Shown here: positions 1 through 59,757 of the stretch, piece after piece
Layout of the letters: the number at the start of each line of letters is the position of its first letter
Numbering within the stretch: the stretch's first letter is position 1
Source: a virus
Virus record (IMG/VR): IMGVR_UViG_3300027983_000018
Location: 1 to 59,757 of that record
Direction: 5' to 3' (one strand)
Length of the DNA stretch: 59,757 nt
Position numbers and translations under genes: made by a program
Notes under the pieces: generated by a model
The model's input: only the letters and a program-made list of their open reading frames with translations
Told to the model about the DNA's origin: nothing
Database searches by the model: none

Positions 1-1
1 A

Positions 2-172
2 TCATCACAAGCACAGGGCTTCACTCTTGTAGAAAAGCCGTTGGGAGAAGAATGCTTTCCGTATTTTTATTGGACCCCCACAAGGTTCAGGTTACTTACT
101 GAGGCAGAATCTCTGCACATGAGTGAATCTATTGCTGATTTAATAAAAAAAGATGATTTCCAGACCGCTTAA
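2..172 (+). CDS. C-terminal end of an unidentified protein (5' cut by window edge)
   Basis: An open frame runs from base 2 to a TAA at 170-172 (56 residues visible). It has no start in the window, so it is the tail of a longer gene. The sequence includes F-P-Y-F-Y-W-T-P-T and ends K-K-D-D-F-Q-T-A. I recognise no domain. Its last 20 bases overlap the next gene, as expected for translational coupling in a packed phage operon. Confidence 0.6.
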   Translation, partial: SSQAQGFTLVEKPLGEECFPYFYWTPTRFRLLTEAESLHMSESIADLIKKDDFQTA

Positions 173-527
173 TAAAACTAAAAGGAAGTTGGATGAGAGT
201 TATGAGAAAGACCTACGTCTGTCTTTGCTTTTGAACATGAATACCAAGCTGTCAAAGATTGCAACTATCTTTAATATGTCGGAACATGAATTAATCAATT
301 GGATCAAGATTAAGCGTAAGTTCCGATTTGAAGATATGAAGGGTACTTTGTATTTTGGTTCAAAGGATAGTCCTTATTATGAGACGGAATTAGACATGAT
401 TCATTCGTTGAATGGTCATAACTACACGTATTCAAGCTTATCTCCTTCTGAGAAAGAGATTTGGAACACAACAGAGAATGAGTATAAATCATGGGTTATT
501 GAACGAGAAATACGTTCAGAATTTTGA
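153..527 (+). CDS. Hypothetical protein, 124 aa, possible helix-turn-helix
   Basis: The start at 153 overlaps the end of the upstream gene by 20 bases, suggesting coupled translation. The N-terminal third is basic. A segment around residues 32-50 (L-S-K-I-A-T-I-F-N-M-S) has the spacing of a helix-turn-helix recognition unit. The rest has aromatic and acidic patches and no family I can name. The next gene starts inside its 3' end in another frame. A small DNA-binding or regulatory role is possible but unproven. Confidence 0.65.
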   Translation: MISRPLNKTKRKLDESYEKDLRLSLLLNMNTKLSKIATIFNMSEHELINWIKIKRKFRFEDMKGTLYFGSKDSPYYETELDMIHSLNGHNYTYSSLSPSEKEIWNTTENEYKSWVIEREIRSEF

Positions 528-978
528 TTTAGTACCTATTGGTGAGATGGTGGTTTCTGAAATGGTTATGGAGTTACATTACTACAAAACTTATTTCAGA
601 AAGTATCATGGCAGAGATAAGTATTATGTCTTAATGAGAAATTTCGTTGCTAAGAAATTACGTCTTGCTGGTTACAGCTTGCAGGAGATAGCTACAGTTT
701 TTGGTTTAGCCAATCACACAACGATAAAAAATGTAATAGAGAATTTCACTCCACCTGCTGATCACAAAGAGTTTTTACTTAAAAACTTTGATCGCTATAT
801 AAAAGAGTTCATTTATCCAATTTCAATAAAGCATAGGGATCACCACAAGGACAGGTCTTATAGAGAAGTTAAAATTGAGGGAAACGTAGAAATTATTAAA
901 ACAAAAAAAAATAATGCTGAGAAAAAACAAACACAGAAATTTCAATCTAAGAACAAGGGACTCCCTAATGTTATTTAA
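478..978 (+). CDS. DnaA domain IV-like helix-turn-helix protein, 166 aa
   Basis: Residues 52-88 (R-N-F-V-A-K-K-L then G-Y-S-L-Q-E-I-A-T-V-F-G and N-H-T-T-I) follow the pattern of the DNA-binding C-terminal domain of bacterial DnaA, where a G-x-S-L-x-E-I-G-x-x-F-G stretch is followed by D-H-T-T/S-V. No AAA+ ATPase part is present, so this is a stand-alone domain IV-like module with a basic lysine-rich tail. I chose the ATG at 478 because it overlaps the previous gene by only 50 bases and the domain needs nothing upstream; the same frame is open from an ATG at 412. It could recognise DnaA-box-like sites, either the phage origin or host boxes. That role is inference. Confidence 0.6.
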   Translation: MSINHGLLNEKYVQNFDLVPIGEMVVSEMVMELHYYKTYFRKYHGRDKYYVLMRNFVAKKLRLAGYSLQEIATVFGLANHTTIKNVIENFTPPADHKEFLLKNFDRYIKEFIYPISIKHRDHHKDRSYREVKIEGNVEIIKTKKNNAEKKQTQKFQSKNKGLPNVI

Positions 979-1060
979 GACATCTCTTGAAAACAAGGTT
1001 AAGAAAACACCTGGATTAAAATCTTATTACTCAAAAGAAATCGATTTAATAAATGGCTAA
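968..1060 (+). CDS. Putative 30-aa small protein
   Basis: The ATG at 968 lies inside the last codons of the upstream gene (stop at 976-978). The frame ends at TAA 1058-1060, overlapping the ATG at 1053 of the next gene. It exactly bridges what would otherwise be a 74-base gap. The product is basic (starts M-L-F-K-T-S-L, ends I-D-L-I-N-G). Evidence is limited to the tiling; it may be a real micropeptide or simply a coupling ORF that carries ribosomes to the next start. Confidence 0.35.
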   Translation: MLFKTSLENKVKKTPGLKSYYSKEIDLING

Positions 1061-1616
1061 CATGTGTTCCAACTATGTTAGATTTACTGGTGAAAAAGCT
1101 AACATAGAAAATCTTTTTTTAGTTTTAAAAGAGATGCTTAAACGATCTGAAGAAACAGGATTTGGTGTAATACCTGTGTTCCAAGAGAAATCGTGGGAAG
1201 GTTATTACTTTAACCTTCAGATTATAAATGATGACATTGATGCTGAAGTATCAATTAGTTATGAAACAAAATGGAATCCAATCATAAAAGATTTAACTTG
1301 GCTTGCAATTAAAATGGGTGTTTCTTTTGTTTCTGATTCTAGCGAATCAGGCAATGACATTTACATAAGTTATGAGTACGTTCATGAATCAGGAGAGTTA
1401 TCCTTTAGTGAACTTACAAGTGATGAAATAGATGAGTGTATCTTTTGGCTGACAGAAGATGATGAAATGGTTAAGTCCCGTTATGATACTACGGAGAAAG
1501 AAGAAGAAGAGTTTGAACAATTAAATTATTATCTTGATGAAGATTATGAGATGCTTGAAAACATTCTTTCAGAAAAATCAAAGGAACTAATGGATCCTTT
1601 TGATTTTAATCAGTAA
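1053..1616 (+). CDS. Hypothetical acidic protein, 187 aa, weakly Api92/DUF1281-like N-terminus
   Basis: The N-terminus M-A-N-M-C-S-N-Y-V-R-F-T-G resembles the start of the Api92-like ferredoxin-fold family of phages and plasmids (pattern M-x-N-W-C-x-N, then a V-x-x-T-G strand). The C-terminal third is very acidic, with many E, D and Y. I see no catalytic motif. It lies in a run of small early genes ahead of the replication cluster. The family link is from memory of the N-terminal pattern only. Confidence 0.6.
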   Translation: MANMCSNYVRFTGEKANIENLFLVLKEMLKRSEETGFGVIPVFQEKSWEGYYFNLQIINDDIDAEVSISYETKWNPIIKDLTWLAIKMGVSFVSDSSESGNDIYISYEYVHESGELSFSELTSDEIDECIFWLTEDDEMVKSRYDTTEKEEEEFEQLNYYLDEDYEMLENILSEKSKELMDPFDFNQ

Positions 1617-1630
1617 CTTAAAATAAAGTT

Positions 1631-1963
1631 ATGAGTAGAAAATTCAGGATTCCTTTTCTGACAAATAAGATAGTTTTGTTAGTAGAAAACAATCGTTACA
1701 CTGTTGAAGACGCAAATTTAAAGATAGCTTATTGTGATTTATCTTACATAGACGAGATGCATGAAGAAGCGTTAGAAGTTTTAGAAACTATGACTCCCAC
1801 TTCATTGAACTCGTTTTTGAAAAAAAATTCTTTTGAGCTTGTTGAATACAAGACGACAGTAGATATGATTGAGAGTATCCTTCAAGGTTATGTAGCAAAC
1901 AAGTTAAAGCTTGGTATAAATCCTTACATTGAATCGTTCACCATTAAACACATTAACAAATGA
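1631..1963 (+). CDS. Hypothetical protein, 110 aa
   Basis: A 110-residue frame with a 14-base upstream gap. Its stop overlaps the ATG at 1960 of the next small gene (ATGA-type junction). Predicted mixed alpha/beta, with no Cys/His clusters or P-loop. Not recognised. The clean junctions at both ends argue that it is a genuine operon member. Confidence 0.6.
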   Translation: MSRKFRIPFLTNKIVLLVENNRYTVEDANLKIAYCDLSYIDEMHEEALEVLETMTPTSLNSFLKKNSFELVEYKTTVDMIESILQGYVANKLKLGINPYIESFTIKHINK

Positions 1964-2133
1964 CAATACCAGAACAAATAGCTGAGCTTAAGTCTAAGCT
2001 AACAGGAAATCTTTTTGCTGATGGAGAAACCATGCAGCAAATATATGAGTTAAAGAAGAAACTTAACCCTGAAATTGAAACAAATCCTGAACAGGATGAT
2101 GAAGATGAAGGGTGCTTATACTGTGGAAGCTAA
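1960..2133 (+). CDS. Small acidic protein with C-terminal CxxC, 57 aa
   Basis: Starts at 1960, overlapping the previous stop in ATGA, and ends with TAA at 2131-2133. That TAA overlaps the next ATG as TAATG. The product begins M-T-I-P-E-Q-I-A-E-L-K, is acidic near the end, and finishes G-C-L-Y-C-G-S, a lone CxxC that could bind a metal if the protein dimerises. Similar short proteins with terminal CxxC occur in Bacteroidota phages, but I cannot name a family. The tight coupling on both sides supports it. Confidence 0.6.
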   Translation: MTIPEQIAELKSKLTGNLFADGETMQQIYELKKKLNPEIETNPEQDDEDEGCLYCGS

Positions 2134-2525
2134 TGAAAAAAACATTCGTAATACGATACGTTAAAAGAAGTGGAAAACTTATTCCTAAAGATAACTTATC
2201 CAAGATAAAGCTTAAAGAATACATTAATTCAATAAGTGAAAATGACATCATTGATGTACTGTTTGAAGCTGATGAACCAAACAATACAAAGTCACAGCTG
2301 GCAAAGGTTCACGTAATGATTAATGCTATAGCAAGTGAGACAGGTGAAGATGTTAAAAAAACAAAGATTGACGTAAAGGATCAGTGCGGGTTAACTTATT
2401 ATCAAGATCAGCAAAAGAAGTTCAAATCTTTTGCTGATCTATCAAGAGCTGAGCTTTCCGATGTAATTGAAAAGCTTTATTTAGTTGGAGAATTTGTTGG
2501 CATTAACTTTCAGAAGGACTTGTAG
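2133..2525 (+). CDS. Hypothetical protein, 130 aa, possibly NinB-like recombination protein
   Basis: I chose the ATG at 2133 because it overlaps the preceding stop (TAATG); the frame is open further upstream. The product starts M-K-K-T-F-V-I-R-Y. Its second half has a pattern K-V-H-V-M-I-N-A-I-A then F-A-D-L-S-R-A-E-L-S-D-V-I-E, which reminds me of phage NinB/HNH-associated recombination proteins with a conserved S-x-x-D-L-S-x-x-E helix. That similarity is weak. Its last 23 bases overlap, tail to tail, a gene on the opposite strand. Confidence 0.6.
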   Translation: MKKTFVIRYVKRSGKLIPKDNLSKIKLKEYINSISENDIIDVLFEADEPNNTKSQLAKVHVMINAIASETGEDVKKTKIDVKDQCGLTYYQDQQKKFKSFADLSRAELSDVIEKLYLVGEFVGINFQKDL

Positions 2526-2811
2526 GTAGTATTTCCTCATCAGGAATTTCAAACTCTTCATCAACTGTTAAGTTGTTTTCAACAGCAGCTTCCTCAATAG
2601 ATTTAATCATCATCATGTGATTTCTAATCACATATTCGTCAAGTGTTAATTGACCGTTAGATTGTATTTTTTCAAGACTCACTAAAGGTTCTTTTAAATT
2701 TTCAACTAAAACAATAACGGCATCTTTAAGCATCTTATAAAACCCTCCTGAAACCTCAATTGTAATAACAACATCGTCTTTAATAACCGGTAACATAACT
2801 TTTTTTCCCAT
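2503..2811 (-). CDS. Lone opposite-strand hypothetical protein, 102 aa
   Basis: No plus-strand frame covers 2526-2809, but a protein-like minus frame does. With the ATG at 2811 it reads M-G-K-K-V-M-L-P-V-I and is acidic toward the C-terminus (D-E-E-F-E-I-P-D-E-E). It has amphipathic helices and no domain I recognise. It is the only minus-strand gene in the first 23 kb. Its start codon shares bases with the divergent plus gene at 2810 (both read from CATG), so its promoter and leader must lie inside that gene. It may be expressed with the minus-strand late class. The frame extends upstream to 2874, which would overlap the neighbour more. Confidence 0.65.
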   Translation of the reverse strand: MGKKVMLPVIKDDVVITIEVSGGFYKMLKDAVIVLVENLKEPLVSLEKIQSNGQLTLDEYVIRNHMMMIKSIEEAAVENNLTVDEEFEIPDEEILPTSPSES

Positions 2812-3373
2812 GAACAATACAGATAAAATTAAACAATTAAGTGCGAAGTTAACAATTAAACATGAGCAAAGCACCTGGTCACCATTGCTAACCGATTTCT
2901 TTTCATCTATTCAACACGAAATGTTGTTAGACAACTTGCTTACAGATTTAAGCGAAGGAATTAAGTTTGCACCACCATTAAAAGAATGGTATGATGAGTA
3001 CGACAAGGACATGTCTAAGATAAAATTCATTGCCGTAACAACGGATTACGAAACAAAATTTAAAGAAAACCCGTTTGTTTTTAACCTCGTGTGCGCTCGA
3101 ACATCAAACCTTAAAACAAACCACATTTCATTTTGGAATCATCTTACCGAAGAAACATTAAGACATGCTTCAGAAAAAATACCTGGAGTAGTTGTTATAT
3201 TCTTAGGACCAAACACGTACAGGTATGCAAAAGTTCTAAAAGAAGGGACAGCTAAGTCATTTGTACCTGCACCAGATTCTGAATTTTGGTTAACAAAAAA
3301 AGGAGTTTCTCTTTACGAAAAGAAACTAAAAAAACAGGCTAGCTTAGATGAAAGTTCTGAATTATTTAACTAA
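2810..3373 (+). CDS. Uracil-DNA glycosylase-fold protein with degenerate active site, 187 aa
   Basis: The order of segments matches family 1 uracil-DNA glycosylase: F-A-P-P-L near residue 53, a hydrophobic strand I-K-F-I-A-V at 71-76, then F-N-L-V-C-A-R (91-97) followed by N-H-I-S-F-W-N-H-L-T (104-113), and V-V-V-I-F-L-G-P-N (127-135). In the enzyme these would be the GQDPYH strand, the LLLN-x-x-LTV strand with S-H...W..F-T, and the LWG strand. Here GQDPYH reads T-T-D-Y-E-T and the HPSP loop reads A-P-D-S, so the catalytic water-binding and histidine motifs are lost or altered. crAss-like phages do encode UDGs. A non-catalytic role, such as a polymerase accessory factor like poxvirus D4, is inference. 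Confidence 0.5.
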   Translation: MNNTDKIKQLSAKLTIKHEQSTWSPLLTDFFSSIQHEMLLDNLLTDLSEGIKFAPPLKEWYDEYDKDMSKIKFIAVTTDYETKFKENPFVFNLVCARTSNLKTNHISFWNHLTEETLRHASEKIPGVVVIFLGPNTYRYAKVLKEGTAKSFVPAPDSEFWLTKKGVSLYEKKLKKQASLDESSELFN

Positions 3374-3378
3374 GTTTG
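3371..3378 (+). promoter_or_regulatory. Possible Bacteroidota-type -7 box TAAGTTTG
   Basis: Matches TAnnTTTG and lies 9 bases before the ATG at 3388. That would give an almost leaderless transcript, and I see no -33 TTG element at the right spacing. A weak candidate. Confidence 0.2.
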
Positions 3379-3387
3379 TAACCCTCT

Positions 3388-3975
3388 ATGAAAAAAGAAC
3401 TAAAGCAAAATTCATTACTTTCTCGGTTAAAATACCATAAGATAAACTTATCTGTGTGGTACGTTTTAGTTAAGTTGTACAACGAAGAACCTGTAAAAGA
3501 AGAGCTTCTGAAGAAGGTGAACCCTTCCCTTGCGGTAGATGGAAAGCTAACTCAAAAAGGAATCGATGTACTTAAAAGTATTGATGACTTGTTTGCAACA
3601 AAAAAGAAACTCAAGTCTGAACAACTTATGGGTGACGATTATCAAAATAAGATTGAAGAATACCTTGACTTGTTTCCAATAAAAAAGTTACCTAATGGTA
3701 AGTATGCTAGAGGAGATAAACGAAACGTGGAAGTTAATTTCAGATGGTTTTTTGAGAACTACAACTACAGCTGGGAAGTTATTCTTGAATCAACAAATAT
3801 GTATGTAAAGGAGTATGCACAAAAGAACTTCTTGTACATGCGAACTGCAAAGTATTTTGTTAGAAAAGATGACGGAACACGTAATGTAAATTCAGACTTA
3901 GCAGATTACTGCGACAGGTATGTAGATCACGGATGTTACGTAGAAGAAAAAACATTTAAAACAAAAGTTATTTAA
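3388..3975 (+). CDS. Conserved-looking replication-cluster protein, 195 aa, function unknown
   Basis: A basic N-terminus (M-K-K-E-L-K-Q) is followed by a predicted helical protein with an aromatic-rich segment (W-F-F-E-N-Y-N-Y-S-W-E near residues 120-130) and Y-M-R-T-A-K-Y-F around 155-162. It overlaps the ATG of the DnaB-type helicase by one base (TAATG). Direct coupling to the helicase suggests a helicase loader or replication-initiation partner, but no motif proves it. The ATG at 3388 is the first in frame. Confidence 0.65.
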   Translation: MKKELKQNSLLSRLKYHKINLSVWYVLVKLYNEEPVKEELLKKVNPSLAVDGKLTQKGIDVLKSIDDLFATKKKLKSEQLMGDDYQNKIEEYLDLFPIKKLPNGKYARGDKRNVEVNFRWFFENYNYSWEVILESTNMYVKEYAQKNFLYMRTAKYFVRKDDGTRNVNSDLADYCDRYVDHGCYVEEKTFKTKVI

Positions 3976-5009
3976 TGGATGTAGTAATCTCAAAACCAAA
4001 ATGGGTCAGTCATGCAATGCACTATAAAGATGCATTGAAGTACATGAAGGGCAAGCAGCAAGGAAATATAACAAGTTACAAGACTCCTTGGCCAAAGTTT
4101 AATGACGCAACCATGCAGGGTCTTGAGTTCAATACAATCACATTGATTGGAGGAAGACCTGCATCTGGAAAAACGCTACTGGTAGATCAAATTGTAAGAG
4201 AAGGATTTAAGTTGAACCCTGGAATGAATTTAAGAGTTCTCCAATTCCAATTGGAAATGTTTGGTAGAACATCTAAGCTTAGGGAATTTTCAGCAATAAC
4301 AAGTAAGACTTACAAGGAGCTGTGTTCTTCATCAGATGACTCGTCCGTTATAGATGATAAAACAATTGAGTTGTGTCATAAACACGCGATAGAAGCAGCC
4401 AAGTATCCAATTGATGTAGTAGATGATCCGGTATCTGTTGTTGAGTTTAAGAAGACAATAATTTCCTACATGGAAACACATGCTTCAAGCTTAACAAAAG
4501 TAGTTAAAGGACACCCTGTAAAAATAAAGCAATACAAAAAAACAGTAGTCACATTAGATCACTCTGTTTTAATTAAGAAAGATAAATCAGAATCAAGTAA
4601 GCAAGAAACTCTTGCGAACCTTGGTGAAGCTTGTACAGAATTAAAAAAGAAATACCCTATTGCATTCATACTTCTTACTCAGCTCAATAGAGAGACAGAT
4701 AGACCTGAGAGAAATGAAGATGGTAAGTATGGGAATTACATTTTAGAATCTGACATATATGGAGGTGACGGTTTGCTGCAACATGCAGACATAGTTATCG
4801 GGGTTAATCGTCCAGCAAAAAGATTTATTAAAACGTATGGTCCAGACAACTACATTATTGAAGATGAGAATACATTAGTTTTCCATTGGATAAAATCAAG
4901 GAATGGTGAAACGGGAATGAGTTTTTTCAAAGCAGAGTTCCATAAGATGTCTATTGCTGAAATGAATACACCTGGACAAAGTTCAAGTTTTAAACCAACA
5001 AGAAAGTAA
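3975..5009 (+). CDS. DnaB-type replicative DNA helicase (RecA-fold domain only), 344 aa
   Basis: Walker A G-G-R-P-A-S-G-K-T at residues 59-67 and Walker B V-V-T-L-D-H at 191-196 are followed by the DnaB-type H3 motif F-I-L-L-T-Q-L-N-R-E (231-240). An S-D-I-Y-G-G-D segment and a basic C-terminal part (W-I-K-S-R-N-G-E) complete the SF4 helicase pattern. Cellular DnaB is about 470 residues with an N-terminal helical domain. Here the ATPase begins by residue 50, so the primase-interacting N-terminal domain is absent or replaced. It would unwind the phage replication fork on the lagging strand. Neighbours encode the recombinase, SSB and primase. Confidence 0.9.
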   Translation: MDVVISKPKWVSHAMHYKDALKYMKGKQQGNITSYKTPWPKFNDATMQGLEFNTITLIGGRPASGKTLLVDQIVREGFKLNPGMNLRVLQFQLEMFGRTSKLREFSAITSKTYKELCSSSDDSSVIDDKTIELCHKHAIEAAKYPIDVVDDPVSVVEFKKTIISYMETHASSLTKVVKGHPVKIKQYKKTVVTLDHSVLIKKDKSESSKQETLANLGEACTELKKKYPIAFILLTQLNRETDRPERNEDGKYGNYILESDIYGGDGLLQHADIVIGVNRPAKRFIKTYGPDNYIIEDENTLVFHWIKSRNGETGMSFFKAEFHKMSIAEMNTPGQSSSFKPTRK

Positions 5010-5013
5010 TTAA

Positions 5014-5544
5014 ATGGCAGAAGTTGTATTAACACAAAAACAACAAATGATTGAGCTGAGAGTTCATCATGAAGAATTGTTAGAGAAAATAGGAAAAAAG
5101 AATGGAACGTACTTAGCAAAAGCTAAGTTCAGAAATACAGATAAAGGAGAAGACTGCATTTCATTTTGGGAAGCAGAGCTGGAACAGGAGCAAGATTTTT
5201 TTATAGAAATTGTGGCACTAATAAATAAAGTGTTTATTCGGTCACAAACAAGAACTCTTTACAAGTGGAAGTACAATCCATTTTACAAGGAAGAATATAC
5301 AATGCGAGCACCTTATGGGAACATGACTAACAACACATATTTAATTCCTATAGATGAATTGGAAGAAGTAATTGTTCCAAAAAAACAAAGACCGTCAAAA
5401 GAAATAACATTTGATTTTGACTTACCAAATCCAGACTTGGATTTACCGTTTGACCAAATGACCATAAGAGATTATGCAGCAATTCATTTAGGGAAAGCAG
5501 TAAGTTTTAAGCCATGGTTAAACGAAATTATTAAATCCAAATAA
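5014..5544 (+). CDS. Hypothetical protein, 176 aa, in replication cluster
   Basis: Lies between the helicase and the Sak4-like gene with gaps of 4 and 2 bases. An N-terminal helical segment is followed by a strand-rich middle (K-W-K-Y-N-P-F-Y) and a proline/aspartate stretch (F-D-L-P-N-P-D-L-D-L-P-F-D). No P-loop, Zn site or nuclease motif. Function unknown; position suggests a replication accessory role. Confidence 0.65.
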   Translation: MAEVVLTQKQQMIELRVHHEELLEKIGKKNGTYLAKAKFRNTDKGEDCISFWEAELEQEQDFFIEIVALINKVFIRSQTRTLYKWKYNPFYKEEYTMRAPYGNMTNNTYLIPIDELEEVIVPKKQRPSKEITFDFDLPNPDLDLPFDQMTIRDYAAIHLGKAVSFKPWLNEIIKSK

Positions 5545-5546
5545 GT

Positions 5547-7450
5547 ATGAGCGAAGATTTTATCCTTCCGACAAAGCCTACTAAGAGTAAGCTTATCAAT
5601 CCACAAAAACTTTTAATCTTCGGTAAGCCTAAGATTGGAAAAACGACTGTTGTAGCTGCACTTGAAAACTGCTTAGTAATTAACTTTGAAGACAAAGTTC
5701 AAACAGCAGACGGAATGATCTTGTATGCACCAGACTACAAATCATTAATGTTAATCTTAGATAAGATTGTTGCTGGAGGGAAACCTTACAAGTACCTTGC
5801 TGTAGACACTTTAACAAAGTTAGAAGACCTTTGTATTCACGAAGCAGAAAAGCTGTACATGAAGACTCCAATGGGTAAAGAATGGTACGTTAAAGATGAG
5901 CAAGGAGTTGTTAAAAAGACTTGCGGTAAAGCAAAGTATGGTAACATATTGTTCTTACCTAATGGATCGGGTGAAAGGTTGCCCGTACTTATCTAATTGC
6001 TGGGATCTCCTAAAGACACATTACTACAAAATAATTTGAAAAAATAAGTTTGAATGTTAAAAAAATGTGTATGTTTGTCGTAGATATAATTAACAAGGTT
6101 ATGAACGACAACAATGGACAATCAGCAGCCAAGCCTCTAAGCTCAAATGAGTATGAGGAAGGTTCAACGACTATCTCCCGGAAGGAGAGTACAACACATC
6201 AAGTGTTGGAAAAGGTAAGCATTAAACATTATAGATTGAACGAGAAAAAATTCTCCTCAGAACAAGGAGTGTATGCAATTTATTGTTTAGAAAATAAAAA
6301 AGTTTATGTTGGATCATGTATTAACTTACATGCAAGATTGATAAGACACAAGTCATATTTAAAAAACAAAAGACATCACGCAGTAAAACTTCAAAGAAGT
6401 TACGACAAGCACGGAATAGATTCCTTTGTTGTCTATTTAATTGAAGAGTTAAAAGAAAGAAGTCAAATTACAATTGAAGAATCAAAATGGATTAAGAAAC
6501 TAAATAGTTTTAAAGAAGGATTAAACTCAACAGAAAAAACAATTAACTTAAAACCATTTAAGTTAACGACAGAGCAAATTGAAAAACGAATAGCTCATTC
6601 AAGTAAACCTGTTGTGTGTTTAGATCTTAACGGAACATACTTAGTAACATACAAATCTATTTCTGATGCAGCAAGAGCAATAGGAGATCAATCAACAAAC
6701 ATAAGCGGATGTTGTAAAGGAAGATTAAATTACATAAAAGATTTCATCTTTGTGTATGAATCAGAATATGACAAAAATAAAAATTATCAATTAACACCAA
6801 GAGAATACAATTTTAGCAATGATCACAAACAAAAAATTTCTAATGCCTTAAAAGGAAGACAACTTTCTGACAAAGCAAAAGAAGCGAATAAGTTAAGATC
6901 AAGTAAACAAATAAACAAATACAACGCAATGGGTGAATTAGTTAAAAGATATAAATCAATAACTGAATGTGCTCAAAGTGACTCGTTTGATAACAGAACC
7001 CTGGTAAAGTACATTAAAAATAATAATCCATTAGGGGGGTTTCTGTATAGGTTTAATGAAGATATAGTCTAGCCTGTGGCGAAAGTTACAGAACAAGCGT
7101 ACCAATATTTGCGCCAAGCTTTTAAGAAAGTAATCTTGAAGTTGGAATCATGTGCAGAAAACATTATCTACATTGCTCACGTTAAGGAAACAAACATCCT
7201 TAAAGATGGTGCAGAATTTACTTCTAATGACATCAACTTAGTTGGTAAAAACAAGCAAGCTATTTCAGCTGATGCACACGCAATAGGTTACATGACACGT
7301 ATAGCAAATAAAAACTATTTGTGTTTCCAACCAAGTGACGATGTGCTTGCAGGCTGTAAGATTGACAGGCTTGAGGGAAGAAACATATTGATAAGTGAGT
7401 ATGATGAACAAGGAAAATTTGTTTCTCACTGGAATGAAGTTTATATTTAA
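5547..7450 (+). CDS. Sak4-like RecA-fold ATPase, interrupted by a group I intron (exons 5547-5972 and 7100-7450)
   Basis: Exon 1 encodes Walker A G-K-P-K-I-G-K-T (residues 26-33), Walker B Y-L-A-V-D (83-87) and the family-typical end I-L-F-L-P-N-G-S-G (residue 142). The reading frame then runs into intron and stops at 5994. Joining base 5972 to 7100 restores the frame as N-G-S-G-Y-Q-Y-L-R-Q-A-F, giving a 258-residue protein of normal size for phage Sak4-type single-strand annealing ATPases. Exon 2 includes I-I-Y-I-A-H-V-K-E, the sensor-like strand. The product would promote homologous annealing with the nearby SSB. Without splicing, exon 1 gives only a 149-residue truncated protein. A GTG at 7076 that appears to start exon 2 lies inside intron hairpin P9 and is not a real start. 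Confidence 0.8.
5973..7099 (+). ncRNA. Group I self-splicing intron (1127 bases)
   Basis: The 5' exon end C-G-G-G-U (5968-5972) pairs perfectly with G-C-C-C-G at 5981-5985, leaving the required U-G wobble at the splice site (P1). The core has the hallmark stretch AATCAGCAGCCAAGC near 6119-6133 and GGTTCAACGACTA at 6161-6173. P7 is GACTA (6169-6173) with TAGTC (7065-7069), inside the conserved string AAGATATAGTC. P8 can form from CAACAC/GTGTTG around 6192-6208. P9 is a 7-bp stem with a GAAA tetraloop (7074-7091). The terminal G at 7099 precedes exon 2. The endonuclease gene fills the P8 region. The layout resembles subgroup IA phage introns. Confidence 0.85.
6050..7072 (+). CDS. Intron-encoded GIY-YIG homing endonuclease with NUMOD-type DNA-binding repeats
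   Basis: The GIY-YIG nuclease begins with G-V-Y-A-I-Y at residues 73-78 and V-Y-V-G-S at 85-89, followed by N-L-H-A-R (92-96). After residue about 190 come P-V-V-C-L-D-L-N-G-T with S-I-S-D-A-A-R-A-I (NUMOD1-like), then H-K-Q-K-I-S-N-A-L-K-G-R (NUMOD3-like), and a second NUMOD1-like repeat at the end. It would cut intronless alleles of the recombinase gene to spread the intron. Residues 20-55 are encoded by the ribozyme core itself, so the true start is uncertain: no ATG occurs between the core and the nuclease domain, so either 6050, an ATG at 6101, or a GTG/TTG near 6200 is used. The last codons overlap the P7 strand. Confidence 0.8.
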   Translation: MNVKKMCMFVVDIINKVMNDNNGQSAAKPLSSNEYEEGSTTISRKESTTHQVLEKVSIKHYRLNEKKFSSEQGVYAIYCLENKKVYVGSCINLHARLIRHKSYLKNKRHHAVKLQRSYDKHGIDSFVVYLIEELKERSQITIEESKWIKKLNSFKEGLNSTEKTINLKPFKLTTEQIEKRIAHSSKPVVCLDLNGTYLVTYKSISDAARAIGDQSTNISGCCKGRLNYIKDFIFVYESEYDKNKNYQLTPREYNFSNDHKQKISNALKGRQLSDKAKEANKLRSSKQINKYNAMGELVKRYKSITECAQSDSFDNRTLVKYIKNNNPLGGFLYRFNEDIV

Positions 7451-7452
7451 GC

Positions 7453-7460
7453 TAACTTTG
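7453..7460 (+). promoter_or_regulatory. Promoter -7 box TAACTTTG ahead of the SSB gene
   Basis: TAACTTTG fits the Bacteroidota TAnnTTTG element and sits in one of the few real gaps of the plus-strand block (7451-7511). It leaves a leader of about 45 A-rich bases before the ATG at 7512. No clear -33 TTG is visible at standard spacing. The same eight bases recur before the gene at 14119. Confidence 0.5.
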
Positions 7461-7511
7461 TATTCCGAATTAAAATTAAATAAATAAAAACAACAAGTAA
7501 AAAAAAGTAAA

Positions 7512-8264
7512 ATGGCAGGATTAGATTTATCAGGAATGAAGAAAACAGGGTTTGTATCGAAAGAGTTCAAACCAGGAAACGTAACAGCAAGAATCGTTGA
7601 TGTTAAGTTTGAGAAGAAAGAAACACCTTTAAACAAAAAGGGTTTAGATGAGTATGAGTTATCATTCTACTTAGAAACACCGCCTCTTGCTGACGGGTTC
7701 GTTGGGTTTGACAAAGTGTTTGGTGATCCATCACAAGGACAATACACAGGACAAGTGAGATGGGTTAAAACAAGTGACTGGCCAATTAAACATGAAGAGT
7801 TTGTAAGCAAGAAAGGTGAGAACATTACACGAAGTGTAGCTGTTCAAGTTGCTGAAACTTTAGAAACATTATCTGCTCTTTATGGTAAACCAAATTGGTT
7901 GCATGAAACAGCAGCAAAAGTTTCGAAAGTTGAGGACTTAGTTAAGTTTTTCGTGCAATCAAAAATGTACAAAGATGTATACTTAGACTGGTTGATTGCT
8001 GGACAAGAAGACATGAACGCAAAAGGATACAAAGTGTACTACTGTTACTTCCCAACATACAAAATGAAAGTAGATTCTTTTGTAAACTTGAAAGGTAAAG
8101 AAGTAGATACTTTTAATTCAAGCATTCACATTGTTAAAAGCAAACGTATGACTGAAGCAAGTGAAAGCTTGAACAATGACAACGACGAGCCAGAAACAAC
8201 AGCAGAAAACCCATTTGAAACATCAGATGATGATGACGATGAGTTGTTTGACATGGAAGATTAA
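7512..8264 (+). CDS. Single-stranded DNA-binding protein with acidic tail, 250 aa
   Basis: The body is strand-rich with aromatic and basic residues (V-T-A-R-I-V-D-V-K-F-E near 24-34, Y-Y-C-Y-F-P near 176-181). It ends in a long acidic tail with D-D-D-D-D-E-L-F-D-M-E-D, the usual partner-recruiting tip of phage SSBs such as T7 gp2.5 and T4 gp32. There is no clear bacterial SSB signature, so the call rests on tail, size and position between recombinase and primase. It has its own promoter box and a strong terminator directly after it, which fits a protein needed in stoichiometric amounts. It would coat replication-fork ssDNA. Confidence 0.7.
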   Translation: MAGLDLSGMKKTGFVSKEFKPGNVTARIVDVKFEKKETPLNKKGLDEYELSFYLETPPLADGFVGFDKVFGDPSQGQYTGQVRWVKTSDWPIKHEEFVSKKGENITRSVAVQVAETLETLSALYGKPNWLHETAAKVSKVEDLVKFFVQSKMYKDVYLDWLIAGQEDMNAKGYKVYYCYFPTYKMKVDSFVNLKGKEVDTFNSSIHIVKSKRMTEASESLNNDNDEPETTAENPFETSDDDDDELFDMED

Positions 8265-8281
8265 TTTATTTTATTAGTAAC

Positions 8282-8312
8282 AAGGGCTGATGTTTGTCAT
8301 CAGCCCTTTTTT
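8282..8312 (+). terminator. Rho-independent terminator after the SSB gene
   Basis: An 11-bp perfect stem (AAGGGCTGATG with CATCAGCCCTT) with loop TTTGT is followed by a T run. It ends the SSB unit 18 bases after its stop and 11 bases before the primase start. Primase expression must therefore depend on read-through or an unseen promoter. Confidence 0.85.
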
Positions 8313-8322
8313 ATTTAAACAA

Positions 8323-9330
8323 ATGCTTGCAGTAAAAAATTACAGTAGTGAAAATTTCCCAATAGATAGCGGTTTAGTTTTTGAAAAGGTTTTAAATTTA
8401 GACGAACCTTTAACAGGGCAGTCTGTAAAAATAAATTCAATCTTTAATCCCGGAGATAAAACACCGTCAATGATTTTGTTTTATTCAGAGCAAGGGTTTT
8501 ACAGGTTCAAAGATTTTTCTACAGGAAAGTATGGAGATGTTTCGGACATAGTAATGTATCTATACAAAATAGATTCAAGACAAGACGCATTTGTTAAAAT
8601 TTTAGAAATCTTTGATAAGACTGATTATGTTCCTGTTAACTTATCAAGTGCAGGTTATGTAAAAATCGTAAAAGAAATAAGCAAATACAAAACAAGAAGA
8701 TGGTTAAAGTACGACGAACTTTTTTGGAAAGAATTTTACATAGGAGGACCTTTCTTAAAAGAATATCGAATCTTACCTATTGATTCATTTACAATAACAG
8801 CAACAGAAAATACAAAAGTAACACACATGGATTTCAATCCTGCTGTAGCATACGGATACTTCAACAAAAAAAACGAACTGTGTAAAATCTACACTCCGTT
8901 GAATAAGAAAATGAAGTTCTTGAAAGTTAACAATATGATCCAGGGACATGAACAATTAAAATACAACACCAAGTGTTTAATCATTGGATCTTCTTTAAAA
9001 GACATTGGCGCATTTAAGTCTATGAAGTTTAAAGAATTTGAATTGGTAGCCCCAGACAGTGAAAATGTTGACATACCAAGAGAAATAATTGAAGAGTACA
9101 AAAGCAAATACACCTACATCTTTTCAATGTTTGACAATGACATTGAAGGAATGAAGGCAATGAAGCATTACAAAAAAGAATACGGCATTCCTTATATTTA
9201 TTTCACAGTAGAAAAAGATGTAGCAGAATGTGTAAAACAACATGGTCCGGAAAGCTCTCGTGTTTTTTTCAAACCAATTTTAAGAGATGCAATTAGAAAA
9301 GAAAATATTAGACTTAATAACAAACAGTGA
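8323..9330 (+). CDS. DnaG-type primase with TOPRIM domain, 335 aa
   Basis: The N-terminal half has the DnaG catalytic-core lead-in N-P-G-D-K-T-P-S-M (42-50) and F-K-D-F-S-T-G-K-Y-G-D (62-72). The TOPRIM region is 217-305: C-L-I-I-G-S-S-L-K-D (218-227) in place of the usual E-G-x-x-D, then M-F-D-N-D (269-273) for the D-x-D motif and E-K-D-V-A-E (297-302). No N-terminal zinc-binding domain is seen. I chose the ATG at 8323 because the in-frame ATG at 8290 lies inside the terminator hairpin. The product would make RNA primers for the family B polymerase. Confidence 0.8.
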   Translation: MLAVKNYSSENFPIDSGLVFEKVLNLDEPLTGQSVKINSIFNPGDKTPSMILFYSEQGFYRFKDFSTGKYGDVSDIVMYLYKIDSRQDAFVKILEIFDKTDYVPVNLSSAGYVKIVKEISKYKTRRWLKYDELFWKEFYIGGPFLKEYRILPIDSFTITATENTKVTHMDFNPAVAYGYFNKKNELCKIYTPLNKKMKFLKVNNMIQGHEQLKYNTKCLIIGSSLKDIGAFKSMKFKEFELVAPDSENVDIPREIIEEYKSKYTYIFSMFDNDIEGMKAMKHYKKEYGIPYIYFTVEKDVAECVKQHGPESSRVFFKPILRDAIRKENIRLNNKQ

Positions 9331-9718
9331 TCCCGAAGTATCAGAGCTTGGATACAACATGCTAACAGCAAGACTTGACACAACAAACGTCATATATTGG
9401 CACTACAAACTTAAAAAATTAAGAAAAGAAAAAGACTTTAAAGTTAACACTGGTCCAAAAGCTAAAGACCTAATACATAAGTCTCATTCGCTAGTTGGAG
9501 TAAATCTAATGGATGATGGAGAAGCTGCAGGAATAGTAGCGTTCATAAAAAAACACATCGATTACATATCAAATGATTCCATCAACGCATACTTTGAAAA
9601 CCTAAACACAACAATGTTCTGGAACCTAACGGTAAACTCAAACAAAACCGTTGACGAAATACACGAGTTCAAGAAACAAATTAAAGCTTTAAACAATGAG
9701 CATAAACCTTCAGAATGA
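9287..9718 (+). CDS. Hypothetical protein, 143 aa, overlapping the primase gene
   Basis: Starts 44 bases inside the primase 3' end in another frame, and its own 3' end overlaps the next gene by 23 bases. Predicted mostly helical and charged, with W-H-Y-K-L-K-K-L-R-K near residues 38-47. No motif recognised. Nested overlap on both sides suggests coupled production with primase. Confidence 0.6.
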   Translation: MQLEKKILDLITNSDPEVSELGYNMLTARLDTTNVIYWHYKLKKLRKEKDFKVNTGPKAKDLIHKSHSLVGVNLMDDGEAAGIVAFIKKHIDYISNDSINAYFENLNTTMFWNLTVNSNKTVDEIHEFKKQIKALNNEHKPSE

Positions 9719-10928
9719 GTTAGCCTCAACCTGTAAAAATATAATGATTGAACAACCCTACTACGGACTACTACTTTTGAATTTACAAAAAGAGTTTACC
9801 TCAGTAGGAATCAAAACAGCAGGTGTAGGATTACAAGGTATTAATTACAAACTTCTTATCAACCCAGAATTTTGGGAAACATTATCCCCAAGTAAGCGCA
9901 AAGGATTAATAATCCACGAGTTACAGCACATTGCATTCTTCCATATAACAGAGTACGACCACCTCAAGCAACAAGACACAGCAAACATTGCAATGGATCT
10001 TGAAATAAATCAGAACATCTCTGATGAATACCTGCCTGATAACGGTTGTACACTAGACAAATACCCAGACAAAGGATTACTACCACACGAAGGTACCAAC
10101 GCATACTACAAGAAACTTGAGAAAGATGAGTCAGGTGACGGAGCAGGTGGTACAGGAAGCATGAGCCAACAAGTAAATCAAGCAAAACAAGACGCTAAAG
10201 GTACAGGGCAACAACCAACAACCGGCTCAGGAACAACAACAGCAAAGATACCCGACCATCAATGGGGACAATGCGCTGACATGAATGAAGCACAAGTCAA
10301 AATGGCAAACAAGCAATTGGAAGTCATAATGAATCAAGTAGCTGAACAAGTTAGGAAAAGCCAAGGTAGCATCCCATCTGAGATAGATGCCATCCTAAAG
10401 CGTCTCGCTAACATTGAGCCACCAAAGTTTAACTGGAAAGCTTACCTAAGAAGATACATTGGGAACTCAGTAAGGAACTCAATTAAAAAAACAAAAAGAA
10501 AACAATCAAGAAGATTTGTGGAAGAAAACGGTATAAGGATACAAGAGTTCTCCCACATACTAATTGCAATTGATTCGTCTGCATCAGTGTCTAACAATGA
10601 AATACTAGAGTTCCTAAATGAAATACATCACATGTATAAATCAGGACACGACTTTACGCTAATTTTCTGTGACACAAAAATGCAAGCACCAATCAAATAT
10701 AAACCAAACATAGACCTGCCTATAAAAAAAAGAGGAGGTACTGATTTCAATCCCGTGTTGGATTACTATCATCAACACAAGCGTAAATACTCCACGTTAA
10801 TTTACCTAACGGACGGAGAGGCAAATTTGCCAAAAAAGATTGCAAAGAATATGTTGTGGGTACTATCTACAATCAGTTCTGATGCTGATCATTTAAAAGA
10901 ATGTGGTAAAGTAATAAAACTTAATTAA
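9696..10928 (+). CDS. Zincin-like metallopeptidase plus VWA domain protein (DUF2201-like), 410 aa
   Basis: Residues 70-83 contain H-E-L-Q-H-I-A-F-F-H, an HExxH zinc motif with an extra His, and M-D-L-E-I-N (100-105) offers the third ligand. A Gly/Gln-rich linker spans about 145-185. The C-terminal VWA domain has the MIDAS triad D-S-S-A-S (293-297), G-G-T-D (347-350) and L-T-D-G-E (371-375). This two-part layout is that of the VWA-like metallopeptidase family (DUF2201) often paired with MoxR ATPases. The MoxR-type gene follows after 6 bases, so the two probably form a chaperone-like complex that remodels a phage or host protein. Whether the protease is active is unknown. Confidence 0.8.
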   Translation: MSINLQNELASTCKNIMIEQPYYGLLLLNLQKEFTSVGIKTAGVGLQGINYKLLINPEFWETLSPSKRKGLIIHELQHIAFFHITEYDHLKQQDTANIAMDLEINQNISDEYLPDNGCTLDKYPDKGLLPHEGTNAYYKKLEKDESGDGAGGTGSMSQQVNQAKQDAKGTGQQPTTGSGTTTAKIPDHQWGQCADMNEAQVKMANKQLEVIMNQVAEQVRKSQGSIPSEIDAILKRLANIEPPKFNWKAYLRRYIGNSVRNSIKKTKRKQSRRFVEENGIRIQEFSHILIAIDSSASVSNNEILEFLNEIHHMYKSGHDFTLIFCDTKMQAPIKYKPNIDLPIKKRGGTDFNPVLDYYHQHKRKYSTLIYLTDGEANLPKKIAKNMLWVLSTISSDADHLKECGKVIKLN

Positions 10929-10934
10929 GAAGAG

Positions 10935-12125
10935 ATGAAGGTAGAATTGAACAGTTTAGAGTTAAAAGAGACAATTAAGTATATGATACTTAATAACCGA
11001 AAATTGCAAGTAAATGGTAAAAACCCTGTTGCAGTTTCAATATGTGGTCCTGCTGGTTTAGGTAAGTCAAGTGTTGTAGAACAGCTTTCTGAGGAGATTA
11101 AGTTGAACCACATAGAGTTGATTAATTTAGCTCAATTAGATGAGTTAGGTGATCTGATTGGTATTCCAATTAAAGAATACTACATGACTATACAAAAAGA
11201 CGGTAAAGCCGTTGGTAGATACATTGATGAGAGAGTAATTGCTCAATATGAAAGTCAGGGCTACACTCTTACAAACAACTCAAGAATGAGTTACTCTAAA
11301 CCAAGTTGGTTATCGGGTAAAGGTGAGAATGGTGTTCTTATATTGGATGATTTCAATCGTGCGTCACCAAGATTCATGCAAGCAGTTATGGAGATTGTAA
11401 ATAAGCAGCAATATATTTCATGGAAACTTCCTAAGAACTGGACTGTGTTGCTTACAGAGAATCCTTCAGATGGAACTTATGATGTTACTGAAGAAGATCC
11501 TGCGTCAAAATCAAGACGTTCTACATTCAATATGAAGTGGGAAGTAGAATCATGGTCTCAATGGGCTGAGAAACAAAAGTTGGACTCACGAGCAATTAAC
11601 TTTATGTTGATGAATAAGGAAATTGTAAAACCATCTACTCCTGAGATTAATCCAAGGTCGTTGGTGAATTTCTTTAATGCTATTTCTGGTGTAGAAGATT
11701 TTGATAAGCAGTTGCCATTGATTCAAAACATTGGTGAAGCGACGGTAGGACCGGAAGTTGCCATGATGTTCACACAGTTCATCAATAACAAGTTGGACAA
11801 AATGATTACTGTTGAGGAAATTCTTAACGTTAAAACTGATTTTGAGAAAGTAAATGCTGAGCTTAAATCATTTGTTAAAAGTGGAACTGATTACAGAGCT
11901 GACTTAGCGTATGTAATTACAACAAGGTTGATTAATCATTTGAATGAAACTGTTACTAATAGAGAAGTTACACCTGCCTTCATAAACAGAATTAAAGATT
12001 TAATGCTGAGTGATACTTTAGGAACAGACTTGAGGTTTGTTTTGACTAAGAAAGTAATAAACTCCAATGACAAGTTTAATGTGTTGTTGATGGATTCAGA
12101 TGTTGTTCAAATGATTTTAGATTAA
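10935..12125 (+). CDS. MoxR-type AAA+ ATPase, 396 aa
   Basis: Walker A G-P-A-G-L-G-K-S-S at 38-46, Walker B V-L-I-L-D-D at 134-139 followed by F-N-R-A-S, and sensor-1-like T-E-N-P at 174-177. The arginine-rich S-K-S-R-R segment (191-195) sits where MoxR proteins carry the Arg finger/sensor region. The C-terminal half is helical. The upstream gene supplies the VWA partner typical of MoxR systems. It probably acts as a hexameric remodelling ATPase; the substrate is unknown. Confidence 0.85.
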   Translation: MKVELNSLELKETIKYMILNNRKLQVNGKNPVAVSICGPAGLGKSSVVEQLSEEIKLNHIELINLAQLDELGDLIGIPIKEYYMTIQKDGKAVGRYIDERVIAQYESQGYTLTNNSRMSYSKPSWLSGKGENGVLILDDFNRASPRFMQAVMEIVNKQQYISWKLPKNWTVLLTENPSDGTYDVTEEDPASKSRRSTFNMKWEVESWSQWAEKQKLDSRAINFMLMNKEIVKPSTPEINPRSLVNFFNAISGVEDFDKQLPLIQNIGEATVGPEVAMMFTQFINNKLDKMITVEEILNVKTDFEKVNAELKSFVKSGTDYRADLAYVITTRLINHLNETVTNREVTPAFINRIKDLMLSDTLGTDLRFVLTKKVINSNDKFNVLLMDSDVVQMILD

Positions 12126-12126
12126 T

Positions 12127-13083
12127 ATGAAAAAAAAAAATAAAATTGCATCGTTGCCTAGTAGGTTCTTTAAAGATGTAAGTAAAAGAACAATGACCGT
12201 TTCTCCAATTGAAGAAAACAATACCGAAAGTTTAAAGTTTTATTATAACTATGCGTCAAGCAGTCACAATGATGTGGTTAACGGAGAAAATGAAACCGCA
12301 GAAAGAACTAAACAGGAGATGTTTTTTGATGACCCAAAACTGTTGCTGCATAAAGAATTTCCAAATGTTCATTGTGAAAATGAAAGTAAGTACAAGTACA
12401 AGTTGGTTACTTCAAAATCAATGGTTAACGTAAAGTTAGTTAGTGTAGTTGAGATTTTACGTTTTGTGCCAAAAACTTACTATAATAAAGAGTTTGATGA
12501 CGTTAAAAACATTCTTACTCAAGCCATTCTTTTAGATGAAATAGACGAAAGCACTTTTGTTTATATTCCTGGATCTACAGATAGAAGTTATAATGGAGCA
12601 GCTTCTTGGTACGATGAGATGATTCAAAGTAGAATCTTAGTTGATTCCATACGTTGCTTTGTTTCTAAAGAAGACATAGAGTTGATTCACATACACGAAT
12701 TAATATATCACAGCGAACGGAAAGTTTTATCTAACCCTGACTTTCACACTCTGTCAGGAATGTTTAAAAATCACGAGACTTTAACTATAGCTTGTAAGAT
12801 TATTAACCAGGCAAACATTTCAAAAAGTGTAATCCTAATTCTTCTTTTGATTAATCATTTAGATCAAAAAGATTATGCTAAAGTTAAGGCTTCCATAAAA
12901 TTAATCCCTCAATATTTTGACATTCACGGAAGAAGTGTAGACCAAATTGTTTATACAGCTACTAATTTGCTTTCAAGAGAATTGAAAAATGAGGAGTTGG
13001 AAATGATTGCTGATTTATATGCGTCAGATCTAATGCAGAAGAGTAACATGTTTGAGTTTAAATTAAAAATAAAAAAAAAGTAA
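12127..13083 (+). CDS. Hypothetical protein, 318 aa, third gene of the MoxR-VWA unit
   Basis: Begins one base after the ATPase stop and ends directly against the nuclease start. The N-terminus is lysine-rich (M-K-K-K-N-K). The C-terminal half is helical, with leucine/isoleucine-rich stretches such as V-I-L-I-L-L-L-I-N-H. No catalytic motif seen. The position suggests an adaptor or substrate of the MoxR-VWA pair, or simply a replication-operon member. Confidence 0.65.
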   Translation: MKKKNKIASLPSRFFKDVSKRTMTVSPIEENNTESLKFYYNYASSSHNDVVNGENETAERTKQEMFFDDPKLLLHKEFPNVHCENESKYKYKLVTSKSMVNVKLVSVVEILRFVPKTYYNKEFDDVKNILTQAILLDEIDESTFVYIPGSTDRSYNGAASWYDEMIQSRILVDSIRCFVSKEDIELIHIHELIYHSERKVLSNPDFHTLSGMFKNHETLTIACKIINQANISKSVILILLLINHLDQKDYAKVKASIKLIPQYFDIHGRSVDQIVYTATNLLSRELKNEELEMIADLYASDLMQKSNMFEFKLKIKKK

Positions 13084-14103
13084 ATGGAAAGTCTAAACCC
13101 AGAACAATTATTGGCCGTAAGTAATTTTTACGAGCAAGAAAACATTGCACTAAGTCCAAGTGCATTAAAGTTATTAATGACTAGCCCTGAAGCATACTAT
13201 AAGAAGTATGCTTTAAAGGAAGAAGAGAAAGTTAAAAAGAAGTTTTTTGATGAAGGTTCTCTTTTACACGCACTGGTTTTACAGCCAGACGAAGTAGCTG
13301 ACATGTTTGTAAACATGGTTGTATCAGCACCGCCAGACAGTGCAAAAACATTGTGTGATTATTTATTGGATCTTAATGATTTATCAGATCAGTTAGAGAT
13401 GTATGAAGAGCAGATCTTAACTTATTTAGCTGAGATAAATCTTCACCAGTCATTAGTTGATGATAAAAAAGCACCTTTTAAAACAGGGGATGAAAAGAGA
13501 TTAGAGAAAGTAATAACTGAAAATGCTATTCTTTATTTTGAATTAATGCACACCAACAAAGATAAAATCATTGTTGACAATGCATCTTGGGAGAAATGTG
13601 TAGACAAAAAAGATGCAATTCTTAAAAGTCCTTACGCAAAAAAGTTACTTTTAATTGATGGAGAGAAGCAAGAAATAAGTAAAGAATTGTTGTTGACAAA
13701 CAAGCACGATGGTATAAATTACACATTGAAAGGAATTTTAGATTGCATCAAAGTTGACAGAATTAATAAAAAGATTTATGTTACCGATTTAAAAACAACA
13801 TCTGCCTCTTTAAAAGAATTTGTGAAATCTGTTGAGACTCATGGATACTGGTTACAGGGAGCAATCTACTACCTTTTAGCGCACTCGTTGACTCAAGGTA
13901 CAGCAATGAATTATGAGATTGTAGTAAATTTCTTAGTTGTAGATGGTAAAAATCAAGTTTACAACTTTGAGGTTTCAAGTGAAACAATGGAGAGTTGGTT
14001 AATAAGATCAGAAGAAGTTATCAATGTTCAGTTTGAGTATCACTACAAGAATAAAGATTTCACTTTACCTTATTCTTTTGCAAATAATTTAATAACTTTG
14101 TAG
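13084..14103 (+). CDS. PDDEXK nuclease (RecB/lambda exonuclease type), 339 aa
   Basis: Catalytic pattern G-I-L-D-C-I (D220) then V-T-D-L-K-T-T (D235, K237), followed by W-L-Q-G-A-I-Y-Y (Q258, Y262), the QxxxY motif of RecB-like exonucleases. An upstream G-S-L-L-H-A-L (58-64) supplies the conserved His helix. Size and motif order match phage exonucleases that resect DNA ends for single-strand annealing, consistent with the Sak4-like ATPase and SSB encoded upstream. It starts one base after the preceding stop. Its last codons contain the promoter box for the next gene. Confidence 0.85.
   Translation: MESLNPEQLLAVSNFYEQENIALSPSALKLLMTSPEAYYKKYALKEEEKVKKKFFDEGSLLHALVLQPDEVADMFVNMVVSAPPDSAKTLCDYLLDLNDLSDQLEMYEEQILTYLAEINLHQSLVDDKKAPFKTGDEKRLEKVITENAILYFELMHTNKDKIIVDNASWEKCVDKKDAILKSPYAKKLLLIDGEKQEISKELLLTNKHDGINYTLKGILDCIKVDRINKKIYVTDLKTTSASLKEFVKSVETHGYWLQGAIYYLLAHSLTQGTAMNYEIVVNFLVVDGKNQVYNFEVSSETMESWLIRSEEVINVQFEYHYKNKDFTLPYSFANNLITL
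14093..14100 (+). promoter_or_regulatory. Promoter -7 box TAACTTTG ahead of the gene at 14119
   Basis: Identical to the box at 7453-7460 and again followed by TA and an A-rich leader, although it lies within the last codons of the nuclease gene. It precedes a single gene that ends in its own terminator. No -33 element is evident. Confidence 0.45.
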
Positions 14104-14118
14104 TCTAAAAAAAAAGAT

Positions 14119-14508
14119 ATGGCTGAAAAAAATCAAGGAAACATGATGATTGTTTCTCAAGAACATTTAGGTAAAAAAACATTCTCTTTAATTCCTGTAA
14201 CAACAGATTGTCCTTTTGTGGAATGCATGTACCTTCCAGAAAGAAAAGAGTTAGCAATAATCTCTAAAGTAAAGAAGGAGACGTTTCATTTCTTCACACG
14301 AGTTGATGCTCAAGGAGACGTTGTTCCTACTAAAAAAGCAAGAATTAACGGTAAGACTCATGCTGAAGAGAGAAAACAAATTGAAACTTTTTATGAGTAC
14401 TATCTTACAGCTGAGAAAGATATTTTGGCGTTCATCAATTTGTTTGCTTTAAATTCTGAAGGATTTAAAATTTCAAGTTACATTCAACCAGTATTGAAGA
14501 AAGTGTGA
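14119..14508 (+). CDS. Hypothetical protein, 129 aa, in its own transcription unit
   Basis: Starts M-A-E-K-N-Q-G-N-M-M. It has strand-like segments around V-E-C-M-Y-L-P-E-R-K (35-44) and E-L-A-I-I-S-K-V (45-52), then a helical C-terminus. A promoter-like box directly upstream and a terminator directly downstream imply separate, possibly high-level expression, as for the SSB. No family recognised. It sits just ahead of the DNA polymerase, so a replication accessory is plausible. Confidence 0.65.
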   Translation: MAEKNQGNMMIVSQEHLGKKTFSLIPVTTDCPFVECMYLPERKELAIISKVKKETFHFFTRVDAQGDVVPTKKARINGKTHAEERKQIETFYEYYLTAEKDILAFINLFALNSEGFKISSYIQPVLKKV

Positions 14509-14527
14509 TGACGAATTATTAATTTTT

Positions 14528-14555
14528 AAAGGGGTGTTTACGCACCCCTTTTTTT
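14528..14555 (+). terminator. Rho-independent terminator
   Basis: Stem AAAGGGGTG / CACCCCTTT with a 6-base loop and a T run, 19 bases after the stop at 14508 and 10 bases before the polymerase start. Confidence 0.85.
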
Positions 14556-14565
14556 ATCTAAAAGA

Positions 14566-16593
14566 ATGGTACTAGCAAAAGGATACATATATGATTACGA
14601 AACAGTTGTTAACTGCTTTGTTGCTTGTTTTGTGAATGTACAAAACTCTAACGACATTATTATTTTTGAAGTTAGTGATGAAAAAAATCAAATCAAAGAG
14701 TTCATTGATTTCTTAGAACAAGCAATAGAAAAAAAAACATTTCTTGTTTCTTACAATGGATTAAAGTTTGACAACCAAGTTTCCAGACACATCTTAGGAA
14801 AGAAAATTACGTTACTTCGTTCAACGAGCAAGGAAGTTTACGATTACATTTATAAAGGAGCTCAAGAAGTTATTAAAAGATCTAGGGATAGAGAGTTTCC
14901 AATGTATCATCCAAAAAACAATGAGTTTAGGGAATGTGATATTTTAGCAATCAACAACTACGACAACCCTGCTAAGATGAGTTCTCTTAAATGGTTGCAG
15001 TACAGTATGGATTGGCACAATGTAGAGGACATGGAAAAACCGTTTAATGAATTACATAACTCGCAAGACATCCTGTGCCTTAAAGCTTACTGCATCAACG
15101 ACTGCCTGTCAACAAAGAAATTGTTAATTAAGAATAAGTCTGAAATTTTATTGAGACAGAACTTAACCAAACATTTCAAAATTCCTTTACAAAATCACTC
15201 TGAACCAAAGCTAGCAAAAAGCATTTTCCTAAAACTTCTTGCAGAAAAAATGCAGATTTCCGAAAGCACTTTAAAGCAAATGAAAACGTACAGGAAAAAG
15301 ATAAAACTAAGTGAGGTAATTTTACCATACATTCGTTTTACAACTCCTGTATTGAAAGGAACATTATCTACATTTAAACGATTGGTGTTGGATGGAGAGA
15401 ATTTAAAAGGCTCTTTCAAAGAAGAAGTTACTTACCGAGGATTAACATTGTCTTTTGCATTAGGTGGCATACACGGAGCTAAAAAAGGCATCTATAAGTC
15501 ATGTAAAGATTTTATTATAAAGTCTTTTGACGTAACTTCATATTACCCAAATTTAGCCATAAGAAATAAATGGGCTCCAGCACATATTCCAAAAGAAGCT
15601 TTCTGTGAAATTTATGAAAGTTTCTTTGAAGACAGAAAGCTTTATCCTAAAAGCAATCCACTAAATTACGTTTACAAAATTTTATTAAACGCAACTTATG
15701 GGTTGTCAAATGAAGATAATTCTTTCTTAAAGGATTCTTTGTTTACCATGCAAATAACATGCAACGGACAGCTACTGTTAGTTATGTTGATGGAAGATAT
15801 TTGTGAAAACATTCCAGGGGCAAGACCTTTGATGATTAACACAGATGGTAGTGAGATAATTATACCTCGTGAGTATGAAGCAAAGTATCTTGAGATTTGT
15901 GAGAAGTGGGAGAAAATAACAAGCCTGAACCTTGAGTACGAAGATTACGAAAAGCTAATCATTGGAGACGTAAATAATTATATTGGTATTTACAAAGGAA
16001 AAGAAATCAAAGAAGAGGAAGCTCTTTCATTGATAAAGCAAACACCTAAGCCATTAATTAAAAAGACAAAGGACGGAAAGTTCAATCACTACAAAACAAA
16101 AGAAAAAGGTCGATTTGAAATTGACAAAGCTCTTCACAAAAACAAAAGCTACAGAGTAAACAGGATTGCCTTATACAATTACTTTGTACACAACAAGCAA
16201 CCAGAGATGACAATAAGTGAAAACAAAAACATTTTTGATTACTGTGCAGGAGTAAGAATGAAAGGTCAATGGAAGTTAAACGCTACTTGTGTAACAGATG
16301 GAAGCGTTATTGGAACCAAGCTACCAAAAACCCTAAGATACTACATTGCAAACAAAGGATGTAAGTTTATAAAAGTAAAAGAAATTTTTACTGAGGGAGA
16401 ATTAACTGAGGTTAAAAACATAAAACTCGAAGCACAAAACTGCTTAGAGCAAGAAGCAAATAGAATAAATCCAGACAAAAAATTTGAAGAGTACAACTTA
16501 AACTTGTCCTTCTATATTAAGAAAATCAGAAAAGAAATCGAAAGTCTTGATCCAAAACATTCACAAGCAGCAATGAATTTTTATGAAATCTAA
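14566..16593 (+). CDS. Family B DNA polymerase with 3'-5' exonuclease, 675 aa
   Basis: Exonuclease motifs: Y-D-Y-E-T (D10, E12), S-Y-N-G-L-K-F-D-N (62-70) and Y-C-I-N-D-C (175-180). Polymerase motif A is F-D-V-T-S-Y-Y-P-N (D322), motif B K-I-L-L-N-A-T-Y-G (371-379), and motif C I-N-T-D-G-S-E (424-430). The usual first Asp of Y-x-D-T-D is therefore Asn, while the second (D427) is kept. The length is near that of compact phage family B enzymes. No terminal-protein gene was recognised, and a TOPRIM primase is encoded nearby, so RNA-primed synthesis is likely. The 3' end overlaps the next gene by 11 bases. Confidence 0.9.
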   Translation: MVLAKGYIYDYETVVNCFVACFVNVQNSNDIIIFEVSDEKNQIKEFIDFLEQAIEKKTFLVSYNGLKFDNQVSRHILGKKITLLRSTSKEVYDYIYKGAQEVIKRSRDREFPMYHPKNNEFRECDILAINNYDNPAKMSSLKWLQYSMDWHNVEDMEKPFNELHNSQDILCLKAYCINDCLSTKKLLIKNKSEILLRQNLTKHFKIPLQNHSEPKLAKSIFLKLLAEKMQISESTLKQMKTYRKKIKLSEVILPYIRFTTPVLKGTLSTFKRLVLDGENLKGSFKEEVTYRGLTLSFALGGIHGAKKGIYKSCKDFIIKSFDVTSYYPNLAIRNKWAPAHIPKEAFCEIYESFFEDRKLYPKSNPLNYVYKILLNATYGLSNEDNSFLKDSLFTMQITCNGQLLLVMLMEDICENIPGARPLMINTDGSEIIIPREYEAKYLEICEKWEKITSLNLEYEDYEKLIIGDVNNYIGIYKGKEIKEEEALSLIKQTPKPLIKKTKDGKFNHYKTKEKGRFEIDKALHKNKSYRVNRIALYNYFVHNKQPEMTISENKNIFDYCAGVRMKGQWKLNATCVTDGSVIGTKLPKTLRYYIANKGCKFIKVKEIFTEGELTEVKNIKLEAQNCLEQEANRINPDKKFEEYNLNLSFYIKKIRKEIESLDPKHSQAAMNFYEI

Positions 16594-18037
16594 AACAACA
16601 ACAGAAGAATTTTTAAGAAACACACCGCTTCCAGAACAAACAGAAACTTATACTGTTATCTCACACGGAAGCGTAATAGACAAAGCTAGAGAAGTTCTAG
16701 CTTTAAACGGCTTTACCATAAAGGAAGAGCTATATAAAGGATCAGCAACAGGAGAAGTAGCATTGGGGTTTTTCCATTTGGAAAACGACAATGATCCTGA
16801 CATGGGTATGACTCTTAACTGGGCTAATTCTTACAACAAAAAGTTAAGATTTGGTTGTAGTATTGGAGGATTTATTTACGCAAATAAAGTGCAATTTGTA
16901 ACAGACGAAAGTAAAGCAAATTGGATTAGAAAACATACAGGTACCGCATTAGAAGAAACAAATGAAATAATTACAGCAATGGTTGAACAAGCACACGATC
17001 ACTTTGAGAAGATTATTAAAATGAAAAACAAATTCATTAAGCAAGAAGTGTCTGATAAAGATTACGCAAAGCTGATGGGTCTTCTTTATTTTGATAAACA
17101 AATAATGACTTCTGAGCAAATCAATGTTGTAAAAAGAGAGTACAAAAAACCGTCATTCCAATGTGACCACAAAGGAACATTATGGGGACTCTACAAGATC
17201 ATCATGTATGCAGTAGTAGATCAAACATCAGACAAGTGGTACAACCAACAAGTTCAATTGAACAATTACATCCAGGTGATGTTTAACATTGCCAAAGAAG
17301 AAATTGTATCTGAATTTACCATAGATGATATGGATGATGACATTGAAACATTACAGGAAGATTCTGAAGAGACTCAAGAAAACAACCTTACTGAAGAGCA
17401 AATAGAATTAATCAAAGAAGAGTATGAACCAAAAACGTCAGGTGATGATTTTGACATTGATGTAAAAACCACAACGTTTCCTAAGCCAACAATATTTGGT
17501 GCTGAATCTCAAGAAGAAGAAGATGAAGTAATGAAGGCTTTGATTGAGGCAGGGTTAGCTCCAGAACAATTAACAAGTTCTGACAAGGCTATGATGGCAG
17601 ATGTGATTGATGAACTAGAGCACGAAGAAACTATACCCGAAGTACATGTTCCTTGGAAAACGGATGAAGATTCAGATGAATGCATTCTTCCTAAAGCAGA
17701 AAAGAAACAAGTCTTAGAATTAGATTTTGATGAAGTTGAAGAGATAATCTTTTTAGAAGAAGACGAAGACTTCGTAATACTAGAAGAAGAAGATGACTTG
17801 TTAAGCCTAACAGACGATGAGGAGTTAACGTTGAAAGTAACTTTAACCGCGGAGGAAATGGTAGCTCCTGTAAAAATAATTGCTCCGCCAGTTAAGCCTG
17901 TTGAAGTTGATGAAGAAGCATTAGCGTTTGCTAATAAGCATTACTCATCAGTTATTGATCCTGAAATTAAAGTAGTCGAAGGAAAGAATTGCAAAATATG
18001 TACGATTAAAAACACAGGTGACACGTTTGTAATTTAA
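16583..18037 (+). CDS. DUF932-like protein with long acidic C-terminus, 484 aa
   Basis: The N-terminal part has N-D-P-D-M-G-M-T-L-N-W-A-N-S-Y then L-R-F-G-C-S-I-G-G-F-I-Y (about 68-102), resembling the DUF932 phage/plasmid family (N-S-x-x-G-x-x-x-L, then R-x-x-C-x-N-G). From about residue 230 the sequence is dominated by Glu and Asp (for example E-E-D-E-D-F and E-E-E-D-D-L). Such tails often mimic DNA or bind SSB/polymerase partners. Its start overlaps the polymerase stop by 11 bases. Biochemical function is unknown; it may be a recombination or replication accessory. Confidence 0.65.
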   Translation: MKSKTTTEEFLRNTPLPEQTETYTVISHGSVIDKAREVLALNGFTIKEELYKGSATGEVALGFFHLENDNDPDMGMTLNWANSYNKKLRFGCSIGGFIYANKVQFVTDESKANWIRKHTGTALEETNEIITAMVEQAHDHFEKIIKMKNKFIKQEVSDKDYAKLMGLLYFDKQIMTSEQINVVKREYKKPSFQCDHKGTLWGLYKIIMYAVVDQTSDKWYNQQVQLNNYIQVMFNIAKEEIVSEFTIDDMDDDIETLQEDSEETQENNLTEEQIELIKEEYEPKTSGDDFDIDVKTTTFPKPTIFGAESQEEEDEVMKALIEAGLAPEQLTSSDKAMMADVIDELEHEETIPEVHVPWKTDEDSDECILPKAEKKQVLELDFDEVEEIIFLEEDEDFVILEEEDDLLSLTDDEELTLKVTLTAEEMVAPVKIIAPPVKPVEVDEEALAFANKHYSSVIDPEIKVVEGKNCKICTIKNTGDTFVI

Positions 18038-18044
18038 TAAACTT

Positions 18045-18077
18045 ACGGTCCAGGTAAATCTGGGCCGTTAAATTTTT
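18045..18077 (+). terminator. Rho-independent terminator
   Basis: Stem ACGGTCCAG / CTGGGCCGT (9 bp, one G-U) with a short loop, then TAAATTTTT. It lies between the DUF932-like gene and the helicase gene. Confidence 0.75.
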
Positions 18078-18081
18078 AATA

Positions 18082-19368
18082 ATGAAAACAATTTTTGAAT
18101 CTAGAAAAACCGAAATAACATACACTGCTGGACAAACAGAAGCATTAACCAAAATCAGCAATTTTTTAAAAACAGATGATTCATTTTTCTTATTAGCAGG
18201 TTATTCAGGTTGCGGTAAAACGACAATCGCTGAAAACATTGCTAACTTTACAAATGCAAGTATTTTAGCACCAACCAATGCAGCATTAAACCGACTGAGA
18301 GAAAAGATAGATAATGAAAAATTAAGTTACGCTACAATCCATCGTGCATTATATGGAGGGATAGATACATCTAAAGTACAAAGAGGACTTTTACCAAGAA
18401 AAACATACATCATTGATGAAGCATCTATGATTGATGCATTCATCCTGAATGACTTAATCAAGCAAGCAATATTAAAGAGGAACAAATTAATAATTATAGG
18501 TGACAGTTTTCAATTAGAACCTGTTGGAAAAGACCCTTTCCTGTTTAAGTGGAATTTAATAAAGCCCGAAATATTTAAAAAAGAAAACTTTCATGAATTA
18601 AATGAAGTAAAAAGATACGACGGAGATTTACTTACAATTGCTACGAGTTTAAGAACAAATAATAAACCCGAAATAAAACTACCCGCTTCAGGTGATTTAA
18701 CAATCGTTAGTAAGTTTTCTAAACAATTGAGTAAAGACATAAAAGAAAATAGCTCTTATGTTGTAATAACATCAACAAATGCTACTCGCGTAGACTACAA
18801 CAAAAAGATAAGAGAGTATCGATACAAGTTAGATCCAGAAGAACTAAACTACATTCAAAAGAATGAAAAAATAGTTAGTGTTTCAAATTCTGTTTTTTAT
18901 TCAAACGGTGAAATTTTCACAGTAAGTGATCCAAGATTAGAGTATGAGTTTGAAATTACAAAGCTTGACAAAAACGAGGTTGAAAAAAAATACAAGGTTT
19001 TAATTTACGATTATGACAATGGAAAGAAATTGTTTTTTGTGCCTGATTTAATGGAGCCGTCTTTACATGGAGCAGAATTAGTTGAAGCATTTGAAAACAA
19101 CAAGTTTCAATTCCCTTACAAATTAAGAAATCTGTTGTTTGAAAAAACTTTCAAGTTCTTGAAATTCAACAGAGTTTATACAATCTGTACTTACGGATAT
19201 GCAATTTCATGCCACAAAGCTCAAGGTCAAGAATGGAACAACATATACATAGACGCGTCGTGGCTAATGCCTATATGGAATCACGCAAGATGGTTCTACA
19301 CAGCAATTACACGAGCTAAGCTAAAAGTAGAAATTAAAAAAACAGCATATCTTAAAATAATAGAATGA
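18082..19368 (+). CDS. Dda/RecD-like SF1B DNA helicase, 428 aa
   Basis: Walker A A-G-Y-S-G-C-G-K-T-T (39-48), motif Ia A-P-T-N-A-A (63-68), motif II I-I-D-E-A-S (110-115), motif III G-D-S-F-Q-L (140-145). Near the end is H-K-A-Q-G-Q-E-W (motif V) and Y-T-A-I-T-R-A-K (motif VI). The length matches T4 Dda (439 aa). It would translocate 5'-3', clear proteins from DNA and help start replication or recombination. The stop overlaps the next mini-ORF start (ATGA). The upstream gene is ended by a terminator 5 bases before this start. Confidence 0.9.
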   Translation: MKTIFESRKTEITYTAGQTEALTKISNFLKTDDSFFLLAGYSGCGKTTIAENIANFTNASILAPTNAALNRLREKIDNEKLSYATIHRALYGGIDTSKVQRGLLPRKTYIIDEASMIDAFILNDLIKQAILKRNKLIIIGDSFQLEPVGKDPFLFKWNLIKPEIFKKENFHELNEVKRYDGDLLTIATSLRTNNKPEIKLPASGDLTIVSKFSKQLSKDIKENSSYVVITSTNATRVDYNKKIREYRYKLDPEELNYIQKNEKIVSVSNSVFYSNGEIFTVSDPRLEYEFEITKLDKNEVEKKYKVLIYDYDNGKKLFFVPDLMEPSLHGAELVEAFENNKFQFPYKLRNLLFEKTFKFLKFNRVYTICTYGYAISCHKAQGQEWNNIYIDASWLMPIWNHARWFYTAITRAKLKVEIKKTAYLKIIE

Positions 19369-19406
19369 GAACCTGGACAATACGTAAAATAAAAGAACAA
19401 GTATGA
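19365..19406 (+). CDS. 13-codon coupling ORF
   Basis: ATG at 19365 overlaps the helicase stop (ATGA) and its own TGA at 19404-19406 overlaps the next ATG at 19403 (ATGA again). The product starts M-R-T-W-T-I-R-K. It fills a 34-base gap exactly, which suggests a role in passing ribosomes on rather than a functional peptide. Confidence 0.3.
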   Translation: MRTWTIRKIKEQV

Positions 19407-19663
19407 GCTTCTCAATTACAATCAGTGCAGAATCGTTAAGCGTCAATACACCGCACAGTTCAGGAACAATGTCAGTAGAGCTAATAGTATCCAGCGTATC
19501 TGAAGTTTTAGATCAAATAGAAACCAAGGATATGCTAAAAAACCTAGAAGATGATCTAACTACAGATTTTTGTTTAAACAGAGTAACCATTGAAGAATGC
19601 ATTGAACACTTTGGTGTTGCAAAAATGAGAGACGCAGTTATAGAAGCATTAATGTATGAGTAA
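19403..19663 (+). CDS. Hypothetical protein, 86 aa
   Basis: Begins with an S/T-rich strand-like segment and has an acidic helical C-terminus (I-E-E-C-I-E-H-F). It overlaps the next gene by 8 bases. First member of a run of small unknown genes downstream of the helicase. No motif recognised. Confidence 0.6.
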   Translation: MSFSITISAESLSVNTPHSSGTMSVELIVSSVSEVLDQIETKDMLKNLEDDLTTDFCLNRVTIEECIEHFGVAKMRDAVIEALMYE

Positions 19664-19925
19664 AGCAAAAAGCATATACCAAAATGCAAGAGAAAAAGGA
19701 ATCCATTTAGAATGCACTTGTGCTCAAATACCTGAATACAAATGGGATGAGCTATATGAAAATGCTACCAGAGCAAACAAAAAAATTGTAAACAAAATTG
19801 TACGTGACGCAGGATGCTGTGACGGATGGTTAACTCACAGAAGAAACCCGTATCAGTATTTTAAAACTAAAACACATTTGATTTTAGTACACTCTGCAAC
19901 AGATTACTTCTTTAAAATAAATTAA
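19656..19925 (+). CDS. Hypothetical protein, 89 aa, Cys-rich
   Basis: Contains C-T-C near residues 20-22 and G-C-C-D-G-W near 53-58, a pair of Cys clusters that could bind zinc. The rest is basic and aromatic (Y-Q-Y-F-K-T-K-T-H). Overlaps the preceding gene by 8 bases. Not recognised. Confidence 0.6.
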   Translation: MSKAKSIYQNAREKGIHLECTCAQIPEYKWDELYENATRANKKIVNKIVRDAGCCDGWLTHRRNPYQYFKTKTHLILVHSATDYFFKIN

Positions 19926-19926
19926 C

Positions 19927-20070
19927 ATGGCAGGGACAATTAAAATATTCTTTTCAGAAGAAGACTTAGAAGAATTACAAAACGGTGAAACTTTTGAATG
20001 GACATACGCCACAGAAGAAACAAACCAAGAAATAACAGTAATCCTGAAAAAAGGAGATAACCCCGATTAA
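19927..20070 (+). CDS. Small acidic protein, 47 aa
   Basis: ATG at 19927, one base after the previous stop; TAA at 20068-20070; next gene 5 bases later. The product (starts M-A-G-T-I-K-I-F-F-S) has alternating strand-like residues and a Glu-rich middle. It fills the gap between neighbours completely, and the coding periodicity looks normal. Confidence 0.55.
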   Translation: MAGTIKIFFSEEDLEELQNGETFEWTYATEETNQEITVILKKGDNPD

Positions 20071-20075
20071 GTAAG

Positions 20076-20645
20076 ATGCTAATTACAATACAAAACATTA
20101 CTTGGAACTATTCAGAGTTAAGTCAATATGACGAAGAACATTTAGGTTTATCTTACGTTGGTATTCCTGATAACATGTTAAAAAGATTCATAAAAGAATG
20201 TGCTTGGGATTCTGATTTAAAAGTTCCACCCCATTATTATGAAGAAGATTTAGAAAGCATGACTGGAGGACATGAGTGTTACAATGCAGACACACAAATT
20301 GTCCTGATGAATTGGTTGAATGATAAAAGAAGAAAATACAATTTAGATTACAGAGGTTCTGATCCATATTGGGTATTTCATGACAGCTGTCATTCTAAAT
20401 CAGATGTTTATGGTTATGAAATGAGCCCAGTAAATGCAGATTTAGAACATTGTAGATTGTTTGAAGGAGCAGAAATGGCTAAGCATAACGGAATATATAT
20501 AAAACCTAAAACCGTTATTGAAATAGAAGAAATTTGGGATCACAGATTTGGAAATCAAAGCCAAAAATTCAACGGAAATGAAATGGTTCCTTATATGTCA
20601 GAATTAGGAGCAGAAGAATATGAACGTTTAAGGCAGGTGGACTAA
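20076..20645 (+). CDS. Hypothetical protein, 189 aa, His/Asp-rich
   Basis: The central segment W-V-F-H-D-S-C-H-S-K-S-D (about 107-118), with nearby H-E-C and E-H-C, gives several possible metal ligands. An H-D pair raises the possibility of an HD-domain hydrolase, but the spacing does not fit well. The C-terminus is acidic. Function unknown. Confidence 0.6.
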   Translation: MLITIQNITWNYSELSQYDEEHLGLSYVGIPDNMLKRFIKECAWDSDLKVPPHYYEEDLESMTGGHECYNADTQIVLMNWLNDKRRKYNLDYRGSDPYWVFHDSCHSKSDVYGYEMSPVNADLEHCRLFEGAEMAKHNGIYIKPKTVIEIEEIWDHRFGNQSQKFNGNEMVPYMSELGAEEYERLRQVD

Positions 20646-20654
20646 TATATAGAA

Positions 20655-20972
20655 ATGGAAAAGAAAGAAACCGAAGAACCCTTAATGTCACTCAGAGGGA
20701 ATGCCACACCACAGGAAGAACTCCTGTGGTTATGGAACGAAAACAAAGAACTAAAAATAGAAATTCAAAATCTAAAAATAGAAATTGGAACGTTAAACTC
20801 AGAGCTAGATGAGTTTAAATATGAAATGAAATCAACTCAGATAGGTGCAATTCTTCTAAAGCATAAAGGACACAAAAAACAAATAGAAAGTCTTAATCTG
20901 AAACTGAAAGAAATAAAAAAGGAAAACTCCACTTTCCTGGAAAAAATAATCAAACTACAAAAACCATGTTAG
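20655..20972 (+). CDS. Coiled-coil protein, 105 aa
   Basis: From residue 25 onward the sequence has heptad-like I/L spacing (for example L-K-I-E-I-Q-N-L-K-I-E-I), predicting a long coiled coil. Overlaps the next gene by 7 bases. A perfect 9-bp inverted repeat lies in its 5' coding region (20708-20730). No enzymatic motif. Confidence 0.6.
   Translation: MEKKETEEPLMSLRGNATPQEELLWLWNENKELKIEIQNLKIEIGTLNSELDEFKYEMKSTQIGAILLKHKGHKKQIESLNLKLKEIKKENSTFLEKIIKLQKPC
20708..20730. repeat. Intragenic perfect inverted repeat
   Basis: ACCACAGGA and TCCTGTGGT form a 9-bp perfect stem with loop AGAAC inside the coding region of the coiled-coil gene. No T run follows, so it is not a classical terminator. 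It could be an operator or an mRNA structure, or chance. Confidence 0.4.
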
Positions 20973-21175
20973 GACAATCACTTGAACAAGACATGCTGAT
21001 AATTAATGAGCTAGAAGCAGAACTGATTAGAGCATTAAGAATAACACAAGAGTACAAAGACAGAGTAGCAAAAGAAATGATTATGTACTCATACCCATCC
21101 TCAAAAATGAAAGAACGAGGAGCACTAAAAAGAATGCCACTCGATTTAAAACAAACACTAAACAAAGTAAAATGA
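20966..21175 (+). CDS. Hypothetical helical protein, 69 aa
   Basis: Starts inside the end of the coiled-coil gene and ends with TGA overlapping the next ATG (ATGA). Short, helical, basic at the C-terminus. Not recognised. Confidence 0.55.
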   Translation: MLGQSLEQDMLIINELEAELIRALRITQEYKDRVAKEMIMYSYPSSKMKERGALKRMPLDLKQTLNKVK

Positions 21176-21438
21176 AACACAACCTAGACCATAATAAATT
21201 TGTGAACTGGATGATTGAATCAGCAGACGACCTAAAACTATTTGGAGATAAAGTTAGAGATGCACTGCTGGAAAAAGGGGAGTTTACTATCACTACGCAA
21301 CAGTTGCTTGATGAATCGGCATACATTCCATACCACATATTATCTGATGACACGTTAGATGAATATGACCCAGACGACTTTGATAACGAATTTGAGTTGA
21401 TAAATTTACCAATTAAAGATAAAACACATGAAGATTGA
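21172..21438 (+). CDS. Hypothetical acidic protein, 88 aa
   Basis: Coupled through ATGA to the gene before it and overlapping the next by 11 bases. The C-terminal half is rich in Asp (D-E-Y-D-P-D-D-F-D). No domain seen. Confidence 0.55.
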   Translation: MKHNLDHNKFVNWMIESADDLKLFGDKVRDALLEKGEFTITTQQLLDESAYIPYHILSDDTLDEYDPDDFDNEFELINLPIKDKTHED

Positions 21439-21826
21439 AATTATAATAAAAGAAGCACCAATGTTTACTTCATACACCATTGGAGGACAATCATTTGATC
21501 TTAACAAATTAAAAATAGAGAAGGTTATAACTATTGAGGCTTGTCGTGTTGGTAAAACCAGGGTTAATACAACTATTCAGCAAGGTCAGTTCAGAGCTTC
21601 TTTTAATTGGTTAATTCCAGGATTCAGGTTAGATGCAAAAAAAGCAAGGTCTTTTATGGATTATAGTGAAAATTTGGTGTACTACTTTAAAAAGAGCAAG
21701 GTACAAGACTTAGAGTTGTATAAGAACTACATAAAGCTTTTGATGCACACTCTTATTGTTGACCAGAAAAAGTGTTCAGACATGCCCGATTTCACAATAG
21801 AATTAATTCCAACTGCATTCTTATGA
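21428..21826 (+). CDS. Hypothetical protein, 132 aa
   Basis: Mixed alpha/beta with a basic middle (A-C-R-V-G-K-T-R-V-N). The G-K-T here is not in a Walker A context. Ends in ATGA overlap with the next gene. Function unknown. Confidence 0.55.
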   Translation: MKIEIIIKEAPMFTSYTIGGQSFDLNKLKIEKVITIEACRVGKTRVNTTIQQGQFRASFNWLIPGFRLDAKKARSFMDYSENLVYYFKKSKVQDLELYKNYIKLLMHTLIVDQKKCSDMPDFTIELIPTAFL

Positions 21827-22365
21827 CAATTAAGAAGCACGATATTCTAACTGCATCATATGAAGATAAAATAAAGCTCATCAGAATCAATGTGAAGATG
21901 GTGAGCTTACTTGAAGAGTCAGATTCCTTGTACGCAAAGTATGAGAATAAGACGAGCAAGTATATAAAGTACAAAGTCAAAAAACCGTTCTTGGATTACA
22001 TTAAGTTTGTTGACAAGTTCAATTCAGTTTTTATGAAGCAGATGGGGTTGCATGCGGAAGACAAAACGATAGAGTTGATAAAAATGTTCAATGATGCATC
22101 AAAAAAAATTGATTTACTGAGTGAGGAAAAAACAGAATTAGTTTTGTTTTATTGTAAAGTATCCAGTGTGTATGATGATTTAATCTTAATGTACTACACG
22201 GATTTAACAATGGAGCATTTAAAAGAATTGTCATTAAACGTACTTGAGGCAATAGAAAAACAATTTAAAAACGTATTAACAATTACAGATCCAGAAGGAA
22301 ACGGGGTGTCAGACATCACTAAGTCCTTCAATAGATTAGGAAACAACATCTTATATAAAGTATAA
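21823..22365 (+). CDS. Hypothetical helical protein, 180 aa
   Basis: I chose the ATG at 21823 because it overlaps the preceding stop (ATGA); the frame is open up to 21772. Lysine- and leucine-rich, almost wholly helical, with no catalytic residues recognised. Its stop TAA overlaps the next start (TAATG). Could be a small structural or adaptor protein. Confidence 0.6.
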   Translation: MTIKKHDILTASYEDKIKLIRINVKMVSLLEESDSLYAKYENKTSKYIKYKVKKPFLDYIKFVDKFNSVFMKQMGLHAEDKTIELIKMFNDASKKIDLLSEEKTELVLFYCKVSSVYDDLILMYYTDLTMEHLKELSLNVLEAIEKQFKNVLTITDPEGNGVSDITKSFNRLGNNILYKV

Positions 22366-22745
22366 TGAATAAACAATTAGAACAGGTTAAGGAATTTCAC
22401 CAAAAATTCCAACAAACAATTAGTGAAACACCTACATTGTTGAGTATTGCAGAGAGTAGACTTAGATTCAAGCTAGGTGAAGAAGAAGTGCTCGAGTACA
22501 AAGATGCAGCAGAAGAGGAAGACTTAGTTGAAGTCTTAGATGCCTTGGCAGATCAGTTGTATATCTTGTGCGGAACAATTCTAAAGCATGGTCTTCAAGA
22601 CATGATCATTCCTGCATTTGATTTAGTACACAGTAATAACATGGCTAAGCTTGGTCCGGATGGCAATCCAATCTTCAGGGAAGATGGAAAAATAATAAAG
22701 CCAGAAGGATTTCAGAAAGTCGAATTAAAAACCTTATTTAAATAA
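22365..22745 (+). CDS. MazG-like nucleoside triphosphate pyrophosphohydrolase, 126 aa
   Basis: All-alpha NTP-PPase pattern: E-F-H-Q-K-F near the start, L-R-F-K-L-G-E-E-E-V-L-E (33-44) and D-L-V-E-V-L-D-A-L-A-D-Q-L-Y (54-67) with the acidic Mg-binding residues, then H-S-N-N-M-A-K-L-G-P-D-G (89-100) with R-E-D-G-K. This matches the phage dNTP/alarmone pyrophosphatase family. It may cleanse the nucleotide pool or lower host alarmone signals; which substrate cannot be told from sequence. It ends just before the last gene of the early block. Confidence 0.85.
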   Translation: MNKQLEQVKEFHQKFQQTISETPTLLSIAESRLRFKLGEEEVLEYKDAAEEEDLVEVLDALADQLYILCGTILKHGLQDMIIPAFDLVHSNNMAKLGPDGNPIFREDGKIIKPEGFQKVELKTLFK

Positions 22746-22748
22746 TTT

Positions 22749-23285
22749 ATGAACTTAGTTAGAGATTTAAAGCAATACGTTCAAAAAAGTACGTTATTTG
22801 CTTGGCCTTTGTTGAATTTAAAAACAAATATTAGCCCCATTAACACCTATTTTAAAATAGATGGAATTGATTTCAAAAAACCAGTTATCGTTGGACTGTT
22901 TCACCAGAGTGATTCCAACTTTCAATTTGTTAAAAGTGTACTTGTTAATCACAAGTTGTATGATTCAGTAATTGAAGAAGATGGTTATCATTATTTTGTT
23001 TTTGACTTAACTTCTTTCGATGAAGATGTTGAAAAAATAATGACTGGTAACTACTCTAAAATCAATACTTCAGTAAAGATTAAAATTTCCGTAACTTCTT
23101 TTAAGAAAATAGTAAATGTCGGACTCTATCCTGAATTGTTTTATGAAGAATACGCGTTGCAGTTTAACAGTTCAATTTTTAATGGGGACGATAAGTTAGA
23201 ACTTATAGATGCCCCATGTTTAGAAAACGAAACTATTTCTTTAAGAAATGTGACGTGTTTGGAATTAAATGAAAAACACAACTAA
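22749..23285 (+). CDS. Hypothetical protein, 178 aa, last gene of the plus block
   Basis: Starts M-N-L-V-R-D-L-K-Q-Y-V. The body is strand-rich with repeated I-K-I/V-x-V patterns, suggesting a beta-sandwich. It ends 5 bases before the strand-switch terminator. No family recognised. Confidence 0.6.
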   Translation: MNLVRDLKQYVQKSTLFAWPLLNLKTNISPINTYFKIDGIDFKKPVIVGLFHQSDSNFQFVKSVLVNHKLYDSVIEEDGYHYFVFDLTSFDEDVEKIMTGNYSKINTSVKIKISVTSFKKIVNVGLYPELFYEEYALQFNSSIFNGDDKLELIDAPCLENETISLRNVTCLELNEKHN

Positions 23286-23290
23286 CTTAA

Positions 23291-23328
23291 AAGGGGACTT
23301 AGCATATTGCTAGGTCCCCTTACTTTTT
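23291..23328. terminator. Bidirectional terminator at the strand switch
   Basis: A 13-bp stem (AAGGGGACTTAGC / GCTAGGTCCCCTT, one G-U) with loop ATATT lies between the convergent genes ending at 23285 and 23328. On the plus strand it is followed by TACTTTTTTA; on the minus strand the stem is followed by TTAAG after CCCCTT, a weaker T run. It would stop early plus and late minus transcripts from running into each other. Confidence 0.85.
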
Positions 23329-26300
23329 TATTGTCTTTTCTTGTTGCTGATTCTGTTTTCTAATCCAAAAACGGGATCCATAAAACTACCGTCTAGTCCA
23401 AACTGAGCTTTCATGATTATGTTCCATGCTTTATTTGAACCTTCATTTTGAAAGCTCCAAGGTCCAGAGTCTTGTTTGTAAAAACTATCAGGGTTCTTGT
23501 CGTCTAGTAAATACATCCCTGCTTGAATGTATTCCATAACTGCAGGTTTACTTGACTGAAGAACACCTTTACCAATCAACATGTTATACGTTGAATTGAG
23601 TAAAGGAACTTTCCCTTCAGTAGTGTAAGGAGCAAATGTTTCCATTTCATTAGCTACCATCTCACCTAAATCTAAAAACGAAACTTTTAAAAAGTTTTCT
23701 AAATCAAAACTTCTACCCCCAGTAGAGGTTCTTGTAGGATCTATTTCTAAATCAACAGCTTCAAAAAACGAAGGTGCTTTTAAAGCGTTTGTGCTGTAAC
23801 GAAGCATATTGTAGATACCGTCTCTGTCTTTATCAAAATTGAAATAAGCATCTTCATCTTCATCATCCCCATCAACATTAGCGTAAATTTTCATAGAGCC
23901 AATTATAGCAGTGTGAATTTTATTAATTAAAAACAAAGCTACCACTTGCAAAGCTCCAAGATAATTCCTTGGTGAAACGTACTGACCTCTGGTTCTTATA
24001 AGTTGAAGAATTGTTTCAATTGACCCCATATACGTACCAATCTCATACCTTCCAGTAATAGGATTTACCCGAGGAGTTATTCTCAATCCTCCTTTTGTGG
24101 TAACAGTTCCTATTTTTATTTTATCCGTAAGCATGTTTGGAAAAAACTTAATTAAGAACATGGTGAATCTTGCTATAGTTGACCTGTAAAATTCAGGCAA
24201 ATGTAAATCATTAGATGCACCAATTGTTTTTAACAGAGTATCTTGATGGATTGCCATTAGTTTTTTTATTCCTTTACCCAATGAAGCAACTCCGTCAATG
24301 TACTTGATCTGATAATCTTCAGGTACTCCTTTTACAGTTTCTAAAGAACCTTTGTCATTAAGTGTTACTGCATCATAAAGAGGAATTAATTTTCCGTTTA
24401 CGCTTATTTTATTTTTATGCAAAATAGCTAAGAACTGATGAACAGATGCGGAGTTACCAAAAAACTTTCTGTCAACAAAACCTATGTGTGAAATGCTTGC
24501 ATCTTGAATTATACTTCGAGACCCAGCTAAGCGATCATTTTTTATACGATCAGGTATTGCGTCCATTACATCTGACAACTGTAAAAGAGCTGGAAGAGCT
24601 GCCCTTGAGTAAGATTTAGCCACGATCATTGCCATCAGTCTTGCAGAAAGAACTCTGGTTTTAAGCAAGTCGGTTCTACTAAATAGCTTTTTGTCAAAAG
24701 CTTTTAAATAAATCATCATCTTTGCACCATTGTAATTAGTCAAAGATTTCTTTATGTTAAAGATGAATGAACGAGTTGCCATTATTCCCTGATTGGTGGA
24801 AATAATCCTTAAAGCACCTGTAACGTATTTTTTATCAAAGTACTTGTTTTCATAGCTTATTTGCTCACCGCTAATGTGTTTGTCCATTAACCCCCTAATA
24901 AATTTAAGTCGCTTAGATAAGTCAGGAGTAACATTTTTTTGAAATATGTTTAAGTCTTTCATCTTATCGCGAAAATCTTTAATTTTCGGATCAGTACTTA
25001 ATGAAGAAATTGTTTCTGTTAACAGCTGAGAGAATGGATTTACCTCACGAGCTCTAATAAACTCTTCTTTTGAATAGTTCCAATCTGCAAGTAAGGATAA
25101 AATATTTGTACCTGTTTCACTTATGTCTAAATGATGTAGTCCGTGAATAGGTCGAGTAACTCTTTCAGATATAGAAGAACTTACTATTGATTTATTTTCG
25201 GCATACAATCCTTCTTCCAGGTTATCTATTTCGTCAAACCCAAATCCAAAGGCTCTAGTAATTTTACTAACTCTTCTTTTAAGAACAGCTTTTGGACCTC
25301 CTTTATAAAGACGACTTACTCCACCCATACGTTCTTTAGGGTAGGTAAGATAAGATCTCTGGGAGATATCTAATTTATCTTGCTCAGATAAATAAATGTT
25401 TTTCAAGTAATCTAAAGCACGAAACGCTGCGGGGTCGTTTTCCAACAACTCCATGAAACTTTTATCAATGTAGGTTGCATCACCTCCATTTTGTTCTTCC
25501 GTTTTTGGAAGCCATCTTCCTTTATTGTCCTTGTTTGCTAATGCATTAATTGTTGCTTCATCTTTAGAATTAAAAGAAATGTCATCTCTTAAAACTTCTT
25601 TGTTTATCATGCTGTCAATCGCTTTCTTTTCTTGGTAAGACATGTTAGGAACACGAGGTCGCTTGCTTTTATCCTCAACGAACCCCTTGCTAAAAAAAGT
25701 AATTGGTGTTGAATGAGCTATGTAAGAATTAGTTTCAGTAGGTCCACTAAACTTCCATGCAGAAGACGCACTGTAAACATCAATTACTCTTTTGTTTCCA
25801 GAAGCACTTCTGCTTATTTCTGATTTTTCAAAATGATTAAGTCCAAACCATTCTTGAAATTCAACACTCTCTCCTTTAAGTTTTTCAACTAATGTTTTAT
25901 TTTTAAGAATGCTTTTTAAGAAAGACTCACTTAAATAATGAATCTCAACCGTGTCTTTGTACTTATTTAAGTCAGATTCTTTTAAATTTTTAAGCAAAAT
26001 TTCCATAGCCGCAGGACTCTTAGAAAGAATGTCTAAAAATGTTTGTTTGTAAATAGGAGTAAATGAGGTAAAAGAATTGTTTTGAAGCTGACTGTTAATT
26101 AACTTAATCTTATTTAAATCCTCTGATGCTTTTAAATAAGCGTTTAATCCAGAAATAATTCCTAATCTTAAAAGAGCAAGTTTATCTTTATCATCTTTAC
26201 TTAATCTTCTGATTGATTCCTCGTTTTCTAAGTTAATTAACTTTTTGTTATCTTCTTCAGTAAGTCCTGTAGAACCAATGCTTTTTTCTTTTGACTTGTA

Positions 26301-29300
26301 AATTTCAATATCTTTGTTTTTAATTTCTTCTTGTAATTCTTTAGACATCATTGTTCCATCATACATTCCGTCAGAATTTCTTGTTGGAGACAAGTTTGCA
26401 GAAAGGTATTCGTATCCTTCTTTAAGAGAAATTAAATTTTCTGCTTCTAATTTTTCAATGTTTTTTTCAAGTAAATTAGATAACAACAAATCTCGTTCGT
26501 CAGTTAACTTTTTTCTGTCTTCGTAATAAGAAGGATCTACTTGAATTTTTGTATTTCTTTCAATCCATTTATCAACAGCCATAAGGTATTCTTCAGAATC
26601 AGTGCTTTCAAATTGTTCAGAAAGAACAGTCATGTACTCGGTAAGAGCAAGTTCAAATTTATTAGGAATGTACTCGTAAGTATGCTTATTTAAATTTAAT
26701 TCTTTTTGTTTAATTAAAAGAAGAGCAATCTCTTTATCTTCTCCCGTTTTTTCTACTCCATTTTTATCATAAATGTTGCTGAGCTGACTGTATTCATAAA
26801 ACAATCGATTCATCTCTTCAGCATCGGTGAAATCAGTAGGATCTTCGTTAAATGAATTTTGGTAAAGATTTATTTCCTCAAAAATAGAAGTAACTTTTCT
26901 TTTTGCACTACGACCAACATCAGTCAATTTATTGTTTTCATAAAACAAATCATCAGCTTCGTAATACGAGTCAATGTTGTCTCGATTCATGTACTTTGCT
27001 TCAAACAAATATTTAGCCGCAATAGCATCTTCTAAAATTACTTGTTTCGGTTCAGTTTTATCAGCAGCAAAAGCTTTAGCTGCTATACTTATTGAATTGT
27101 CCAGTTCTTTTAATTTAAACCTAAAGCCTTTAAAGTTACTTTTGAAAACACGTTCCTCCCTAGCAACAACAACGTCCGGAGTAAAAACAACAGGTTTATT
27201 TTTATCAGTATTTTTTTCATTAGGTTTTTCAACTTCTCCAAAAGTATCAATGCTAGCTATTGACCTACCAAATGCTTCTTCACCAAAAATTCGACTGTCT
27301 TTTGTTCCTTTTAAGATTGATTGCAAACCATGCATCATTTCATTAGTCATTTTGTTTTGAGAAGCTCCTATAGTAGAAAAAGCTTTCTTTAAAAAAGAAT
27401 CAAACCCACTTATAACTAAATCTTGATTTTTAATCGCTGTACTAAAGTAAGACATAAAACTTTTTGAATCTGATAAAACATTTGCTGCAATAAGTCTAAC
27501 TTGTTCTTTAGTTATCTTCCTGCCGCTGTTCATTAGTAATTCTAGTTCACGAAACCTCTTTAAATCTTCTGGGTTTTTTTTAATTGTTTCAATGTTTAGC
27601 TTTAAGAAAGCGTTGTATTCATTTTCTTCGGACAAAGAAAATCCATAATGATCCATGTAAAGATTGTCATACTCTTGAAACAAACCCTTGTCATAGAGAG
27701 TCTGTAATTCTTTTCTTGTCTCAGTCTCGATTGGTTCATTTAATTCAATTATGTGATCATAAAGACTTTCAAAAACTAGATCTCCAACTTGATTGTTCAA
27801 GACAGTATTTAAATCAGTTAATTTTTTATTAGTTTTATCAAATGCCTCCTTTAATAAACCTCCGTTGTTATTTGTAAAATAATCGGCTAACTTAACATTA
27901 AAAAAAGCAACATAGTTTTTAACGTAAACATGAATCGAATAAAACTTTTCTATTTTTTCTGAATCGTTGTTAAAGTCATCAGTAGACATTTTAGCAAGAG
28001 TCGAAGAGAAATGATCAGCAAGTGCATCTGCTTGACCCATTATTTTTGCAAAAGTTCTCAACTTACGATCAAATAAATCTAAACTGTTGTCTGCATCTTT
28101 AATTGCTTCAGGTGAAGAATTAACAACCTTGGTGTTAAAACGATCACTTTCTAAATTACTAACGGTAGAATTAGTTGCGTTTTGAGAAATCAGGGCTAAA
28201 TCTTTTTTCATTTTTTGCAAAATAGAATCGTTAAAGTCAGTAGACAATTCTTCTTTAAGTGAAGAAAGAGAACTGTTCTCTTTAGTTAACTCTCCTAGCA
28301 TTTTTGTAACAACATCGTAAAACTCATTTACAATTGCTTGAGTTTTGTCAGAAGATATTTTTTTTAATTCAGCAACCTGAGCGTCATACATTAAAGCAAA
28401 CATTTCTACATCTTCTCCTTTAAGGAAATCAACATTCAAATTAAAAGCATCCCCCTCGTTTATCATAGAAAGAAGTTCTTCTAAAGTAGTAGCTGAACTT
28501 AAATTAGAAATGTTTATTTTTTTACCTAAGACTTTTCTCAAAAATTGCTTTATTTGAAAAAACAATTCTTTAAAAAAGCCAGGCTTAGAATCTAAGTTAT
28601 TTTTAAAAGCTTCAGTTAATGCGTGAACAATTGCTTCTTCCTTAAAGTTAGAACCATTCAAGTTGTATTCAGCATAACCTTCTTTTAAAGAATCAATAAT
28701 CGTTCTTCCTTCTGGAGTCAAAGAAAGGTTTTCGTAAAGTTTATCAAATAGCTCAGGATTATCTGAACTCATTGATTTAATTATAGCGTGAGCAAATTCA
28801 TGAAAAACCGTGTCTTTATTTAAACCATCTTGAATCAAATAAACTTTCCCTTCTTTAAACATACCAGCAACTAATCCTCTGCCAGGAAATTGAGTTTCAA
28901 ACTCGCTCCTACTCATAAGTTCATAAGGAACTTTAAGTTGCTTGGACAGCTTAATTACTGCTTCAATTGCAATTATTTTGTTGTTGTTCTCTACGATTTC
29001 ATTAACACTTCCTACTAATTCAAGCGCAGTAGAGTTTTCAGAATTGTATGCAGAATCAGCAGCATCATTATCAAAAAACGGATTCTGTTGACTAAGGTCG
29101 TTTTCAAAGGATTCAGTTTCTAATAATAAAACTTTCTCTAATACAAGCTCAGGACTTCTAATTACTTTTTCATACTCTAAGTAATCACGCAATGCTTCAG
29201 TTTCACCTACAACTTTAATTACCTGATTGTATTTTTCTAACTCTTCTTCGTTAAAATCCAAAGCGTTGTTGTCTAAAAAGATACTTAATGTTTCATCTGA

Positions 29301-29552
29301 AGTAGGTGTTCTTTTTAAATTAACCGGAGTTTCCCAAGTGTTTTCAACACCTAACATTTCAGCAACAGGATTTGTTTCGCTCTCTTCAAAAAAAACGTCT
29401 TCAGAAATTCCCAACTCACTAAGAGTTGGGAATATGTCAGTGTCATTAGTTTCCATGTACTCTGAGACAAGTGAAGCCAGTAAGTCTGGATGAAAATTAG
29501 TTTTTTTCTGTAACAATTTAAACTCTGCGTGTGATCTATTTATACATTTCAT
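23328..29552 (-). CDS. Giant virion protein with zincin-type motif, 2074 aa
   Basis: H-E-F-A-H at residues 251-255 is followed about 50 residues later by K-E-E-A-I-V-H-A-L, giving a plausible third zinc ligand. The preceding strand (V-Y-L-I-Q-D-G) is typical of phage zincins. The remaining sequence is mostly charged helix. The C-terminal region (about 1500-1900) is more conserved in style, with hydrophobic helices such as V-A-L-F-L-I-N-K-I. It follows the RNA polymerase gene by one base, as last gene of the late operon. In crAss-like phages the large proteins encoded beside the polymerase are virion components that enter the cell. Whether the protease acts on phage or host proteins is unknown. 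Confidence 0.7.
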   Translation of the reverse strand: MKCINRSHAEFKLLQKKTNFHPDLLASLVSEYMETNDTDIFPTLSELGISEDVFFEESETNPVAEMLGVENTWETPVNLKRTPTSDETLSIFLDNNALDFNEEELEKYNQVIKVVGETEALRDYLEYEKVIRSPELVLEKVLLLETESFENDLSQQNPFFDNDAADSAYNSENSTALELVGSVNEIVENNNKIIAIEAVIKLSKQLKVPYELMSRSEFETQFPGRGLVAGMFKEGKVYLIQDGLNKDTVFHEFAHAIIKSMSSDNPELFDKLYENLSLTPEGRTIIDSLKEGYAEYNLNGSNFKEEAIVHALTEAFKNNLDSKPGFFKELFFQIKQFLRKVLGKKINISNLSSATTLEELLSMINEGDAFNLNVDFLKGEDVEMFALMYDAQVAELKKISSDKTQAIVNEFYDVVTKMLGELTKENSSLSSLKEELSTDFNDSILQKMKKDLALISQNATNSTVSNLESDRFNTKVVNSSPEAIKDADNSLDLFDRKLRTFAKIMGQADALADHFSSTLAKMSTDDFNNDSEKIEKFYSIHVYVKNYVAFFNVKLADYFTNNNGGLLKEAFDKTNKKLTDLNTVLNNQVGDLVFESLYDHIIELNEPIETETRKELQTLYDKGLFQEYDNLYMDHYGFSLSEENEYNAFLKLNIETIKKNPEDLKRFRELELLMNSGRKITKEQVRLIAANVLSDSKSFMSYFSTAIKNQDLVISGFDSFLKKAFSTIGASQNKMTNEMMHGLQSILKGTKDSRIFGEEAFGRSIASIDTFGEVEKPNEKNTDKNKPVVFTPDVVVAREERVFKSNFKGFRFKLKELDNSISIAAKAFAADKTEPKQVILEDAIAAKYLFEAKYMNRDNIDSYYEADDLFYENNKLTDVGRSAKRKVTSIFEEINLYQNSFNEDPTDFTDAEEMNRLFYEYSQLSNIYDKNGVEKTGEDKEIALLLIKQKELNLNKHTYEYIPNKFELALTEYMTVLSEQFESTDSEEYLMAVDKWIERNTKIQVDPSYYEDRKKLTDERDLLLSNLLEKNIEKLEAENLISLKEGYEYLSANLSPTRNSDGMYDGTMMSKELQEEIKNKDIEIYKSKEKSIGSTGLTEEDNKKLINLENEESIRRLSKDDKDKLALLRLGIISGLNAYLKASEDLNKIKLINSQLQNNSFTSFTPIYKQTFLDILSKSPAAMEILLKNLKESDLNKYKDTVEIHYLSESFLKSILKNKTLVEKLKGESVEFQEWFGLNHFEKSEISRSASGNKRVIDVYSASSAWKFSGPTETNSYIAHSTPITFFSKGFVEDKSKRPRVPNMSYQEKKAIDSMINKEVLRDDISFNSKDEATINALANKDNKGRWLPKTEEQNGGDATYIDKSFMELLENDPAAFRALDYLKNIYLSEQDKLDISQRSYLTYPKERMGGVSRLYKGGPKAVLKRRVSKITRAFGFGFDEIDNLEEGLYAENKSIVSSSISERVTRPIHGLHHLDISETGTNILSLLADWNYSKEEFIRAREVNPFSQLLTETISSLSTDPKIKDFRDKMKDLNIFQKNVTPDLSKRLKFIRGLMDKHISGEQISYENKYFDKKYVTGALRIISTNQGIMATRSFIFNIKKSLTNYNGAKMMIYLKAFDKKLFSRTDLLKTRVLSARLMAMIVAKSYSRAALPALLQLSDVMDAIPDRIKNDRLAGSRSIIQDASISHIGFVDRKFFGNSASVHQFLAILHKNKISVNGKLIPLYDAVTLNDKGSLETVKGVPEDYQIKYIDGVASLGKGIKKLMAIHQDTLLKTIGASNDLHLPEFYRSTIARFTMFLIKFFPNMLTDKIKIGTVTTKGGLRITPRVNPITGRYEIGTYMGSIETILQLIRTRGQYVSPRNYLGALQVVALFLINKIHTAIIGSMKIYANVDGDDEDEDAYFNFDKDRDGIYNMLRYSTNALKAPSFFEAVDLEIDPTRTSTGGRSFDLENFLKVSFLDLGEMVANEMETFAPYTTEGKVPLLNSTYNMLIGKGVLQSSKPAVMEYIQAGMYLLDDKNPDSFYKQDSGPWSFQNEGSNKAWNIIMKAQFGLDGSFMDPVFGLENRISNKKRQ

Positions 29553-29553
29553 C

Positions 29554-32500
29554 TTAACAATTGTTTTTATCTTTTATCATGTTTTGTTGACGGTCTAAAG
29601 GTAAATCATTAAAATAAGATTCAGACATAGTTCCCCCTAAACTTTTGTATTCTGCAAATAAATCAGCAGAAACAGGTTCGCTTGATTGAGAATTGGTTAA
29701 TTCAATACCTATAGATTTTAACACTTTTCGTCCATTCTCTGACTTAGAATATTTTGTATTTATGTCATCAGCAAATTTTTCTAAAACTTGTTTTTGTGTA
29801 GAAGCACCTTCCGTATAAATAGTAAATACACCGCCTTTAGTATTTACTTCAATAAACCAGTTAAGAGCTGCTACATTGCCTTCCGAATTATAATGCTCCT
29901 TAGTCAAATACAATTCTACATTAGGAAATTCAGGGATTGTTATTTTGTAACCGGTTTTTGTTTGGTTCTCTTTTATGTAATTATTAAATAAAGTATATGT
30001 AATTTTTGTAGTTCCTTGTTTAAGCGCAGATACATTAATCGTTCCGGTTGCTTCAGTAGAAACAGGTTCGCTTGATTGAGAATTGGTTTCAGAAAATTCA
30101 GAAACATTTTCAGATTTAATATCCTCTAACATTTCTTTGTACAACAAAGCTTGCCTATCTATTGATGTATCAGGTACATTAGCCCTGTTTTCCCCTCTTG
30201 CAAGTTGATCTTTAATTCTTTGTTTAGCTAAAGCAGGATTTAATTCAAGTAACTTATATTCTACTTTAGTGTTTGGTGACGCAGAATTTATAGCACTTAT
30301 AAAATCTCTTCTTCTATCTTTTTGTAGGTTAGTCGAATCTATAACAACAGATTTACCACTTTTTAAAGCGGCTATAGCTCTTTCTTTTACAGCTTCATAA
30401 ATCTCTTTATCTTTAGATTTATCATCCATATTACCTGTAAATTCTACTCTCATTTCATCAGGTGAAATAACGGTATATTCATCTTTAGATAAAGTTTTAA
30501 TAAATGTACTTTTCCCACTACCGCTTATACCTATTGGTAATAGTATTGTTGCTTCAGTAGAGACAGGATTACTTGATTGAGAATTGGTTGAATTTGCAGT
30601 CCTAACTTCAAACTCTTTTGGTAAAACAATGTTCTCAGGAAGATTTTTATTTTCTAATAAAGATTTCATTTCTTGTTCAGTAAATCCAGCCATGTTAGTA
30701 CCAAATTTTGTAACAAGAAATTTTAATCCTGGATTATTATTAGCTTCTAAGATTAAAGCGTTAATAGATTGTTCTATTCTTGATGGAGGAACGCTTCGGG
30801 TTTTTCCTATTTTTAAAAATCCATTACTTATAGATGCAGCTTTTGTTACAATTCCAAAAGATTTCCCTTCTGTTCCTTGCATAAGTTTGTCTACAATTCC
30901 ATATTCAGACCATTTACCTTTAGTTCCTACAGGTAATGCTTTATACTCAGGAGTTACTGTTCCTCGTTGAGCTAATCCTGCTGTTCCACCTCCGTGTCCA
31001 CCTACTGTGTTTGCACCAAATACAAATACTTCGTTAGATTTTAAAGAAGTTATGTTTTCAGGTGTATATTCTCTTTCAGCACTACTTTGTTTAGTAGTAG
31101 TTGTTTGATTTGACTTGTTGTTTTCAGAATACTGAGGTTGTTTTTTACCAAAGGCTTCATATAAATCCAAATACCATTTTCCAGGCTTATAGTCAGCATA
31201 ATTTACAGTTTTCGTTTGATCGTATAATTTTTTACCATCTCTATCGTATTCATTGTATTGCATCCTAGCTGTTACAAAATTTCCTGTATTTTTAGGAGTA
31301 CTAAATTCAATGTAAATACCATGGTTACCTACCATAAGTCTTTCAAAAGTAGGTTCTTTTATTTTTAAAACTTGTTCGTTTTCTACTTTTAAAGTTGAAT
31401 TATCAGATTGAAGTTCTACTTTACCTAATTCCGGAAACGTATTTTGTAATTCATTTATGTAAACCGTTCTGATTTTATTATTAATGATTCCGATGTCTTC
31501 AGCGGATTTAGAATTAGCTAAATCTCTTATAAATGCTTGATACGTTTTAAGTCCTACATATCTCCAAAATTCACTAAACCAATAATAATTTGACTTGTTG
31601 TCTTTTTCGCTTGTCCCTTGGTATGTAGTTTTACCATTTGATGATTGTGCATTTCTTATGTATTGAGCAAGTACACTGTTAGTGTTTTTCATAAGGTACT
31701 GCTCTAAAAAAGAATCAGAAATAGAAATCCCTATGTCTATACCGCTTTTACTTAAAACGCTTGATGTTCCATCTTGTACATGTAAAACATTAATTAAATT
31801 TAAACGAAGCTTGTCATCTCCTTCAAGTTTTTTATTAATTTTATCAGAAACTATGTCGTAACCGTTAGATGCAATATCGGACTCATCCATGCCTTCAAAT
31901 AAGTTCATGTCATTAAGATACTTTTTTAATTCAATAAAAGGTCCGTTAGACAATCTAATGCCTTTCTTTGGTGAATAAAGAGGAGAAGTTTTTCCGTCGT
32001 AAGATTTAACTAACTCATAGTATTTTCCAATTTGAGCATAACGTATTATTTTCTTGTAACCTTCCTTAACTAAATAATCAATAGCTAATTTATCTATTCC
32101 ATTAGCTGTTCCAACATTAAAAGAAACTCCTTCTTTTATTGCTTTATCGATAACGGGAGCATACTTATTTGTAAAATCGGCAACTAATATTTGCTGGTAA
32201 GAAGTTTCAGTCTCTCCTCCTCTGGAAGATTTAAAGTTTCCTGCTCCAAAAATCCATACTGCATCTGAAGAAACAAATTGTTCATCAAAAGCAGAGCTGT
32301 TAATTTCCTTAATCTTACGAATGTAATTACGGGTAGAACTTTTATTTCCACTAAGGTATTCTGGTGCAGCTTTAGAAGGGAATGCGATTGCTTTATTGCT
32401 ATTGTTAGCCATAGTTTCGTCTTTAACCCAATTGTTTTTTTTCTTGTTAATAGCATCAGCAATAGACAACCCATCTTTTATTTTGAATAAAGGAACTGAT

Positions 32501-35500
32501 TGTAAAACAGGAGACGTTGAAGAATTGTCAACACCAAAGTATTTAAGAAGCAGTGCATTAAATGTTTTTTCATTTATTCCTGGACCGCTTGGTGGAATTA
32601 TTTTATCATCTTGAAATGCTATTTTTTTACCTAGCCATGACTTAAAAAGTTCCTCCAATGAATCAATCGTCATACCAGGCATTTCGTCAAAAAACACACC
32701 TGATTCAACTATAACAAAAAACTCATCTTCTTTAGTAGCATCGTTTAAGTTTTCATAAATGAAAATGTCACCTTCAGTCATTACTGTTTTTTTAATTGTA
32801 GAAGTTGTTACAAAAGCAAGAGGTACGTTTAACGTGTAGTCAGAACCTCTTGATCGTTGCTTATATTCCATTGGAGTAAGGTCATTAAACAGGTTAAAAT
32901 ACTGATCTAACAATCTACCATCTGCCTTATTAATTTTAATGCTTTCTGTTTCCATTTGTTTTTGAATATCAGCAAAAACTTTTAGTATTCTTTCTGAAGC
33001 AAATGTTTTTTGAATAACAGTTTCCATTCTGCTTTTAGTGTCCAACTTTCCTAAATAGTATTTTGATTTAGTATTTGAACCCGCCTGCATTGTTGAAATG
33101 TGAGAGAAATTATCTAATGAAAAAAACGAGTTAATGTCAGGATTACTGTTATTGGACAAGTCAATTAAATTTTCTAAGTACACAGCCATTATTCGTGGAT
33201 CAGTCGTGTCCTGTAAATAAAGATTACTCTTTTTAGAGTTGTCGTTTTTCCTTTCAGTATCTGAACGCAAATCTTCAACAAGAGAATAATGACTTAACTC
33301 GTCAGCATACCTTTCTTTAAGAGCTTTAAATCTTGCAGAAGTACCAATGTTTGAATCAAACATTACAGAAGGAGACTGAGTGTTGTAAGCAGCAACTAAC
33401 TTTGGTATAGCATCAATGTGGTATCTATCAAAGAACCAATGTTTTTCTCGTATTTCTTTTTCTGATACTCCAACAAACGATTCTTTAACATTTCTTAATT
33501 CAATCAAGTATTTAACATACTCTGTCATTTGACCATCTTTGTAAAGATTGTTGATAGTTCTGTCTAGAAACATATCATGCCTTAATTTATTTACATTGTA
33601 AGTTACTTCTCCATTTACTTCGTTTACTTTAATTGCTTCCTTTTGAGTTTTGTTTTCTGTTAGCTTGTAAACAACAGGAGAACCGTTAGCTAACTGAGTA
33701 GAATAACTTACTGGACTGTACATAGCATTTTGATACAAGAACAACGAGAAGTCATTTTTAAATGCGTTAATCATCACGTTTTTAAATACACCTTTTTTAA
33801 CCTTTAGAGACAACGCTTTTTTATTTAAAATTTCGTGGTTTCTTATTTTGAAAAAACGAGTAAATAAATTAATGATAAAGTCTTTGTCTTTAAACAATCC
33901 AATTGGTGTACTTTCAAAACCTTTCTCCCAAGACAAAGGTATAGCAGAAGGCTTACTAAACAGACTTTCTAATTGTTTTTTGTTTTGTTCAGCATCTGTA
34001 ATGTTTGCAATTTTCTTAGTGTCAAACTTATTTGCTTGCTGAAATTCAGTAAGATCTTTTGTTATTAATTCTATGTTTAAGTACTGAGCAAGTAATCTTA
34101 AATCTTCTGAATTAGGAGCTTCTCCAACACGATCCAATAATTGTTTTTCTGTATAAACTTCAGTTTCATTCAAGTTGTTTATTGAACTAAAACTAAGATT
34201 ATCGTATCCAGATGATTTTATTAAATCGGAGTATCTTCTAGCAAGTTCGTCTTGAGCTAATTGATTTACTTTAAAAGAAGTTTCAGAATCAATTATCGGA
34301 TTAGTTCCAGGGTCATTGGAAATATTCGAATAAACACCAAGCATTTCTTTTTTGATTTGATTGTACTCAATAACTAAAGGATTAGAAGATAAGTAAATCG
34401 CATCGCTTACAGGAACACCAGCCATAACCATAAACAACAAGTTAGGAGTATTTTCCTTGTTTCCTTGAACATTAAAAATCCAAGCTTTTTTAGCAACATC
34501 CAAGTAACCATTTATAAGTTGAGAAATCGTATCTGCAATTAACGCAGGTGCTTTATCACTTGAGTATCTTTTACCAATTGTAATTCTTTTATTGTCTCCT
34601 TCTCCTACAGAGTTGTGAGATAGCTTCAATGTCATTGACTTAAACGTGTGAAATATATCCAATGATTTATTTTTCTTATCAGCCTTATTGAATTTTGTTA
34701 AGTCATCAATTGAAGGTGGATTTAAGTTTCCTCCAAACGCAGTAAATGTAGCATAGAAAGTTGAAGTAACCGCAGCAATACCTAAAGCTTCCATTGCTAC
34801 AGAATTTTCTTGATGTTTTTGTAAGTTGTACAAGTAATCAAAAATAGAAGTACCGGAAATTACGCTGTTACTTGTTTGAGTATCCTCAAATTTTTCGTAC
34901 TTGTTGTAATCCCGTTTAACCTTTGCTTCCATGTCATTTGCAATTGGAAGAACTCGGTCTGTTGTATTTGGTGTAACTAAATCAACAAAGTTTTCTGGAG
35001 ATGAAATCTTAGAAATCATTGTTGCTAAAATATCATTCTCCACTCCTTTCGTAGTGTATCCAAGAGAAGCTCGTTCTAACTCAGCTCCTTTGTTTTCTTT
35101 TTGTAATTTAATCTGTAGTCTTACCGCTTTTTTTGCTTCTTTGTTTTTAATGAAAAATTCTTTAAGTTCACTTTTCATAGAACCCGTTGCTTCAAAAATC
35201 AAATCCTCCAACTTTCGATTGTTCTCCTCAAGTTGAGTGTATAAAGAATTTATTTGATTTTCAAGTATTTCTACAATTTCGTGAACCCTTGTGTTGTTTA
35301 ATTTCTGACCTCCAAAAAATCCAGTAACAATTACTGATCCTTTTGTTTTTTTGAAATCGGATATTTGATCAAAAACTTCTCTGGAAGCATTGTACAAAAA
35401 CGAATATTCTTCTGAAGAAAAAGCATCTTTTTGCTCATCATATTTTTTTGCAGACTCGTCATTTAACCTCTCGATTTCTTCATACAACGGTTTCAGAACA

Positions 35501-38500
35501 GTCAGCTCAAATTCCTCAACTTTTTGTTTTGCGTCAGCTGTTCCATTAGTGTCGTAACCAACATACTTAATCATCTCAGGTTTACCATTTACAAAACCAA
35601 AGTTAGGGTACATGAAAAACAACTTGTCAATATCGTAATCTGCTCCAGACTTAGCCACAATTTCTGATGGCAAAATTACTTTAGTTCCAGCGTACTTAGG
35701 TAAAAACTCCGCAACTATTACAGCATCAAGAGCATTCGGCCCTTGTGTTGGAATACGAACACCAGCGAATGTAATAAAGCTTCGGTTAGTTTTATTCCAC
35801 TCAGGGTTTTTAATTGATTCATTCAACCTTTTTAAAGATTCATCATAATCCAATTCTTTTTTAATTTTTCCGTCTACTTCAATTTTAGTATAAGCTGCAA
35901 TCTTTTCCCCACCTGTATGATAATCTAAATGAAACAGTTTTTCAAAGTCTCCTTGAAGTGCAATTTTAACTTCCATAAAAGAAGGAGACCCGTCTAATGT
36001 TTTTCGATAAAACTTTAATTCGTTTGTTGCATCAAACTCTAAGTCATTATCCTCATACATTGTACCAGAAGCCTGAACTAATGCTTCACCATTAACTTTA
36101 AGTTTACGAAGTTTGTTGTCAACCAGAGTAACTAAAATGGATTCTAATTTCTCTGCATTTAATGAATAAGAAAGATCTCTTAGATTTCCTGTTTCGCTAT
36201 TAACAATTGCTTCAATTTCGTGAGGCAAGAAATCACTTTTTGCTAATTCTTTTTGTAAAAACTTAATTATGTTTTCTTGGTTTCCTTCGTATTCTCCAGT
36301 AACATTATTAAACTGCATACCTAAATCGGCAAGGATGTCTTGTTTAAAATGCTCTCTAAGCTGAGTCATTGAACTGTTGTAATCTTTGTACCAACTATAG
36401 TTTTTAGATTCCTTAACTTTTTGTTTTTCATCTAAGCTATCCCAATCAAGAGTGCCTTTATAATCAGTAGGTACTCCGTTGTCAGCAATACCGTGAAGAA
36501 TCATTTTCCTCATTTGTGTAGCCAAGGTAACTTTACCTTTAAATCCTTCTGCTAAGTAAACTTGATTTTTTAAATGCTTTACTGAGATAATGTTTTTAAC
36601 AAATTCCAAACCAGTATTTACCTTTCTGTTTTCGTCATAAAATACATCTGATTTTTTAACCAACTTGTCTGCTTCTTTATCATAGGCAACTTCGCTTAAC
36701 GTAGAAAGTTTAGAACCAGATTGCATTGTAACATAATCAAGACCTTGTTCCATCATGCTATTATGCAAGCTTTCTAATTTCTTGTTTTTAATTAATGCAG
36801 GAATAAGTGGCATTAATGAATACTTGTGGAACGCTGTAAAAGCAGATCCAGGTTGTAAATTTTTATCTGTTGTTACAGGTCCAAAATACTGAAACTTTTT
36901 TATTGGAAAAGTTGTCTTGTATTTATTTGAAGAAATTTTTTCGCCCTTCAACATTTTTTGATACAAGTCTTCCTGACCTTCCGACCATTCATCGCAAGAT
37001 ATGTTCAACAATCTGTATGAGTCAAAAGAGATCCAGCCTTGACCATCCGCTTCCTCCATGTTTTTATAGGTGGACGCAACTTCAGTTCCCATCAGTTCCT
37101 CCATCTCATCAATGTACTTAGCTGAATGAATCGATTCTGAAATAACTCCTGTATTCAACATACCATTGTATGCGTAATCCAAATCAATTCCTTTTGATTT
37201 ATTGTGAGCTTTTGCAAAAGCTCTGTTGTTAAACAAACCTTGGTTATTAACAAACTTTAAAAAAGCATCGTCAGATACAAAAATCTTACCTGTAGAGATC
37301 ATACCAGCATTACGCTTGTGGTAATCTTCTTTCCCAATGTTAAACAATACAGGATCTCCTAAAAACAAAGAAGAGTAGTTCATGTTTTGCAAGAAGTTAT
37401 TTGTGATATGACTTCTGAAAAGACGCTCCATTGTTTCATTTCGGTTGACTTTTTTATTTTCATCTTTGACTTCAAACTTACTCATGATGTTGTCAGGCAT
37501 TTCAACATCTTGCTTAATCTTTAAAAGTTCAGCTGATCTTTTACCAAAATAAGAAACTAAATCTTTTTCTATTTTTTTCTCCAATGCTCTACTTACTGCA
37601 GAATTAATACTGAAACTTTGTAGTTCATTTCCTTTTGCTAAATAGTCAGAGTAAGATTTTAAAAGAGCCTTTTTGTTTTCGTCGCTTATTATGTTAGAAA
37701 AAGAAGACCATTCTTGACCACGTTCTAAAAAGTTAAAATCATAAACATGTTTCTCATCTGGATTATCTTTTATGTATTGGGCTACTTGTTTAAGTCTTAA
37801 AATTCTAATTATTTCCGCCTCGATGTGACCTGAAAAGTCTCCGTATAACATAACTCCGTCATAGTCTTCAGAAAACACCTTGTCTATGGTTTCAATGTCA
37901 AACGCAAGCTTCCCTGTTTTACCACCAATTAAACTTCCAGACTCTGTAGTCTGACTTGCATAAACTGCAAGAGAAGAAGACTTAGCTTCAGACCTTGGTA
38001 TTTCTTGCATACCGTAATCTGTCAATAAAACATCTGTAATGAATTTAGTTTTTTCATCTGATCCAATTGATGAAACTCCTTTATCCACAGTTGTAGTTTG
38101 AGGATTCTCTCCGTTCTTTGTAATTTCCGTGTGAACAACTTTAGAACCAGAAATGTTTTCAATGTAAATCTTAATACCTGTATTTCTTACACCGTGAGTT
38201 GAAGAGGTTACAGGAGAATCTAAATTAAACATTGAAACAATCCACTTGTTTGCAGCTATCTGAGGATTCGATCTAAAATCAAACTTTTCCATTCCTGGAA
38301 TAGAAAGTAATTCGTCATAAGATTGAGCCGCATTAAGTGCTTGTATTTCAATTGTTAAAGAAGAGTTCAAAGACTTCTCACTTGCCATTTCTCCATAAGC
38401 CGTTCTACTCATAAAACTTGAGTTGTCGTTTGAATACTTTTGATGAAGCTTAGCTACAGTAGAAAGAAATCCAATTTTACCTTGAAACTTTACAGGAGGA

Positions 38501-41500
38501 GAGCCTACAGAATAATCTTTAAATAATTGGTCTAACGAGCGATACTTTGATTCTGGCTGATCAATCGATCTTTGTTCTAAGAACTCAGAAAAATAAGAAA
38601 AACTACTAGCCTTTAACTCAAGAGAAGGGTCGCCATACCAGAAACTATCTTTAACAACGGGATCATTTACTAGATCTATACCAACAGCTCTTAGAAAAGC
38701 AACAGGGTCAGCTTCACTTTTTGTGCTAGTTGGGTTTTTAGAGTAAAGTTTCTTTTGGTCAGGACTTAAAGAATTGTACTCTAATATTGTTACATAACCA
38801 ACACCATTAGTTAAATCATGTACCTTTAAGTTTGGTTGAAATTCTAAAATGAATTTTTGCAAATCAAAGTAAGCAGCTCCTGGTGTAACTACTCCATCTC
38901 TTTCAATCATATCACTTGAAGAATAAGGACCTGTTTCCATTTTTCCAATAAACGAATCTTTCCAATCATTTATAACAAAAGCATAACTTTTATTAATATC
39001 TCCAGAGTAAGATTGAGTTGTTGCAGAAGACTTGTCAAAAGCACCTCCTTGGTCAATAGTTGTAGTCTTTTCAATAACCTGTGCTCTTAACATAACATCC
39101 GCTTTGTTAAAAGTTTGCCAAAAAGAAATCCACTGTTTAACTTCACTAACAGTAGCATTTGACAAAGGGTCGCCTAATTTATACAACATTTGATTAAGCT
39201 CTTTGTCTGTTTTTCCAGCTTCAACTAATCGAGCGTACATTACTTGTCGGTCATTTGTATTAGCAAGAAGCTTTGCAACTTTAGCAAACATTGTTTTGAA
39301 AGGAACTAATTTCTGTACGTTTAACGCGTTCATGTTAGATACACCCTTACCGTTTGAACCATAAGAACGAACACTGCTTAATAGCATTTTAGTATGCTCA
39401 TCGGCTAAATCTAGTATAGCTGACTCATTCCCAGAACGATCAAAAATCAAACGAACATTGTCTCCTGAATCAGATTCAGCAAGCTGTTCGTCAATTGAAT
39501 CTTCCGCAGTATCTGTAACTTGAAGTCCACTATAAGAATTAAAAAACAAAGACGAAATGTCTTGATACGTATCTTGAGTAGTGTACGTATTGTCGTTGTT
39601 AAAATCTCCAAAATTGTCAATTATTTTTGTTACAGTTTCAAAAATAAATTTGCTTTTTAAATCAGTTTTGTCATTTAAAAATTTACTTTCAGCAATAACT
39701 TTTTGTTGAACAAAAGAATTTTTCATAAAAAGAAAAGCATTCTTTAATAATACAGGGTGTGTCTTAAAACGAAAAGTACCGTATCCATTAAAAATACTAA
39801 GATTGTCTTTCTTAAATTGTTCAATTTCTTTTTCCAGTGCTGCATATTGAGCCGCCTGTTTAATTGGATCCATACCTGCCAACGTAATAACTCTCATAAA
39901 TTGAGCTCTATCTGGAATTTGTCCTTCCGGAACAATAGCTACAGAATTAACACCAGAGTCAATGTAATTAGAAAGAAAAGACTGCATAGATTCCATAGCT
40001 AAATGAACTTCCTCTAAAGAAAATTCAAGTTGCGTTGTCCCATCTTCATTGATTTTTTTAATTTCAGATGAGTTATACATTGCGCTTAAATTCCTGTTGT
40101 CAAAAGAAGACGATTTTAGGTCTCCTTTATAAAGAGCAGAAAATAAAGCATTGGTCATACCGTTAGTTCTGTTTAAAGCTATTGCCTCTGCAAAAGTGCT
40201 GTTACCAAAGAAAGACTTTAATAAGTTTAACATCTTCTCAAAAAATTCTTTTACTTTTCCTTTTTGAGAAGTAACTCCTTTAACTGCAAATTTTTTAAAT
40301 TCTTCAGCTAAATATTCTTCAAGTTGTAATTCTGTTGCCAAAGAAAAAGAAACACTTGTTTCTTTACCGTAAACAGTAACTGTGAAATAACCAGGCTTCG
40401 TTCTTAAAGTGTCATACATTTCTTTTTGTTGTTCACGACTTAAAACCCCCATAGAAAAAGCATGGAACGCTTCGTGATAAATGTCTGTCTTATCGGAACC
40501 GTGATAAAGAGTAATCATATTATCAACAAACTCAGCAACAAACTGAGGACCTAATGCATGAATTTCATCTGTTAAATGAAGTCTTATTAGTTTTGATAGG
40601 GGGTGATTTTCAAACCAACTTTCTGCATCCTTCTCTTGTTTTTCAGTAACACGAGCTTGATTTTTCTTAGATGTTGACTGAAAAAAAGTATCGGCATTAT
40701 TTGATCCTAGTATAGTTTCTTCTTTAACTTCTTCTTCTGTTTTTTCTGTAATTTTTTCAAAAGAACTTGGTTTAAAAGATAAGTAAGGAGGAACCGATTT
40801 AAGCTCTTTGTTTTTCATACGAATACGAACATTACCGTTTGCAATAACATGTTCTTTAAACTTGCTCTTTTTCATCTCAAAAACTCCATCTTTAAAAGAT
40901 TGGAGAACTGTAACATTTGAATCTAAAGTCGTTGTTTCTTCTTGGTTAAAATTGATTAACGAAAATTGTTTTCTGTAATAAACACCATCCTTAACATATA
41001 CTTGGTTGTTTTCTGTTGCGTTTTGTTCTGAACCAATATCAGTAATATCTAAGTAATTTAAGGCTTTGTCATATTGGATAGAAACTCCCTCGTAAACATA
41101 GTTGCGAAATGCTGTTGTTATTTCAGCTTTATTTGTGTCATTTATTTCAAAACTTGAACCTGCAATTGTAATAGACTTTTCGTTTTTTGAAAAAATAACT
41201 CCTGTTAAATTCGCTCTAACAATAGTTTTAAAAATATTTTTTCTACTTGCTTTCTTCCAAAAAACATCTCCTGTTTTAACTTTGATTTCTCCTTCAAAAA
41301 ATATAAGAGCCAGCAACGCTTCAAATTGATCTTGCGTAATTTTATTTAACGCATTTTCAGAAATATTAACAGGTGTGCTACCACCCTCTGGTATTATGTT
41401 TACTCTTTTTGATTTTTTAGTCATAGAGATTGTTAACTCTAATACATCTAAGTTTTTAATTTCTGAAATAGGAACTACTTCATTTATGTTCATTGACAAT

Positions 41501-42417
41501 ATCTCAGCATTTTTACTCTTAGTTGCATCTATTTCCAAGAAGTAATCTTCACCCTTTTCTAATGCAGAATTGATGTTTAACAACAGTGAAGTGTATTCAG
41601 CAAGAGCTTTTCTAGCTTGCTCTCTTGCTTCAGCAACAGGAATGTTTTTTTGTTTAGCAATTATTCCCGGCAATATGCCTAAAGCATAATTGTTTTCAGA
41701 CTCTGAGTTTTTTATTTTCAAAACGGGTGTACGCATTGTACCGTCTTCATCTTCAAATTTTAAAACATTTCCGTTTAAATCCGTTGGGATTAAAACAATA
41801 TCGTTGTCGTTGATTTGGTAAGGAGTAACATAAGCCTCGTTTTCTTTAACATCGGAATAACGTACCGCTTTTAGTTTATTGTTTCCAGAAAAATCTTTAA
41901 GTATTAACTCAATTGCTTTTGAAACAAAACGACCTTTGCTACTTAAATTCTCTGTTCCTTGAGCAGTAGAGGCAAGCTCCAAGCTTTGATTGTACGTTTT
42001 ATTAAAAATAAAAGATAACGGAGTGAAGTCATTAACAACAGTGGTGATCGTATTGCTGTTTCCAATTAGACTAGAAATCTCTGAAATTACATCCGATAAG
42101 TTTTTGTCAGTTACTGAACCAGCAATAACTTTACCTCTAAGGATTCCGATTTCTTTAAGAAGATTTAGATTCGGCTTAGTTACGGGAGAGTTCATGTGAG
42201 AAAAAATCATCTCTGGAGCAATCAACATGTGTTGAAGAATAAGCTCTTTGTTTTTATTCTCAGTAAACTCAGGAGAAGAAAGGGACAACACAGCTGAATT
42301 AAATAGCTGTGTCATCATGTCTTTTGAAGTTATTTCTGTATTATAAAATGCGGGGATTGTTTTTTTAAAATACGCACTAAATAATTTTATTGAATTTGGA
42401 GTAATACAAATGTTCAT
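29554..42417 (-). CDS. Giant virion RNA polymerase (crAss type) with zincin motif and C-terminal accessory domains, 4287 aa
   Basis: The catalytic double-psi beta-barrel motif is S-G-A-D-Y-D-I-D-K-L with D2260, D2262 and D2264. It is preceded by R-I-P-T-Q-G-P and V-I-L-P-S-E, and the other barrel signature A-L-V-Q-A-S-G lies about 150 residues earlier. This is the pattern of the single-chain YonO/phi14:2 gp66-type polymerase, injected with DNA to transcribe early genes. Residues 648-652 are H-E-A-F-H with L-E-E-Y-L-A-E-E about 55 residues on (zincin). The C-terminal part adds a SLOG-like segment from about 3387 (V-W-I-F-G-A-G-N), a macro-like segment from about 3797 (V-F-V-F-G-A-N-T-V-G-G-H-G), and a P-loop kinase at 3963 (G-I-S-G-S-G-K-S-T). 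It is nearly twice the length I recall for gp66 (about 2180). Confidence 0.85.
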   Translation of the reverse strand: MNICITPNSIKLFSAYFKKTIPAFYNTEITSKDMMTQLFNSAVLSLSSPEFTENKNKELILQHMLIAPEMIFSHMNSPVTKPNLNLLKEIGILRGKVIAGSVTDKNLSDVISEISSLIGNSNTITTVVNDFTPLSFIFNKTYNQSLELASTAQGTENLSSKGRFVSKAIELILKDFSGNNKLKAVRYSDVKENEAYVTPYQINDNDIVLIPTDLNGNVLKFEDEDGTMRTPVLKIKNSESENNYALGILPGIIAKQKNIPVAEAREQARKALAEYTSLLLNINSALEKGEDYFLEIDATKSKNAEILSMNINEVVPISEIKNLDVLELTISMTKKSKRVNIIPEGGSTPVNISENALNKITQDQFEALLALIFFEGEIKVKTGDVFWKKASRKNIFKTIVRANLTGVIFSKNEKSITIAGSSFEINDTNKAEITTAFRNYVYEGVSIQYDKALNYLDITDIGSEQNATENNQVYVKDGVYYRKQFSLINFNQEETTTLDSNVTVLQSFKDGVFEMKKSKFKEHVIANGNVRIRMKNKELKSVPPYLSFKPSSFEKITEKTEEEVKEETILGSNNADTFFQSTSKKNQARVTEKQEKDAESWFENHPLSKLIRLHLTDEIHALGPQFVAEFVDNMITLYHGSDKTDIYHEAFHAFSMGVLSREQQKEMYDTLRTKPGYFTVTVYGKETSVSFSLATELQLEEYLAEEFKKFAVKGVTSQKGKVKEFFEKMLNLLKSFFGNSTFAEAIALNRTNGMTNALFSALYKGDLKSSSFDNRNLSAMYNSSEIKKINEDGTTQLEFSLEEVHLAMESMQSFLSNYIDSGVNSVAIVPEGQIPDRAQFMRVITLAGMDPIKQAAQYAALEKEIEQFKKDNLSIFNGYGTFRFKTHPVLLKNAFLFMKNSFVQQKVIAESKFLNDKTDLKSKFIFETVTKIIDNFGDFNNDNTYTTQDTYQDISSLFFNSYSGLQVTDTAEDSIDEQLAESDSGDNVRLIFDRSGNESAILDLADEHTKMLLSSVRSYGSNGKGVSNMNALNVQKLVPFKTMFAKVAKLLANTNDRQVMYARLVEAGKTDKELNQMLYKLGDPLSNATVSEVKQWISFWQTFNKADVMLRAQVIEKTTTIDQGGAFDKSSATTQSYSGDINKSYAFVINDWKDSFIGKMETGPYSSSDMIERDGVVTPGAAYFDLQKFILEFQPNLKVHDLTNGVGYVTILEYNSLSPDQKKLYSKNPTSTKSEADPVAFLRAVGIDLVNDPVVKDSFWYGDPSLELKASSFSYFSEFLEQRSIDQPESKYRSLDQLFKDYSVGSPPVKFQGKIGFLSTVAKLHQKYSNDNSSFMSRTAYGEMASEKSLNSSLTIEIQALNAAQSYDELLSIPGMEKFDFRSNPQIAANKWIVSMFNLDSPVTSSTHGVRNTGIKIYIENISGSKVVHTEITKNGENPQTTTVDKGVSSIGSDEKTKFITDVLLTDYGMQEIPRSEAKSSSLAVYASQTTESGSLIGGKTGKLAFDIETIDKVFSEDYDGVMLYGDFSGHIEAEIIRILRLKQVAQYIKDNPDEKHVYDFNFLERGQEWSSFSNIISDENKKALLKSYSDYLAKGNELQSFSINSAVSRALEKKIEKDLVSYFGKRSAELLKIKQDVEMPDNIMSKFEVKDENKKVNRNETMERLFRSHITNNFLQNMNYSSLFLGDPVLFNIGKEDYHKRNAGMISTGKIFVSDDAFLKFVNNQGLFNNRAFAKAHNKSKGIDLDYAYNGMLNTGVISESIHSAKYIDEMEELMGTEVASTYKNMEEADGQGWISFDSYRLLNISCDEWSEGQEDLYQKMLKGEKISSNKYKTTFPIKKFQYFGPVTTDKNLQPGSAFTAFHKYSLMPLIPALIKNKKLESLHNSMMEQGLDYVTMQSGSKLSTLSEVAYDKEADKLVKKSDVFYDENRKVNTGLEFVKNIISVKHLKNQVYLAEGFKGKVTLATQMRKMILHGIADNGVPTDYKGTLDWDSLDEKQKVKESKNYSWYKDYNSSMTQLREHFKQDILADLGMQFNNVTGEYEGNQENIIKFLQKELAKSDFLPHEIEAIVNSETGNLRDLSYSLNAEKLESILVTLVDNKLRKLKVNGEALVQASGTMYEDNDLEFDATNELKFYRKTLDGSPSFMEVKIALQGDFEKLFHLDYHTGGEKIAAYTKIEVDGKIKKELDYDESLKRLNESIKNPEWNKTNRSFITFAGVRIPTQGPNALDAVIVAEFLPKYAGTKVILPSEIVAKSGADYDIDKLFFMYPNFGFVNGKPEMIKYVGYDTNGTADAKQKVEEFELTVLKPLYEEIERLNDESAKKYDEQKDAFSSEEYSFLYNASREVFDQISDFKKTKGSVIVTGFFGGQKLNNTRVHEIVEILENQINSLYTQLEENNRKLEDLIFEATGSMKSELKEFFIKNKEAKKAVRLQIKLQKENKGAELERASLGYTTKGVENDILATMISKISSPENFVDLVTPNTTDRVLPIANDMEAKVKRDYNKYEKFEDTQTSNSVISGTSIFDYLYNLQKHQENSVAMEALGIAAVTSTFYATFTAFGGNLNPPSIDDLTKFNKADKKNKSLDIFHTFKSMTLKLSHNSVGEGDNKRITIGKRYSSDKAPALIADTISQLINGYLDVAKKAWIFNVQGNKENTPNLLFMVMAGVPVSDAIYLSSNPLVIEYNQIKKEMLGVYSNISNDPGTNPIIDSETSFKVNQLAQDELARRYSDLIKSSGYDNLSFSSINNLNETEVYTEKQLLDRVGEAPNSEDLRLLAQYLNIELITKDLTEFQQANKFDTKKIANITDAEQNKKQLESLFSKPSAIPLSWEKGFESTPIGLFKDKDFIINLFTRFFKIRNHEILNKKALSLKVKKGVFKNVMINAFKNDFSLFLYQNAMYSPVSYSTQLANGSPVVYKLTENKTQKEAIKVNEVNGEVTYNVNKLRHDMFLDRTINNLYKDGQMTEYVKYLIELRNVKESFVGVSEKEIREKHWFFDRYHIDAIPKLVAAYNTQSPSVMFDSNIGTSARFKALKERYADELSHYSLVEDLRSDTERKNDNSKKSNLYLQDTTDPRIMAVYLENLIDLSNNSNPDINSFFSLDNFSHISTMQAGSNTKSKYYLGKLDTKSRMETVIQKTFASERILKVFADIQKQMETESIKINKADGRLLDQYFNLFNDLTPMEYKQRSRGSDYTLNVPLAFVTTSTIKKTVMTEGDIFIYENLNDATKEDEFFVIVESGVFFDEMPGMTIDSLEELFKSWLGKKIAFQDDKIIPPSGPGINEKTFNALLLKYFGVDNSSTSPVLQSVPLFKIKDGLSIADAINKKKNNWVKDETMANNSNKAIAFPSKAAPEYLSGNKSSTRNYIRKIKEINSSAFDEQFVSSDAVWIFGAGNFKSSRGGETETSYQQILVADFTNKYAPVIDKAIKEGVSFNVGTANGIDKLAIDYLVKEGYKKIIRYAQIGKYYELVKSYDGKTSPLYSPKKGIRLSNGPFIELKKYLNDMNLFEGMDESDIASNGYDIVSDKINKKLEGDDKLRLNLINVLHVQDGTSSVLSKSGIDIGISISDSFLEQYLMKNTNSVLAQYIRNAQSSNGKTTYQGTSEKDNKSNYYWFSEFWRYVGLKTYQAFIRDLANSKSAEDIGIINNKIRTVYINELQNTFPELGKVELQSDNSTLKVENEQVLKIKEPTFERLMVGNHGIYIEFSTPKNTGNFVTARMQYNEYDRDGKKLYDQTKTVNYADYKPGKWYLDLYEAFGKKQPQYSENNKSNQTTTTKQSSAEREYTPENITSLKSNEVFVFGANTVGGHGGGTAGLAQRGTVTPEYKALPVGTKGKWSEYGIVDKLMQGTEGKSFGIVTKAASISNGFLKIGKTRSVPPSRIEQSINALILEANNNPGLKFLVTKFGTNMAGFTEQEMKSLLENKNLPENIVLPKEFEVRTANSTNSQSSNPVSTEATILLPIGISGSGKSTFIKTLSKDEYTVISPDEMRVEFTGNMDDKSKDKEIYEAVKERAIAALKSGKSVVIDSTNLQKDRRRDFISAINSASPNTKVEYKLLELNPALAKQRIKDQLARGENRANVPDTSIDRQALLYKEMLEDIKSENVSEFSETNSQSSEPVSTEATGTINVSALKQGTTKITYTLFNNYIKENQTKTGYKITIPEFPNVELYLTKEHYNSEGNVAALNWFIEVNTKGGVFTIYTEGASTQKQVLEKFADDINTKYSKSENGRKVLKSIGIELTNSQSSEPVSADLFAEYKSLGGTMSESYFNDLPLDRQQNMIKDKNNC
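29668..29698 (-). repeat. RNAP linker repeat, copy 3
   Basis: Encodes the linker N-S-Q-S-S-E-P-V-S before the last 35 residues of the polymerase protein. The 31 bases are identical to the copy at 30058-30088. The plus-strand core is CTTGATTGAGAATTGGTT. Confidence 0.85.
30058..30088 (-). repeat. RNAP linker repeat, copy 2
   Basis: Encodes N-S-Q-S-S-E-P-V-S between the P-loop kinase domain and the following small domain. Identical over 31 bases to copy 3, which lies 390 bases (130 codons) away. The match to copy 1 extends further through GTTGCTTCAGTAGA on the plus strand. Confidence 0.85.
30559..30589 (-). repeat. RNAP linker repeat, copy 1
   Basis: Encodes N-S-Q-S-S-N-P-V-S between the macro-like and kinase-like domains. 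It differs from copy 2 by about four bases and lies 501 bases (167 codons) from it. Confidence 0.8.
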
Positions 42418-42420
42418 ACG

Positions 42421-45400
42421 TTAAGCTTTACATTGATTTGTTAATACACTAATAATTTCTTTTTCTAATTCCTCAGTAGTTAAAGCGTCAACACCTGCAT
42501 CTGAGATTTTGTCAAAGTTACTAAAAATATCAGCAAACGATGAGACAATTGGTTGACTTTCTTTTACAGTTACTTTGTCTTCAAAGCTTTTTACTTTTAC
42601 CGCTTCTCCAGATTTTACAGATTTAACAAATGTGGATAGAAACTCTTGAAGCTTTATGCTTTTTGAATTGCCGTTTTCATTAAGAACAACTTCACCTGTA
42701 GCTTTATTAAAACTTACAACTTGGTAAACTTTATTGTCCTTTAACAATACGTTTTCAAAAGTGTTTTCCGATAAGTAAAACCCCGCACCAAATTTTTGTG
42801 CAATAAGATCAAAGATTAATTTTCTTTGATTTTCGTTAAAAAGAAGGGACGAAACTAAATTATAGTACCCTGCTGCAAAAGAAACACTCCGTCCATCTGT
42901 GCTATTATTAATACGATGCTTTATTAAAGTTATAACTTTAAAAGGATTATTCGCTTCAATTAATTCAATAATCTCTAAATTAGATTCCAGTCTGTAAAAT
43001 TCATCTTCAGCTACATTTTCTATTTTTGAATCACGCTCTTGTAAACCCGCTTCAAAAAGATCTATTTCCACTTCTACGTCATCTTCAAAATCAAGTTGAG
43101 TCTGGATCCCTTCTTGAGAAGGAACTTTCGCCAATGGATTCATTTCCACTTCTTCTATAGCAGCGGTGTCTAATTTCTTTTGTTCAGCAATTTTTCTAGC
43201 TTCCTCGGTATCATCAAAAAGAATTTTATCCACCTTAGATACAGTAACTTTTTTAGGAGTAGCTTTCTTTTTAGGAGTACTAACCTTAACCTTGTTATCC
43301 GTTTTTAAAATCCTAGACCTACCACTAGGGCTTATCTCTATTTTTAAAGAAATCTTAGCCCCTTTTAATTTTTTATTTATCGCTGTAGCAATAGAAGGAG
43401 TCAACAAACGAAGAGTTGTCAATTCATTTTTTAGCTTTAACAAATCAGATTTGTCAGTAAACTTCAAGCCTTTTAAATCTTCCGTTTTCTGTTTAATTAA
43501 ATCACGAATATCCATTATCTTTAGGAGAAATTCAGCATTCGTCAACTTAAATATTTCCGGATACTCTCTTTCCAAGTAACTTCTTAAATCATCCGTAATA
43601 TTCACTTTCTGAAGAAGAGCAAGGTTTTCAGTAATTAGTTTTATCGTTTCCGTTTCATCAATAAGAGCTTGTGCCTTTTTAGTAGCCTCAAACAAAATTC
43701 GATTCTTCTCATCACTAATTGCTTCGTAAAAATCAGCAACCATAACCGAAGCGTCACTTCGACTAAAGCCCTCCATAAGATCATTAATGAAGTCATCACT
43801 TACTTCCGTGTACTCAAGAGTTACACCAGCTCTATCAAAAAGAACCTGTAAGTAATCTATGTTTGAAAGTTGAGATTTTCTCTCCTTACTTTTCGTGTTT
43901 CTCTCTGCATCAATTCGCTCTTGCATACTTGCACGATTAGCTTCAATACTTTGCTTGTTGTTAGCACGGGAAGCCTCCTCACTTAAAGAAACGCGATCAG
44001 AAACTTGACTCCTGTTGAATATTGAGTACGCACTAACATACCCTCCGATATTCATAATGGAATTTCTTTTTATAGTACGCTTATCACTTGCTTTCAAACT
44101 ACTTAAACTCTTACGATAAACCGTAGCCAAAAGTTCCTGTAATTCTACGGGATAAGAATCAAAAGGTATTTTATAGTTGTACTCAAGAACATCCCCAAAC
44201 TCATAATTGTAATCATAATCCTCCTCTGAAAAAATAGTTTCAACCAACTCTTCAACCCTCTCCGTTTCCGAAGTAGCAAGAGTAACACTACTCATATCCG
44301 TAAGGGGGGACATCAACCTCAAGTTAGCTAAAAGCTCCATAGAAGTATTAAGGTCAACAATAGCTTTACGTAACTCATTGTTTAAATTAGTCAACTCCCT
44401 AAACCCAATTGCATCAGCACCCTTTAGTCTAAGCCTAATGGCAGAAATCTCAATCTCCTTTCGAGCAATGTCAGTTTCATAACCACGAATCGAATTAGAA
44501 ACCTCAACCTCGTCCATGTCAGAAAATAAACTCTCAGTAGGTGTAGAACTATCCGACGTCTCCAAAAAATCACTAATCACATTAACAGCCCCCGAAACAC
44601 CACTGCCTAAATCAAAGCTCTTGTTTTGGTTTACTATCATATCAACAAGTTTCCATACAGGAAGATCACTATCCAGTTCTGCTATGTTAATCTTCTTGTT
44701 AAACTTATTAAAAGTAATTGCTCTGAATAGTTCTCTGAAAAAATTAGTAAGAGCTGTATCATATTTAGTAATTTTTGAATCAGATGCATTATCTCTTTTG
44801 ATAGCAGACGTCATTAAGTCAATTGATCTAGCAATAACTTCGTGTACAAATTCCTTATTTATTCCCTTAAACTGTGGCCCTTCTGTTGTGCTGTCTATTC
44901 CGTAAACTCTTGTTACATATTTTGCAGCTGTTTCATTAGCTCCTTTCATAGCTGTATTAGAAGCCTCATCAAAAAGGCTCATTATCATTTCTGGATTGCT
45001 TCTCATTGCTTCCTCAATAAACGGATGAGAGAAGATTTCGTGAAGCATTGTGTTTTCGTTAATAGAGTCTGCGTTTATGTATGCTGTGTTTGTATCAGCG
45101 TCATAGAATCCACCTGTTGAATGGTCGTCAATTTGGAAGAAGATGTTTTGTATTAGATCTATACCGTCTCCTAAGCTATCTGCGTTTTTGCTTATGAAAT
45201 CAATCATGTCGTCAAGCTTGCCTGCAGATTGGTATTCTGCAAGTTCCTTTAAGTTTTTTAAGAGCTCTGTAACATTCTTTGACTTTTCATAAACATCTCT
45301 AAGAAGAGTTGAGAACGCAGGATCCTGTATTGTTTTGCGTAGTTCAAGTACCTTTTCTCCAATTTCGTATCCAAATTTTGCTTGATGAAGTATTTCTATA

Positions 45401-48400
45401 AATCTTTGCTCAAGAGGATTAGTAATCGAGTTAAGCACTTTCTCTGATACATCTGATGAAGTTATGATTGATACATTTGTACCAAATCGTTTAGCCATTT
45501 TTTTAGCTAATTTCTCAAGGGCTTTTACTTCTTTTTCTAGCTCTTTACTTTTACGTGCGTTCTCGGAAACCTCTGCTTTTCCGGATTCAACTTTCTTACC
45601 TGTTCCTATTTCATCTAGGTTGTTTGCCCCTGGACGATCTAAAGAGTATGCAGCAAGATTAAGTGCATCGGTCAACAAAGTTTTATTTGTCAATTTTGTA
45701 TCGCGTAGTGCATTTTTTATGGAAATCAAAAGGTTAGTCCATAAACTTTTTTTAGTTGCACTGGTTGGGTCTTCAACTTTGTTTAGTAACTGTTGAAGTT
45801 CCGGATTGTTCATTGCCTCTGTTAAAAACTCAGCGGGGTCATTTAATGTTGTAAGCACTCCAGAACTTAACTCAGGATTAGTTTTTAAGAAATGTTCTTT
45901 CACTAACTCTAAGTACTCATTAATTTTTGCTGAAAGCTCTGGGCTTGTAGCAATCTTACTTGTGATTTTGTGTTGAAGAATTGCTCTTATGAATAAACTT
46001 TCGAATGAAACACTCACTCCAGAGTACCCCTTTGCTGCATAACGAAGATCAATAGTGTAAACACCATCTTCATCCAGTGTTATTGGTAATGCCGCGTCAG
46101 TAACAAACTTCACCTTTGCTTTTGTGTCAGCAACTGCTTCTAATAATTGTTTGTCAATGTTGTTTAGGAAATCACTTTCTGCAATTGCATTTATTAATGC
46201 ATCTCCTTTTGTTGAAGATAAATCAATAACTTGACCAAGTTTAATTCTAAATCTTTTTATTAAATCGGTAACTGTTCGTTTATCGTTTTTTGTTCTGTAA
46301 CCGTTTCGTCTGTATTCTTGAGCGTCCTCTTCAATAAGGATTCCGTTTTTCAACTTGTATCTGCTTTGAATTACTCTTTGTGCTTCCAGCATTCTTTCTT
46401 TACTTACAGGCTCATTGGTATCCTTGTCATAGATGTTTTTAGGCATTACCCCTTTCTGAACAAGTAAGTCCAATTCCTGTGTAGAGAAATACATTCCTCT
46501 TTTTAGAAGTTCCTTAAATATTTTATGTGCTTCTGCTTTTTTCTCAAAAGAAAGAAGTGCTTCATAGATGTGATTTTTCTTATTAGCAATTAAATCTTTT
46601 TGCATACGAATGTATGACTCGAAGTAACTTGCTGTTTTTTCGGGTATAGCGTAAGTGAGCGCAAGATTTTGAAATTCCCTAAGATCTTTTTTAACATTAA
46701 GGAAATCTGAAAACGTGGTGTAAAGATCTTTGTTGTTCGCTTTACTTTCTTCTAAAGTTAAGCCTGTATCTTTACCCAATTCTGTAAGAAGATTTGAGAA
46801 CGCATTTTCCAATTCTGAGTTTAGTTCTTTTGGAAATTCTTCTTGCTCCTTTAAGGAAACTGTTTTATCAAAAACAACCTTATACTTTTCAAAAGCCTCA
46901 AGTTTTTCCTGAGAGCGCGCTAACTTCTTTTTGCTTTCTGCAGACAATTCCAAAAGTTTGTTTCCGCTAACTTCTAGCTTCAATAAAGAAATAGACTCGT
47001 CTAATTTTTTCTCATCGATTATTGATTCAAACTCTAACGATGTTATTGGAAGTTCTTTTGACAATGACGAATGCAATGACTCAATTCTGTTACCTAAAAG
47101 TTTAATTTTAGTTTTTGAGAAAAGCATTTCTTTTTTCAAGTTTTCGTATGCGTGATACCTAATTGCATTATCACTTGCATTTTTGTTACCTGGATTCATC
47201 ATTGATGGAAGAATCGGGTTAATCATTGAATCCTCTAAAGCATTATAGTCTTCTTTTAATTCCTTTATTGTTTTAGCCTTAGTCAACAAAGTTTTTTGAA
47301 ATTCCGCTTTAGTTGCCTCTGTAATATCAATTCTGTTGAATGCTTGATTTAATTCCTTAGCTGAGGAGTTAGTCCCCATTTGTGTTAAATAATCGATAAA
47401 CTCATCTTCCAGTCCTGATTCAAACATGGTACTAATCTGCATTCCAAAAGCTTCTTCTTTTAGATCCTCAAGCTTTTTTTTATCTCCTGTTTGAACAGCT
47501 TTTATTATTTCTTCCTGGATTCCTTTTTGACGAAACAAAGGTTTACTTATTTCTTTCAAAAACGCGTTATCGTTTTGTAGCAAAGTAGTAAGCATTTCTG
47601 CTTTTGCATCTAACTTTGCATAAAAATCTTTCTGTTCTTTCTGGTATAGTTTATTGTTTGAGATTGATTGCCAATTCTTTTTAAGACTTTCAACATTTAA
47701 GTTACTTTGAAGAGTTTGTTGAAATGTTCCAACGGGTCCAGCAAAAACCCCCATTAAAGCACCAGAAAGAAAAGTACTAATTCCTTGCGGATTTCCTTGA
47801 TTCTCTTCTGTTTCATAAAAAAGGTTTTCAAAAGCATTTCCAAAATCATCTATTACCCCTGCGTAATAACCCCCTCGTAATTGTTGTTCTTGTTCATTTC
47901 TTGCAAAGTACTTTTGATTGGCATTAGAAATCATGTCCTGACCAACTTCTTGAGAACCTTCCGAAACAGCACTAACTCCAAAGTTACCCCAGTATGCTTT
48001 TGTAGATAAAGGTTTAATGTGGGTATTAGCCCAGCTTTGACGAGTAATTGAAACCCTAGCCGCTTTACCTTTAGCTGCTTCTTCTAATCTAAAAAACTTA
48101 TTAAGTGTTTTACCACTGGTAAACATGTTATCAAATGCCAACCCATTAGTTAAATAAATTAAACCAAAGTTTTGTTTAATTGTAGAGCTATAAACGTTGT
48201 CTGATTTCTTTCGAAAATCTTCTACCATTTGCTCAGACATTTCTTCATCAGGATTTTCTAAATTCCAATCCGCTACTTGTTTGTCAGAAAACTCTTTACG
48301 AGCCATGTTTGCTTCCAACTTACCTTCACCATAAGCCATCGTGAATTTTCGAGCATCTCTCACTACCGAGCCAACTCCTAATGCAACTCTGGCAAATCCA

Positions 48401-49260
48401 TTTACGTCAGCAAGTTTGTCCATGTTTCGCACAAAATCAATGGTGTTACCTAATGGATTAACTGCGTGAAGAGAACCTCTTCCCAGCGTACCCATAAAAG
48501 TACGAGCTTTGTTTACATCAGTAAGATTATCAAAAACCTTAAAGTATTTGTTTTTATTTGCAGAAACCTTCCACGCCTTACTTAATTTAGTTGAAGCTCT
48601 TTCAATATTTGTTGCCGTCCTTGCTGCAGCCGCTTGTGCTCCTAAACCTCTACTTGCAACAACCATAGCGTAAAGAAGAGTTTCTTCTGCTGCAATACCT
48701 CCAATAATACCCAACGTGTATCCAAAAGACAAAAACGTGTTTGCTGCTCCTCCTGCAAAACCAGTTCTTGTAGTACTGTAATCTCTGTTTATGTCTTCAA
48801 AATCTATGTAGTTATCTTTACTTGAGATTGCTCCTTCAAGAAATGTGTCTTGTAAACCAATTCCGGCAAGTTTACTTAATCCTGTAAAAGCACGTCCTGC
48901 ATCGGTCCAGCCACTTGTTGCATCAATAAATTTCTTGTCCGTAGAACCAACGTCAAAAGGATTAAACCCTATTGATCCAAATGTTTTAGAGCCATACGTT
49001 TTTAATCTACTTAAATTTGTTTCTGAGGGATTAAAGTTAACGGGAGTCGTGTAATCTTTATTGTAACCAGGATTTTTTTCATACTCCTTAGCAATAACAC
49101 TCTTAAACTGATCACTTGGGTTAATGTAATCCTGGTTAAGATTGTCAAGTTTTTCTTTAGAGATTGTTTCATCCAATCCTTTTGGAGAAGATGATCCAGG
49201 TTTACTTCCAGGACCTTTTGTGTTCTCAACTGAATTTTGATACTTGCTTACTATTGGCAT
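42421..49260 (-). CDS. Giant virion protein with zincin-type motif and hydrophobic segments, 2279 aa
   Basis: The N-terminal 80 residues are Pro/Ser/Lys-rich and probably disordered. Residues 167-212 contain Ala/Gly-rich hydrophobic stretches (for example Y-T-L-G-I-I-G-G-I-A), and another lies near 495 (G-A-L-M-G-V-F-A-G-P-V-G), features of injected phage proteins that enter membranes. H-E-I-F-S-H-P begins at residue 1407, and N-K-E-F-V-H-E-V-I-A-R further on offers the third zinc ligand. The rest is largely helical and charged. It lies directly upstream of the polymerase gene with a 3-base gap, so co-production and co-packaging are likely. A DNA-ejection or envelope-crossing role is inference. 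Confidence 0.7.
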   Translation of the reverse strand: MPIVSKYQNSVENTKGPGSKPGSSSPKGLDETISKEKLDNLNQDYINPSDQFKSVIAKEYEKNPGYNKDYTTPVNFNPSETNLSRLKTYGSKTFGSIGFNPFDVGSTDKKFIDATSGWTDAGRAFTGLSKLAGIGLQDTFLEGAISSKDNYIDFEDINRDYSTTRTGFAGGAANTFLSFGYTLGIIGGIAAEETLLYAMVVASRGLGAQAAAARTATNIERASTKLSKAWKVSANKNKYFKVFDNLTDVNKARTFMGTLGRGSLHAVNPLGNTIDFVRNMDKLADVNGFARVALGVGSVVRDARKFTMAYGEGKLEANMARKEFSDKQVADWNLENPDEEMSEQMVEDFRKKSDNVYSSTIKQNFGLIYLTNGLAFDNMFTSGKTLNKFFRLEEAAKGKAARVSITRQSWANTHIKPLSTKAYWGNFGVSAVSEGSQEVGQDMISNANQKYFARNEQEQQLRGGYYAGVIDDFGNAFENLFYETEENQGNPQGISTFLSGALMGVFAGPVGTFQQTLQSNLNVESLKKNWQSISNNKLYQKEQKDFYAKLDAKAEMLTTLLQNDNAFLKEISKPLFRQKGIQEEIIKAVQTGDKKKLEDLKEEAFGMQISTMFESGLEDEFIDYLTQMGTNSSAKELNQAFNRIDITEATKAEFQKTLLTKAKTIKELKEDYNALEDSMINPILPSMMNPGNKNASDNAIRYHAYENLKKEMLFSKTKIKLLGNRIESLHSSLSKELPITSLEFESIIDEKKLDESISLLKLEVSGNKLLELSAESKKKLARSQEKLEAFEKYKVVFDKTVSLKEQEEFPKELNSELENAFSNLLTELGKDTGLTLEESKANNKDLYTTFSDFLNVKKDLREFQNLALTYAIPEKTASYFESYIRMQKDLIANKKNHIYEALLSFEKKAEAHKIFKELLKRGMYFSTQELDLLVQKGVMPKNIYDKDTNEPVSKERMLEAQRVIQSRYKLKNGILIEEDAQEYRRNGYRTKNDKRTVTDLIKRFRIKLGQVIDLSSTKGDALINAIAESDFLNNIDKQLLEAVADTKAKVKFVTDAALPITLDEDGVYTIDLRYAAKGYSGVSVSFESLFIRAILQHKITSKIATSPELSAKINEYLELVKEHFLKTNPELSSGVLTTLNDPAEFLTEAMNNPELQQLLNKVEDPTSATKKSLWTNLLISIKNALRDTKLTNKTLLTDALNLAAYSLDRPGANNLDEIGTGKKVESGKAEVSENARKSKELEKEVKALEKLAKKMAKRFGTNVSIITSSDVSEKVLNSITNPLEQRFIEILHQAKFGYEIGEKVLELRKTIQDPAFSTLLRDVYEKSKNVTELLKNLKELAEYQSAGKLDDMIDFISKNADSLGDGIDLIQNIFFQIDDHSTGGFYDADTNTAYINADSINENTMLHEIFSHPFIEEAMRSNPEMIMSLFDEASNTAMKGANETAAKYVTRVYGIDSTTEGPQFKGINKEFVHEVIARSIDLMTSAIKRDNASDSKITKYDTALTNFFRELFRAITFNKFNKKINIAELDSDLPVWKLVDMIVNQNKSFDLGSGVSGAVNVISDFLETSDSSTPTESLFSDMDEVEVSNSIRGYETDIARKEIEISAIRLRLKGADAIGFRELTNLNNELRKAIVDLNTSMELLANLRLMSPLTDMSSVTLATSETERVEELVETIFSEEDYDYNYEFGDVLEYNYKIPFDSYPVELQELLATVYRKSLSSLKASDKRTIKRNSIMNIGGYVSAYSIFNRSQVSDRVSLSEEASRANNKQSIEANRASMQERIDAERNTKSKERKSQLSNIDYLQVLFDRAGVTLEYTEVSDDFINDLMEGFSRSDASVMVADFYEAISDEKNRILFEATKKAQALIDETETIKLITENLALLQKVNITDDLRSYLEREYPEIFKLTNAEFLLKIMDIRDLIKQKTEDLKGLKFTDKSDLLKLKNELTTLRLLTPSIATAINKKLKGAKISLKIEISPSGRSRILKTDNKVKVSTPKKKATPKKVTVSKVDKILFDDTEEARKIAEQKKLDTAAIEEVEMNPLAKVPSQEGIQTQLDFEDDVEVEIDLFEAGLQERDSKIENVAEDEFYRLESNLEIIELIEANNPFKVITLIKHRINNSTDGRSVSFAAGYYNLVSSLLFNENQRKLIFDLIAQKFGAGFYLSENTFENVLLKDNKVYQVVSFNKATGEVVLNENGNSKSIKLQEFLSTFVKSVKSGEAVKVKSFEDKVTVKESQPIVSSFADIFSNFDKISDAGVDALTTEELEKEIISVLTNQCKA

Positions 49261-49268
49261 AATTAGAA

Positions 49269-51386
49269 TTATTTTTTAAAGTTTTCTTTGTGAGAGTTCA
49301 GTGTGTTTCTTGCAAGCTTTGCTGCAGTTTCCCAAGACATCTGTCCTTGTGTACCAATTGCTTCATCTATTCGTTCATAGCTTCCTTTAGGAAAAGATGA
49401 AGGCTGGATAAACATTAATCTCATTTCCCCATCTTTTTGATAAAGCTTAACATCTTTGAAAACACTAAAGTCTTCCAGCTTTCGCTCTTTGTTCAAGTTA
49501 TAAACAAACTCAGAATTAGATTGAGATGAGTTCATGTACAAAGGATCTTTTATCTTAGAAAGAACGCTGTTTGGAATAAACAGTGAAACTTGTTTCCCTG
49601 TGTCTTCATCTTTTAAAACATAAGCGTTAAAGCTTTTGCTTCCTCCAGGACTTGCATAAAAAGTAGCTGTTACATTTTCACCAGACGCTTTTAAAAAAGA
49701 ATCCAATTCCGTTGTTTTTTCTGAACGATGTTCGTTAAAGTTAACGTCAAAGTTATTAATTATTTCAGATGTATTACCTGCTTTAATTCCAATACCGCTT
49801 TTACCAATGTTTTGTCTAACGGCATCAACTACTGCATTTACTGATTCCTGTTTACTTGTACCTTTTGATGTTTCCTTGTTGAAGTCTAATCCTTTATAAG
49901 CAACAACAGAAGAAGACATGTCACCAAAGCTTTTCACCTTGTTAAATTCTTTTTTGTACTTGTATGTAAGCTCATTGTATTTATGAACCCAATAGTCTTC
50001 TTGCCAAGGCATCGTAAACCCTTGGTTTTCTAATTTTACTGCGTGAGCATAGCTAGAACTATAAGTATCTCCTACTTTATATAAATACGCTTTCTCTTTT
50101 GAGTTGTTTTGCAGTGACCATACAGGTTTACCGCCTTTTTCAAATTCGTTTTTAAACTCTTGAAATGAACGTGGCTTGTTGTCTTTGCCTAAAAACGCAG
50201 CAAGAAGTTCTTTTGGATCTATATCTGAATCCTCGTATGAGTTTCTTAAAAAATTTGTTGCTTCAGCATTTGCATTTTTTTCGGCATCCTTAAATCTATC
50301 TGCCAAAGCAGACTGGTTTTCTAAAAAAGAACGAGTCCTTCGGCTTCTGTTTTTCTGAGTATCTTCTCCTTCTTCGTTGTCATCATTCTTCCCTAAATAA
50401 TAATCATTATTCAGTGATGAGTTATGCTTATCAAACAAGTATTTTGTTCCACTGTATCCAAGATGTTTAACAAAAGAACCTAAACGATTTGAATTTTCAG
50501 ACATGTACTTGTATTTAAGACGAGGGTCTGTGATTTCATTTATTTCTGAAATCATTGTCTTTGCTTTTAACCTATCTTCTTTTTCAAGTGTCCCGTACTT
50601 TAAAACATAACCTAACAAATCTTGATTATACGTTAAACCTTTTTTAGCATTTTCTACATCTGATTCCGATAATCTTGAATCGTCTTTAGACAGAGCATAG
50701 CTACGCATAGCTGAAGATGACGCAGAGTTCCAAACATCAAATAATTCTTGAGCTTTTGGAGTAAACTGGTTCTTAATTGAACTTCCTCGTTTACTAAGTT
50801 CCGCATACGCAATGTTTGGACTATCTGCTGTTTCATTGCTTCTTACCTGCTTGTTATCTTTATCGATTACTCTTTGAGGACCATCAAACATTTTATCGTA
50901 ATGGTTTCTTGTATAAAGCTTGTTTTCTTTTAAAACGTAACCTGATTTGTTATAAGAGTTTTCCGGATCAAGTTGCTTTTCCATTATTCCGTATGCATTT
51001 TGAAGCTTTGTCAAATGACCAGTTATATCCTCATTTGACAAAGAGCCATTTCTTAATCCTGAAAGAAACTCATTAGCTGAACGACCTAAAGCCTCATAGC
51101 TATTTACAATGGATGATTGGTTATTTAAATTAAGATTTTTTTTTAATGGATTAACTCCATAGTCATCTGCATTTATTTCTTTAAGCGCATGTACTGCTGT
51201 TTTCCCTTGTGTTTTTTTTGCAGTTTCGTAAATTCCTTTAAATTCTTGATTATAAACTTTTCGTAAAACAGGATAAATTTGATCTGCATTATTGAATTTT
51301 AAGTTATTGATTTCAAATAATATTTTTACGTTATCCCAGCTTTCTTGAGGAGCAACGTATTTGTTTTTTTTTTCTTCTTCGGGCAT
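49269..51386 (-). CDS. Virion-associated protein, 705 aa, function unknown
   Basis: Charged helical protein beginning M-P-E-E-E-K-K-N-K-Y and ending N-S-H-K-E-N-F-K-K, with no signal peptide or transmembrane segment. Gln/Asn/Ser-rich throughout, with a G-K-S-G-I-G-I-K-A-G stretch that is not a P-loop. Its place between the 608-aa and 2279-aa genes of the late block suggests a cargo or tail-interior protein packaged with the polymerase. I recognise no domain. Confidence 0.65.
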   Translation of the reverse strand: MPEEEKKNKYVAPQESWDNVKILFEINNLKFNNADQIYPVLRKVYNQEFKGIYETAKKTQGKTAVHALKEINADDYGVNPLKKNLNLNNQSSIVNSYEALGRSANEFLSGLRNGSLSNEDITGHLTKLQNAYGIMEKQLDPENSYNKSGYVLKENKLYTRNHYDKMFDGPQRVIDKDNKQVRSNETADSPNIAYAELSKRGSSIKNQFTPKAQELFDVWNSASSSAMRSYALSKDDSRLSESDVENAKKGLTYNQDLLGYVLKYGTLEKEDRLKAKTMISEINEITDPRLKYKYMSENSNRLGSFVKHLGYSGTKYLFDKHNSSLNNDYYLGKNDDNEEGEDTQKNRSRRTRSFLENQSALADRFKDAEKNANAEATNFLRNSYEDSDIDPKELLAAFLGKDNKPRSFQEFKNEFEKGGKPVWSLQNNSKEKAYLYKVGDTYSSSYAHAVKLENQGFTMPWQEDYWVHKYNELTYKYKKEFNKVKSFGDMSSSVVAYKGLDFNKETSKGTSKQESVNAVVDAVRQNIGKSGIGIKAGNTSEIINNFDVNFNEHRSEKTTELDSFLKASGENVTATFYASPGGSKSFNAYVLKDEDTGKQVSLFIPNSVLSKIKDPLYMNSSQSNSEFVYNLNKERKLEDFSVFKDVKLYQKDGEMRLMFIQPSSFPKGSYERIDEAIGTQGQMSWETAAKLARNTLNSHKENFKK

Positions 51387-51401
51387 AATTAAATTTTTTA
51401 A

Positions 51402-53228
51402 TTAGTTGGATTTATTTTTAATTCCTTGTGCAATTTCGGACAAAGCTTTTCCTGTTGTAAGCATTGCTTTTTGGTAAAAGTTGTCACTGTCTATTCCGTA
51501 TGCACTTGCAATTTTATCAAGACGTATTCTTTTATCCGTTTCTGATAAATCCGCATACATTAAATAACTACCTGACGCTAAAATTCCTACATCAATGTCG
51601 TTATAATTTAACTTTAAAGCTGCTACCAAAGCGGAACGTCGTTGAGTGTTTCCATCTAAGTTAACATTTTCAACTGCTTTTTTTAATTTGGCAACTACCG
51701 TTGCTGCTTTATCTTCTAAGTATTTGGCACCCGTCCCCTTTTTTAGAGCATTAACATATTCGTTAACAAGAGCCTCAGTGCCTCCTGCTGTACTGAATGA
51801 TGTATCATTCTTCAATTTAGCATATACGAGCAACTTGTAAGCAGCTGGGTTTTTTCCAATGTCGTTTTTCTTTAATTCTTCTTGTGCTTTTAACAAACTC
51901 TCTGCATCTTTTGCTGTAGTGTTTCCTGAAGTACTTGAAAGAGATGCGTTTAAAAGAATTTTTTCTTTAGTGTTCTCAAACTTGATTGCTTCCATATTAA
52001 CGTCATTCTGAAAACCAACTTGTTTTAATTGTAAATCATAATGATGCTTTGCTTCAAGTATTTTATATTCATCCGCTGTTTTTTTAGTTTTGAAACCACT
52101 GTACGACAAAATATTTGCATTTTTGTTGACATCATTAATTAACAAAGATGATGCAAGCTGTCTATCCAATAAGTCTCCTGTTGCATAAACTGTTCCAGCG
52201 TTGTTTATGTTTTCACCTAAAGAAATTGTTTTTTCTAAATAATCACTTGCTTCATCAGAACTTTGTTTTAGTCTCATTAATTCAACTAATTTTTTATGAT
52301 CGTCTGAACCTTCTTCAATTTCATTTCTTTCTGCTTTTGCTTTAAGAATAGAAATAGAAGACTCCAAAGAATCATTATCCATTCTTAAATCAGATTGAGC
52401 AGACTTAATGTTTTTCATGGCCGCTTGATGATTTTCAGTCATGTAACCATGAAGAGCTTCCCCTTCATTCTGGTAGGAACCTTCATTTATTTTTTGAGAC
52501 ATCCAAGACTTTCTTTCAACATAAGCTTGTGCTTTAAACATCTCAAAGAAAGAAGGGTCATTGCTAAACACATTTGTAAACAACGCTGTAAGTGGTTGTA
52601 TGATTTGACTTCCGTTTGTTTGTGTGATAACGTATCCACCAGAAACGTAATCTGTTTCCATTGATAACTTGGAGTCATTAAATGTTTTTAAAGCTTTAGC
52701 GTATGTTTCTTTGTATGGGATGTATGAAACATCGTTAAATGAAAGAGCATCCTGAGCTGTAGCATTAGAAAACTCAGAGCGTTTTAGCTCCATATACTGA
52801 TCACCAATGTCCCAATGCTTACCCCCGCATTTTTCTTCATCGTTACAGTCTTTTAGCATCTGTCCCTTTTGTGTTTCTTTCATGTAGTTTTTAGTCCACA
52901 CCATATCTTTTACAATACCTTTATTTGTGTAGATTGATTTAAAAACACTACCTGCTTTTTGAACATTAGCTTGAAGAGAAAAATCCAACCCACCCATTTT
53001 ACGAATGTCGTTTTGAATTGTTTTAAAAAACTCTTCCTTAGCTAAAGTGTTATCAGTACGGGTTAATGCAGAATTTAATACAGAACCATAAAGTTCGCTG
53101 ATTTGCTCATGCCCTTTATCGTAAGAAGATTGCTTGGTTTGCAAGACTTGTGCATCAAACTGAATGTCATCTTCAACTGGGTTTAATTGAGTAACATAAT
53201 GATCGGGACTATTTGTATATGAAGCCAT
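51402..53228 (-). CDS. Coiled-coil virion-associated protein, 608 aa
   Basis: Starts M-A-S-Y-T-N-S-P-D-H-Y-V. The N-terminal 120 residues have a conserved style (P-V-E-D-D-I-Q-F-D, then M-G-G-L-D-F-S-L). The middle (about 280-420) is predicted long helix or coiled coil. A C-N-D-E-E-K-C-G-G segment near 127-135 could form a disulphide or metal site. Crass-like phages encode similar medium-sized proteins beside the giant ones; I infer a virion cargo or tail-tube-filling role. Confidence 0.65.
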   Translation of the reverse strand: MASYTNSPDHYVTQLNPVEDDIQFDAQVLQTKQSSYDKGHEQISELYGSVLNSALTRTDNTLAKEEFFKTIQNDIRKMGGLDFSLQANVQKAGSVFKSIYTNKGIVKDMVWTKNYMKETQKGQMLKDCNDEEKCGGKHWDIGDQYMELKRSEFSNATAQDALSFNDVSYIPYKETYAKALKTFNDSKLSMETDYVSGGYVITQTNGSQIIQPLTALFTNVFSNDPSFFEMFKAQAYVERKSWMSQKINEGSYQNEGEALHGYMTENHQAAMKNIKSAQSDLRMDNDSLESSISILKAKAERNEIEEGSDDHKKLVELMRLKQSSDEASDYLEKTISLGENINNAGTVYATGDLLDRQLASSLLINDVNKNANILSYSGFKTKKTADEYKILEAKHHYDLQLKQVGFQNDVNMEAIKFENTKEKILLNASLSSTSGNTTAKDAESLLKAQEELKKNDIGKNPAAYKLLVYAKLKNDTSFSTAGGTEALVNEYVNALKKGTGAKYLEDKAATVVAKLKKAVENVNLDGNTQRRSALVAALKLNYNDIDVGILASGSYLMYADLSETDKRIRLDKIASAYGIDSDNFYQKAMLTTGKALSEIAQGIKNKSN

Positions 53229-53270
53229 TTGTTTTTAAAGTAAAGATATTAATTATTATGTAAACAAAAA

Positions 53271-55682
53271 TTAGTTAGCCCCGTTTAATGTTTTCAACTC
53301 TGCGTCAGATAAGCTTTCATTATCTTCAAAAGTCATTTTTCCATTGTGAAGTTGAACGTAAGCTTTTACTAAAGTAGCTTCGTCTGTGTCTGCACTAAAA
53401 CCTTCTTTAAACTTAGCGAAACCTTCTGAGAAATCTTCTTTTGGTGATTTAGCATAGATGTCTTTGTCGTTTGCTTTGTAGATTAAACCTGTGTTTGGAT
53501 CTTTCTTAAAGTTTTCCGTCATAGAGTTTAAGTTATAATCTTGCTTAGCATGTTGCAAAGAAGAAACTCTAAACTGATTTATCTTATCTTTAGCTGCACC
53601 CTGAGCTGCTCTAAACTTAGCGTCCATTGATTGATTAGTAGCCCAGGCATCTGTTTGATCCTTAGCGTTCATATCGTTTCTCTGAGTAGCTAAATTAGCT
53701 CGATAGCTTGCGTCGGCATTAAAAATCCCAACATTCTTATCTGAGTAGGAACCAATTGCATCAGCAATGCTTGAAAATGCCTGTGCATTTAAAGCCTGAG
53801 AGTTTGATGCAGCCCCAGCCGCATTTGAAAAAGCAGCTGCGGAATTATTCCCGGAAGCAACATTTTGATTTATAGCAGCAATTGTTCTTTCTGGAGAATG
53901 AAATGCTACATCAGGCATTACGGCATCTGCCGATTTAGCCCAGTACTCCGGTCTTTGTATTTCGTTTTTTGCTTGAATTGCTCTACTCAAACCCATCATG
54001 TCTACATCTCTCATTCCGTAAGGATTAGGTGCAGTACCTCTTGTATCCAGTTCAGAAATAGTAGTTTTGCTGTTGTTTCTTAACTCTTGTTCTGTAGCGG
54101 GATTTGCATTTTTTTCTATATCAAATTCAGGATTTGACGCAAAAGCAAACGCATCAAAATGCTCAAATCCTGAAAGGCCATCGTCTTCATGAGTAGGTCT
54201 ATACTTACCAGCAGCAATTAATTTATCTTCAACTCTTTTTGTAATGTCACTAAAACGATCTTTGTAGTAACTGTCCGACATTATATCTGTTCCTGGGGGA
54301 ATGTCTTTACCTAAGAATCCTAAATACTCAGTTCGTGCTTTTTTAGAACCCTCCTGTGTTTTGTACATTTCATCTAACTCAGTAAATGCTTCATCGTCAG
54401 TAAGACCTTTTGCACGTAGTTGTTCTAGCTGATAACGCTTTTCGTAATGCATTGGTGTAAATCCACCTACAAAAGAACCTGTTCTTTTGTAAACACCTTT
54501 GTTACTTTTACTGTAACCATCTGTTACGCTTTGTTTCTCAATAGAGTAAATGTCAGTTCCAAAAGACTTACCTGATTGATTGATAACATTACTAAGGATT
54601 GTTAAATCTCTAAAAGAAGGTGAGAACTTTCCAGTGATTACTATTTTTCCAGTTTTCTTATTGTGAATAATTGTCTTGTTGTTAATACCTGCTTCTATAA
54701 TAGCATTTGCTTTATCTCTGCTGTCTGAGTTTTCCTGAGATTGTTTAGCCCATTCTGACACAGGACCGTTATAAGTTTGAGAATCTAAAATTGTTGCCGC
54801 AGCTCCAACTTTCGAAACACGTTTAATACTTCCATCTGGATACTTAATGTAGTCACCAACTCTGTATCGAGTTTCTCCTTCTTTTTTAAACTTAGTATCT
54901 TTTGGTAAATCAGAAGCCTTGTAAGTTCTTTCTGTAGTCTTTACAGTTACATCGCTTGGTTCATCTACACCACTAAACTTTTGAAGATTGCCTCCCAAAG
55001 AATATTCTGAAATCGTCCCAGGATCAATTTCACTAAAACTTTTATAATCATTAGTCGGTCCACCGTAAGCCATACGCATTGTTTCACTCACCGCTTTTTC
55101 TTCTTCAGGTTTCATTTGAAAAACTTCCTCTGGAGAAACTCCCGTTTTATCAAAGAAGGGTTGAAAAATTTTAGAGTAACCACTCTGAAATCCTTTCATG
55201 CTTTCTTGAATCAAAGCAGCTTTAGCTATGGAAAGTGCAGCGTTTGATAAATTAAGCTTTGCGGTATTGACACTCATTTTACTTGAGTTTTTATCTATCA
55301 TTACTGCTTTAGCATCATTAACTACTCCTGTAACTTTTGTCATCACCTCTGCAAAAGTCATAGGCTTTTTGCTGTCAACACCAAACTGAGAAAGAATCTC
55401 AGGATCTTCCATTTTTAATTTATCTGAAAAGATAAAAGAAGAACCATCTGGTGAACTTTCTGAGCCTGCGGGAAGTTTTAATGGTGTACCGCCTTTACTA
55501 TGTTTCTTTCCCGCAATTTTATACATCTCAAAGATGTTGCTGTTATCGTTTAACTTAGTATAAGCAATTTCGCCTTTCTCCGCTTCCAAGTTAGCATCCT
55601 CTCTTTTTACAGGAGCTAATGTTCGCTTAGTTGTACCTTCCGAACTTCTATTCGGAAGGCCTATTACTTTGTATTTAGCCAT
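53271..55682 (-). CDS. crAss-like conserved virion protein with H-S-K-G-G-T-P-L signature, 803 aa
   Basis: The N-terminal region matches a pattern I recall from crAss-like and other Bacteroidota phages: E-A-E-K-G-E (33-38), A-G-K-K-H-S-K-G-G-T-P-L-K-L-P (57-71) and S-F-I-F-S-D (82-87). Around 229-246 is L-G-G-N-L-Q-K-F-S-G followed by P-S-D-V-T, a motif shared with the neighbouring 800-aa protein. The central part is charged; an Ala/Asn/Gln-rich helical section lies around 600-700. It ends D-A-E-L-K-T-L-N-G-A-N. Probably a structural or cargo protein of the tail/portal interior; the exact location is unknown. Confidence 0.7.
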   Translation of the reverse strand: MAKYKVIGLPNRSSEGTTKRTLAPVKREDANLEAEKGEIAYTKLNDNSNIFEMYKIAGKKHSKGGTPLKLPAGSESSPDGSSFIFSDKLKMEDPEILSQFGVDSKKPMTFAEVMTKVTGVVNDAKAVMIDKNSSKMSVNTAKLNLSNAALSIAKAALIQESMKGFQSGYSKIFQPFFDKTGVSPEEVFQMKPEEEKAVSETMRMAYGGPTNDYKSFSEIDPGTISEYSLGGNLQKFSGVDEPSDVTVKTTERTYKASDLPKDTKFKKEGETRYRVGDYIKYPDGSIKRVSKVGAAATILDSQTYNGPVSEWAKQSQENSDSRDKANAIIEAGINNKTIIHNKKTGKIVITGKFSPSFRDLTILSNVINQSGKSFGTDIYSIEKQSVTDGYSKSNKGVYKRTGSFVGGFTPMHYEKRYQLEQLRAKGLTDDEAFTELDEMYKTQEGSKKARTEYLGFLGKDIPPGTDIMSDSYYKDRFSDITKRVEDKLIAAGKYRPTHEDDGLSGFEHFDAFAFASNPEFDIEKNANPATEQELRNNSKTTISELDTRGTAPNPYGMRDVDMMGLSRAIQAKNEIQRPEYWAKSADAVMPDVAFHSPERTIAAINQNVASGNNSAAAFSNAAGAASNSQALNAQAFSSIADAIGSYSDKNVGIFNADASYRANLATQRNDMNAKDQTDAWATNQSMDAKFRAAQGAAKDKINQFRVSSLQHAKQDYNLNSMTENFKKDPNTGLIYKANDKDIYAKSPKEDFSEGFAKFKEGFSADTDEATLVKAYVQLHNGKMTFEDNESLSDAELKTLNGAN
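54945..54998 (-). other. G-G-N-L-Q-K-F-S-G motif coding segment (shared with 57121-57180)
   Basis: Encodes residues 229-246 of the 803-aa protein. The pattern G-G-[ND]-L-x-K-F-S-G-x-D-x-P-S-D-V-T-x-K-T is found again in the 800-aa neighbour, while the surrounding sequences are unrelated. Confidence 0.6.
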
Positions 55683-55683
55683 T

Positions 55684-58086
55684 TTAAACCTTTTTTAATT
55701 TTAATCCTTTAGACTCTAAGTATCTTAATTCATCATCTGATAAATCGTAGTCCTCGTCCATGTTGTAAACATTACCTCCAACTGCAAAAGTTCTCTGATT
55801 CATTGAAAATCCATTGTCGGTTGGATTAAAGTTTTGAGCTCCTTGATTAGTACCTCCCATGAAATTACCAAACTGATCGAACCCTTGATTTGAAACACCC
55901 ATTGATGGAGCATTCATAGATGACCTTCTTGCACCATCTCCTACTGGGTCAAAGTTGTTAACTCTTTCCATAAAGCTGTTAACTTTATCAAGTCCTCGCT
56001 TTGTGTCTTCTGCCATAACGGCCCAGTTAATAGGATTTTTCTTATTGGTTGCTGTAATTGTTGATTTTTTCTGTAAAGCTTCCGCCTCACTTGCTGTAAT
56101 CAAATTGCCGTCAGGTCCTTGTACATCTGCTAACTCACCGTTTCTTGTTTCAAAAGTTGTAGCTGCACCATTATCTGCACCAGTAACATCTTTAACCTCT
56201 AAACCATTATCAGCTTTTGGTAGAAACCCTCCAAAGGATCTGTTAATTAAATTATTTGAGGATCCTTTAAAATATTCAGGGTACTTGGAGTATCCGTAGT
56301 CATTAAAAATAGGTTCTGTTGTAACAGCTGGTTCTGGAACAGCTGGTAGTTGCGATGCTTTATTTGAGGATCCTTTAAAATATTCAGGGTACTTGGAGTA
56401 TCCGTAGTCATTAAAAATAGGTGATTCTTCAGGTGTTGCTCCCGTTACAGCAGCAGCTGCTGCTGAGGATGCTTCAGGTGCAAGACTTGCTTTATATAAA
56501 GCTTCCGCCTCACTTGCTGTAATTAAATTACCATCTTTTCCTTGTACATCTGCTAACTCACCGTTTCTTGTTTCAAAAGCATTCAGTTGGTTTCTGTAAT
56601 CTTGCTCCTGAGCTAATTCTTCTGGACTAAATCCTGCCGCAGCTGGTGAAGCTGGTGAAGCTGGATTAGTTTTACTTGCAACGGGAGCCGTTGACGATGC
56701 AGCAGCATTACCCCAATCAATTGTGTACTTATAACTTTTAGGTCTAAATAATCCATTTCTTATTTTTTCTACTTCAGAAACTCTGTAGTCTTTACCTCCA
56801 ATATTTCCTGACATAGGCATTCTTCCTTGAGCAGCTTCTCTAAAGTCAAACTGACTTCCGTCATTTATTCTTACATCAACTCCTGAAGGTTGTCTCCATC
56901 TTCCTTGACCGAATCCTACATTTGAAAATCCTGGATTAAACCCCATCATTCCACCATAGTTGTTTCCATAATTACCACCGTAATTACCACCGTAATTTTG
57001 ATTGTAATTTTGATTGTAATTATTTTGAGGATACATTGCACCAAACGACTTAGCATCATTTGGATTTTTAGACATGTAATCATTCATACCACTAAAGAAA
57101 CCTTTGTAGTCAAATCCAATTGTTTTGTCCGTTACATCACTTGGTCCGTCGGGTCCACTAAACTTTCGAAGATCACCTCCATTTTTCATTTGACCATTCA
57201 TTGATGGGAACTCCTCACCAAGACTTGCCATCATGCTGTTTTTTCTTATGTTGTCAACAAAAACACCATTCATGTTTTTAACATAATCAGGACTTGTCAT
57301 ATCGGGTAAAGTAGTTCCCCCAAGTTTCTTTTTAAGTAATTTTTTAACATTACCTCCAAAATTCATTTGTGGTTCTTGAGGACTTGGTTCACCTTGTTGT
57401 GCTTGCTGTTCAGGTCCCGGTCCTTGTTGACCGCCTTGCATTACTTGTTGAATAACTTGTTGTGCTTCTTGTTCAGGCATACCAATTTGAACCAGTGTTT
57501 GCATAATCGCTTCAGGTGGTACTTGTTGCTGTAACAATTCCATAACGACATCTTGAGGCTGCGCTCCTTGTTCCATCATTTGCTGAACCATCTGCATCAA
57601 CTGTTGCATTTGATCACCACCTCCTTGTTCTTGAGGCATGTCTGAATCATTCATCATACTGCCATCTGGCATTTGATGTTGTCCTTCTTGACCTTGACCA
57701 GGTTGTTGATTTTGCTGTTGTTGCATCATAGCCATTTCTTCAGGAGAAGGTTGTCCTCCACCTTGAAAACGCATTAGTTTTCCACCCAGAGCCATAACTT
57801 GTTCTTGAGGAGTTGGTCCTTGTTGACCTCCGCCCTGCATAGCTTCTTGAATAGTAGTCTGCGCTTGGTCTTCTGGCATTCCCATTTGAACAAAAACTTG
57901 CATGATTGCCTCTGGTGGTACTTGTTGTCCAAGTAGTCCTTTAGCAACATTACCTGGTTCCTCTCCTTGCTCTATAGCTTGTTGAACCATTTGCATTAAT
58001 TGTTGCATTTGATCACCTCCGCCTTGAGATGCTTGTCCTCCTTCTTCCATATATTCAGGTGCGTAAACTCGTACTTTTTTTTTCAT
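55684..58086 (-). CDS. Repeat-rich, Gln/Gly-rich virion protein, 800 aa
   Basis: Two homologous repeats of about 70 residues (22-91 and 155-223) share Q-Q-L-M-Q-M-V-Q-Q and Q-Q-V-P-P-E-A-I-M-Q, with P-E-x-x-A helices. A disordered N-Y-G-G/N-Y-N-Q tract follows near 355-380. Several G-G elements occur (A-L-G-G-K-L, N-F-G-G-N-V, N-G-G-D-L-R-K-F-S-G, F-G-G-F-L-P-K). The C-terminal half contains two further duplicated segments (F-E-T-R-N-G-E-L-A-D-V-Q-G and F-N-D-Y-G-Y-S-K-Y-P-E-Y). It ends D-L-S-D-D-E-L-R-Y-L-E-S-K-G, a tail pattern like that of the gene before it. A flexible virion or scaffold-like cargo protein is likely; no enzyme domain. Confidence 0.7.
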   Translation of the reverse strand: MKKKVRVYAPEYMEEGGQASQGGGDQMQQLMQMVQQAIEQGEEPGNVAKGLLGQQVPPEAIMQVFVQMGMPEDQAQTTIQEAMQGGGQQGPTPQEQVMALGGKLMRFQGGGQPSPEEMAMMQQQQNQQPGQGQEGQHQMPDGSMMNDSDMPQEQGGGDQMQQLMQMVQQMMEQGAQPQDVVMELLQQQVPPEAIMQTLVQIGMPEQEAQQVIQQVMQGGQQGPGPEQQAQQGEPSPQEPQMNFGGNVKKLLKKKLGGTTLPDMTSPDYVKNMNGVFVDNIRKNSMMASLGEEFPSMNGQMKNGGDLRKFSGPDGPSDVTDKTIGFDYKGFFSGMNDYMSKNPNDAKSFGAMYPQNNYNQNYNQNYGGNYGGNYGNNYGGMMGFNPGFSNVGFGQGRWRQPSGVDVRINDGSQFDFREAAQGRMPMSGNIGGKDYRVSEVEKIRNGLFRPKSYKYTIDWGNAAASSTAPVASKTNPASPASPAAAGFSPEELAQEQDYRNQLNAFETRNGELADVQGKDGNLITASEAEALYKASLAPEASSAAAAAVTGATPEESPIFNDYGYSKYPEYFKGSSNKASQLPAVPEPAVTTEPIFNDYGYSKYPEYFKGSSNNLINRSFGGFLPKADNGLEVKDVTGADNGAATTFETRNGELADVQGPDGNLITASEAEALQKKSTITATNKKNPINWAVMAEDTKRGLDKVNSFMERVNNFDPVGDGARRSSMNAPSMGVSNQGFDQFGNFMGGTNQGAQNFNPTDNGFSMNQRTFAVGGNVYNMDEDYDLSDDELRYLESKGLKLKKV
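56074..56156 (-). repeat. Duplicated 83-bp coding segment, copy 2
   Basis: Encodes F-E-T-R-N-G-E-L-A-D-V-Q-G and the following S-E-A-E-A-L. Near-identical to 56497-56579, with a few changes in the middle. Confidence 0.85.
56252..56314 (-). repeat. Perfect 63-bp direct repeat, copy 2
   Basis: Identical base for base to 56360-56422, 108 bp (36 codons) away. Encodes P-I-F-N-D-Y-G-Y-S-K-Y-P-E-Y-F-K-G-S-S-N. The lack of silent changes points to a recent duplication or gene conversion. Confidence 0.9.
56360..56422 (-). repeat. Perfect 63-bp direct repeat, copy 1
   Basis: Partner of 56252-56314. The two copies lie between the two copies of the 83-bp element, giving an A-B-B-A order in the gene. 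Confidence 0.9.
56497..56579 (-). repeat. Duplicated 83-bp coding segment, copy 1
   Basis: Partner of 56074-56156. Identical at both ends and diverged only in the middle. Confidence 0.85.
56950..57027 (-). repeat. N-Y-N-Q / N-Y-G-G codon repeat tract
   Basis: Short tandem codon repeats encoding alternating Asn-Tyr with Gln-Asn or Gly-Gly. Low-complexity, probably disordered and prone to slippage. Confidence 0.75.
57121..57180 (-). other. G-G-D-L-R-K-F-S-G motif coding segment (shared with 54945-54998)
   Basis: Encodes residues 303-322 of the 800-aa protein, the second instance of the G-G-[ND]-L-x-K-F-S-G...P-S-D-V-T motif. Confidence 0.6.
57418..57624 (-). repeat. 70-residue Gln-rich helical repeat, copy 2
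   Basis: Encodes residues 155-223 of the 800-aa protein. Homologous to 57814-58023 but diverged at many positions, so an older duplication than the 63-bp repeat. Confidence 0.8.
57814..58023 (-). repeat. 70-residue Gln-rich helical repeat, copy 1
   Basis: Encodes residues 22-91 of the 800-aa protein. Shares G-G-G-D-Q-M-Q-Q-L-M-Q-M-V-Q-Q and V-P-P-E-A-I-M-Q with copy 2. Confidence 0.8.
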
Positions 58087-58095
58087 AATACTAAT

Positions 58096-59757
58096 TTAAT
58101 TTATTATTTCAACTTTGTAACCTAATGATCTGTATTTTTTAATTTCTTCGTCTGTTAATTCTTCTTCACTTACATCACCTCCATGTTTAAACCTAAAAAC
58201 AGAATTAGATTGAGGTGTCCTTACAGTTATTGGATTTTGTTTACCTTTTGGAATATAAGTAGTACGAATAGAGTTTAAGACTTTTTCTCCTTTCATTCCA
58301 ATATACGGCCATGCTAAATCTTTTCTTATACCTTTTTGAGTACCAACCATACCTGATGGAAAGTTTCCATCAGCATCTATTGTAGATAATCGAGGAAGAC
58401 CTGTTTCGTCTATTCCAAATTGTTTATTAGTGAAGTTTGTGGGAAGCTTTTTGAAGTTATAGTCTAGATTATTTAAATTACTTGTTTCATAAAAACTTGG
58501 ACCTTTATTCTTAAGCATGTTTTCAACGGGTTCTTCTAAATTAAATACTTTTGAACTAAACTTGTTTTCTATCTCAAATGGCTTTCCACCTAAAAGCTTA
58601 AGAAATTCTAGATTCGCAAACTTATGTTTAAACTTGTTTGGTTCAGTCATATGATTCTTATTAATACTACTTGCTTTTTTTAGAGGTTGAAGATCCCAAG
58701 TATCGGCAGTTTTGAACTCCCAAACACCATCTAAATTTCTCCTAACGTCCATTCTGTAACCTCCCATTACACCATTATTATCTGCAGAATAAATAGAATA
58801 TTCATAGTTTGAGTCTTTAGCTTTTTCTACTACTCTAGTTCTTTTCCAAGGGCTGAAATCACCCGCCTTTTTATTTATAAGACTTGAGAGACCATTGGAT
58901 CCCTCTAAATACTCTCTATTAAAACCTGTGTTTAAATCATAAGATCTATTTATTTCTTTTAATTTTTTTGTTAAATCAGATCCAGATAAAGAATTTTCAG
59001 CTTCGTAAGACATTATATCATGGAGATAGAATTGTTTTTCCTCTTCTGCCATTTTGAAATCTTTAATTCTATACTTATTGCCAATCTTCTCAAAAGTATC
59101 ATACTTTTGCTCAACCCCTAAACCAGTCCTAAATGAGTCTAGTCTATTTTTACCAATTCTTTGTAATTCTCCGGTTGTCTTCTGCGTGTCAATATAGCCG
59201 TCAAGTAACCTTCCTATTTTTTCCGGCCTTTTTGAGGGGTATAGAGTGTTTTGGTATAAAGACCGCGGGGCTTGAATTATTTTTTTCTTCACACCGTAAC
59301 CTACAGGGTCAATTGCTCGGTATATTAATTCTTGTTTAGCCACTTTTAAGTCTCTACCCAGAAGCTTAGCCCCACTCAAAGCATTTTTACCCACACCTCC
59401 CACTCCTGTAAAAGCCAAAAGAGCTTCAGCAGTACCAGCGGCATAGTTTCCCTTATTGAGCTGATTACCAGCACTAGCTCCCCAATTCATAGGGTTAAGT
59501 ATATTCTGTACATCAGATACTTCAAATTTTCCAGGGGTGTATCCAACAGCCTTTAAATAATCCGAATACTCTGGAGAGTCGTGGTTTAACAAACCTTTAC
59601 CCATACCTGGAATATAAGCTTGTTCCCCTGACATAAATCTAGAAGCCATTCCTAATGGATCCACCATAGCAGACTGAACTCTGTCCAAAGCTTTATCACT
59701 AAATGTTCCTTTTTCATATTTCTCCCACTTACTCTTTTTGAAATCAGCTAGTTGTTT
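58096..59757 (-). CDS. Virion-associated protein, 5' end outside the window (553 codons visible)
   Basis: The minus frame is open right up to base 59757, so the start is beyond the window; a TTG at 59688 is not needed. A Gly/Ala-rich hydrophobic stretch (A-A-G-T-A-E-A-L-L-A-F-T-G-V-G-G-V-G) resembles membrane-active segments of injected proteins or pretoxin regions. The central part (Y-S-I-Y-S-A-D, M-D-V-R-R-N-L-D-G, T-W-D-L-Q-P-L) looks like a globular domain I cannot name. It ends with G-G-D-V then E-E-L-T-D-E-E-I-K-K-Y-R-S-L-G-Y-K, paralleling the tail of the next protein. First visible gene of the late operon. Confidence 0.65.
   Translation of the reverse strand, partial: KQLADFKKSKWEKYEKGTFSDKALDRVQSAMVDPLGMASRFMSGEQAYIPGMGKGLLNHDSPEYSDYLKAVGYTPGKFEVSDVQNILNPMNWGASAGNQLNKGNYAAGTAEALLAFTGVGGVGKNALSGAKLLGRDLKVAKQELIYRAIDPVGYGVKKKIIQAPRSLYQNTLYPSKRPEKIGRLLDGYIDTQKTTGELQRIGKNRLDSFRTGLGVEQKYDTFEKIGNKYRIKDFKMAEEEKQFYLHDIMSYEAENSLSGSDLTKKLKEINRSYDLNTGFNREYLEGSNGLSSLINKKAGDFSPWKRTRVVEKAKDSNYEYSIYSADNNGVMGGYRMDVRRNLDGVWEFKTADTWDLQPLKKASSINKNHMTEPNKFKHKFANLEFLKLLGGKPFEIENKFSSKVFNLEEPVENMLKNKGPSFYETSNLNNLDYNFKKLPTNFTNKQFGIDETGLPRLSTIDADGNFPSGMVGTQKGIRKDLAWPYIGMKGEKVLNSIRTTYIPKGKQNPITVRTPQSNSVFRFKHGGDVSEEELTDEEIKKYRSLGYKVEIIN

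Follow-up and report, generated by a model that had tools for sequence, protein, structure and literature searches.

No viruses of the human gut are more abundant than crAss-like phages, and to our knowledge little is known about how these phages deal with host defences on entering the cell.

The virion RNA polymerases (vRNAPs) of these phages are virion cargo, ejected partly unfolded together with the DNA, and they transcribe the early genes (PMC10172136, PMC10136315). Polyvalent proteins, which include a fusion of an N4-type vRNAP with a zincin metallopeptidase, have been described from phages and conjugative elements (Iyer et al. 2017, PMC5512222). In the viral NAD+-ADP-ribose network (Iyer et al. 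2022, PMC9503650), SLOG, macro and NADAR proteins were proposed to counter ADP-ribose-type signals and predicted to do so early in infection, some versions being packaged; these proteins are typically standalone, occur mainly in large myoviruses, and crAss polymerases go unmentioned there. NADARs, including gp30.3 of phage T4, take ADP-ribose off guanine in DNA (PMC11125620). DarG antitoxins reverse DNA ADP-ribosylation through a macro or NADAR domain, and phage ICP1 counters this defence (PMC11481870).

The window analysed here is the whole 59,757-nt stretch of the virus record IMGVR_UViG_3300027983_000018. It contains a single unbroken reading frame of 4287 codons (29554 to 42417, minus strand), which bears all the domains described below. 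Its core was found by tblastn and alignment to be homologous to Crassvirales RNA polymerases, including Cellulophaga phage phi14:2 gp66, crAss001 gp50 and the polymerase of cr108_1. A catalytic GADYDIDK (DxDxD) motif, in alignment with that of gp66, gp50 and further Crassvirales polymerases, lies at residue 2258 (35623 to 35646, minus strand), and this motif together with the homology identifies the core, at the sequence level, as a crAss-type DNA-dependent RNA polymerase. The gene is flanked by two further giant minus-strand ORFs of 2279 and 2074 aa. Other giant cargo proteins likewise flank gp66 and gp50, with gp66 lying between gp67 and gp65 of phi14:2 in the same giant-ORF neighbourhood. 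By analogy with the MS annotation of phi14:2 and with crAss001 (PMC10172136), the window vRNAP would be packaged in the virion and injected; that this polymerase class behaves so, as the initial annotation assumed, has been demonstrated in other crAss phages. The opposite, plus strand carries genes for a Family A-type DNA polymerase (14566 to 16593) and a Dda-like helicase (18082 to 19368), and no tRNA genes were found in the window.

The N-terminal part of the protein carries a zincin-like HEAFH motif (residue 648; 40462 to 40476, minus strand), which precedes the catalytic motif by about 1600 aa. HExxH occurs at the corresponding site in most crAss-like vRNAPs with an intact N-terminus. It is absent from gp66 and gp50, which differ further from the window protein in their size (2180 and 2412 aa) and in that no appended domain was found in them. 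A Pfam scan of the window vRNAP returned no peptidase match. We consider the motif a candidate self-processing protease that might cut the polypeptide.

The initial annotation had marked three nucleotide-binding segments in the C-terminal part of the protein, and all the motifs that it named lie at the residues it gave. The most C-terminal of the three is a polynucleotide-kinase (PNK)-type P-loop domain (30115 to 30564, minus strand), with Walker A GISGSGKST at residue 3963, SPDEMR at 3985 and VVIDSTN, whose DSTN begins at 4027. This segment matched Pfam AAA_33 (E 1.3e-18, 68 bits, cut-off 27), PHROG 505 (E 1.8e-15), the PHROG 'polynucleotide kinase' (E 7.6e-15) and NCBIfam TIGR04075 bacter_Pnkp (E 2.3e-11), far beyond chance, and its PDB matches included bacterial Pnkp (a chain named Metallophosphoesterase) and Pnkp1 kinases. 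The Walker A motif, the downstream Asp/Arg motif (SPDEMR) and the family-level profile match expected of a polynucleotide kinase are thus all present. Polynucleotide kinases are the best specific matches of the segment, and the kinase assignment from these profiles is firm.

Next to the kinase lies the segment that had been read as macro-like (30592 to 31071, minus strand), with VFVFGANTVGGHG at residue 3797 and TKFGTNMAGF at 3903. It matched NCBIfam A1S_2505_Nterm (NF049995; E 1.5e-17, 63.8 bits, curated cut-off 45) and PHROG 2072 (E 1e-17), again far beyond chance, and these profiles firmly place it in the A1S_2505 phage family. The macro fold itself received no confirmation from structure search against the PDB, where the AlphaFold2 model (pLDDT 79, pTM 0.76) had several macrodomains among its matches at E 0.15 or worse. 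In a viral structure library, a phage 'Appr-1-p processing protein' followed the family's own members (E 0.014, probability 0.93). Pfam Macro (PF01661) matched 1 of 60 family members (E 0.052), and a PDB profile search with the alignment gave no usable match. From these models, a macro fold is hinted at. A search for A1S_2505 relatives, independent of the core-based sampling described below, brought up about 30 further giant ORFs of vRNAP type with a homologue. Among annotated crAss phages, the domain is part of the polymerase ORF, or of the corresponding ORF, in cr50_1, cr112_1 (near the N-terminus), cr116_1 and Kolpuevirus 'frurule'. The cr50_1 protein (L009, 2836 to 17160, YP_010110216.1), annotated as 'DNA helicase', is a vRNAP whose C-terminal part holds A1S_2505 and, in place of the PNK, an SF1 helicase.

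The third segment (about residues 3375 to 3490; 31948 to 32295, minus strand) had been called SLOG-like. VWIFGAGN at residue 3387 and GTANGIDKLA at 3436 provide the GxG strand loop and the GGxxGxDxxA-type motif, and homologues occur in at least 14 other crAss vRNAPs (L010, L011, L012, L014, L015, L029, L033, L171, L176, L179-L182 and L185) and as a standalone 142-aa protein of a jumbo phage. No curated family matched the window segment, a search of the window with Pfam YAcAr (PF10686) was also blank, and a Pfam scan of the SLOG-like family matched no SLOG model. We compared profiles with hhalign, which gave 97.3% between the crAss SLOG profile and 'ISGHRD' proteins of Lak and other jumbo phages, 42.8% between the latter and phage YspA-type SLOG, and 42.5% for the crAss profile directly against YspA; the YspA figures come from a comparison cleaned of shared sequences, an initial 97% having had common sequences on both sides. 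The GxxxGxDxxA motif was in register in every one of these comparisons. The AlphaFold2 model, of mediocre quality (pLDDT 74), had no SLOG among the PDB matches listed, and a PDB profile search with the alignment gave no usable match. The segment is conserved in a clade of vRNAPs, and by the transitive profile chain it likely belongs to the SLOG superfamily. Against the cpYpsA domains of other vRNAPs, the best local hhalign match fell on the GGxxGxD motif and was not significant, so cpYpsA and window-type SLOG are counted separately. In the unassigned stretch between the SLOG and macro-like domains (31078 to 31935, minus strand), phmmer and blastp of the tails found no relatives of residues 3612 to 3754 in the tail set.

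The standalone SLOG relative lies on a 305-kb jumbo phage contig (L186, 5515 to 10414), together with a NADAR, a YspA-type SLOG and a gene that by inspection is probably nicotinate phosphoribosyltransferase-like. This cluster is likely an NAD+-related island, and the company that the SLOG relative keeps there favours an ADP-ribose-type role.

A fourth C-terminal domain, the unassigned domain X (29683 to 30075, minus strand), had been overlooked; it is conserved in the vRNAP of L014, its single relative, at 23% identity. Also missed were three copies of an in-frame 42-nt direct repeat (family D1, minus strand) in the linkers before the PNK (copy 1, 30548 to 30589, 90%), between the PNK and X (copy 2, the reference, 30047 to 30088) and after X (copy 3, 29657 to 29698, 86%). 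Copies 1 and 2 are spaced by 501 nt (167 codons), and copies 2 and 3 by 390 nt (130 codons). Since these spacings are whole codons, recombination between two copies would remove or double a domain and leave the reading frame intact. The idea that linker repeats are a general swap mechanism was dropped, because exact repeats of at least 8 residues occur only in the window and in none of the other tails.

Searches for loci with the whole vRNAP or the C-terminus alone retrieved almost nothing, and relatives were recovered with an alignment of the catalytic core. The resulting sample comprised 80 loci, gathered with this core alignment only and ordered by similarity to the window. Many of the sampled vRNAPs stop about 1000 aa past DxDxD without extra domains, and others run on to about 2380 aa. 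Scans of the tails detected NADAR, cpYpsA SLOG, AlkB-like 2OG oxygenase, SF1 Dda-like helicase, DUF7831, gp30.3 and PNK. With the profiles built in this analysis, at least one NAD+/ADP-ribose-type domain was present in 27 of the 80 vRNAPs, a fraction (34%) that describes a sample ranked by likeness to the window and is not an order-wide rate. Our own profile undercounted AlkB, finding 2, versus 7 in 40 tails by Pfam. In about 100 relatives, the regions on either side of the core hold changing sets of NADAR, SLOG, macro-like, AlkB-like, PNK and SF1-helicase domains, located before the zincin motif or behind the core, and the same families turn up in an adjacent ORF as well. SLOG, macro, NADAR and DUF7831 occur together in L171/L184 (one contig), NADAR, macro and cpYpsA in L099, NADAR, macro and helicase in L173, and macro and NADAR in L038. 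By these comparisons the vRNAP C-terminus varies among crAss polymerases and is not the invariant, catalytically empty part that the initial annotation had named as the counter-case to its proposal. In cr108_1 (L006, 16880 to 17184, NC_055878.1), the polymerase ORF ends with ...IVAKAGSD at its catalytic motif, and the next ORF opens about 290 bp further on; an intron or other insert may lie in the active site.

Three pairs of near-identical phages each differ by one block within the vRNAP gene. In the first pair (L017 and L022), the flanks share 98.1% nucleotide identity across 14.9 kb to one side and 96.0% across 3.3 kb to the other, and between them a 971-bp AlkB block of L017 is exchanged for a 936-bp cpYpsA and NADAR block in L022, in frame and just upstream of the zincin-like motif. 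In the second pair (L014 and L181; flanks 93.6% and 93.1%), the C-terminal block behind the SLOG differs, and in the third (L045 and L047) a cpYpsA block was gained or lost. As these are metagenome contigs, an assembly error is possible in a pair, though the block edges are in frame. The sequences show in-frame exchange of cassettes among phages that are otherwise almost the same. No description of such exchange on crAss polymerases was found in the literature searched, in which subscription journals were mostly outside coverage.

The polymerase tree, a FastTree with several long branches, gave minimum changes of 10 for the 10 carriers of NADAR, 4 for the 4 of PNK and 14 for the 23 of macro. 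On the same tree, the window-type SLOG appeared mostly vertical, being kept by nearly all members of the window's own 13-row clade. The window PNK shares 74, 67 and 65% amino-acid identity with its counterparts in L003, L041 and L095, versus 33, 36 and 23% for the respective polymerase bodies. Against L003, nucleotide identity of the PNK reached 80% over 426 bp, and the nucleotide similarity ends at the domain edges. The placement of the PNK also varies: it lies at the C-terminus in the window and in L041 and at the N-terminus in L095, and L003 has it in the following ORF. In L003 (8052 to 9890), a 396-aa ORF and an ORF that by inspection is a GIY-YIG-like endonuclease adjoin the PNK-bearing ORF, and the PNK of L095 lies inside sequence resembling this 396-aa ORF. 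The PNK cassette may have moved with the help of this GIY-YIG-like endonuclease.

The window polypeptide holds several disparate enzymatic domains (RNAP core, SLOG-like, A1S_2505 and PNK), as polyvalent proteins do. Like them, it is a giant polypeptide, thought to be injected, that joins an entry-acting polymerase, a zincin-like motif and disparate effector enzymes. In contrast to the N4-type version, its polymerase is the unrelated two-barrel enzyme of crAss phages, and the survey in PMC5512222 makes no mention of crAss phages. Its kind also differs from the proteins of that survey in having mainly SLOG, macro-like, NADAR, PNK, AlkB and helicase cassettes, with direct evidence of recent swaps. 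The same families recur in the NAD+-ADP-ribose network proteins, and they are often adjacent in crAss vRNAPs (L099, L171, L173, L038); the combinations in L171, L099 and L173 resemble the phage SLOG/macro/NADAR fusions of PMC9503650.

We therefore favour, with moderate confidence, the reading that this is a polyvalent vRNAP: an early polymerase of the crAss type that has a zincin-like motif upstream and tails that carry exchangeable counter-defence or nucleic-acid-repair cassettes, injected as one polypeptide. Relative to the known polyvalent proteins, a crAss-polymerase version with exchangeable cassettes is what our best reading would add. The polypeptide would be packaged and injected as for other crAss polymerases, and the domains of its flexible tail would refold in the host and work ahead of any phage gene expression. 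The macro-like, SLOG and NADAR domains might remove or sense host NAD+/ADP-ribose-derived signals, or act on nucleic-acid ADP-ribosylation, while the PNK might mend attacked DNA or RNA ends, the kinase readying broken ends. The turnover of cassettes would then reflect selection by shifting host defences. NADAR, AlkB and helicases in the same regions of relatives are consistent with an early counter-defence or repair role. As to the targets, the combination of AlkB, NADAR, macro, PNK and helicase cassettes among relatives would fit modified nucleic acid, and SLOG would fit soluble signals. If true, a cassette-swapping injected polymerase would be a hotspot of early counter-defence factors that can be read directly from metagenomes, and it would open to testing the old idea that packaged SLOG/macro/NADAR enzymes are active before phage genes are expressed. 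Tail cassettes would also account for some of the variation in crAss polymerase size and for certain misleading annotations, such as a vRNAP called 'DNA helicase'.

A more specific proposal, which we put forward tentatively and regard as rather unlikely, is that the vRNAP serves as a delivery chassis for transcription-coupled protection and that the polymerase gene is an anti-defence hotspot through in-frame cassette exchange. Damage-reversing enzymes would here be tethered to the first polymerase that moves along the incoming genome, with macro-like and NADAR domains acting against base ADP-ribosylation, AlkB against alkylation, the PNK against broken ends and the helicase against a blocked template.

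The initial proposal is supported as regards a pre-packaged module of nucleotide-handling domains, and the NADAR, AlkB and helicase domains of relatives would fit its anti-defence part, but its RNA-repair part fared worse. Repair of RNA or tRNA ends would have the PNK heal cuts by a host anticodon nuclease or similar RNase and the macro-like domain clear ADP-ribose by-products, so that translation continues. The PNK does keep Walker A and a DxxR-like motif, other crAss phages encode standalone PNK and RNA ligase genes (crAss001 Gp61, a separate gene versus the fused PNK of the window; the RNA ligase of cr116_1), and macro domains can process an RNA-repair by-product (PMC9503650). However, PF09414, PF09511 and RtcB were unmatched in the window and four other PNK carriers (fragments, with the PF09511 control silent), no fused phosphatase or cyclic-phosphate enzyme was found, and AlkB, NADAR and helicase cassettes are not RNA-end-repair enzymes. 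RNA repair as the only role was demoted, as the other cassettes do not fit it, and we consider it improbable. Still less probable is that the P-loop domain is another kind of kinase, zeta-toxin-like or small-molecule, in a module acting on nucleotides or sugars and not on nucleic-acid ends: AAA_33 spans several kinase types and a relative also matches Zeta_toxin (PF06414, E 1.3e-4), but the best specific matches are PHROG 505, TIGR04075 and the Pnkp and Pnkp1 kinases of the PDB. Least probable of all is that the tails are folded, enzyme-derived ballast for encapsidation or ejection and enzymatically unused, for although coliphage N4 vRNAP needs its C-terminal 1,400 aa for encapsidation (PMC5512222) and crAss tails are the most variable part of the vRNAP, many ending about 1000 aa after DxDID without added domains, the tails are dispensable in many relatives, belong to a narrow set of nucleotide-handling enzyme families with motifs kept, and draw on the same families before and after the core and even in an adjoining ORF.

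Two of the domain types were also observed elsewhere. In Vibrio phage ICP1 (L194), the C-terminal end of the accessory helicase helB (QVW04421.1) is a YspA-type SLOG, and the gene adjoins one formerly called GP145.1. In Bacteroides phage SJC03 (L093, 8950 to 9777), one 276-aa frame (QIG64850.1) joins an A1S_2505 macro-like domain to a YspA-type SLOG match (E 1.3e-19); this phage is cultured, and QIG64850.1 would be an easy protein to test.
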